DNA of 33,250 bases from Clostridiaceae bacterium (GTDB taxonomy: Bacteria > Bacillota > Clostridia > Lachnospirales > Lachnospiraceae), in contig CAJTGF010000062.1 of NCBI GenBank assembly GCA_910575585.1, forward strand, positions 1 through 33,250, written 5' to 3'. Positions 1-33,250 of the stretch are shown here, piece by piece. Numbering within the stretch: the first letter of the stretch is position 1; each line of letters starts with the position of its first letter. A program made the position numbers and the translations under genes. Under the pieces are notes generated by a model that had not been told where the DNA came from, did no database searches, and saw nothing but the letters and a program-made list of their open reading frames with translations.

Positions 1-310
1 CAGCGTCCCCTACCGAAACCACCTTAAGTGAGCAAACCTTAGCCAGCGAATTCTGGTTTTGCCAGGCAGAGGAGAGCTGTCCCGTCCGGGTGAATCTATG
101 CCATGAAGATGAGACCAGGAAAACAGGAGGGCCTCACCCCGAGTGTTTTCCGCTTTGGGCTCATCGGAATGTTCGGCATATCTGAACCCGGACGGGACAG
201 CTCTCCTCTGCCTGGCCTCACGACAATTCCCGCCCCTACTTTGCTCACTCAACTAAATAGCAATTCCATTATTTTGCCAGTTTGCGCAAGAAATCGTTCT
301 TAAGGGTCTA
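1..310 (+). repeat. Structured palindromic repeat, copy 1
   Basis: This is one of three related copies in the window; the others are at 17795-18103 (opposite orientation) and 18234-18501. The core is bounded by GTGAGCAAA (28-36) and its reverse complement TTTGCTCAC (240-248). Inside, 62-91 and 186-215 form a perfect 30-bp stem. Within the loop are smaller pairings: TATGCC/GGCATA, GATGAG/CTCATC and GGAAAACA/TGTTTTCC. Homology to copy 2 extends past the core to about 310, ending at a TCTTAAGGGTCTA-type sequence. No credible protein is encoded. It may be a MITE-like mobile element or a structured RNA; I do not recognise the family. It touches the window edge and may extend to the left. Confidence 0.85.
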
Positions 311-318
311 ATTTGCTA

Positions 319-478
319 GAGCGTGTTTGAAAATTCATTCCCGCCAGATGCACGCCCCACTTCGCGGTATATTTGAGGCAAATTCAGGTTACATAGCCCG
401 CTATGCGTCCTTCATTTGGCTCAAATCTCCCACAAATTGTGACGCGCATCTGTCAGAAAGCAATTTTCAAACACGCTC
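319..478. repeat. 160-bp MITE with TA target duplication
   Basis: Terminal inverted repeats of 17 bp (GAGCGTGTTTGAAAATT at 319-335, its reverse complement at 462-478) are flanked on both sides by TA (317-318 and 479-480). The interior keeps folding: CAGATGCACG pairs with CGCGCATCTG apart from one mismatch, ATTTGAG pairs with CTCAAAT, and CATAG pairs with CTATG. There is no open frame of note. TA duplication and this end structure fit a non-autonomous derivative of an IS630/Tc1-mariner element; the family assignment is inference. It abuts the end of repeat copy 1. Confidence 0.75.
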
Positions 479-693
479 TAGTGCAACGATGTATTCGTCT
501 TATTTCTGTCATTTTTCTGTACAAACAACATAAAGGTTTCAGGTGTCGCGCCGGAAAGAGTGCTGCCAAATATACGATGGCGCAGGCTTTAGGCGCGGCT
601 TTGTCGTGGTCCGGCTGCCCGGAAAGAGATCTGCGAAAAAGGCAGTCCTAAAAGCGAAGAAAGAAAAATCTCCCTCTCCTTATGCCGGTCCCA

Positions 694-722
694 TTGAAAA
701 TACTTCCCCCATATGCTAAAAT
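694..722 (+). promoter_or_regulatory. Sigma-A-type promoter upstream of the solute-binding protein
   Basis: TTGAAA at 694-699 and TAAAAT at 717-722 are separated by 17 bp, 62 bp upstream of the ATG at 785. The rest of the 482-784 stretch shows no gene or further structure that I can support. A ribosome binding site GGGAAGG lies at 771-777. Confidence 0.6.
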
Positions 723-784
723 GAGTGATGAAATAAAACAGGAAATCACTGACGGCAAATGACGGCAGAAGGGAAGGTCAGCAT

Positions 785-2245
785 ATGAAGAGAGCAGGCA
801 GGTTAACCGGACCGCTGTGCCTGGCGGCGGTTATGGCATGGACGTTGTGGGGGTGTAAGGAGAAAGGTCCTTTGGACCCGGACGATCCGGTGACTTTGAC
901 TATATGGCATTACTATAACGGCTCCCAACAGGCTGCTTTCGACGCTTTGGCGGAGAAGTTTAATGAGACTGTGGGCAGGGAGAAGGGCATTGTGGTGGAA
1001 AATTACAGCCAGGGCTCGGTGGCTGATCTGGAGACGGCGGTAAGGGATTCGGCGGAAGGGAAAGTGGGCGCAAGCCCCATGCCGGATATCTTTTCTTCCT
1101 ATGCGGATACGGCTTATGAGATGGAGCTGGCAGGCGCTCTTGCCAATCTGTCCGACTATCTGGATGAGGAGGAGCTGGCAGCTTATGTGGACTCCTACAT
1201 AGAGGAGGGGTGCATCGGTCAGGACGGGACCCTTCGGATCTTCCCCACGGCAAAGTCCACGGAGATCATGATGATCAACAAGACGGACTGGGAGCCCTTT
1301 GCAAGCGCCACAGGCACGACCCTGGAGGATCTAAAGACCATGGAAGGGGTGACCCGGGCAGCCCAGGCGTATTACCAGTGGACCGACGGCCTGACTCCCG
1401 ATATTTTGGGGGACGGCAAGGCTTTTTACGGCAGGGACGCGGTGGCCAATTATTTTATCATCGGCATGAAACAGATGGGGGTGGAACTCTTTCAGGTTAA
1501 GGAGGGCAAGCTGACCATTAACCTGCCGAAAGACCAGGCAAGACGCCTGTGGGAGAATTATTATGTGCCTATGGTGAAAGGGTATTTTGGAGCCTACGGG
1601 TCCTTTCGCTCCGATGATGTGAAGACCGGGGAGATCCTGGCCTACACCGGTTCCACCTCGTCGGCCATGTATTTTCCCGGCCAGGTGGAGACGGAGAAGG
1701 ACAGTTATGCCATCGACTATATCGTGGCCGCGGCTCCCGTGTTTGAGGGCGGGGAGAATTACGCGGTGCAGCAGGGGGCCGGGATGGTGGTCAGCAAGTC
1801 CGACGAAAGGCATGAATACGCGGCCGTGGAATTTTTGAAATGGTTTACCCAGGCGGACAACAACTTGGAGTTTGGCTGTGTGTCCGGCTATCTGCCGGTA
1901 TTGAAGGAGGCGGCCAGTCCCGAGAAGCTGGATCAGGTTATCAGCCAGCGGCAGCTTTCGGTGGCTCCCAAAACCTATGACTGCCTGATGGCGGTCTTAA
2001 AAGAGCGGAATCATTTAACCTTGTACACCAATAAAAGCTTTGTCAACGGTTCCGCCGCAAGGAAGATTCTGGAATATGATCTGGCAGATAAGGCGGCCAA
2101 GGACCGGGAGGATGTGGTGAACATGGTTCGGCAGGGGAAGAGCCCGGAGGAGGCGTGGGGCGATTATGTGACGGAGGAAGCCTTTGAGCAGTGGTACGAT
2201 TCATTTTATGACGCGCTGAATCGTGCGGCAGGCAAGCAGGGATGA
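785..2245 (+). CDS. Extracellular solute-binding lipoprotein (ABC sugar-type)
   Basis: A 486-residue protein of the family 1 extracellular solute-binding type, normally the ligand receptor of carbohydrate ABC importers, anchored outside the membrane. The N-terminus has a basic stretch, a hydrophobic segment and a lipobox ending LWGC, with Cys24 as the lipid-modified residue. The mature part opens with VTLTIWHYYNGSQQAAFDAL, the usual first strand of the family, and carries typical later segments such as AVEFLKWFTQADNN. ATG at 785 follows GGGAAGG by 7 bases. No permease or ATPase gene is adjacent. Instead, a membrane hybrid kinase starts 1 base after the stop codon, so the protein may present ligand to that sensor rather than to a transporter (inference). 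The family call is firm; the ligand is unknown. Confidence 0.88.
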   Translation: MKRAGRLTGPLCLAAVMAWTLWGCKEKGPLDPDDPVTLTIWHYYNGSQQAAFDALAEKFNETVGREKGIVVENYSQGSVADLETAVRDSAEGKVGASPMPDIFSSYADTAYEMELAGALANLSDYLDEEELAAYVDSYIEEGCIGQDGTLRIFPTAKSTEIMMINKTDWEPFASATGTTLEDLKTMEGVTRAAQAYYQWTDGLTPDILGDGKAFYGRDAVANYFIIGMKQMGVELFQVKEGKLTINLPKDQARRLWENYYVPMVKGYFGAYGSFRSDDVKTGEILAYTGSTSSAMYFPGQVETEKDSYAIDYIVAAAPVFEGGENYAVQQGAGMVVSKSDERHEYAAVEFLKWFTQADNNLEFGCVSGYLPVLKEAASPEKLDQVISQRQLSVAPKTYDCLMAVLKERNHLTLYTNKSFVNGSAARKILEYDLADKAAKDREDVVNMVRQGKSPEEAWGDYVTEEAFEQWYDSFYDALNRAAGKQG

Positions 2246-2246
2246 C

Positions 2247-5200
2247 ATGAAGGGGACAGAGAAAAGAAAACCAACCATATTCCGGATCTTTCTGATCCCT
2301 TTGATCGCCATCATGCTGGTGCAGGGAATGATCACCATGGGCACGCTGATGATCAGAAGGACCGGAGCGACGCTGGAAGAGTATTCCGGCAATATGATGA
2401 CCCGCCTTGTGGAAAACCGAGGCGTTATCCTGCAAAATGACATGAATCAGCGCTGGGCGTCGGTGTATGAGCAGGAGACTTTTATGAATGAGATCCTTGA
2501 GCAGTTTTTGGAGGATGAGCAGGGGGGAAGGGATCAGCTTTTGGCATCCCGGGACATGAGAGAACGCCTGCTGGTCCGGCTTTTTCCGGAATGTTTAAGA
2601 ATCCTGCAGAATAATACCACATCCGGCGTGTTTGTGATCCTGACAGGGGAGGATATGGAGGCTCCGGGGGATTATGACGGATTTTTTATCAGAGATTCGG
2701 ACCCGTACACCAATCCTGCCAATCTTTCCGATCTGCTGCTGGAACGGGGGAACAAACAGCTGTCCAGACAGTGGAACATCCCTTTGGACACGTTTTGGAC
2801 AACCCGTTTTTCCATGAACGGAGCGGCAGATCCCAAGCAGCGGTATTTTTACGAGCCGTGGCGGGCCGGAACGGAGCATAAGGACGCGGAAACCTACAAT
2901 CTGGGTTACTGGTCCACGCCTTTCCATCTGGAGAAGGAGATGGAGGACGGCTATGAGATGATCACGTACTCCCTGCCCCTTCGGTATAAAGGACAGGTCT
3001 ACGGCGTGCTGGGGGTGGAGATCTCCACCAGGCGGCTTAACGAGTATTTTCCGTCCGGGGAGTTAAACGACAACGGCCAGTCGGGGTATCTGCTGGCTGT
3101 GGAGCAGGAGGATAAAACTCTGATTCCCCTGACGGGAAAAGGGAGCCTTTATAATGAAGTAAATGCTTCGGCTCATCCCATAAGGCTTAAGGAAACCAGG
3201 TACGGCAATCTCTCCCTGGTCAAGGATATCCGCCTGGATCAGGAGCGGATCTACAGCGTGGCGTATCCTTTGCGGCTTTATGGTAACAACGCGCCCTATG
3301 ACAATACCAAGTGGGTGCTTTTGGGCCTGAACACAGAGGACGCCCTGTTTGGCATGAGCCGCCGGCTTTATTTGTGGGTGGCGGCGGCTGTTTTGATTGG
3401 TCTTATGTTCGGGGTGGCGGGGATCTATGTTCTGGTAAGACATCTCACCAGACCGGTCCAGCGTCTGGCCTGGTGTATTGGCCGGGGCAAATCCGGTCTT
3501 ATGCAATTTAGATCCTCCAATATCCTGGAGATCGACGCCTTGTATGATGTGGTAAATGATCTGACAGACAGGCAGAGGGAAGCGGAGAACATCCTTTTGG
3601 AGGAGAAAGAGCGCTACCGGGTTGCTCTGGAATCTTCCAGCGACGTCTTTTTTTCCTACGATCTGCAAAGCCATGTGCTGGACATCGTCAATCACGAAAA
3701 TGTCAGCGGGCAGTGGGAGTGTGAGGGATTTGACAGCGGGTTTTTGGACCGGGTCTTTGTCTTTGAAGGGGACCTTTCCGCCGTGAAGAAGGCGTTAAGG
3801 ACCGAGGAAGATACGCTGTCTGTCCAGTTCCGGATGAAATGGCGGGAGGAGGATGCGTTTATCTGGGTGGCATTGTCCGGAAAAACGGTCCTGGACACAG
3901 AAGGCAGGCGCCGCAAGCTGGTGGGAGTTATCCAGGATATTGAAGAGCAGAAGAGGATAGAGGCAAGGCAGCGAAGGCGGGATGAGACGGACGGCATCAC
4001 CGGTCTCTATGCCTTTGCCGCCGGCATGGAGCAGGTGGAGGAATTTCGAAGGACAGAGCCAGGCGGTGTGATCATCAATCTGTTTTTGAACCGGCTTAAG
4101 GAGATCAATGAGAAAAACGGCGTGGTGTTCGGGGATCTGATCCTTGAGGAAATCGGAACGCTGATCCGGCATGGCTGTCAGGCATTTGCCGGAAATACAG
4201 GCAGGAATACGGTGGCGCTGCGCCTGGACGGGGATGATTTTGTCATGTGGCTGGAAGGCGCGTCAAAAGATGAGGCAGCGGTTTTTGTTGAGGATCTGCT
4301 GGACAGGGTCAGAGCAGACTTTGAGGGAGACCGGTTCATCATAGACGTGCAGGCCGGTTTAGCCCGGGGAAAAGACGGCGACATGGAGGAAACGCTGATC
4401 TGCATGGCCAGGCAGGCCCGGAATTTGTGTACCTGCCACGGGACGGGGCAGTACCTGTTTTTTGAGGATCTTCCCCATGAAAAAAGGGTGCCTCTCCCTC
4501 TGCTTTTGGGACGGGAGATCAATTCCCTGGATTACAGCGAGGATGTCACCATGGCCTCACTGGCCCTGAACCTGTTTGGCAGAGGGGACAATTTCCCGGC
4601 TCAGATGATGCTGATCATCCGCAAGACAGGACGGTTTTACGGCGCCAAGGCCGTGCTGGTGTCTGTTCTCCAGGATGATTTTGACTCCAACTATCTGGAT
4701 TACCAGTGGCATGAGAACGGCGAAAACACGGACGAGACCGTAAGGAAATACACGCCAGGGGAGAAAGAGGAGTTCCTTGGATGGCTGGGGAGAAAGAAGG
4801 CCCGGTATTTTTCAGAGGAGGACACAAAGCGGGAAGCGATCCGGAAGTTTTTGAGCGTTGAGCCGGGACAGTGGGGCGTGGTTTTGCCTATGTACGACAG
4901 CGGCAGTTATATGGGGAATCTTGCCATTGTAGGCGTCGGGCAGCAAAGCCCTAAGGGCGGGGAGCCTTGCCAGGATCTGGCGGAGCTTGGAAGCGTGATC
5001 CAGAGCCAGATCAACCAGCGCCAGTCGGATATTGCCAGCAAGGCCAAGTCGGAATTTTTGTCCCGCATGAGCCATGAAATCCGCACTCCCATGAACGGCA
5101 TCATCGGCATGACGGCCATTGCCCTTCAAAAGGATCAGAGCCAGGAGCGGGTCATGGACTGTCTGCGCAAGATACAGTCTTCGTCGGATTATCTGCTGGG

Positions 5201-6173
5201 GCTGATCAATGATATTCTGGACATGTCTAAAATCGAAAGCGGCAAGATGAAGCTGGAGACCGTGAATTTTAATATGTACGACATGCTGGAGGTTGTGGGC
5301 GAGATGACGGGCCCGCAGGCGGCTGCCAAGGAGATTCAGTTTGTCCGGGATATCCGGTTAGAGCACGGCTGGTTTGCGGCGGATAAAATGAGGATCAGCC
5401 AGATCCTGATTAACCTGTTGGGCAATGCGGTGAAGTTCACTCCACCAAAGGGAACGGTTACCCTGACGGTCCTGGAGCAGGAAGGGGAAAACGGGGAGCC
5501 TGTGGTCGTATTTGCGGTCAGGGATACAGGGGTAGGCATCGCCAAGGAGGATCAGGAGCGGGTGTTCGGATCCTTTGAGCAGGCTACAGGCCCGGATGCT
5601 TCCAGACGGCAGGGAACCGGTCTGGGACTGTCCATCAGCCGCCGCCTGGTGCGGATGATGGGAAGTGATATCCGCCTGGACAGCCAGCTGGGTCAGGGCA
5701 GCGAGTTTCGCTTTGCCATAGCCATGAAGCCGGGGCAGGATCTGGATCACAGGGAGCAGGAGGAAGAGGAGCGTTCCTTTGAAGGATTTTCTGTGCTGGT
5801 GGTAGAGGACAATGAGCTGAACGCGGAGATCGCCCAGACTCTTTTGGAGGAGCGGGACTTTAAGGTGGACTGTGTCTATGACGGCGCCCAGGCGGTGGAG
5901 CGGATGAAGGAATGCGGCTTGTGGGAGTATGACGTGATCCTGATGGATATCATGATGCCGGTGATGAACGGTCTGGACGCTGCCCGGGCTATCCGGGGAA
6001 TGGAGCGGGAGGACTGTGGCCGGATCCCCATTATTGCCATGTCGGCCAACGCCTTTGACGAGGATCTGAAAAAGTCTGTGGAGTGCGGCATGAACGGGCA
6101 TCTGTCGAAACCGGTGGAGGTGGATAAGCTGTATGAGATGCTGGGGAAGGTGATTGATCGGGACAGGCGGTGA
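2247..6173 (+). CDS. Hybrid sensor histidine kinase (Cache-HAMP-PAS-GGDEF-like-GAF-HisKA-HATPase-REC)
   Basis: A 1308-residue membrane sensor. Transmembrane segments lie at about 10-32 and 373-399 and enclose a roughly 340-residue extracellular region of Cache type. A HAMP-like linker (400-450) and a PAS domain (about 455-575) follow. A GGDEF-like domain (about 580-745) has LDGDDF in place of GGDEF, so cyclase activity is doubtful. A GAF-like stretch covers about 755-905. The HisKA box SHEIRTPMNG has phospho-acceptor His943. The ATPase shows N1060 (NAVKFTP), DTGVGIA and GTGLGLS. The C-terminal receiver has DNELN, phospho-acceptor Asp1234 in LMDIMMPVMNG, and a KP lysine. I chose the ATG at 2247, 1 base after the upstream stop; an in-frame GTG at 2223 would overlap the previous gene. 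Translational coupling with the solute-binding protein suggests they work together. Its output partner is not visible here. Confidence 0.92.
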   Translation: MKGTEKRKPTIFRIFLIPLIAIMLVQGMITMGTLMIRRTGATLEEYSGNMMTRLVENRGVILQNDMNQRWASVYEQETFMNEILEQFLEDEQGGRDQLLASRDMRERLLVRLFPECLRILQNNTTSGVFVILTGEDMEAPGDYDGFFIRDSDPYTNPANLSDLLLERGNKQLSRQWNIPLDTFWTTRFSMNGAADPKQRYFYEPWRAGTEHKDAETYNLGYWSTPFHLEKEMEDGYEMITYSLPLRYKGQVYGVLGVEISTRRLNEYFPSGELNDNGQSGYLLAVEQEDKTLIPLTGKGSLYNEVNASAHPIRLKETRYGNLSLVKDIRLDQERIYSVAYPLRLYGNNAPYDNTKWVLLGLNTEDALFGMSRRLYLWVAAAVLIGLMFGVAGIYVLVRHLTRPVQRLAWCIGRGKSGLMQFRSSNILEIDALYDVVNDLTDRQREAENILLEEKERYRVALESSSDVFFSYDLQSHVLDIVNHENVSGQWECEGFDSGFLDRVFVFEGDLSAVKKALRTEEDTLSVQFRMKWREEDAFIWVALSGKTVLDTEGRRRKLVGVIQDIEEQKRIEARQRRRDETDGITGLYAFAAGMEQVEEFRRTEPGGVIINLFLNRLKEINEKNGVVFGDLILEEIGTLIRHGCQAFAGNTGRNTVALRLDGDDFVMWLEGASKDEAAVFVEDLLDRVRADFEGDRFIIDVQAGLARGKDGDMEETLICMARQARNLCTCHGTGQYLFFEDLPHEKRVPLPLLLGREINSLDYSEDVTMASLALNLFGRGDNFPAQMMLIIRKTGRFYGAKAVLVSVLQDDFDSNYLDYQWHENGENTDETVRKYTPGEKEEFLGWLGRKKARYFSEEDTKREAIRKFLSVEPGQWGVVLPMYDSGSYMGNLAIVGVGQQSPKGGEPCQDLAELGSVIQSQINQRQSDIASKAKSEFLSRMSHEIRTPMNGIIGMTAIALQKDQSQERVMDCLRKIQSSSDYLLGLINDILDMSKIESGKMKLETVNFNMYDMLEVVGEMTGPQAAAKEIQFVRDIRLEHGWFAADKMRISQILINLLGNAVKFTPPKGTVTLTVLEQEGENGEPVVVFAVRDTGVGIAKEDQERVFGSFEQATGPDASRRQGTGLGLSISRRLVRMMGSDIRLDSQLGQGSEFRFAIAMKPGQDLDHREQEEEERSFEGFSVLVVEDNELNAEIAQTLLEERDFKVDCVYDGAQAVERMKECGLWEYDVILMDIMMPVMNGLDAARAIRGMEREDCGRIPIIAMSANAFDEDLKKSVECGMNGHLSKPVEVDKLYEMLGKVIDRDRR

Positions 6174-6209
6174 TAGGTTTTCCGGAATTTATGTAAGGCT
6201 GCAGTAAAG

Positions 6210-6236
6210 ATATGGGATTTTATTTCCATATTTTTC
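6210..6236 (+). terminator. Weak candidate terminator after the hybrid kinase
   Basis: An 8-bp stem (ATATGGGA with TTCCATAT, one G-T wobble) around a 6-base loop is followed by TTTT. It lies 37 bp after the kinase stop codon. AT-rich and short, so only tentative. Confidence 0.35.
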
Positions 6237-6280
6237 CAGGGAAGAAGCAGGGCGGACAGATGGACTTTGGCGCCCGGCTG

Positions 6281-6289
6281 TGGTATAAT
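6281..6289 (+). promoter_or_regulatory. Extended -10 promoter of the heptad-repeat gene
   Basis: TGGTATAAT matches an extended -10 (TG at 6281-6282, TATAAT at 6284-6289), 70 bp before the ATG at 6359. No good -35 is seen 17 bp upstream, which is tolerated with an extended -10. Confidence 0.55.
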
Positions 6290-6358
6290 CCTTAAACATA
6301 GGGCGATAAAATAACTTTTACCACATGTACTTACCATGGAAAGGGGGAGGATGATCGT

Positions 6359-7066
6359 ATGGCGTTGACCAATGATGATCTGCTGGCGCTCTCTCAATTG
6401 CTGGATGTTAAGCTGGATTCCAAGTTGAAACCTATTGAGTTTAAACTGGAGGGGATTGAAGACAGGCTGGGCGGTCTGGAAAGCCGGATGGACGGTTTGG
6501 AGAACCGGATGGACGGTTTGGAGAGCCGGATGGACGGTTTAGAGAGCCGAATGGACGGTTTGGAGAGCCGAATGGGTGGTCTGGAAAGCCGAATGGATGG
6601 TCTGGAAAGCCGAATGGGTGGTCTGGAAAGCCGAATGGATGGTCTGGAAAGCCGGATGGATGGTCTGGAAAGCCGGATAGGCGACTTGGAGATTCGGATG
6701 GATGGTCTGGAGACCGGCATGGATGCGCTGAAAACAACAGTAAAGGGTCTGGAGATTCGGATGGATGGTCTGCAGACAGAGATGGAAGGTCTTAAAATCC
6801 GGATAGGCGGTTTGGAGGCTGAGGTGGATGAACTTAAGAACCGGATCGGATGCCTGGAAAACAAGGTTACCAAGATTGCCGTGACCCTTGAGATGGATAT
6901 CAGCCCACGTCTCAATACCATTGAGTCCTGCTACACGGATACATACCGCCGCTATCAGGTCTACAGCGACAGGATGGAGGGCGTATTTCGGGATGTGGAG
7001 CTGCTGAAAAAAGTGGTAAGGGACCACAGCAGGAAGCTTGAGAGGTATGGTTTTGCTCCAAGTTAA
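6359..7066 (+). CDS. Heptad-repeat coiled-coil protein, function unknown
   Basis: A 235-residue protein. After a 38-residue head, about 19 consecutive heptads run from residue 39 to about 170, most reading GLESRMD or GLESRMG. The regular hydrophobic spacing (Leu and Met or Ile every 3-4 residues) predicts one long coiled coil. The C-terminal 60 residues are non-repetitive and mixed-charge (RYQVYSDRMEGVFRDVELLK). There is no signal peptide or membrane segment, so it is probably cytoplasmic. A strong ribosome binding site (GGGGGAGG, 6343-6350) precedes ATG 6359. It has its own promoter and terminator, so it appears monocistronic. I do not recognise a function. The antisense open frames over the repeats are artefacts of the repeated codons. 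Confidence 0.8.
   Translation: MALTNDDLLALSQLLDVKLDSKLKPIEFKLEGIEDRLGGLESRMDGLENRMDGLESRMDGLESRMDGLESRMGGLESRMDGLESRMGGLESRMDGLESRMDGLESRIGDLEIRMDGLETGMDALKTTVKGLEIRMDGLQTEMEGLKIRIGGLEAEVDELKNRIGCLENKVTKIAVTLEMDISPRLNTIESCYTDTYRRYQVYSDRMEGVFRDVELLKKVVRDHSRKLERYGFAPS
6473..6682 (+). repeat. Tandem 21-bp coding repeats
   Basis: Ten near-identical in-frame 21-bp units of the type GGTCTGGAAAGCCGGATGGA(T), each encoding one heptad. Units alternate between GAT/GAC (Asp) and GGT (Gly) at the last codon, giving a partial 42-bp higher order. Such arrays can change copy number by slippage without breaking the frame. Confidence 0.85.
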
Positions 7067-7132
7067 GGATGGGGCCGAACATTGTTTGTGAGATCCTTCC
7101 AGCGGGCGTATGGCCTGCATGGAAAAGATAAG

Positions 7133-7173
7133 AGCGTTTTTGAGTTGCGGACTCGGAGACGCTTTTTCTTTTT
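7133..7173 (+). terminator. Strong intrinsic terminator
   Basis: A 13-bp stem (7133-7145 with 7151-7163, including G-T wobbles) closes a 5-base loop TGCGG and is followed by TTTTCTTTTT. It lies 67 bp after the heptad-repeat gene. The stretch from 7174 to 7451 holds only a candidate promoter; a 98-residue frame across it is unconvincing. Confidence 0.8.
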
Positions 7174-7374
7174 GGGACAAAGGGCTGGCGGCGTTTTGCC
7201 GGTAAAAGCGGCATATGGAGCGGCCCGCGTCGCGGATAAGATCCTGGAATACGCGCCAAAGGAGTGGGGATTTGTGATGGGAACAACGCTTTTGTTCGGG
7301 AGAGGGAAGCCTTGCGGGCAGGTCCTTGAGAACATCCGAAACCTGCAATTGTTTTCTTTTCCGAAGAAAATCCA

Positions 7375-7403
7375 TTGACAATCAGCTGCAAAGGGAGTAC
7401 CCT
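7375..7403 (+). promoter_or_regulatory. Candidate promoter of the MATE exporter
   Basis: A consensus -35 TTGACA (7375-7380) is followed after 17 bp by TACCCT (7398-7403), a poor -10. The start codon at 7452 lies 48 bp further on. Confidence 0.4.
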
Positions 7404-7451
7404 CGTATGTGGATTTCAGAGATCTTATATAAAATTTGAAGAAAGAAGCGT

Positions 7452-8801
7452 ATGATCATGCAGCAGACAAAACGATATCTATTTACCAACCAGGACTTAA
7501 CGCGGCTCATCGCTCCGCTGATCATAGAACAGATCCTGGCGGTTACCGTGGGCATGGCGGATACCATGATGGTATCCAGCGCAGGGGAGGCGGCTACGTC
7601 CGGAGTGTCCTTAGTGGATATGATCAACAACCTGATCATCAATGTGTTTGCCGCCGTGTCCACAGGAGGGGCGGTGGTGGCGTCCCAGTACCTGGGCCAT
7701 GAGGCCAGGGACAAGGCCAGGGAGTCGGCCAACCAGCTGATCCTTATTACCGGGCTTATTGCCGCAGGGATCATGGCCTTGTCCATCGCATTCCGGGGCG
7801 GTCTTTTAGGCGCGCTGTATCAGGGGGTGGAGGCAGATGTCATGAGAAACGCCTTGATCTATCTGGTAATGTCCGCTTTGTCCTACCCCTTTTTGGCGGT
7901 TTACAACTCCTGCGCGGCGCTGTTCCGGTCCATGGGAAACTCGGAGGTGTCCATGCAGGTATCTATTATCATGAACGCGGTCAATGTGGCTGGCAATGCC
8001 TTTTTTATTTTCGGCATGAAATGGGGCGTGTTCGGGGCAGCCCTGGCATCCCTCATTGCCCGGATGATCGCCTGCGTGATGCTGTTTATCCGCCTCCAGA
8101 ACAAAAAGCTTACGATCTATATTGATCCCCGGCTTTTTCGGTGGAACGGCGGCATGATCCGTAAGATCCTCCACATCGGTATTCCCGGCGGGGTGGAGAA
8201 CAGTATTTTTCAGCTGGGAAGGATCCTGGTGGTCAGCATTATCGCTACCTTCGGCACAGCCCAGATCGCTGCCAACGCCGTGGCCAATAACCTGGACAGC
8301 ATGGGCGTGCTGGCAGGCCAGGCCATGAACCTTGCCATGATCACCATCGTGGGCAGGTGCGTGGGGGCCGGGGATTATGACCAGGCGGATTACTATGTAA
8401 AAAAGATGATGAAGCTGACGTACCTGATCAACGGGATCTGCTGCGGGATGGTGTTACTTAGCCTTCCTCTTACCCTTAAGCTGTACGGGCTGTCTGCGGA
8501 AACGCTTAGGCTGGCCGCCGTTCTGGTCCTGATCCATGACGGCATCGCCATCTTGTTGTGGCCCGCGTCTTTCACCCTGCCTAATGTGTTAAGGGCGGCC
8601 AACGACGTAAAATTCCCCATGATCGTTTCCATTATGTCCATGGTGGTGTTCCGTATCGGTCTTAGCTATGTCATCGGTGTCTGGCTTGGGCTGGGAGCCG
8701 TCGGGGTGTGGATCGCCATGGTGGCGGACTGGATCGCCAGGGTCACCTGCTTTGTAGGGCGATATAAAAGCGGAAAATGGAAGGATCTGGAAGCGCTTTA
8801 A
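7452..8801 (+). CDS. MATE family multidrug/toxin efflux protein
   Basis: A 449-residue membrane protein of the MATE (MatE, NorM/DinF-like) family, which exports cationic drugs or metabolites using a sodium or proton gradient. The family signature is visible at the N-terminus (LIIEQILAVTVGMADTMMVS) and in the second half, which repeats the fold starting at IGIPGGVENSIFQLGRI. About 12 hydrophobic helices are evident, the expected number, and the length is normal. The start chosen is ATG 7452 behind a GA-rich, rather weak site (GAAGAAAG); ATG 7458 is an alternative. It stands alone between a terminator and the nrdD promoter. The substrate cannot be read from sequence. Confidence 0.9.
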   Translation: MIMQQTKRYLFTNQDLTRLIAPLIIEQILAVTVGMADTMMVSSAGEAATSGVSLVDMINNLIINVFAAVSTGGAVVASQYLGHEARDKARESANQLILITGLIAAGIMALSIAFRGGLLGALYQGVEADVMRNALIYLVMSALSYPFLAVYNSCAALFRSMGNSEVSMQVSIIMNAVNVAGNAFFIFGMKWGVFGAALASLIARMIACVMLFIRLQNKKLTIYIDPRLFRWNGGMIRKILHIGIPGGVENSIFQLGRILVVSIIATFGTAQIAANAVANNLDSMGVLAGQAMNLAMITIVGRCVGAGDYDQADYYVKKMMKLTYLINGICCGMVLLSLPLTLKLYGLSAETLRLAAVLVLIHDGIAILLWPASFTLPNVLRAANDVKFPMIVSIMSMVVFRIGLSYVIGVWLGLGAVGVWIAMVADWIARVTCFVGRYKSGKWKDLEAL

Positions 8802-8841
8802 GGCAGGAAAAGGGAAAGGGGAAATTTGTGAAACTTCCCTC

Positions 8842-8869
8842 TTGTATTTTCTGGATAATGGTATATAAT
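8842..8869 (+). promoter_or_regulatory. nrdDG promoter
   Basis: A perfect -10 TATAAT at 8864-8869 has a TTGTAT -35 at 8842-8847, 16 bp apart. The -10 overlaps the first NrdR-type box, so repressor binding would block polymerase. Confidence 0.6.
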
Positions 8870-8914
8870 ACTAGATGTAGTGTTACAGACCATGAATAAT
8901 ACAAGATATGGAGT
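8868..8914 (+). promoter_or_regulatory. Tandem NrdR boxes
   Basis: Box 1 (8868-8883, ATACTAGATGTAGTGT) matches the NrdR palindrome ACACTATATATAGTGT at 13 of 16 positions. Box 2 (8899-8914, ATACAAGATATGGAGT) matches at 11 of 16. Their starts are exactly 31 bp apart, the spacing of paired NrdR boxes on the same DNA face. Box 1 covers the end of the -10 and box 2 covers the GGAG ribosome binding site of nrdD. NrdR, an ATP/dATP-sensing repressor, is the expected regulator; its gene is not in the window. Confidence 0.7.
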
Positions 8915-8922
8915 GCAAGGCT

Positions 8923-11106
8923 ATGAACATCATAAAAAGAAGCGGTAAGGAAGTTTGCTTTGAGGCGGAGAAGATCCAGAGCGCGGTGGAGAGAGCCAAC
9001 CGGACGGTGAAGGAAGAGGAACATCTGACAAAGGCCCAGATCGCCAAGATCGTCCAGGAAGTGACGGCGAAATGCCAGGAGTTAAACAGGGCGGCCGGGG
9101 TGGAAGAGATCCAGGATATGGTGGAAGAGGAGATCATGCGCCATGACGCGTACAAAGTCGCCAACCATTATATCACATACCGCTATAAAAGGCAACTGGT
9201 CCGCAAGGCCAACAGTACGGATCAGCAGATCCTAAGCCTGATCGAGTGCAGCAACGAGGAAGTGCTCCAGGAAAATTCCAATAAGAATCCGGTGGTCAAC
9301 AGCGTACAGAGAGATTACATGGCGGGGGCAGTCAGCAAAGACATCACCAACCGCCTTTTGCTTCCCCCGGAGGTGGTCCAGGCCCATGAGGAGGGGATCA
9401 TTCATTTTCATGACGCGGATTACTTTGCCCAGCACATGCACAACTGCGATCTGGTGAATCTGGATGATATGCTGCAAAACGGCACGGTCATCAGCGACAC
9501 TCTGATCGAAAAGCCCCACAGCTTTTCCACGGCCTGCAACATCGCTACCCAGATCATCGCCCAGGTGGCGTCCTCCCAGTACGGCGGCCAGAGCATTTCC
9601 CTGACCCATCTGGCTCCTTTTGTGGATGTGAGCCGTCAGAAGATCGTTCTGGAAGTGCAGGAGGAGATGAAGGAACTGGGATGCGAGTGTACCAGGGACC
9701 AGATGGAGGCCATTGTGGAGAAGCGGCTTCGGGACGAGGTGAAGAAGGGGATCCAGACGATTCAGTACCAGGTCATCACCCTGATGACCACCAACGGGCA
9801 GGCGCCTTTTTTGACGGTGTTCATGTACTTAAATGAGGCGGGAGAGGATCACAGGTTAAAGCATGATCTGGCCATGATCATTGAGGAGACTCTGCGGCAG
9901 AGGATCCAGGGCGTAAAGAATGAGAAAGGGCAGTGGATCACCCCGGCATTTCCCAAGCTGATCTACGTGCTGGAGGAGGACAACATTCACCGGAACAGCC
10001 CTTACTACTATCTGACGGAGCTGGCGGCAAAGTGTACGGCCAAGAGGATGGTGCCGGACTACATTTCCGAGAAGGTCATGATGCAGAACAAGGTGGACAA
10101 AAACGGAGAGGGCCACTGCTATACCTGCATGGGCTGCCGCAGTTTTCTGACTCCCTTTGTGGATCCAGAGACGGGAAAAGGCAAGTACTACGGAAGGTTC
10201 AACCAGGGCGTGGTGACCATCAGCCTTCCGGACGTGGCCCTGTCCTCGGGAAAAGATATAGAGAGATTCTGGGAGATCTTAAACGAGAGGCTTGAACTGT
10301 GCTACCAGGCTCTTATGTGCAGGCACAGACGGCTTAAAGGGACGCTGTCGGACGTGGCGCCTATTCTGTGGCAGAACGGCGCGCTGGCCAGGCTGAAAAA
10401 GGGGGAGACCATTGACCGGCTTTTGTACGGCGGCTACTCCACCATCTCCCTGGGCTACGCGGGGCTGTATGAGTGCGTGTATTACATGACAGGCAGATCC
10501 CACACCAACTTAGAGGCCATGCCCTTTGCCCTGGAGGTAATGCAGCGGCTTAACGACGCGTGTAAAACGTGGAAGGAGAAAGAGAACATTGATTTCTCTC
10601 TGTACGGCACCCCTCTGGAGTCTACCACCTACAAATTTGCCAAGTGTCTCCAGAAGAGGTTCGGCATCATTGAGGGCGTGACGGACAAGAATTATATTAC
10701 CAACAGCTATCACATCCATGTGATGGAGGAGATCAACGCCTTTGACAAGCTGTCCATTGAGGCCAAATTCCAGGCATTGTCCCCGGGAGGGGCCATCAGT
10801 TATGTGGAGGTGCCGGATATGCAGGGCAATATTCCGGCGGTTATGGCCCTTTTAAAACATATCTACGACAATATTATGTACGCGGAGCTGAACACAAAAA
10901 GCGATTACTGCCAGTGCTGCGGCTTTGACGGGGAGATCCGCATTGTGGAGGATGACCACGGGAAGCTGGTGTGGGAGTGTCCCCAGTGCGGCAACCGCGA
11001 CCAGGACAAGATGAACGTGGCCAGAAGGACCTGCGGCTATATCGGGACCCAGTACTGGAACCAGGGCAGGACCCAGGAGATCAAGGACCGGGTGCTGCAT
11101 CTGTAA
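8923..11106 (+). CDS. nrdD: Anaerobic ribonucleoside-triphosphate reductase
   Basis: A class III ribonucleotide reductase of 727 residues that makes dNTPs from NTPs under anoxia using a glycyl radical. Residues 1 to about 95 form an ATP-cone allosteric domain (IKRSGKEVCFEAEKIQSAVE). The catalytic barrel follows, with the NGQAPF and CYTCMGCRSFLTPF segments characteristic of the family. Near the C-terminus two Cys-X2-Cys pairs (CQCCG and CPQCG) form the zinc site. The radical loop RRTCGYIG carries the predicted radical glycine at about residue 705. I chose ATG 8923 because GGAG (8910-8913) is 9 bases upstream; ATG 8908 lacks a site and sits inside the operator. It is followed by nrdG in the same transcript. 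Confidence 0.97.
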   Translation: MNIIKRSGKEVCFEAEKIQSAVERANRTVKEEEHLTKAQIAKIVQEVTAKCQELNRAAGVEEIQDMVEEEIMRHDAYKVANHYITYRYKRQLVRKANSTDQQILSLIECSNEEVLQENSNKNPVVNSVQRDYMAGAVSKDITNRLLLPPEVVQAHEEGIIHFHDADYFAQHMHNCDLVNLDDMLQNGTVISDTLIEKPHSFSTACNIATQIIAQVASSQYGGQSISLTHLAPFVDVSRQKIVLEVQEEMKELGCECTRDQMEAIVEKRLRDEVKKGIQTIQYQVITLMTTNGQAPFLTVFMYLNEAGEDHRLKHDLAMIIEETLRQRIQGVKNEKGQWITPAFPKLIYVLEEDNIHRNSPYYYLTELAAKCTAKRMVPDYISEKVMMQNKVDKNGEGHCYTCMGCRSFLTPFVDPETGKGKYYGRFNQGVVTISLPDVALSSGKDIERFWEILNERLELCYQALMCRHRRLKGTLSDVAPILWQNGALARLKKGETIDRLLYGGYSTISLGYAGLYECVYYMTGRSHTNLEAMPFALEVMQRLNDACKTWKEKENIDFSLYGTPLESTTYKFAKCLQKRFGIIEGVTDKNYITNSYHIHVMEEINAFDKLSIEAKFQALSPGGAISYVEVPDMQGNIPAVMALLKHIYDNIMYAELNTKSDYCQCCGFDGEIRIVEDDHGKLVWECPQCGNRDQDKMNVARRTCGYIGTQYWNQGRTQEIKDRVLHL

Positions 11107-11143
11107 AGGCGCGGCGGGAAGCTTTTTGAGGGAGCAAACATTT

Positions 11144-11671
11144 ATGTATTACAGCAACATTAAGAAGTGGGATATCGCCGACGGCGCAGGGGTGCGGGTG
11201 ACGCTGTTTGTGTCCGGCTGCACCAACCGCTGCCCCGGCTGTTTTCAGCCGGAGACCTGGGATTTTTGCTACGGGCAGCCTTTTACTCAGGAGACCCGGA
11301 TGGAAATCCTGAAAGCCCTTGAGCCGGAGTATATCCAGGGGCTGACCCTTTTGGGGGGAGAGCCTATGGAACTGGAGAACCAGCAAATTCTGGCAGGGCT
11401 TTTGAGGGATGTGCGGCAGGAATTTCCCCAAAAGGATATCTGGTGCTATACAGGGTTTACCTATGAGGAAGATCTGTGCCAGGGAGGACGGCGCCACGGG
11501 GATTGTACCGATGAGCTTTTGCGCATGGTGGATGTGCTGGTGGATGGAAAGTTTATTCAGGAGAAGAAAAACCTGACCCTAAGCTTTCGGGGATCGGAGA
11601 ATCAGAGAGTGATCGATATGCCAAAGACTCTTTTGGAGGGCCGGGTGGTCCTGTCTTCGTGGAACGGCTAA
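11144..11671 (+). CDS. nrdG: Anaerobic ribonucleotide reductase activating protein
   Basis: A 175-residue radical SAM activase that generates the glycyl radical on NrdD. The CxxxCxxC cluster motif is SGCTNRCPGC (Cys26, Cys30, Cys33), followed by the LLGGEP segment that contacts S-adenosylmethionine. Length is typical for NrdG. The ATG at 11144 has a GAGGGAG site 10 bases upstream; a longer frame from TTG 11126 would run over that site. It starts 37 bp after nrdD, so co-transcription and shared NrdR control are expected. Confidence 0.96.
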   Translation: MYYSNIKKWDIADGAGVRVTLFVSGCTNRCPGCFQPETWDFCYGQPFTQETRMEILKALEPEYIQGLTLLGGEPMELENQQILAGLLRDVRQEFPQKDIWCYTGFTYEEDLCQGGRRHGDCTDELLRMVDVLVDGKFIQEKKNLTLSFRGSENQRVIDMPKTLLEGRVVLSSWNG

Positions 11672-11698
11672 TGGGGCTTTTTGCCAAAGATTCCCTTA

Positions 11699-11722
11699 TA
11701 AATTCCGGGAAAATACCGATAT
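11699..11722 (+). promoter_or_regulatory. Possible sigma-D (FliA-type) promoter
   Basis: TAAA at 11699-11702 and ACCGATAT at 11715-11722 resemble the motility sigma factor consensus (TAAA ... GCCGATAT). The spacer is 12 bp, shorter than the usual 15, so this is a weak call. No convincing sigma-A promoter is seen at a sensible distance before the gene at 11818. Confidence 0.3.
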
Positions 11723-11817
11723 ATATAGTGTATTTGTGGATTGCGGGACTCTGTCTTTTCGGGTAGGGATCCTGTGACAAAAGTTAGGTATATTTTTATA
11801 CCGGAAAGGAGAGTATT

Positions 11818-12834
11818 ATGGCATTTGGCGGTATTTCATCAAATTACTACAGTACTTACAACAACTATAGCTACAGCGGCTACAACGGAGTGGACACCTG
11901 GACGGACAACGCCAACAAAGAGACCGAGAAGCTGAAAGATAGTCTTGGCATTGACAGTTCTGGCAACAAAAAGACAGACACCACGACCAAGGCCAGCAGC
12001 GCTTCCTCATTCCTTATGGGATATCAGATGGCATTGGAAGATCTGGAGGCAGTATCAAAGAAACTGCAGACAGACAGCAAGGACAATGTATTTTCCAAGC
12101 TGGACGCTGTATGGAATGACGTAGCCAACGGAAAGGCCACCAAGGACGACTTGGAGAAAGCGCTGAACGATGTTGTTTCCGCAGTAACGGATTTCGCGGA
12201 TAAGTACAATAACACGGTGTCCTACTTAAAGAAGAACACGGAGCACGGTTCCGGCGTATCCAGCCAGCTGGCTAGTTTCGAGAGAGGACTTCCCACGGAG
12301 AAGGCGTTGAAGACCATGGGCATGAGCCTGGACAAGAACGGCAATCTTCAGGTGGATGAGAAGAAACTGAAGGAAGCTCTGGTCAGCGGTGTAGGCGCGT
12401 ATATGGACGATGAAGGCAAGCTGCAGAACGGCATAACCTTTGACGAATCCGGAAAGATGCAGATTGATCCCAAGAACAGCACGCTTTTGGTAGATGACAA
12501 GGGCAACCTGACTTACACCGGCGACAGAAAGTCTTTGACCAGCGGTTCCGATTTTGTGAAGGAAAGCATAGGCGGACAGTACGGCATGGCTGACCGCATC
12601 GGAAATAAGGCCACAGCTGCTTTGGATTCCTCGATCAGCAGTATTTTGGGAAGCGACGCCCCTGAGGCGGAAGCCATCAAAGAAGCGGAAAAGAAGGATG
12701 CCGGAACGTACGGTTCCACAAAGAAGCAGTCAACGATGTCCGATTCGTTCTTACAGTTTGCCAGCTTTGCAAAGAGCGGGGCTTACAACTTAAGCAACTA
12801 TTACGCGGTAAACATGCTGAATATGCTTGTATAA
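11818..12834 (+). CDS. FliD-like (flagellar cap C-domain-like) protein
   Basis: A 338-residue protein with an excellent ribosome binding site (GGAAAGGAG, 11803-11811). The first 80 residues are low-complexity, rich in Tyr, Ser, Asn and Thr. From about residue 120 it resembles the C-terminal half of the flagellar filament cap FliD: VTDFADKYNNTVSYLKK, then KTMGMSLDKNGNLQVDEKKL, the usual 'GI..DKDGTLSLDE.KL' type segment, and later GGQYGMADRIGNKATAAL. The N-terminal FliD domain is absent, and no other flagellar gene is near. No signal peptide is seen, as in flagellar axial proteins. It may be a flagellum-exported accessory protein or a domesticated relative. Family likeness is moderately certain; the role is unknown. 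Confidence 0.6.
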   Translation: MAFGGISSNYYSTYNNYSYSGYNGVDTWTDNANKETEKLKDSLGIDSSGNKKTDTTTKASSASSFLMGYQMALEDLEAVSKKLQTDSKDNVFSKLDAVWNDVANGKATKDDLEKALNDVVSAVTDFADKYNNTVSYLKKNTEHGSGVSSQLASFERGLPTEKALKTMGMSLDKNGNLQVDEKKLKEALVSGVGAYMDDEGKLQNGITFDESGKMQIDPKNSTLLVDDKGNLTYTGDRKSLTSGSDFVKESIGGQYGMADRIGNKATAALDSSISSILGSDAPEAEAIKEAEKKDAGTYGSTKKQSTMSDSFLQFASFAKSGAYNLSNYYAVNMLNMLV

Positions 12835-12856
12835 TCTTTTCGATAGTTAAAAACGG

Positions 12857-12883
12857 AGGCACAGCTTTAAGCTGTGCCTTTTG
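12857..12883. terminator. Bidirectional terminator between convergent genes
   Basis: AGGCACAGCTT pairs with AAGCTGTGCCT around a minimal loop. On the plus strand it is followed by TTTTG, on the minus strand by CCGTTTTT. It ends the FliD-like gene on one side and the GGDEF/EAL gene on the other. The TAA stop of the minus-strand gene (12867-12869) lies in the centre of the hairpin. Confidence 0.85.
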
Positions 12884-15857
12884 ATGTCTTCATATCCGGA
12901 TCCGATTTATAAAATTGATTGGAATTTAACAGTTTTTCTTTCTGCACCCGGGAGATGGTATCTGTGATATCTTTTATGAACACGTAAAACAGCCGGTGCT
13001 CTTCCCCCCACTGGGAGCCTTCCAGATGGCCGTAGTCATCAATCCATCGTATCTGTCCGTCTTTTCTAAGGATGCGGTATTGGACGCAGTCCACACGTTT
13101 GGCGGATTGCCGGATCTGATCTTCGATCTCCCACTGCACGCGTTCCAAATCCTCCGGATGCACCAGCCCTTTAAAAGAACCGCCTACGGCATCCATAAAT
13201 TCATCCATGGTGTCGCAGCCGAAGATGGTCATGACAGCCGGGTTGGCGTAGAGGATTTGCTGCTCATTCACAGCCCGGTAGATAAGGAATCCGTCGGACA
13301 TGCTGGCCAGGGACTCTGCCATGTGCAGGCGGCGGCGGTCTTCCTCCTCCTTTATGATGGCGTCAATGCTCCGTATGGTGAGAACGGCGGTCTTTGGCAG
13401 TCCGTCTTCCCGCTCGCTGACGGTGATGCTGGTAAGGCACCACTCCTTGTCGATCCCCTTGTCCTTGGCGCTCCTGCGGTAACGGTATTCCGTTGAATCC
13501 TGGGTCAGCAGGGTGGCCTTAAGGTTTTCCAGGGACAGGAACCGTCGGATATTCTCCTCGTCCATCCGCAAAATCTTTCCGGTGGCAAAATGCCGGTTGA
13601 TGACCGCCTCATAATTGCCCCGCTCCATGATGCCGCTGGCGTCCGGGTAGATCATCCTGCAGTAGTTGTCCCTTAAATGGATAAAATAGACTTCCCGGTA
13701 TGCCAGGAGCATGCTGTTGAGGGCTCCCTCGTGGATCTGCATGTGGGTCACATCCCGCATAAGGCAGGCCACGTAGCCGTATCGGTGCTGGTAAAGGGTC
13801 AGCTGCAGGTAGTGGCTGGAAATGGAACTGTAGGCGTAATGGGTTACGGTCTCTCCCAAAAACGCCGCCTGGTACGCCTTGGCCAGCAGCACCTTCCGAT
13901 CATCCCCAAAGACTTTTAAGATCAGGTGGCGCAGCTGCGCGCGGTCGCCGCCGCAGTTTTTTTCCATCTCCTGATTGATGTAGATGATCTCATAATCGAA
14001 GGGGCGGCCAAGAGGGTCCAAAAGGATCCTGGACAGGCCGTACCCGCAGGGGAGATTGCCGTAATGCAGCTCCAGATCGTGGTGTTCCTGACCGGTAAGA
14101 TCAGAGACTTTCTGCTGGGGCATCTTTTCAGGGACCATCCTTTGGCGGAACGAGGTGATATCCACAAGAGAGCCGAAAAAGAGTCGGTGCCCGTCCCTCT
14201 CCCGCAGGAAGAACAGCTTGATGTATACCCACAGCGCCCTGCCGTCCATGCGCAGATAGTGGATGTATCCGTCGGAACAGCTGGGGCGGTTCTCGTAAGC
14301 CCGCTCAAAGAGGGAGAAGAGGAGGGGCCGGTCATCATCCCGTACATGGTCCCAAAGCCTTCTGGCATAACCAACGGGGCCGTTAAAATCTGCTCCGGAC
14401 AGCTGGAAATACTGTTCGTTAACCCGGGTGATCTCAATCTGATTTTCGTATACATCATAAAATGCCGCCGCGCCCAGGATATTGTTTATCATGGTGTCCG
14501 TAAACAGGTTGCCGTCCATCAGTTCCCTGGCATGGAGCGCTTCCACCTGCTTGGTATGCATGCCCCTAAGATCCAGCCGCCGCTGGTCTGCCAGAAGATC
14601 CTCGAACTCCGAAATGGGAAGCGGTTTAAAATAGTAGTATCCCTGGGCATAGCGGCAGCCCATATTCCGCATAAAGTTCTCATGATGCTGATTCTCAACG
14701 CCCTCCAGGATAATGGGAATGCCAAGGAGCCTGGCAATGTTCACAACAGATTCCAGGATACCAATGCCCTTATGTTCCTCCTCCACGCTCATATTGAGGA
14801 AATCCATGTCGATCTTCAGCACGTCAACGGCCATGCTCTTAAGCGTATTGAGAGACGAATAACCGCTGCCGAAATCGTCCATCATCACCAAAAATCCCGC
14901 TTTGCGCAGGCGTTTTACCGTGTCATTGACTTTGCTGGACTCCTCGGCGTAGGCGCTTTCCGTGATCTCGCACTTGATGTAGCGGGGAGGCACATGGCAG
15001 GAGGTGGAAAGGTGGGTCAGATAGCCGGCCACATCCATGGACAGGATATCCAGCCGGGAGATGTTGATGGAAATGGGAACGGGCCGGTACCCTTTTTCCA
15101 TCCAGCTTTGGAGCCAAGTGACAACTTTTGTCCAGATCAGCTTGTCCAGCTGGGTGATGCAGTAGTTTTTCTCCAGCACAGGGATAAAAGCCCCGGGGGA
15201 TACCACCTTCCCTTTGTGGATCCAGCGCACAAGGGCCTCGGCGCCTACGATCTTCCCGGTGGAAATGTCGCACTGGGGCTGGGCGAAAAAGGTAAATTCG
15301 TCCTTGGACAGGGCGGTCCGCACATCTGCCAGGACACGCCACTCCTGTTCCAGCGAATGTTCCATGGTCGGGTCATAGAGACGGGTCCGCCGGGAAGGGT
15401 TTCCCAAAGCGTGGGTCAGAGCCACGGTGGCCCGGTCGTACATCATCTCAGGAGAAACCGAAAGATCATCGATTTTGTACACGCCAAAAGCCGGGAGAGA
15501 GTTGGAGGCATGGCTCCACTGTTCCAGGATGGCGCGGATCTGATCCCATAGGGTTCGGATCAGATCTGTCCGAAAGGGCAGGATGATACAAAAATTATCG
15601 CCGCTAAAGTGTCCGGCGATGCCGCCATGCTGTACGGCAAAACTTTTGAGGCATCCGGCCATGGACATAAGGATCTTATCTCCGGTGTCTCTTCCGTAAA
15701 ACTTATTGATCATGCGGAAATGCTCGATATCCAGAGCAGCCATGGCGTATGCGCCTGGCTGTGTGTTTTCTAAAAATTGTCCGGCCGCATACAGGAACCC
15801 TTTCATGTCATAAAGACCTGTCAGAGGATCTTGTCTGGCAGCAGCTTTATCGTCCAT
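12867..15857 (-). CDS. GGDEF-like/EAL/multi-PAS c-di-GMP phosphodiesterase
   Basis: A 996-residue protein with no membrane segment. An N-terminal GGDEF-like domain (about 8-160) has SGDNF (85-89) where the cyclase motif should be, so it is probably inactive or regulatory. The EAL domain (about 180-425) keeps the residues needed for c-di-GMP hydrolysis: EAL 207-209, Asn265, Glu297, DDFGSGYSS 327-335, Lys348, Asp350 and EGVE 385-388. The C-terminal 500 residues hold PAS-type sensor domains, clearest at about 490-590 and 860-975 (HPEDLERVQ, RILRKDGQIRWI). The domain order is unusual because the sensors follow the EAL domain. ATG 15857 is preceded on the minus strand by GGGAGG at about 8 bases. 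The final codons form half of the terminator stem. Confidence 0.93.
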   Translation of the reverse strand: MDDKAAARQDPLTGLYDMKGFLYAAGQFLENTQPGAYAMAALDIEHFRMINKFYGRDTGDKILMSMAGCLKSFAVQHGGIAGHFSGDNFCIILPFRTDLIRTLWDQIRAILEQWSHASNSLPAFGVYKIDDLSVSPEMMYDRATVALTHALGNPSRRTRLYDPTMEHSLEQEWRVLADVRTALSKDEFTFFAQPQCDISTGKIVGAEALVRWIHKGKVVSPGAFIPVLEKNYCITQLDKLIWTKVVTWLQSWMEKGYRPVPISINISRLDILSMDVAGYLTHLSTSCHVPPRYIKCEITESAYAEESSKVNDTVKRLRKAGFLVMMDDFGSGYSSLNTLKSMAVDVLKIDMDFLNMSVEEEHKGIGILESVVNIARLLGIPIILEGVENQHHENFMRNMGCRYAQGYYYFKPLPISEFEDLLADQRRLDLRGMHTKQVEALHARELMDGNLFTDTMINNILGAAAFYDVYENQIEITRVNEQYFQLSGADFNGPVGYARRLWDHVRDDDRPLLFSLFERAYENRPSCSDGYIHYLRMDGRALWVYIKLFFLRERDGHRLFFGSLVDITSFRQRMVPEKMPQQKVSDLTGQEHHDLELHYGNLPCGYGLSRILLDPLGRPFDYEIIYINQEMEKNCGGDRAQLRHLILKVFGDDRKVLLAKAYQAAFLGETVTHYAYSSISSHYLQLTLYQHRYGYVACLMRDVTHMQIHEGALNSMLLAYREVYFIHLRDNYCRMIYPDASGIMERGNYEAVINRHFATGKILRMDEENIRRFLSLENLKATLLTQDSTEYRYRRSAKDKGIDKEWCLTSITVSEREDGLPKTAVLTIRSIDAIIKEEEDRRRLHMAESLASMSDGFLIYRAVNEQQILYANPAVMTIFGCDTMDEFMDAVGGSFKGLVHPEDLERVQWEIEDQIRQSAKRVDCVQYRILRKDGQIRWIDDYGHLEGSQWGEEHRLFYVFIKDITDTISRVQKEKLLNSNQFYKSDPDMKTSKGTA

Positions 15858-15896
15858 CGGTAATACCTCCCAAGATATATGGATCTTATGGAAATT

Positions 15897-15925
15897 AGTA
15901 TACTATTTTCCGGTAACAAAATCAA
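15897..15925 (-). promoter_or_regulatory. Sigma-A promoter of the GGDEF/EAL gene
   Basis: Reading the minus strand, TTGATT (15920-15925) and TATACT (15897-15902) are separated by exactly 17 bp. The -10 lies 39 bp before the start codon at 15857. Confidence 0.7.
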
Positions 15926-15975
15926 CCGCCAGTACATGTATGGGGCCATGTTCCCCAGGAATCAGTGATCCTTTC

Positions 15976-16119
15976 GTTACTGTTTACAGGTACTCTGTGA
16001 ACGTAACCGCATATGCTCATTTAAAATCGTCTGCGGCGATGGGGCATGTGTTTGCCCCCCGTAACGATACTGGACCATGACGAATCAGCGGAGTGATTAG
16101 CCATGGTGTGAACAGTAAC
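15976..16119. repeat. 144-bp palindromic MITE-like element
   Basis: Terminal inverted repeats GTTACTGTTTACA (15976-15988) and TGTGAACAGTAAC (16107-16119) match at 12 of 13 positions. The interior contains several further hairpins: GGGGCA with TGCCCC, a nested CCATG/CATGG with AATCA/TGATT, and a secondary pairing of the left end with GTGAACGTAAC. No open frame. A non-autonomous transposon or a structured RNA are both possible; no target duplication is clear. Confidence 0.55.
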
Positions 16120-16134
16120 CTCCTTTCATAGAAA

Positions 16135-16359
16135 ATGTACTCTCGGAATCTCTCTTGCACCTGCTTTTGTGGCTGATTTTCCGCCAGATACGCATAAATT
16201 TAATCAACGTACGTTCCACGTACGCCTCATAAATTTATACCTTGTGGTACAGAGTGCCGCCGCTCCGTAGGAGCATGTGTTACGGTATGCCCTTGGGTAT
16301 GCGCATCTGACAAAAAATCATCTCACAAAATCAGGCACAAAGAGACTCCGAGAGTACAT
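16135..16359. repeat. 225-bp long-inverted-repeat MITE with GAAA duplication
   Basis: The left end ATGTACTCTCGGAATCTCT and the reverse complement of the right end ATGTACTCTCGGAGTCTCT agree closely, and similarity continues inward for about 60 bp with small gaps (CAGATACGCATA against CAGATGCGCATA). Short hairpins fill the middle (CGTACG/CGTACG, GCTCC/GGAGC). GAAA flanks the element on both sides (16131-16134 and 16360-16363), consistent with a 4-bp target-site duplication. It sits directly upstream of the radical SAM gene promoter. Confidence 0.75.
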
Positions 16360-16387
16360 GAAAAAAGAACGAATGTTCGGAAAATGC

Positions 16388-16416
16388 TTGCGTAAACAGA
16401 ATAAAGGTGATATAAT
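16388..16416 (+). promoter_or_regulatory. Promoter of the radical SAM gene
   Basis: TTGCGT (16388-16393) and a perfect TATAAT (16411-16416) are 17 bp apart, 34 bp before the ATG at 16451. It lies just outside the MITE, so the native promoter survived the insertion. Confidence 0.75.
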
Positions 16417-16450
16417 CAAACAGAACATACGTTTGCAAGGAGGGATTGGG

Positions 16451-17797
16451 ATGCTGATCCAGGAACAGATGGATCTGCAGCAGAAGCTGGCTGTTTTGTC
16501 GGACGCGGCAAAGTATGATGTTTCCTGCACATCCAGCGGTGTTGACAGGGGCAAGAAAAAGGGGATGCTGGGTAATGCGGTGGCCGCAGGGCTGTGCCAC
16601 AGCTTCGGAGCCGACGGCAGGTGCATCTCCCTGTTAAAGATCCTGTTTACCAACCAGTGTATCTATGACTGCCGATACTGCATAAACCGCCGTTCCAATG
16701 ACGTGGTGCGCACCGCCTTTACGCCGGATGAGGTGTGTACCCTTACCATGGAATTTTACAGGCGCAACTATATAGAAGGATTATTTTTAAGCTCCGGGAT
16801 CCTCTACAGTCCCGACTACACCATGGACCTTATCTATCAGGCCCTGAAAAAGCTGAGGGGGCAGTACCGGTTTAACGGTTACATTCATGTGAAAGCCATT
16901 CCCGGGGCCGACCCGGTACTCATAGAACAGGTAGGACTTTTGGCGGACCGAATGAGCGTGAATTTGGAGCTGCCTACGGCCCAGGGGCTGAAGAGCCTGG
17001 CCCCATCCAAGTCCAGGACAAGAATACTGACCCCTATGCGGCAGATCCAGAGAGGGATCCGGGCGCGGCGGGAGGATGTGATCCCCTATGAGAGGGGGCA
17101 GAGGTTTGTGCCTGCAGGGCAAAGCACGCAGATGATTGTGGGAGCCACCCCGGAAAATGACTATCAGATGATCAAAGTGGCGGAGGCCCTGTACCAGAAC
17201 TACGATCTTAAGAGGGTCTTTTACTCCGCCTTTGTCAGGGTTAACGATGACAGCTGCCTTCCGGTCCTTCCCGGAGGCCCTCCGCTTTTGCGGGAGCACA
17301 GGCTGTACCAGGCAGACTGGCTCATGCGGTTTTACGGCTTTCAGGCCGATGAGCTTTTGACAGAGGAGAAGCCCCATTTTAATGTGCTTTTAGACCCCAA
17401 GTGCGACTGGGCCCTTCGGCATATGGAACTGTTTCCCGTGGAGATCAACAGGGCTGACTACGGTATGCTCCTTCGGGTGCCGGGGATCGGGGTCAAGTCA
17501 GCCAAAAGGATCGCGGCGGCCAGAAAAGGGGCTGAGCTTGATTTTTTGGACCTTAAAAAGCTGGGAGTCGTGTTAAAGAGAGCCGTGTACTTCATCACCT
17601 GCAGGGGAAAGATGATGTATCCTTTGAAAGTAGACCAGCAGTTTATCACAAGCCAGCTGGTGGGGGAGGAGCGAAAAAAAGTGTGGGATATCAGGAGTAC
17701 GGACAGCTACCGGCAGATCTCCATGTTTGACGACGGCTGGCTGGCCCCTGCGCCCACTGGGGAGGATGTATACACGGCGGTGTTGGGACAGATTTAG
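16451..17797 (+). CDS. Putative DNA modification/repair radical SAM protein (TIGR03916-like)
   Basis: A 448-residue radical SAM enzyme of the group linked to uracil-DNA-glycosylase-type proteins. The iron-sulfur motif is CIYDCRYC (Cys70, Cys74, Cys77). A C-terminal helix-hairpin-helix (LLRVPGIGVKSAKRIAAAR) points to DNA binding. The family almost always neighbours a DUF4130 protein (TIGR03915), and that partner is here at 18553, although separated by 750 bp of structured repeats. I chose ATG 16451 because AAGGAGG lies 7 bases upstream and a good promoter precedes it; an in-frame extension to 16277 would run through the promoter and the MITE. The chemistry of the family has not been established to my knowledge. 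Confidence 0.9.
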   Translation: MLIQEQMDLQQKLAVLSDAAKYDVSCTSSGVDRGKKKGMLGNAVAAGLCHSFGADGRCISLLKILFTNQCIYDCRYCINRRSNDVVRTAFTPDEVCTLTMEFYRRNYIEGLFLSSGILYSPDYTMDLIYQALKKLRGQYRFNGYIHVKAIPGADPVLIEQVGLLADRMSVNLELPTAQGLKSLAPSKSRTRILTPMRQIQRGIRARREDVIPYERGQRFVPAGQSTQMIVGATPENDYQMIKVAEALYQNYDLKRVFYSAFVRVNDDSCLPVLPGGPPLLREHRLYQADWLMRFYGFQADELLTEEKPHFNVLLDPKCDWALRHMELFPVEINRADYGMLLRVPGIGVKSAKRIAAARKGAELDFLDLKKLGVVLKRAVYFITCRGKMMYPLKVDQQFITSQLVGEERKKVWDIRSTDSYRQISMFDDGWLAPAPTGEDVYTAVLGQI

Positions 17798-18103
17798 ACC
17801 CTTAAGAACGATTTCTTGCGCAAAATGGCAAAATAATAGAATTGCTGTATTGTTGAGTGAGCAATGGGCGGGGATTGTCGTGAGGCCAGTCAGAGGAGAG
17901 CTGTCCCGTCCGGGTTCAGATATGCCAAACATTCCGATGAGCCCAAAGCGGAAAACACTCGGGGTGAGGCCCTCCTGTTTTCCTGGTCTCATCTCCATGG
18001 CATAGATTCACCCTGCCGGGACAGCTCTCCTCTGCCTGGCAAAACCAGAATTCGCTGGCTAAGGTTTGCTCACTTAAGGTGGTTTCGGTAGGGGACGCTA
18101 CCT
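17795..18103 (-). repeat. Structured palindromic repeat, copy 2 (inverted)
   Basis: This is copy 1 in reverse orientation, with homology starting exactly at the TAG stop codon of the radical SAM gene. Core ends are GTGAGCAA (17857-17864) and TTTGCTCAC (18064-18072). The long stem arms are the same sequence as in copy 1 but carry a few mismatches (CGTCCGGGT faces ACCCTGCCG), so this copy is slightly decayed. The conserved loop is retained. Confidence 0.85.
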
Positions 18104-18233
18104 CAACTTTGCAGCGAAAAACAGCTTCTTTTTATGGCCTCAAGTATATTGTTGAGTAAGGTTAAAGCGATGTTGTTGGGAACCTGAAAGGATCTGCCGC
18201 CAAAGCAGTTATCTTTTCACTACAGAGTCGAAA

Positions 18234-18501
18234 CAGCGTTCCCTATCAAAACCACCTTAAGTGAGCAAATCCCGGCCAGCGAATTCTGCTTTTGCCCGGG
18301 AGGGAAGGCAGGCTGTGTGCCGGGCGGGTGAATCTATGCCATGGAGATGAGACCAGGGAAACAGGAGGGCCTACCCCCTCCTGGTTCCCGTTTTGGGCTC
18401 ATCGGAATGTCTGGCATATCTGAACCCGAACGGCACACAGCCTCCCTTCCCTCCCGGGCCCACGACAATCCCCGCCCATTGCTCACTCAACAATACAGCA
18501 A
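18234..18501 (+). repeat. Structured palindromic repeat, copy 3 (divergent stem)
   Basis: Flanks, core ends (GTGAGCAAA at 18261-18269, TTGCTCAC at 18479-18486) and the central loop match copies 1 and 2. The stem arms are different: 18294-18329 and 18424-18459 share little sequence with copy 1 yet pair with each other at 33 of 36 positions. The inner hairpin GGGAAACAGGAGG/CCTCCTGGTTCCC is longer than in copy 1 and also compensated. The 130 bp between copies 2 and 3 contain TTGTTGAGTAAG at about 18150, resembling a worn repeat end. Confidence 0.85.
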
Positions 18502-18552
18502 CATAACGAATTTAAAGTTCCGGTTTATCCGGGGTAGGAGAAAGGAGCAGTT

Positions 18553-19317
18553 ATGACCATATTTCAGTGCAGCGACACGCTGGACGGGATCTTGTGCGGG
18601 GTCTACGATGCGTGGATGAGCAGACTGGGCCATGGGAATGTGGCCCTGGAGTTAGAGGACACCGGGAATCGGAAGCTGTTTGCAGAGTACCGCAGGGCGG
18701 AAGAGAGCCGGGAGAAGACAGACAAGGTGATTGCGGCCGTGTACAGGAAAGCGGGGAAGCAGGCGTATGACATGGTGTTTCGGGCGTCTCTAAGCCGGGA
18801 GGAGGAGAAAGCGGACAAGATTTACCGCTTTTTGGTTTACGCGCTCAACTGCGGCCCCAAGGTGGCGGATATGCTGCAGATACCTGCCGTTTACGAGATC
18901 TTCCGCATGAACCGCAATGTGGCTAACGAGGCCCATCTGCTTATAGAGTTTGCCCGGTTTTCCGAGACAAAGGACAGGGTGCTGGTGTCTATGGTAGGAC
19001 CGAAAAATGACGTTACCATTCTGATGGCGCCTCACTTTGCGGACAGGATGCCGGAGGAGAACTGGATCATTTATGACGAAGGGAGAAGGAAGGGGATCGT
19101 CCACAAAGCGGGGGAAGGCTGGATGGTGGTCCGGACCGGGGACGATGCCTGGAAGGAACAGCTTAGGAAGGGGACAGACCAGGAGAAGTTTGCCGGGCTG
19201 TGGAAAACCTTTCATAAAAGCATTGCCATTGAGGAACGGCGCAACTATGTGTGCCAGCGGGGCCATCTGCCTTTGCGGTTCAGGCCGTATATGACCGAAT
19301 TTTCTGACAGGGGATAG
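18553..19317 (+). CDS. DUF4130 / radical SAM-linked DNA metabolism protein (TIGR03915-like)
   Basis: A 254-residue protein of the family encoded next to, or fused with, the uracil-DNA-glycosylase-linked radical SAM proteins. Recognisable segments are the N-terminal IFQCSDTLDGILCGVYDAW and the middle MNRNVANEAHLLIEFARF and APHFADRMPEENWIIYDE. No membrane segment or signal peptide; presumably cytoplasmic and acting with the product of 16451. GAAAGGAG lies 5-6 bases before ATG 18553. Length is usual for the standalone form; no glycosylase domain is fused. The partner is inferred from family context, and no biochemical role is known to me. Confidence 0.87.
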   Translation: MTIFQCSDTLDGILCGVYDAWMSRLGHGNVALELEDTGNRKLFAEYRRAEESREKTDKVIAAVYRKAGKQAYDMVFRASLSREEEKADKIYRFLVYALNCGPKVADMLQIPAVYEIFRMNRNVANEAHLLIEFARFSETKDRVLVSMVGPKNDVTILMAPHFADRMPEENWIIYDEGRRKGIVHKAGEGWMVVRTGDDAWKEQLRKGTDQEKFAGLWKTFHKSIAIEERRNYVCQRGHLPLRFRPYMTEFSDRG

Positions 19318-19331
19318 CGGATAAAAAGTGC

Positions 19332-19360
19332 TTGCCTTTTTTCGTTTCATGGAGTATAGT
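19332..19360 (+). promoter_or_regulatory. Promoter of the yifB-family gene
   Basis: TTGCCT (19332-19337) and TATAGT (19355-19360) are 17 bp apart, about 100 bp before the start at 19462. The leader shows no hairpin that I can support. Confidence 0.5.
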
Positions 19361-19461
19361 GGATTTATCAGAAATCTTACACAGGGAATCTTTTTGATTC
19401 GTCAACGCAGATTTAGCGTTCTTGGATGCACGTTTCCGTGCCATGATTCCATTTAAGAGAG

Positions 19462-20628
19462 ATGAATACGAAAAAAGGAGGCATTTTTTTGTTCAGTAAA
19501 GTAAACAGCATAGGGCTGAAAGGTCTGGACGGGTATCCGGTGTCCGTGGAGGTGGACGCAGGCGACGGCCTTCCCGGAGTCACCATGGTGGGCGCGCTGG
19601 CCTCGGAGGTCAGGGAAGCTCAGGACCGGGTGCGCACGGCCCTTAAAAATTCGGGATATCACATCAGGCCCCGGAAGGTGACGGTGAATCTGTCTCCAGC
19701 GGATATCCGAAAAAGCGGGACAGGATTTGACTTTCCCATTGCCATGGGGATGCTGTGCGCCTATGGCATGGCAGACCAAAGGAAGCTGAAAGGCGCGGCG
19801 CTTATGGGGGAATTGGGACTGGACGGTGAGTTAAAGCCGGTGCGCGGCATACTGTCTTTGGTATCCGAGGCAAAAGCCCAGGGATGGACCAGATGTTTTC
19901 TCCCCAAGGAGAATGTCAGGGAAGGGCAGGCCATTGAGGGGATCCGCGTCATCGGCATTTCCTCCCTAAAGGAGATGGCGGAGTACATGAAAGACCCGGA
20001 TACAGGAAAGGCATGGGAAGGGGGACAGACAGAGGATGGGGGCCAGGAGGCTTACTCTGTGGATTACCGGGAGGTCCGGGGCCAGGTTTTGATGAAGCGG
20101 GCGGCGGAGGTGGCGGTGGCAGGATGGCACAACCTGCTCTACATCGGCCCGGCGGGAACGGGAAAGAGCATGATCGCGGAGCGGATCCCCACCATCATGC
20201 CCTCCTGCACCAGGAAAGAGCGGCTGGAGATATCAAAGGTTTACAGCATCTGCGGCCTTCTGCCCCAAAGCGGAGCACTTTTAAGCCGAAGGCCCTTTCG
20301 CAGCCCCCATCACTCCATCACTGGGGCGGCCCTGGTAGGCGGCGGCAAAAATCCTATCCCCGGGGAACTGTCTTTGGCATCCGGAGGCGTTTTGTTTTTG
20401 GATGAGTTCCCCGAATTTTCCAAACATGTGATCGAGATGATGCGCCAGCCCTTGGAGAGCAGGAAGGTGGTGCTGTCCCGGGTTAGCGGAAAGTATGAGT
20501 TTCCGGCGGGATTTATCCTGGTGGCAGCCATGAACGTGGAAACATCGAATTTGATACAAACTACTTATGACAAAAAAGCTAAAAATACTGCAAAATCAAG
20601 GTATTCATTTAATCTTTTATGTGACTAA
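19462..20628 (+). pseudogene. yifB: YifB/ComM-family AAA ATPase, truncated by island insertion
   Basis: The Mg-chelatase-like ComM/YifB family (full length about 500-510 residues) is a hexameric helicase-like ATPase; ComM promotes branch migration during transformation. Native sequence runs from residue 1 to about 358: the N-terminal LonC-like domain (VNSIGLKGLDGYPVSVEVDA), Walker A GPAGTGKS and Walker B GVLFLDEFPEF. It stops after VAAMN, where the family continues with the NPCPCG zinc-binding segment. The last 30 residues (VETSNLIQTTYDKKAK...) are unrelated and AT-rich. The sensor and arginine-finger parts and the C-terminal domain are missing, so ATPase function should be lost. The remaining 3' part is presumably at the far end of the island, outside the window. 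ATG 19462 precedes GGAGG; a later in-frame TTG at 19489 (the codon after FL), 5 bases behind a long T tract, is a poor alternative. Confidence 0.9.
20530..20541 (+). other. Left junction of an integrated mobile element
   Basis: Homology to the YifB family ends after the Met-Asn codons at 20530-20535 and an AT-rich foreign sequence begins at about 20536. ComM genes are known integration targets (the AbaR islands of Acinetobacter). The exact crossover cannot be fixed without the other end. The stretch 20536-20695 holds only the chimeric tail of the broken gene and AT-rich DNA. Confidence 0.65.
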
Positions 20629-20695
20629 AGCTACCATCAAGGACAACTGGTCACGCTTCCAAATAAAGCAGAAAGACGAATTTGCACCTGTTTTT

Positions 20696-20930
20696 AACGA
20701 TAGGAAAGTATCGTTATAAAGATTTACTTATCGTTACAAGGTATAGGTCTCGTGAACTACTCACGACTGAAGTCACGAGTGTGTGGCGGCAATTCATCAA
20801 GACCTCTTGAATAAGGATATGATGAAGGCGAAGGACTCCCAGGAACGGGATCTCCATCCGCTTCGAAACAGGGAAAGTTATATAATCAGTTCGCCGCAAG
20901 CCCACGGTTTTAACCGTGGGTTAGGCGGTT
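20696..20930 (+). repeat. Orphan IS200/IS605-like palindromic end sequences
   Basis: Four palindrome features follow each other: AACGATA/TATCGTT (20696-20715), CTCGTGA/TCACGAG (20749-20779) with a competing inner ACTCACGACT fold, the segment GGCGGCAATTCATC (about 20785-20798) that I associate with right ends of TnpB-carrying IS605-type elements, and the perfect hairpin CCCACGGTTTTAACCGTGGG (20901-20920) framed by CGCC/GGCG. No tnpA or tnpB gene is present. It could be a palindrome-associated minimal element, a solo end, or a relic of an omega-RNA. From 20931 to 21156 I see nothing further. Confidence 0.5.
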
Positions 20931-21156
20931 AAAAAAAACAGAAAAATATAAGAATCCCATCCCCAGTTGCAGCGAAAAGCGGCGTGGATTTATCAACCCC
21001 CTGCGGACGGATTTATTTAAATACATTTTGGGAAGATGGTTGTTAAGTTTGCATCAATGGAGTCATACTGTATTCCTCCCTAGAATATTTACTGAATAGA
21101 TTGTAGCATATTTTTTCAGATATTGGAATGAAAATGTACGGCGAAAGAATTAGACT

Positions 21157-21279
21157 ATGCAAAAAGGACGGATATATAATTTATTTCAGGACGAAGAAGC
21201 TGTCACACATCCAAAGAGGCCCGGGGCGGTATTTATCTTCCGGGGAGAACCATATGCGTTTGCAAGACACGAGCATTAA
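21157..21279 (+). CDS. Possible small protein, 40 residues
   Basis: A 40-codon frame, ATG 21157 to TAA 21279, with plausible composition (starts MQKGRIYNLFQDEEAV, ends FRGEPYAFARHEH). The upstream GAAAG is a poor ribosome binding site. It lies 45 bp before the sigma-factor-like gene. No family recognised; composition looks more protein-like than the overlapping longer frame from 21128. Confidence 0.35.
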   Translation: MQKGRIYNLFQDEEAVTHPKRPGAVFIFRGEPYAFARHEH

Positions 21280-21323
21280 ATCAGGCGGTGTGCGGCAGGG
21301 GACTGTACGGGAAGGAGGACATC

Positions 21324-22419
21324 ATGGAATTGGAAGGGTATGGCAGCGGGTGCGATGAATGCAGCGAGGAGCTTGGAAATTGCGGGAGCAGTTTAAGCGG
21401 CTACATGGGGGCAAACTGCAGCCAAGAAAAAAGGAACGGATCGAGGGCATCCAGGACAGTGCATTCCTGCTGAACGAGGCGGCGCGGTTCGCCAAAGGTA
21501 CGGATGCAGCCCAAATCCGCGAGAATTTCCGGAAGTATGTTGAGGACGTCAACAGCGGCAACGAGGCGGCCAGACAGGCAGCACAAGAAGGGGCCTGCAG
21601 GGATCTGGAATTTTTTATCATCAGCATCCTTTCCAGGAAGTTCAGTACATATGTTGAAAAAGACAGGGGTTTTTTTGAGGACCTGGTACAGGCCGGGTGG
21701 ATGGGGATCATTGCGGCTCTTGCGAAGTATAACCCAGACAAGGGCATGCCAACTACCTATTTTTTCCCCATATCCTGCATGAGATGACCTCGCAGGTCAA
21801 CCTGATGAAGCATGACACCAAACCACACATGGCAGCTACCAAGAAGAAGATCCTGGAAGTCAACCAGCAGTTCGCCAAGTACGGGACGGAGCCTTCGATC
21901 CATGATTACGCTTATCATCTCGACATCCCCTTCCACCGTATTATCAATACGCTGGCGGAGATGAGGGCGGGGAATACCAAGGTGAGCATCGACGACCCGG
22001 AGGCAGTGCCGCTGGAAGACCGGCAGTCTACTATGCGGGGGCCGGAGGAATCTGCGATCAGCAGTTTCAACTTCAGCCAGTTGATGGAGATTGCCCGTGA
22101 ACTGGAACCCAAGGAAGAGATCATCCAGTGCTTCATTGAAATGTGCGATGGAAACGTCAAGGCGGCAGAGCTCGCAGAGCGGTACAGCCTGCCTGCATCC
22201 GAGATTTCGGAAGGCGTCAAAAATTTAAAGAACCGCCTGCGCTACCACCCGAGGATGCGGGAGCTGTATCCGGAACGGTTCCGGGCGAAGGAGCATGAAC
22301 TTTCCGAACGGATCACATGCATGCCGGTTGAAGAAGGGCGTATGGCGATTGATGATCTCCTGGATTCCTTGAAGGCTATGTCCGATGGCGGGCAGGACCT
22401 GGATGTAAAACTTGGATGA
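21324..22419 (+). pseudogene. Sigma-70-like factor broken by two frameshifts
   Basis: Three reading frames join into one protein of about 365 residues. Frame A starts at ATG 21324 behind GAAGGAGG (MELEGYGSGCDECSEELG). Frame B carries the sigma region 2-like part (FFEDLVQAGWMGIIAALAKY, then NPDKGMPTTYFFP). Frame C continues with HILHEMTSQVNLMKHD and regions resembling sigma 3 and 4 (IIQCFIEMCDGNVKAAELAE) to TGA at 22419. The first break is near 21375-21381 (GGAAAT), the second in T6C4 at 21760-21769. Both are repaired by adding one base. Alternatively frame C starts at its own ATG 21784, which overlaps the frame B stop as ATGA, or is reached by a -1 slip on T-TTC-CCC. The island may have used it to direct its own transcription (inference). 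Confidence 0.65.
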
Positions 22420-22654
22420 ATACCGCAGCATCTGGCGGAGGAGCGGCACGGCCTTTTCGGAAGTAACCAGCTTCCCTATTACCACTCTCTGGGCACATGC
22501 CAGCCGTATGGCATGGCCTGGAAGCGGACGGATGGTATGGAAGCCCATCACGCCTGCTGCGGAAGGGACCCGTAAGGTCAACTGGGCAGCAGGAACAGCG
22601 TAATGCTGGACTAAACTGCGGTTCTTGCGGCGGCCTCCGGGTCGGCGCAGGAAT

Positions 22655-22684
22655 CCCCGTCCGAGCCTTCGGGGTCGGGCGGGG
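22655..22684 (+). other. GC-rich hairpin with TTCG tetraloop in a gene-poor stretch
   Basis: A 13-bp stem with one mismatch (22655-22667 with 22672-22684) closed by the extra-stable C(TTCG)G loop, without a T-run, so not a simple terminator. It lies in the gap 22420-22808, where I see no confident gene. An open continuation of the sigma frame to about 22575 and a frame from ATG 22694 (MDEWDAIFHMPFITQEDKEG) are the only coding hints. The hairpin ends 9 bases before that ATG and could mask its translation start. Confidence 0.55.
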
Positions 22685-22808
22685 TAGTTCAAAATGGATG
22701 AATGGGATGCAATATTTCATATGCCATTTATTACGCAGGAGGACAAAGAGGGCTATTTGCTGTTTTTTGGAGTCATTATTAAAAATCGGAAGGAGGGAGC
22801 AGGAGCGG

Positions 22809-23528
22809 ATGTATACAGTCTTTTTTGGAGTCCGGCCAGGAAGCGGTCAAATCTCAAGCATATTCCTGTCTGCCCATCCTCAAAAGGCTCACTGGGATGC
22901 CTGCAAAATATCAATGGACAAAACGGATTTGTGTTATCTGTACGATGCTGTATACAGCAGAAAAAGCAGTTCGATCCTGCAGGGGATTGGCAGGAACATG
23001 CTGTCAGCCAGAGATATCGGCTTTCTATGCCGATATGTGTGTGAATATTATCTGCGCTGGGGACCGGAAGAAACTATACAGAAACTCTCCAGGTCAGTCC
23101 TGCGGATGATGAAGCTAGACAATCTTGTGGAAGAAATGAAACTTCCGCCAGAGATCTCACTGCCGGAAAGAAAAATTTATCTTTTTTTCCTGATGTATCC
23201 GGAATATTTTAAAACGTACCCCAAAGCATTATTCATAATAGCCATTTACCAGTCGGTGCTCAGAGGGGACAGGAAGGAATTCCCTCGTTGCTTCTTTTCA
23301 GGGGGATATGGGGCGGAGCAGAACGCCAGGATTTGCCTGATCTATGCGCTCCAGGCATTTGCTGGCTGCCGCACCAGCGATGACTGCATCCGGTTCATGT
23401 CATCCAAGCAGGCTGTCGCATTCCTGAGGAGGGCAAAGCTGTACAATGTCATGAAACAGAGATACATGTCTCCGATAATGTATGTCGATGACGCATTGCA
23501 GAGGTCTGGCGTGCTTGATTGGGGATAG
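22809..23528 (+). CDS. Hypothetical protein of the island, 239 residues
   Basis: No family recognised. ATG 22809 is preceded by CAGGAGCGG (AGGAG at about 6 bases) and a GGAGG further up, so I prefer it over the longer frame from 22497, which runs through the GC-rich hairpin. The protein starts MYTVFFGVRPGSGQIS and is rich in aromatic and basic residues. A helical middle part contains EETIQKLSRSVLRMMKLDNL. It has no signal peptide or clear membrane helix. A weak stem GGGGAT/ATCCCC (23521-23547) overlaps its stop codon. It may be one gene with the short frame at 22694 if a frameshift separates them. Confidence 0.55.
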   Translation: MYTVFFGVRPGSGQISSIFLSAHPQKAHWDACKISMDKTDLCYLYDAVYSRKSSSILQGIGRNMLSARDIGFLCRYVCEYYLRWGPEETIQKLSRSVLRMMKLDNLVEEMKLPPEISLPERKIYLFFLMYPEYFKTYPKALFIIAIYQSVLRGDRKEFPRCFFSGGYGAEQNARICLIYALQAFAGCRTSDDCIRFMSSKQAVAFLRRAKLYNVMKQRYMSPIMYVDDALQRSGVLDWG

Positions 23529-23579
23529 GGGGCTTGTACAGATCCCCATAAAAATACATAATTATAAAGGAGTAAAAAA

Positions 23580-23963
23580 TTGGTTAATAATTATAACATG
23601 AAAAAACAAATGGAGAAACTAATCCAAACAAAAGGCGGCAAGGCGTTTTTTCGTGAGCTTAATATGGCCCGTATCCCATTCTTTTTCATTGCGGCCATAG
23701 AAAACACGGAAGATAGAACGGAATATTTCTGTGAAACCATCACACCGGGAGCGATGGGTATCCGCCTTGCAGAGGATAAAATTGCAGATCATCTGAAGCT
23801 CCAGAATCATGGCTTTATCATGGTTTTGGACATTGATCCCAGTGGAAAAACGGGAAATAAGAGCAGTGGCACCGTTTCTCCTACGGATCAAGAGCTGAAG
23901 GCAGGCAAAAGCGACAATGTAACAACTTCCGCCTTACTTGATTCCATGATAAGATCGTTATAA
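23580..23963 (+). CDS. Hypothetical protein, TTG start, 127 residues
   Basis: AAGGAG (23567-23572) is placed 7 bases before TTG 23580, which supports that start; ATG 23598 is further from the site. The protein begins VNNYNMKKQMEKLIQTKGGK and has the hydrophobic strand ARIPFFFIAAIEN near residue 30 and a second near 80 (GFIMVLDID), then a polar, Ser/Thr-rich tail. It suggests a small globular cytoplasmic protein. No family recognised. Confidence 0.6.
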   Translation: MVNNYNMKKQMEKLIQTKGGKAFFRELNMARIPFFFIAAIENTEDRTEYFCETITPGAMGIRLAEDKIADHLKLQNHGFIMVLDIDPSGKTGNKSSGTVSPTDQELKAGKSDNVTTSALLDSMIRSL

Positions 23964-23996
23964 AACGTTTCGGCGAAACCCCAGGGGCTTGCCCAT

Positions 23997-24032
23997 AGGA
24001 TGAAGCCGCATAAAAACCTCCATCTTCATCCT
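23997..24032. other. Palindrome AGGATGAAG/CTTCATCCT upstream of a promoter
   Basis: A perfect 9-bp inverted repeat with an 18-base spacer, 9 bp upstream of the -35 of the next promoter. No T-run follows, so an operator or an RNA stem is more likely than a terminator. A small hairpin GTTTC/GAAAC lies just upstream at about 23968-23980. Confidence 0.45.
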
Positions 24033-24041
24033 AACCGATAC

Positions 24042-24069
24042 TTGACTATCCTTGGATATATGGTATATT
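24042..24069 (+). promoter_or_regulatory. Promoter of the 24101 gene
   Basis: TTGACT (24042-24047) and TATATT (24064-24069), 16 bp apart, 31 bp before ATG 24101. It suggests a new transcription unit within the island. Confidence 0.6.
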
Positions 24070-24100
24070 TAGAAAACGGAGAGAATAGGAAAGGAGATCG

Positions 24101-24406
24101 ATGAAGCAAATATTAAATTTTAATGAAGAGGGACTCAAAGGATTGCATTTCTTTACGGAACACTTAAATTTCCCCATTGTGGCGGCATCTTACAGCGATT
24201 GGGAGAAACAGCAACTTTCTTATCTGGAGCATAATTTCCAGTCAGGAGGATTCACAACAACAAATCTCTGCCAGTGGTGCATCCGCCACAATATCCAGTA
24301 TCAGATAGTATACCCCCTTAGTATCAGGAGCATTTTTAGGAATCCTTACAAGTACATGAAGTATCTACAGTTAAAGCAAATGCTTAATAAAGCGGTAATG
24401 CAGTGA
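24101..24406 (+). CDS. Hypothetical protein, 101 residues
   Basis: Strong ribosome binding site AGGAAAGGAG directly before ATG 24101 and a promoter just upstream. The protein begins MKQILNFNEEGLKGLHFFTE and ends with a basic helix (YKYMKYLQLKQMLNKAVMQ). It contains CQWCIRH, a single Cys-X2-Cys. No family recognised. The next 120 bp (24407-24526) contain no gene. Confidence 0.6.
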   Translation: MKQILNFNEEGLKGLHFFTEHLNFPIVAASYSDWEKQQLSYLEHNFQSGGFTTTNLCQWCIRHNIQYQIVYPLSIRSIFRNPYKYMKYLQLKQMLNKAVMQ

Positions 24407-24526
24407 GCATAGCACAATATTCTCTCTAAAAAAAGTAGAAGGTTGAGAAAATGCCTATCCGCAAAAAATCCAGCATAAAATATAAGCCATACTTCCCTTA
24501 AAAGAAGCAGGAGGATATAAAAACAT

Positions 24527-25093
24527 ATGGCTTTACCTACACAGATCACAATACCAGATGAAACTGTCCATGAACGGTTTCTTCTCCGTGCGGCCGCAGG
24601 AAGAAGGAGTCGGCAGCTCGGGGACATATTTGAGCAGTGGATCCTGCGAGGCTGTGACTGGTACTGGGACAAGGAGATAGCTTATATCGAAAAAACGCCA
24701 GAGCCCATGCGTCCGATCAAGGTATATGGGGATCGGAGAAAGGGCCAGTTTATCGCCATCTACACGAAACAGGCACAGCCGGATTTTAAGGGGACTTTGT
24801 ATGATGGATCCACGATCATCTTCGATGCGAAAAGCACCAGCCAGGATATCCTGCAGCAGTCTGCCGTGACGGATGAGCAGAGGAAGGAATTTGACCGCTA
24901 TGAAAAAATGGGGGCACGCTGCTATATCATGGCAACGTTGGATTTCACAGATTTTTACCGGATCCCCTGGGGCGACTGGAAGGCGGCACCAGAAAAGTTG
25001 GGCCGCAAACATTTTAAACGGGGTGACTTAGAGCCATACCGGATTCAATGCAGGAACGGTGTAATCCTTTTTTTGGAAGGAATCGAACTATAA
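24527..25093 (+). CDS. RecU-like Holliday junction resolvase / nuclease
   Basis: A 188-residue protein resembling RecU, the Gram-positive resolvase that cleaves four-way junctions in recombination. The likely catalytic core is QPDFKGTLYDGSTIIFDAKS: the Asp after Pro and the D-A-K end fit the D...E/D-x-K nuclease pattern. KEFDRYEKMGARCYIMATLDFTDFYRIPW matches the central part of the family, where RecU has a Gly-Ala/hydrophobic strand followed by Tyr/Phe-rich segments. AGGAGG lies about 12 bases before ATG 24527, and a strong terminator follows. Phage and mobile-element RecU versions are common and could process element DNA during replication. The resemblance is by eye; another PD-(D/E)XK nuclease is possible. 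Confidence 0.7.
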   Translation: MALPTQITIPDETVHERFLLRAAAGRRSRQLGDIFEQWILRGCDWYWDKEIAYIEKTPEPMRPIKVYGDRRKGQFIAIYTKQAQPDFKGTLYDGSTIIFDAKSTSQDILQQSAVTDEQRKEFDRYEKMGARCYIMATLDFTDFYRIPWGDWKAAPEKLGRKHFKRGDLEPYRIQCRNGVILFLEGIEL

Positions 25094-25102
25094 TTTGCCG
25101 TA

Positions 25103-25137
25103 CCCGGACAGAGAAATCTGCCCGGGATATTTTTTTT
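25103..25137 (+). terminator. Intrinsic terminator after the RecU-like gene
   Basis: CCCGGACAGA and TCTGCCCGGG pair with one mismatch around a GAAA loop, followed by ATATTTTTTTT. It begins 10 bp after the stop codon. Confidence 0.85.
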
Positions 25138-25223
25138 GCCATTTTCCTATGTTGTCGGATAGCCATAATTCTTATGTAACACGAACATAACAAGGAATAG
25201 AGACAAGAAAGGAGAACAAGCAA

Positions 25224-25853
25224 ATGATCTTGAGCGAAGAGTACCTGTATGAGATGAAGGAACATATCAAGGAAATGCAGGAAGGATACTTCACCAGGCG
25301 CGGGCTGACAAAAGAAACAGTCTTAAACGACACCGGCACCATGGAAAGGCTCTGGACGATCTACCAGAAGGACGTAGAGGATTATGGCTGTGACCGTGCG
25401 TTTTCCCTGGATGATGCCATGAATGAGGTATTCGGACCCGAACCGAAGAGGAGCGAGCCGAAATACCGCTGCCCGTTCTGTGGGTCAAAGCGTTTTATCG
25501 GGCACCAGCTTATCCGGGCTGACGTATATGTGGATGAAAATGGCACCTATGACAACCTTCCTGGTGGGCTGGAGGCGCATATCTACGACTCCGAGCGTCC
25601 ATACGGCCCGTTCACCTGCGATAAGTGCGGGCGTGAATTCGATGAACTCCCGGAATATAATACGGTAAAGCTTTCACGAGGAACTTTTACCGTGGTTTCA
25701 GGCGTGGACGTGCGAGTTTTCAAGAAGGCCGGATACGGCTACCACCATGAAGACAGCGGATATACCGTTGTCAGTAACGGAAAGAGCGCTGTAGCGCTCA
25801 GCAACGCAGACTATGATTTTTATTACGGCGGACAGAGATCGTTCACGTTGTAA
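25224..25853 (+). CDS. Zinc-ribbon hypothetical protein, 209 residues
   Basis: ATG 25224 follows GAAAGGAG. Two Cys-X2-Cys knuckles, CPFCGSKRF (about residue 83) and CDKCGREF (about residue 132), form a probable zinc ribbon with a 45-residue insert. The N-terminal helix (YLYEMKEHIKEMQEGYFTRR) and the C-terminal beta-rich part are not assigned. It is the first of a run of closely spaced plus-strand genes (25224-26880) that look co-transcribed. Zinc ribbons of this type often bind nucleic acid, but no function is claimed. Confidence 0.65.
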   Translation: MILSEEYLYEMKEHIKEMQEGYFTRRGLTKETVLNDTGTMERLWTIYQKDVEDYGCDRAFSLDDAMNEVFGPEPKRSEPKYRCPFCGSKRFIGHQLIRADVYVDENGTYDNLPGGLEAHIYDSERPYGPFTCDKCGREFDELPEYNTVKLSRGTFTVVSGVDVRVFKKAGYGYHHEDSGYTVVSNGKSAVALSNADYDFYYGGQRSFTL

Positions 25854-25872
25854 GGAAAGGAAAGAAAAAATC

Positions 25873-26157
25873 ATGAAATATCTATTGAACTGGAACGATG
25901 AATACCTGGATATGCAGATCGTGAGCGGGCCGCTGGCCGATGACAAAGCTGTGCGAGAGGTAATGAAGGAAACGGTCATGGAACGCCTGGTACAGCTTGG
26001 CGTGGCTGATAACGTTAAAGATGCGGAAGAGATGTATCTTGCCGCAGAAAAAGTGGTGGGGCCGGAGGAAAGCATGGAGGAACTGCATGTCAGCCCTTAC
26101 GGGGCTTCCATCCGATACGGCGGCTATGAAGACCGCTACCAGATCGTAGAACACTAA
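25873..26157 (+). CDS. Hypothetical protein, 94 residues
   Basis: ATG 25873 has AAGGAAAG about 8 bases upstream and starts 19 bp after the previous stop. The protein opens MKYLLNWNDEYLDMQIVSGP and is acidic and helical, with a central KETVMERLVQLGVADNVKDA. No family recognised; probably in one operon with its neighbours. Confidence 0.6.
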   Translation: MKYLLNWNDEYLDMQIVSGPLADDKAVREVMKETVMERLVQLGVADNVKDAEEMYLAAEKVVGPEESMEELHVSPYGASIRYGGYEDRYQIVEH

Positions 26158-26208
26158 CCATAAACATCCTGCTAGGAGGCGGGCGATAAGCAAAAAAGGA
26201 GAGAAAAA

Positions 26209-26880
26209 ATGGATAAGAAATTTAAGAGATCGGATTTTATTGAACGCATCTTCTTCCGTGAGGCCGACGGCTTCATCGAGATGTATAGGATCGGCGAGGA
26301 ACTTCGCTTTGACGGCCATAACCAGTACTTCCTGAACCACGGAGTTTCCAGGTTCTGCGACATCAACCTTCCGGCACTGTTGGACTGCTTCGGGGTTAAG
26401 GATCTTGACGCATTAAAAGAAGACCTCGGACCGTACTGGGAACGTGATGCGGTCCTTGCTTGGTTCGATATGGAATGCCAGGCAGACGGGTGCGAGAGCA
26501 GGGTCAACTCCATGATGCTGGATACATACAAGGAAGCATTCCAGATGATGTGCCAGCTGTTCGGGTACCTGGAAGACCGCAAAAAGGCTAAGGGAAACGA
26601 TGAAGGGATGGAGATTAGCCGCATCCTCACGATATCTACTGGGCATATCAGCCTACAGACTGCCAGGCTGATGGATACGGATGCTATCCATGCGGGGGTT
26701 TACTCTGTAGGCGAGTCCGGATACCTTATCCTGACCGTCGGATGGGAGAATTACGATGACGCGATGCCGGAGGACTTGAAGGCGTGCGTTAAGTTTGCCG
26801 CAGGACACGGCTGTGATTGGCTGTGCCTTGACGGGGATGCCGAAACGGTGGAAGGGCTGCCTGTGTATGAATGGGCGTAG
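26209..26880 (+). CDS. DUF5983-like hypothetical protein, 223 residues
   Basis: ATG 26209 is preceded by AAAAAAGGAG. The C-terminal half (TISTGHISLQTARLMDTD, then ACVKFAAGHGCDWLCLDGDA and EGLPVYEW) resembles the DUF5983 family common in clostridial integrative elements; the N-terminal part (FFREADGFIEMYRIGEELRF) is a separate unassigned domain. No catalytic motif is evident. A collapsed duplicate of this gene lies at 31621-31715. Family call from memory of the motif, so moderate. Confidence 0.6.
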   Translation: MDKKFKRSDFIERIFFREADGFIEMYRIGEELRFDGHNQYFLNHGVSRFCDINLPALLDCFGVKDLDALKEDLGPYWERDAVLAWFDMECQADGCESRVNSMMLDTYKEAFQMMCQLFGYLEDRKKAKGNDEGMEISRILTISTGHISLQTARLMDTDAIHAGVYSVGESGYLILTVGWENYDDAMPEDLKACVKFAAGHGCDWLCLDGDAETVEGLPVYEWA

Positions 26881-26918
26881 AAGGTAGCAGGAGGTGCAGG
26901 CGATGGAAGCGATTAGAA

Positions 26919-27212
26919 ATGTTTGAGGAGGAGAACACGGATATCGAAAGTGGGAATATGCTCATCTGTGAGTCAGGCAGCATACGGCCTGTTATGTGGG
27001 CCACTAGCCAGGACACCATCCTAGAATATGTCTGGGCAACGCTTGAGGATGTGAACACTGATGAGGAGGAATGTACGGAACAGGACTGGTTCATCTTCCA
27101 CGCAGGGACGCATAGGGAGGAGATCTGGGAATGGTTCGATAAGCATTACAGCATGGGTGTGGCGGGACTACTGGGATGCGGTATCAGCATCCCGGTACTT
27201 CCCTGGGCATGA
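26919..27212 (+). CDS. Hypothetical acidic protein, 97 residues
   Basis: The frame is open from 26871, overlapping the previous gene. The AGGAGG at 26889-26894 instead serves ATG 26903, which gives only the heptapeptide MEAIRNV before TGA. ATG 26919 (MFEEENTDIESGNMLICES) overlaps that mini-frame and could be translated by coupling, so I chose it with reservation. The protein is acidic, with several Trp (DWFIFHAGTHREEIWEWFDK). No family recognised. Confidence 0.5.
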   Translation: MFEEENTDIESGNMLICESGSIRPVMWATSQDTILEYVWATLEDVNTDEEECTEQDWFIFHAGTHREEIWEWFDKHYSMGVAGLLGCGISIPVLPWA

Positions 27213-27308
27213 AGCAATGCAGAAAGGGATCGACATGAAAGAAGAGATGAGCCTCAGATCCGACATTTTGTAAGGCAGACAATTCTATATGGTAAAAACT
27301 TGCGCCAT

Positions 27309-27335
27309 AGCCTGGGAGGAATCCCGGGCTTTTTT
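27309..27335 (+). terminator. Intrinsic terminator
   Basis: AGCCTGGG and CCCGGGCT pair (one G-T wobble) around AGGAAT, followed by a run of T. It closes the 25224-27212 gene cluster. The rest of the gap 27213-27614 holds only a doubtful small frame. Confidence 0.85.
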
Positions 27336-27460
27336 ACTCTGGCCTGGATTTGCCATTCTTTGTTTTTATGTCCTTTCAGGCGGCATTGCGTATCCATACT
27401 TCCCATGTAAACAAGTACAAGGCACTGCAGAGAGGAAAGAAAGGAGAAAAAGCGTGACGA

Positions 27461-27592
27461 ATGCAGATAGAAAAGAACGTCTGCCACCCTGATAGGAATG
27501 ATGTGTGCGGCGATCAAAAAAATGGACAACAACATAGATCAGAAAAGGAGTCACCCTATAAAGATCACAGTAGTGACTCGGCAAACGTATAA
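27461..27592 (+). CDS. Doubtful small protein, 43 residues
   Basis: ATG 27461 to TAA 27592, starting MQIEKNVCHPDRNDVCGDQK. AAAGGAG lies 15 bases upstream, which is too far for efficient initiation; a GTG at 27454 in another frame fits the site better but gives only 12 codons. Very hydrophilic, no family recognised. Confidence 0.25.
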   Translation: MQIEKNVCHPDRNDVCGDQKNGQQHRSEKESPYKDHSSDSANV

Positions 27593-27614
27593 AAAATAAA
27601 GCAGGAGAAATTTT

Positions 27615-28514
27615 ATGGATATTCTCACCAAATTTGAAAAGGTTGAAATGAAAGCGGATACTCGCATCTCAGAAGCAGATAGGATATTCTGTGAAGCACA
27701 CCAGGCAGCCTATGACAGAGCCAAGACTTCCCTATCGAAACTGGGTTTTATGTGGGATGACATACTGAGCCAGCAGAGGGAACTGCTAGTATCGACAGGA
27801 ACATCACCAGAAACTTATCTCGTCACTTATGATGGCCTGAAACTTTCTGATAATGCCATCCGGCAGCAAACCCATTCCCTGCATCCCCAGTTCATATGCC
27901 AGCTTATTTCTTATTTCAGCAAGACCTACCATTTTTCCATCAATGAAAATGATATCATAGATAATCTTGTTCCCCAAAAGCCAACGGACAGATGGGTGGA
28001 TAACTATAAAGAACTGGTCAAACAGTATACAAAGGAGTTGGATGAACTATCTCTCTCTTATGCAGATGTCCTGGAACAGATATTCCTTCAGACAGACGGA
28101 CGGGACTTTTTTGAACAAGCCCTCCATGAACTCAAGAATAAATGCCATCGGGCATCCTGGATTATCAGCAGAGGGATACCACAATTTGAACAGAAAAAAG
28201 GCACTATACAATTCACGGGCTACGCCTGCAGTTTCCGGGACTGGTGCGGCAGGGGAAACTGGTCGCTGGCTGACAGGATAAAGGATATCTTACGTGGCAT
28301 CGCCCATTTTGAAACAGATTCTCTTGACAGGATTCCCGGCAGTTTATCGAGAGTCCTTAAACGGTATGACTGCCATGACAACCAATATGAGTTTCCGGAC
28401 TGTGAAAAAATCCAGTCCCTGCGGATGTTCAAGAACGGAAGGGTTGATCTAAAATTTACCAGTGAAGCTTATGCCACCCAGTTTATAGAGGACTATATGA
28501 AAACTATATGCTAA
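27615..28514 (+). CDS. Possible DUF4942-like protein upstream of the methylase-helicase
   Basis: A 299-residue protein with GCAGGAG about 8 bases before ATG 27615. The C-terminal segment KIQSLRMFKNGRVDLKFTSE resembles the end of DUF4942 proteins (FKNGN-hydrophobic-H-x-F type), which in plasmids and prophages are found next to or fused with adenine methylases. The N-terminal half is helical (AHQAAYDRAKTSLSKLGF). No nuclease, ATPase or membrane motif is visible. It ends 13 bp before the methylase-helicase start, which indicates one transcript and a joint role. The family call is tentative. Confidence 0.6.
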   Translation: MDILTKFEKVEMKADTRISEADRIFCEAHQAAYDRAKTSLSKLGFMWDDILSQQRELLVSTGTSPETYLVTYDGLKLSDNAIRQQTHSLHPQFICQLISYFSKTYHFSINENDIIDNLVPQKPTDRWVDNYKELVKQYTKELDELSLSYADVLEQIFLQTDGRDFFEQALHELKNKCHRASWIISRGIPQFEQKKGTIQFTGYACSFRDWCGRGNWSLADRIKDILRGIAHFETDSLDRIPGSLSRVLKRYDCHDNQYEFPDCEKIQSLRMFKNGRVDLKFTSEAYATQFIEDYMKTIC

Positions 28515-28527
28515 TGAGGTGATACGA

Positions 28528-31500
28528 ATGAAATATGCTTACCGGGGAGAATCCATCCCCCAGGATAAACGAAAAGCACTGAATGAAAAAGTACTGTACC
28601 TGATCGACAGCGGTCGCTGTGAGGAATGCTCCATCGGTCCTGAGGATATCTATAATGCTTATACCGGCGATGGCGGCCTTCATGGTCTGGAACGGGCGGA
28701 CTACGAGAATTACCATAAATACAGCGAGGCAAAGCAAGAGATTGAAAACGGCCAGTTCTTTACGCCGCCCCGCCTGTGTGAATTTATTACGGCCTGCCTG
28801 AAATTGTCTGAGCATGACCTGGTGGCAGACCTTACCTGCGGCATGGGGAGTTTTTTCAACTTTATCCCCACAGAGGCCAACATCTACGGATGCGAACTGG
28901 ATGTAAAAGCCGTGAAGGTGGCAAAATTCCTTTATCCGGAAGCAACGGTGGAGTGTCGGGATATCCGCACCTGCCAGCCGGAGACACGGTTTGACTATGT
29001 AGTGGGGAACCCGCCCTTTCATTTAAAGTGGTGGACCAAAAGCGGCAGGGAGATACCCTCCCAGATGTACTACTGCCTGAAAGCGGCAGAGGTATTGAAG
29101 CCTTTGGGAATCCTTGCGCTGATCGTACCCCAGTCTTTTCTGGCAGATGATTTTACTGACAAGGGGCAGATCCGGGAGATGGAGAGCCGGTTCAGCTTTC
29201 TGGGGCAGGTCCTGTTCCCGGACAATGCTTTTTCCAGTCTGGGCGTCAGCAGTTTCCCCACAAAGTTGCAGTTCTGGCAGAAAAAGACAGCGGACCAGGG
29301 ATGGAAGCCCCACCCGTACCGGACAGAGGCCGACTACATCCTGCCAAAAGACTTTGATATCCGGAAGGATGCGGAGTGTACCCATCAGAAGATACTGGCC
29401 TTTGCCAAATCAGCGCTGGAGAATAACCAGTCCAAAATCCTGCTGGAGCTGGCAAGGTCACGCCATACATCCGGTGATTTCAGATACCGGACGCAGAAAC
29501 TCTTATACCATATCAAGGCACATCCGCTTACCCGGCCATCCTATGCCAAATGCTGTGAGTACCTGCACCGCTTTTATACCCAGCGTCAGCCGGATAATAT
29601 GAGTTATGAACAATGGTGCCGGGTTCAGCTTACGGAGAACAAGGTGCTTACCTATCTCCGGCAGGCATTAAAAAAGCAGAATCCTGTGACGGAAACAGAC
29701 TGTATCCGTCTGGTTAAAAGGAAAGGCGAGTTTGCCTATAAAGGGTACAGCGCAGCCTCACGCCGGCAAATCAAGGACAGCAAACGCCTACCTGTGCCAA
29801 TCTATCAGGCAGTGCTTGAAAACACCACGGAGTCCTATCCGGGCTATGAACGGCTACTTTGCAGGAAACGGGCAGAATACGAGATACAAAATATGCCCTA
29901 TGCAGAAATGGATGAAGATTCGGCTATCGCCAAATGGCTGGCAGATTTTTCACTGTGGGATTCCTCCCGTATGGAAGAAATCCGCCTGAATGAGATCCAG
30001 CGGCACGACATCAACCTTACCCTACAGAAACGCTATGCGCTGCTGCAGTGGGAACAGGGAAGCGGAAAGACACTGGCCGGCATTGCAACAGGGCTTTACC
30101 GGATGCAGAACCAGAATGTACACAGTACCTGGGTGGTTTCCTCTGCCATCTCCATTCGTAACAACTGGAATGTGGTATTGGCAAACTATGGCCTGCCCTG
30201 TGTGTTCATCAAACGCCTGGCGGACCTGAAGCGTGTCCGGCCCGGAGATTTTGTGCTGCTGACACTGAACAAAGTAAGCATTTATAAAAAACATTTGCGC
30301 AAGCATATGAAGCTTCTGCACCAGAACATCCAGCTCATACTGGATGAGAGCGATGAAATCTCCAACCCTGGCAGCGCCAGAAGTCAGGCGGTGCTCTCCT
30401 GTTTCCGCCGCTGCCGGATGAAGCTGCTCACCACGGGCACCAGCACCAGGAACAACATTTCGGAATTTGCACCACAGCTGGAGCTGCTCTACAACAATTC
30501 CGTCAACATGATCTCCTGGAACCCGTATATCTATCACAATGACAAGGAAGCGGAGGCAGACGAAGAACCGGACTGCGACAGCAATCCTTATTTCGGCCAG
30601 CCCATCCCTGCCTATAAGAAAGGGTATTCCCTGTTTGCTGCCTCCCACCTGCCGGAAAAGGTAACCGTATTCGGCATGGAGAAGCGCACCCAGGATATCT
30701 ACAACGCGGATATCCTCAGCGATATTTTAGGGAAGACCGTCATTACAAGGACCTTTGAAGAGGTTTCCGGCAAGGATATCAAGCAGATCCACCAGGTACT
30801 GCTTCATTTTCCGCCGAAAGAAAAGGAAGTCTACCAGAAAGCGATAAACGAATTTCACGCCATGCGGGATAACTATTTTTCTTCTACCGGCAATTCCAGG
30901 AAGGATTCTATGATGCGCCTAGTCCAGCAGATCGTATTGCTCTTGCGCATCAGCGCCGCCCCGGATACGGTACAAGAATATACAGGGGATACCCCGGCGA
31001 AGATTATGGCAGCTGTTGAGATGGCAGCTGAATGGGAGAATGAGATCATCGCCATCGGGGTGCGGCACGTTACCGTGTTGAAATCTTATGAAAAGGCAAT
31101 ACAGGAATACCTGCCGGACCGTCCCTTATTTGTGGTGACTGGTGCCAACACCAGCTTTGCCAAAAGACGGGAACTCCGCCAGACACTGCAGGACAGCGGG
31201 AACGGGATACTTCTCTGCACCCAGCAGAGCCTCCCCTCCAGCGTCAATTTTGATTATGTCAATAAAGTCATCATACCGGAACTGCATTACAACAACTCTG
31301 GCATGAGCCAGTTCTATTTCCGGTTCATCCGGTATACCTCAACGGAACACAAAGACATCTATTTCCTTACCTACGCCGGAAGCATTGAGTCCAATCTACT
31401 GCAGATGGTGCTGGCAAAGGAGAAGCTGAACCTGTTTATGAAAGGGCAGGATGTGGACCTGGATGAGATCTATGACAGGTTTGATGTGGATTACGACCTG

Positions 31501-31578
31501 CTCTCCCTTCTGATGCGCCAGGAACGGGATGAGAACGGGAAACTCTGCATCCATTGGGGCGAACAGAAAATGGTATGA
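28528..31578 (+). CDS. N6-adenine DNA methylase / SNF2-type helicase fusion
   Basis: A 1016-residue two-enzyme fusion. The N-terminal methylase has QFFTPP (76-81), the AdoMet motif DLTCGMGSFF (101-110) and the catalytic NPPF (161-164), as in type I-like N6-adenine methylases. From about 490 a superfamily 2 helicase follows: EQGSGKT (about 510-515), DESD (606-609), TTGTST, and a C-terminal helicase half ending in RFIRYTST near residue 930. No nuclease domain is seen. ATG 28528 follows GAGGTGA; GTG 28519 is a weaker option. Large methylase-helicase fusions occur in clostridial integrative elements, where anti-restriction, modification of transferred DNA or defence have been suggested. The domain calls are firm; the role is open. 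Confidence 0.9.
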   Translation: MKYAYRGESIPQDKRKALNEKVLYLIDSGRCEECSIGPEDIYNAYTGDGGLHGLERADYENYHKYSEAKQEIENGQFFTPPRLCEFITACLKLSEHDLVADLTCGMGSFFNFIPTEANIYGCELDVKAVKVAKFLYPEATVECRDIRTCQPETRFDYVVGNPPFHLKWWTKSGREIPSQMYYCLKAAEVLKPLGILALIVPQSFLADDFTDKGQIREMESRFSFLGQVLFPDNAFSSLGVSSFPTKLQFWQKKTADQGWKPHPYRTEADYILPKDFDIRKDAECTHQKILAFAKSALENNQSKILLELARSRHTSGDFRYRTQKLLYHIKAHPLTRPSYAKCCEYLHRFYTQRQPDNMSYEQWCRVQLTENKVLTYLRQALKKQNPVTETDCIRLVKRKGEFAYKGYSAASRRQIKDSKRLPVPIYQAVLENTTESYPGYERLLCRKRAEYEIQNMPYAEMDEDSAIAKWLADFSLWDSSRMEEIRLNEIQRHDINLTLQKRYALLQWEQGSGKTLAGIATGLYRMQNQNVHSTWVVSSAISIRNNWNVVLANYGLPCVFIKRLADLKRVRPGDFVLLTLNKVSIYKKHLRKHMKLLHQNIQLILDESDEISNPGSARSQAVLSCFRRCRMKLLTTGTSTRNNISEFAPQLELLYNNSVNMISWNPYIYHNDKEAEADEEPDCDSNPYFGQPIPAYKKGYSLFAASHLPEKVTVFGMEKRTQDIYNADILSDILGKTVITRTFEEVSGKDIKQIHQVLLHFPPKEKEVYQKAINEFHAMRDNYFSSTGNSRKDSMMRLVQQIVLLLRISAAPDTVQEYTGDTPAKIMAAVEMAAEWENEIIAIGVRHVTVLKSYEKAIQEYLPDRPLFVVTGANTSFAKRRELRQTLQDSGNGILLCTQQSLPSSVNFDYVNKVIIPELHYNNSGMSQFYFRFIRYTSTEHKDIYFLTYAGSIESNLLQMVLAKEKLNLFMKGQDVDLDEIYDRFDVDYDLLSLLMRQERDENGKLCIHWGEQKMV

Positions 31579-31620
31579 AATGCCGCAGAAACAACACTCT
31601 GTCCCATCATACGGGCAGGG

Positions 31621-31715
31621 CATTGACGGCCATAACCAGTATTTCTTGAGCTACGGGGTTTCCAGGTTCTGCAACAGAAACGATGGCGGGCCTGCCCGTG
31701 TATGAGTGGGAGTAG
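31621..31715 (+). pseudogene. Internally deleted copy of the DUF5983-like gene
   Basis: 31621-31675 matches 26307-26361 (GHNQYFL..GVSRFC) and 31677-31715 matches 26842-26880 (GLPVYEW type, ending TAG). The intervening 480 bp present in the intact gene are missing, and the two parts meet directly. Similarity continues past the stop through GTAGAAGGTAGCAGGAGGTGCA into the start of the next gene (31738), as it does after 26880. Confidence 0.8.
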
Positions 31716-31737
31716 AAGGTAGCAGGAGGTGCAAACG

Positions 31738-32136
31738 ATGGAAGAGATCAGAAATAAAGCATTAGAGCAGGTACTGCAACAGGCGGAGAACCAGCATTGG
31801 AGCTATACCATATACCGTGAGCCAGAAGGGAGCTATAACGGATGGCATTACAGTAAAAGTAATTATGTTGAACTGGGAAAGTATTCACCAGCAGACAGAG
31901 ATTTCAACATGATCATTGATTTTGATGCTGATAACCCCATTGAGTCTTTTCTAGAAGATTTAAAAGCGTATGCAGAAGATTTCGGCATTGACGAATATGT
32001 CGAGGGATGGATACCAGAAAGAGGAAAGGGTGGCTGTCCAAGCAGCATCAGAGAGTTGGTTGCAGATGATGAGGCTATCAAGGAAATGATCCTGGAATTG
32101 TTCAAGATCTGTAACCAGAAAGAGGGAGGCTGCTGA
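31738..32136 (+). CDS. Hypothetical protein, 132 residues
   Basis: ATG 31738 has AGGAGG 8 bases upstream; a GTG at 31729 would overlap that site. The protein (MEEIRNKALEQVLQQAENQH) has an N-terminal helix and a central acidic part (FNMIIDFDADNPIESFLEDL). The start region is homologous to the seven-codon frame at 26903, indicating that a second copy of this gene was lost there. It ends 2 bp before the next gene. No function recognised; typical island accessory protein. Confidence 0.65.
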   Translation: MEEIRNKALEQVLQQAENQHWSYTIYREPEGSYNGWHYSKSNYVELGKYSPADRDFNMIIDFDADNPIESFLEDLKAYAEDFGIDEYVEGWIPERGKGGCPSSIRELVADDEAIKEMILELFKICNQKEGGC

Positions 32137-32138
32137 CT

Positions 32139-32825
32139 ATGTATATCAAAAAGTCTCTGTATGGAGGATTGAACTACAAAGATGCAAAAGAAGTGATCAG
32201 CCAGCTGGAATGGGACGGCAGATTTGACGTCCCGGCGGATGCGGTGGAAGCCTGCATCCTCTCTGACATTATGGTGCGCTTCCCGCAGGCAGACAAGGAA
32301 AAGATCAGAGACGCATTGGAAGGGAATAGGAAGTATAAGTTCCACATTCCTTCTACGAACGATGGGATTGTAGCATCCCCAGACGAGCCGGAGGAGCGGT
32401 GGCCTAACTGGGTGGAGATATCCGGCTATCAGGTTTCGGAACAGTACTTATTTGGACAGGTCTTTTACGAAACGGCATACGACGTTGAAGATATTACCGA
32501 AGAAAACGTATGTTATATCCCAAGAGAGCAGTTTTATGCCATGTTCAAAGGGATACCGCTCATTGAACGGTTCTACCATGAACCGTTTAGCCGGTATGAT
32601 GAGGCAGTGGCATTCCTGGAGTCCATGGAAAAACATGACCCAAAATCAGAGGTGGTCATCCTGGTACATGACCGATCAAAGATCATGGAGACCGACTGGT
32701 ATAAGGCGAACATGAAGGTAGTGGAGGAACTTCGTTCCCACCCGGAGAAAAAAGATAGGTTCGCTATACCGGTAAGTGTCCACCTGGGACTGTTAGGGAT
32801 AAAAACCTGGCAGGGCAAATCCTGA
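32139..32825 (+). CDS. Hypothetical protein, 228 residues
   Basis: ATG 32139 lies 2 bp after the previous stop, with GAGGGAGG about 9 bases upstream. The protein begins MYIKKSLYGGLNYKDAKEVI; the middle has WPNWVEISGYQVSEQYLFGQ and a C-terminal strand-helix VVILVHDRSKIME. No catalytic or membrane signature. A different frame that overlaps its 3' end carries the orphan tail at 32806-32916, so the 3' end may be a rearrangement point. Confidence 0.6.
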   Translation: MYIKKSLYGGLNYKDAKEVISQLEWDGRFDVPADAVEACILSDIMVRFPQADKEKIRDALEGNRKYKFHIPSTNDGIVASPDEPEERWPNWVEISGYQVSEQYLFGQVFYETAYDVEDITEENVCYIPREQFYAMFKGIPLIERFYHEPFSRYDEAVAFLESMEKHDPKSEVVILVHDRSKIMETDWYKANMKVVEELRSHPEKKDRFAIPVSVHLGLLGIKTWQGKS

Positions 32826-32916
32826 AGTAAAGGAGTGCGCCGAAGCGATCACCCTCCAGCTGGCACAGGCAGTGCCTTGGTTCAACTGGGAACTGTTCCG
32901 GGATATCAAGAACTAA
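32806..32916 (+). pseudogene. Orphan C-terminal gene tail
   Basis: An open stretch without a start codon that reads NPEVKECAEAITLQLAQAV followed by PWFNWELFRDIKN and TAA at 32914-32916. The composition is clearly protein-like. It overlaps the last codons of the preceding gene in another frame. It looks like the 3' remnant of a gene whose 5' part was deleted or shifted out of frame. Confidence 0.55.
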
Positions 32917-32949
32917 CCACAAAAAACAGAACGCATGAGGAGGAAAGAT

Positions 32950-33141
32950 ATGAAAGTAGCAGTTACATGGGAAATGTGCGGGTTTGTTGAGATCGATGCT
33001 CCTACTATGGAGGAAGCAATGGCATATTTCAATGAAAATTCAGATGATATCCTGCTCCCCGATGACGGGGAATATGTTGACGGAAGTTTTGTACTGAGTA
33101 GCGATGAGCCAGAATTTTTAAAGGTACTTGCAGAACTGTAG
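32950..33141 (+). CDS. Hypothetical small acidic protein, 63 residues
   Basis: ATG 32950 has GAGGAGG about 8 bases upstream; an in-frame ATG at 32935 would overlap this site. It starts MKVAVTWEMCGFVEIDAPTM and ends DGSFVLSSDEPEFLKVLAEL. The pattern VTWE-x-CG-x-VE... GEYVDGSF is one I have seen in small proteins of clostridial mobile elements, with no known function. Nothing is seen from 33142 to 33250. Confidence 0.65.
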   Translation: MKVAVTWEMCGFVEIDAPTMEEAMAYFNENSDDILLPDDGEYVDGSFVLSSDEPEFLKVLAEL

Positions 33142-33250
33142 GAGCAATCTGGTAATATGTCAAGATGATTTTTGAAAAGATTTTGATATGTTTTTCAGAA
33201 AAAAGGGTAACTTTAATAGACCTATGCTTGATGCGAAACATAAGTTCGAT

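Follow-up and report, generated by a model that had tools for sequence, protein, structure and literature searches.

Mobile hairpin repeats of Lachnospiraceae with a conserved tip and arms that are probably rewritten by copying

Bacterial genomes carry small non-coding repeats, such as Correia/NEMIS, ERIC/IRU and RUP, which are mostly intergenic and bounded by terminal inverted repeats (PMC2229807). As described in the same source, bacterial MITEs are about 100-200 bp long with ends that are mostly TA, several families generate target duplications, and the transcripts are predicted to form long stem-loops (PMC2229807). REP palindromes are characterised by stems of 5-13 bp and a GTAG or CGTC tag (PMC3733652). 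Inverted repeats can also be altered by template switching, which has been reported to homogenise the repeats and to invert what they enclose, and to give rise to multi-base mirrored changes and to stems created in one event (PMC8604942, PMC8794818).

The hairpin family described here belongs by kind with the bacterial MITEs, and MITE-like hairpin repeats are known already. Like Correia/NEMIS, ERIC/IRU and RUP, the present hairpins are mostly intergenic and display terminal repeats and target duplications. However, compared with the bacterial MITEs as described in PMC2229807, the units are longer (~215 bp to more than 700 bp), and the form found in the source genome combines two hairpins in one composite, the interior of which occurs in both orientations. 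The unusual parts are a core common to several genera under different ends and arms that are rewritten in concert. As in the REP/BIME sequences of PMC3733652, the hairpins are high-copy extragenic palindromes found singly and as inverted pairs, yet their stems measure 30-145 bp and they are associated with 7-bp or 11-bp target duplications. A REP palindrome was ruled out by the stem length, which is 30-36 bp in the window and 88-145 bp in a genome of another genus (G170). Arm homogenisation, spacer inversion and mirrored changes resemble the reported template-switch cases; those studies, as far as they are described in PMC8604942 and PMC8794818, deal with short repeats in yeast genes and RNA genes, whereas the present arms reach about 145 bp, belong to a mobile element and enclose a tip that escapes homogenisation. 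Among the titles and abstract openings returned by a full-text literature search, which covers journals outside subscription, none describes this hairpin family.

The window, i.e., the whole 33,250-nt stretch of DNA analysed, is contig C62 of the source genome (G000), a 6.1-Mb draft. A first-pass annotation of the window had named three repeat copies with a common layout at 1-310, 17795-18103 and 18234-18501. All three stretches were located, but copies 2 and 3 are the halves of one composite rather than separate copies, and copy 2 is inverted relative to copies 1 and 3. The composite consists of end P, hairpin A in reversed orientation, a spacer, hairpin B and end Q (Table 1) and is flanked by genes for a radical-SAM protein and a DUF4130 protein. 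At copy 1, the contig starts inside a composite, with the spacer, the B half and end Q absent. Since copies 1 and 2 are 97% alike over 234 nt, in opposite orientation, the window holds two stem types and not three, copy 3 being the second, related type. The arm pairing claimed for copies 1 and 3 was reproduced in full, and the equivalent arms of copy 2 pair at most positions (Table 1). Likewise, the inner change from GGAAAAC/GTTTTCC to GGGAAAC/GGTTCCC keeps 7/7 and 6/7 pairs. The arms of copy 3 had been called largely different from those of copy 1; while they do pair, 24 of 30 A-arm positions match the B arm when gaps are allowed, and the A and B stems are thus less different than was held. 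Wholesale arm replacement was found elsewhere among related hairpins, namely in G170 and at locus L352. For copies 1 and 3, the predicted folds of either strand are much more stable than those of dinucleotide-shuffled sequences (z -9.2, -10.3, -9.0 and -8.9).

Table 1 Positions of the hairpin elements and their parts in the window.
Feature	Position	Strand	Remark
Copy 1, half element of type A, from the inner end (at 1) through hairpin A to end P	1..310	+	contig start
Hairpin A 5' arm, copy 1	62..91	+	30/30 pairs with 186-215
Conserved core, copy 1	97..179	+	
Hairpin A 3' arm, copy 1	186..215	+	pairs with 62-91
End P of copy 1, TAGACCC... read inward on the - strand	246..310	-	
Whole composite: P, A (reversed), spacer, B, Q	17795..18538	+	empty sites in relatives
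End P of composite	17795..17864	+	
Hairpin A (copy 2), arms 17886-17915 and 18010-18039	17865..18099	-	27/30 pairs
Conserved core, copy 2	17922..18004	-	
Spacer, 134 bp	18100..18233	+	
Hairpin B (copy 3), arms 18294-18329 and 18424-18459	18234..18501	+	33/36 pairs
Conserved core, copy 3	18335..18417	+	
End Q (CCTACCCCGG..., read inward on the - strand)	18502..18538	-	

Other repeats were observed in the window. Adjoining copy 1, positions 316-481 form a separate 166-bp near-palindrome with 82-nt arms that are 77% complementary and ends AGAGCGTGTTTGAAAAT; similar DNA is found in one other fetched locus (L075), and the sequence looks like another MITE-like repeat. The intergenic stretches 15976-16124 and 16132-16238 are found at multiple positions in relatives (79-86% and 91-94%, respectively) and in other fetched loci, with no Rfam match at gathering. 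Finally, the gene at 6359-7066, which encodes 235 aa, contains a long array of 21-bp repeats; these translate into a seven-residue repeat of type GLESRMD, likely a coiled coil.

About a hundred half elements are carried by the source genome. A pattern of the inner end gave 111 matches, compared with 6 for the reversed control (up to two mismatches), so the recurrence is not due to chance. Two DNA searches gave at least 101 and at least 121 matches, where the best 40 of 174 and of 151 candidates were scored, and best matches on the fetched stretches delimit 132 pieces, including fragments. When each pair was restricted to one A and one B half of more than 200 bp lying less than 700 bp apart, 31 inverted A+B pairs were found, with spacers of 67 to 464 bp; here A and B are best-match labels, and further stem types exist. 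At least one pair combines A with A, and such pairs (e.g., C4:88860-89825) are outside the 31. The spacers listed all point the same way with respect to A and B and look like deletion forms of each other. The outer ends are of two kinds, P and Q, which are unlike each other beyond a few bases; in all 19 units where both ends could be clearly assigned, one is P and the other is Q. With the A-with-A unit left out, A adjoins P in 8 units and Q in 10, and both arrangements are present in every spacer-length class. The interior has therefore been inverted relative to the ends more than once, or the ends have been exchanged.

The hairpins are non-autonomous mobile elements that have transposed in relatives, as indicated by terminal inverted repeats, present in genomes G007, G022 and G295, in combination with 7-bp or 11-bp target duplications. 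The unit of G007 and G022 is a single hairpin of ~215 bp with ends TAGG..ATTGCGAAA.TC; among 20 end pairs, 6 are bordered by an exact 11-bp duplication, compared with 0.28 for shuffled partners, and a further three, at L124, L205 and L214, match after a one-base shift. The G295 unit is a 256-bp hairpin with CTCAAACTTCGCAGG ends, and exact 7-bp duplications were found at 14 of the 24 terminal-repeat pairs on the fetched stretches (0.75 with shuffled partners), or 13/23 since L351 and L367 are the same place. Short derivatives of 28, 41, 43 and 197 bp retain exact duplications and must hence have lost their interiors after insertion. Relatives have an unoccupied site where the window has its composite: in G024, nothing separates the radical-SAM stop codon from the region before the DUF4130 gene. 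Target duplications and empty sites thus bear out the suggestion of the first-pass annotation that the repeat is a mobile element. By eye, no clear target duplication was seen at the P/Q composites of G000, nor were common termini or a convincing target duplication seen among the G170 copies. IS200/IS605-type elements insert without target duplication. An element of this type was considered and rejected, as the duplications in G295 and in G007/G022 contradict it; the G000 composites alone would fit.

Remnants of the elements were also observed. At least about a dozen end pairs in G007 lie 47 bp apart (e.g., C4:1636-1700), and we take these to be the same kind of remnant as the short derivatives. 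Remnants in G007 and G295 (L368, L374) keep both ends with the core and most of the arms gone, which suggests frequent deletion of palindrome interiors.

A match to a described MITE with a known transposase, raised as a possibility by the first-pass annotation, was not found, but neither was any transposase. None is framed in the G295 terminal-repeat places looked into (among 100 of 129; 20 stretches opened), and the matches listed for G007 and G022 include no related autonomous element. Locus L370 (G295:C1:4706500-4712500) contains three tandem copies of a frame of ~330 aa, with a half element, i.e., one arm and part of the tip, between two of them. Frames at L370 and L181 and a 327-aa frame next to one terminal repeat at L367 look like PD-(D/E)XK 'recombination-promoting nuclease' proteins. 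They were dropped as a candidate mobiliser, with L367 carrying its own complete small remnant and L370 only a half element. Clustering of 1,260 open frames near cores at 100 loci revealed no recurrent neighbour gene in the 15 largest groups, which consist of translations through the hairpin or of apparently ordinary genes. By simple frame calling, 3 of 65 loci lie inside a frame of more than 450 nt, and the 62 classified loci comprise 30 codirectional, 16 convergent and 16 divergent contexts. No clear gene-orientation preference was seen, the codirectional contexts having the hairpin in the same orientation as the genes in 13 cases and in the opposite one in 17. Similarly, no replication-strand preference was detected in G295, where 28 of 44 cores fall in one class (p 0.096, with the origin assumed at the record start).

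The composite was matched in 9 of 99 genomes, including the source, all of one genus; in the most distant of the nine, the match barely exceeds the inner hairpin, and other stems surround it. A covariance model built from the inner hairpin core gave hits in 14 relatives out of 295 and, in a sample of 391 genomes from the class, in 3 (source genome included in both). All of these matches are within one family, the Lachnospiraceae, with a patchy spread. Scanning GTDB genomes for a core pattern gave at least 77 stretches, the titles of which name Lachnospiraceae or genera that we assume to belong there, in addition to one 'uncultured Clostridium sp.'. The matches listed include 44 cores in the complete genome of Lachnospiraceae bacterium CE91-St56 (AP025576.1; G295), 13 in Anaerosacchariphilus polymeriproducens and 11 in Eisenbergiella porci. 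The exact core pattern had no match in viral contigs, and the window composite had none in plasmids and phages. Two or three cores lie close together at L274, L232 and L323, and multi-hairpin arrangements like the G000 composite may thus occur in other genomes.

The hairpin core of ~85 nt recurs across genera and is largely conserved, while arms and ends differ between genomes. In an alignment of 114 core sequences from 100 chosen loci, 97.5% of the cells are paired, 22 of 24 pairs are changed on both sides, and 0 of 500 shuffles reach any of five measures, counts that are obtained from related sequences fitted to the model, with many cells common by descent. Structures slid along the same alignment pair at most 50.5% of the cells. 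Mispairs read on one strand amount to 79 G-T and 42 A-C, or to 70 and 8, respectively, without the doubtful pair 7-97, which was judged not to be paired, and excluded, after the counts had been seen. Asymmetries of the core also persist across genera, i.e., the ATGGA/GGAATG internal loop and an A-G mismatch in GAGACC/GGGCTC. As arm-to-arm copying would make such positions paired, their persistence points to selection on a folded single strand, and judged by these sequence patterns the core looks selected in this form, either as RNA or as single-stranded DNA. Selection on structure, as proposed in the first-pass annotation, therefore holds for the tip, based on covariation and the one-strand G-T bias; of its structured-RNA reading, the strand-specific structure of the tip stands, be it formed by RNA or by single-stranded DNA. 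Rfam 15 gave no match for the window at gathering and none for five loci at E 1. At nine loci, MIR1858 (114 bits; gathering 137), MIR868 (49; 200) and BsrC (25; 38) overlap hairpins, and we take the sub-threshold MIR1858 and MIR868 matches to be long-hairpin effects.

The arms display a different pattern of change. Twelve complete fetched copies were compared in G170, leaving out 3 of 15 cores that lie at contig ends. Their arms, defined as the best-paired stretch, are 88-145 bp long and 91.1-98.1% paired within a copy, and the cores are 78-98% alike (mean 87.5%). Of the 66 pairs of copies, 14 have arms more similar than in any of 200 shuffles, and 3 have outer 50-nt stretches that exceed the shuffles. 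Comparing L172 with L162 gave 12 mirrored changes and 1 one-sided change. Eight recent G295 copies display 5 mirrored states, 2 of them transversions, and 9 one-sided states, with about 0.4 mirrored cells expected if the arms were independent (counted with short flanks). Adding six older copies gave 41 mirrored, 15 one-sided and 1 other, the mirrored states being divided into 21 transitions and 20 transversions; these 14 copies are from 20 fetched, as L350, L352, L353, L355, L356 and L362 were too different or broken. L352 has the inner arm common to the G295 burst, yet its outer part is different on both sides, with the outer arms matching each other at 99% over the 67 nt searched. Arm mispairs, counted with the six outermost core bases per side, show no strand bias outside G000, with 41 G-T and 41 A-C (53 and 46 with G000 included).

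Copies within G000 differ in this respect. The 37 close A copies have 53 one-sided cells and 1 mirrored cell (0.4 expected). In the 30 close B copies, the corresponding counts are 19 and 16 (0.6 expected). All 50 A copies together gave 66 one-sided and 27 mirrored cells, and all 37 B copies 26 one-sided, 61 mirrored and 6 that are changed on both sides and unpaired. Independent arm changes exist, and the case of solely identical copies, under which the first-pass annotation would have given up its structured-RNA idea, did not apply. A two-sided excess that does not need G-U intermediates is seen in G295, G170 and the G000 B copies but not in the close G000 A copies. A mirrored transversion would pass through an unpaired intermediate under selection alone but would be a single event if copied, which favours copying. 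Together, transversions, block replacement and equal G-T and A-C counts make copying with the opposite arm as template the best-fitting account of arm pairing, except for the closest A copies. The copying process suggested in the first-pass annotation, which rewrites one arm from the other, thus applies to most arms, though not to the close A copies of G000.

Overall, the hairpins are probably non-autonomous mobile elements whose arms are rewritten by copying and whose tip is kept by recognition. While being replicated or repaired, the palindrome would fold back on itself, and template switching or quasipalindrome correction would write one arm from the other or from the adjoining flank. Such fold-back copying would homogenise the arms and replace them blockwise, and in the G000 composite it could flip the interior with respect to P and Q. 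The tip may be spared from erasure through recognition of its folded, single-stranded form, for which a transposase or another factor supplied in trans is the most likely candidate. Alternatively, a structured RNA could be selected over its whole length, with the arms as RNA helices undergoing compensatory changes and the copies as transposition passengers. Core covariation with its G-T bias, the very stable folds and the lower energy of the minus strand of copy 1 (-156 versus -137 kcal/mol for the plus strand) are consistent with such an RNA, but we consider it unlikely, given that arm mispairs outside G000 have no G-T excess, mirrored transversions are as common as transitions, arms are unrelated between most G170 copies, and the orientation to codirectional flanking genes is mixed.

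It could also be speculated that the family is an ordinary MITE, its palindrome kept by mutation bias alone and its core by recent spread or horizontal transfer. While transposition with target duplications and the patchy distribution would be expected of such an element, arm copying should then erase the asymmetric loops of the core, which persist across genera; with the one-strand G-T preference of the core cells and a core that stays while ends differ between genomes, this makes an ordinary MITE rather improbable. Arms captured from phages, plasmids or other genes, acting as a memory or silencing guide, would explain the long copy-specific arms in G170. However, the one G170 arm of 12 that was searched (L161) matches only its own partner within G170, searches with its hairpin found nothing in phages and two plasmid matches at chance level, and the L352 outer arm has no other good match in G295; capture is thus very improbable. 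Finally, there is a small chance that the core itself is the mobile unit, a folded single strand (RNA or ssDNA) inserted by an undescribed enzyme, with the arms then built on site by fold-back copying of flanking DNA. If true, each copy would be a near-perfect giant hairpin of local sequence with a common tip.

With mobile hairpins, copied arms and a recognised tip as the preferred reading, structural selection (tip) and mutation-driven pairing (arms) seem separable within one molecule. This calls for caution in covariation-based RNA discovery, where two-sided changes count as proof of function. The family also poses the question of what recognises the core, and whether in its RNA or DNA form, and the dozens of marked palindromes in each genome could be used to measure how templates switch in bacteria.
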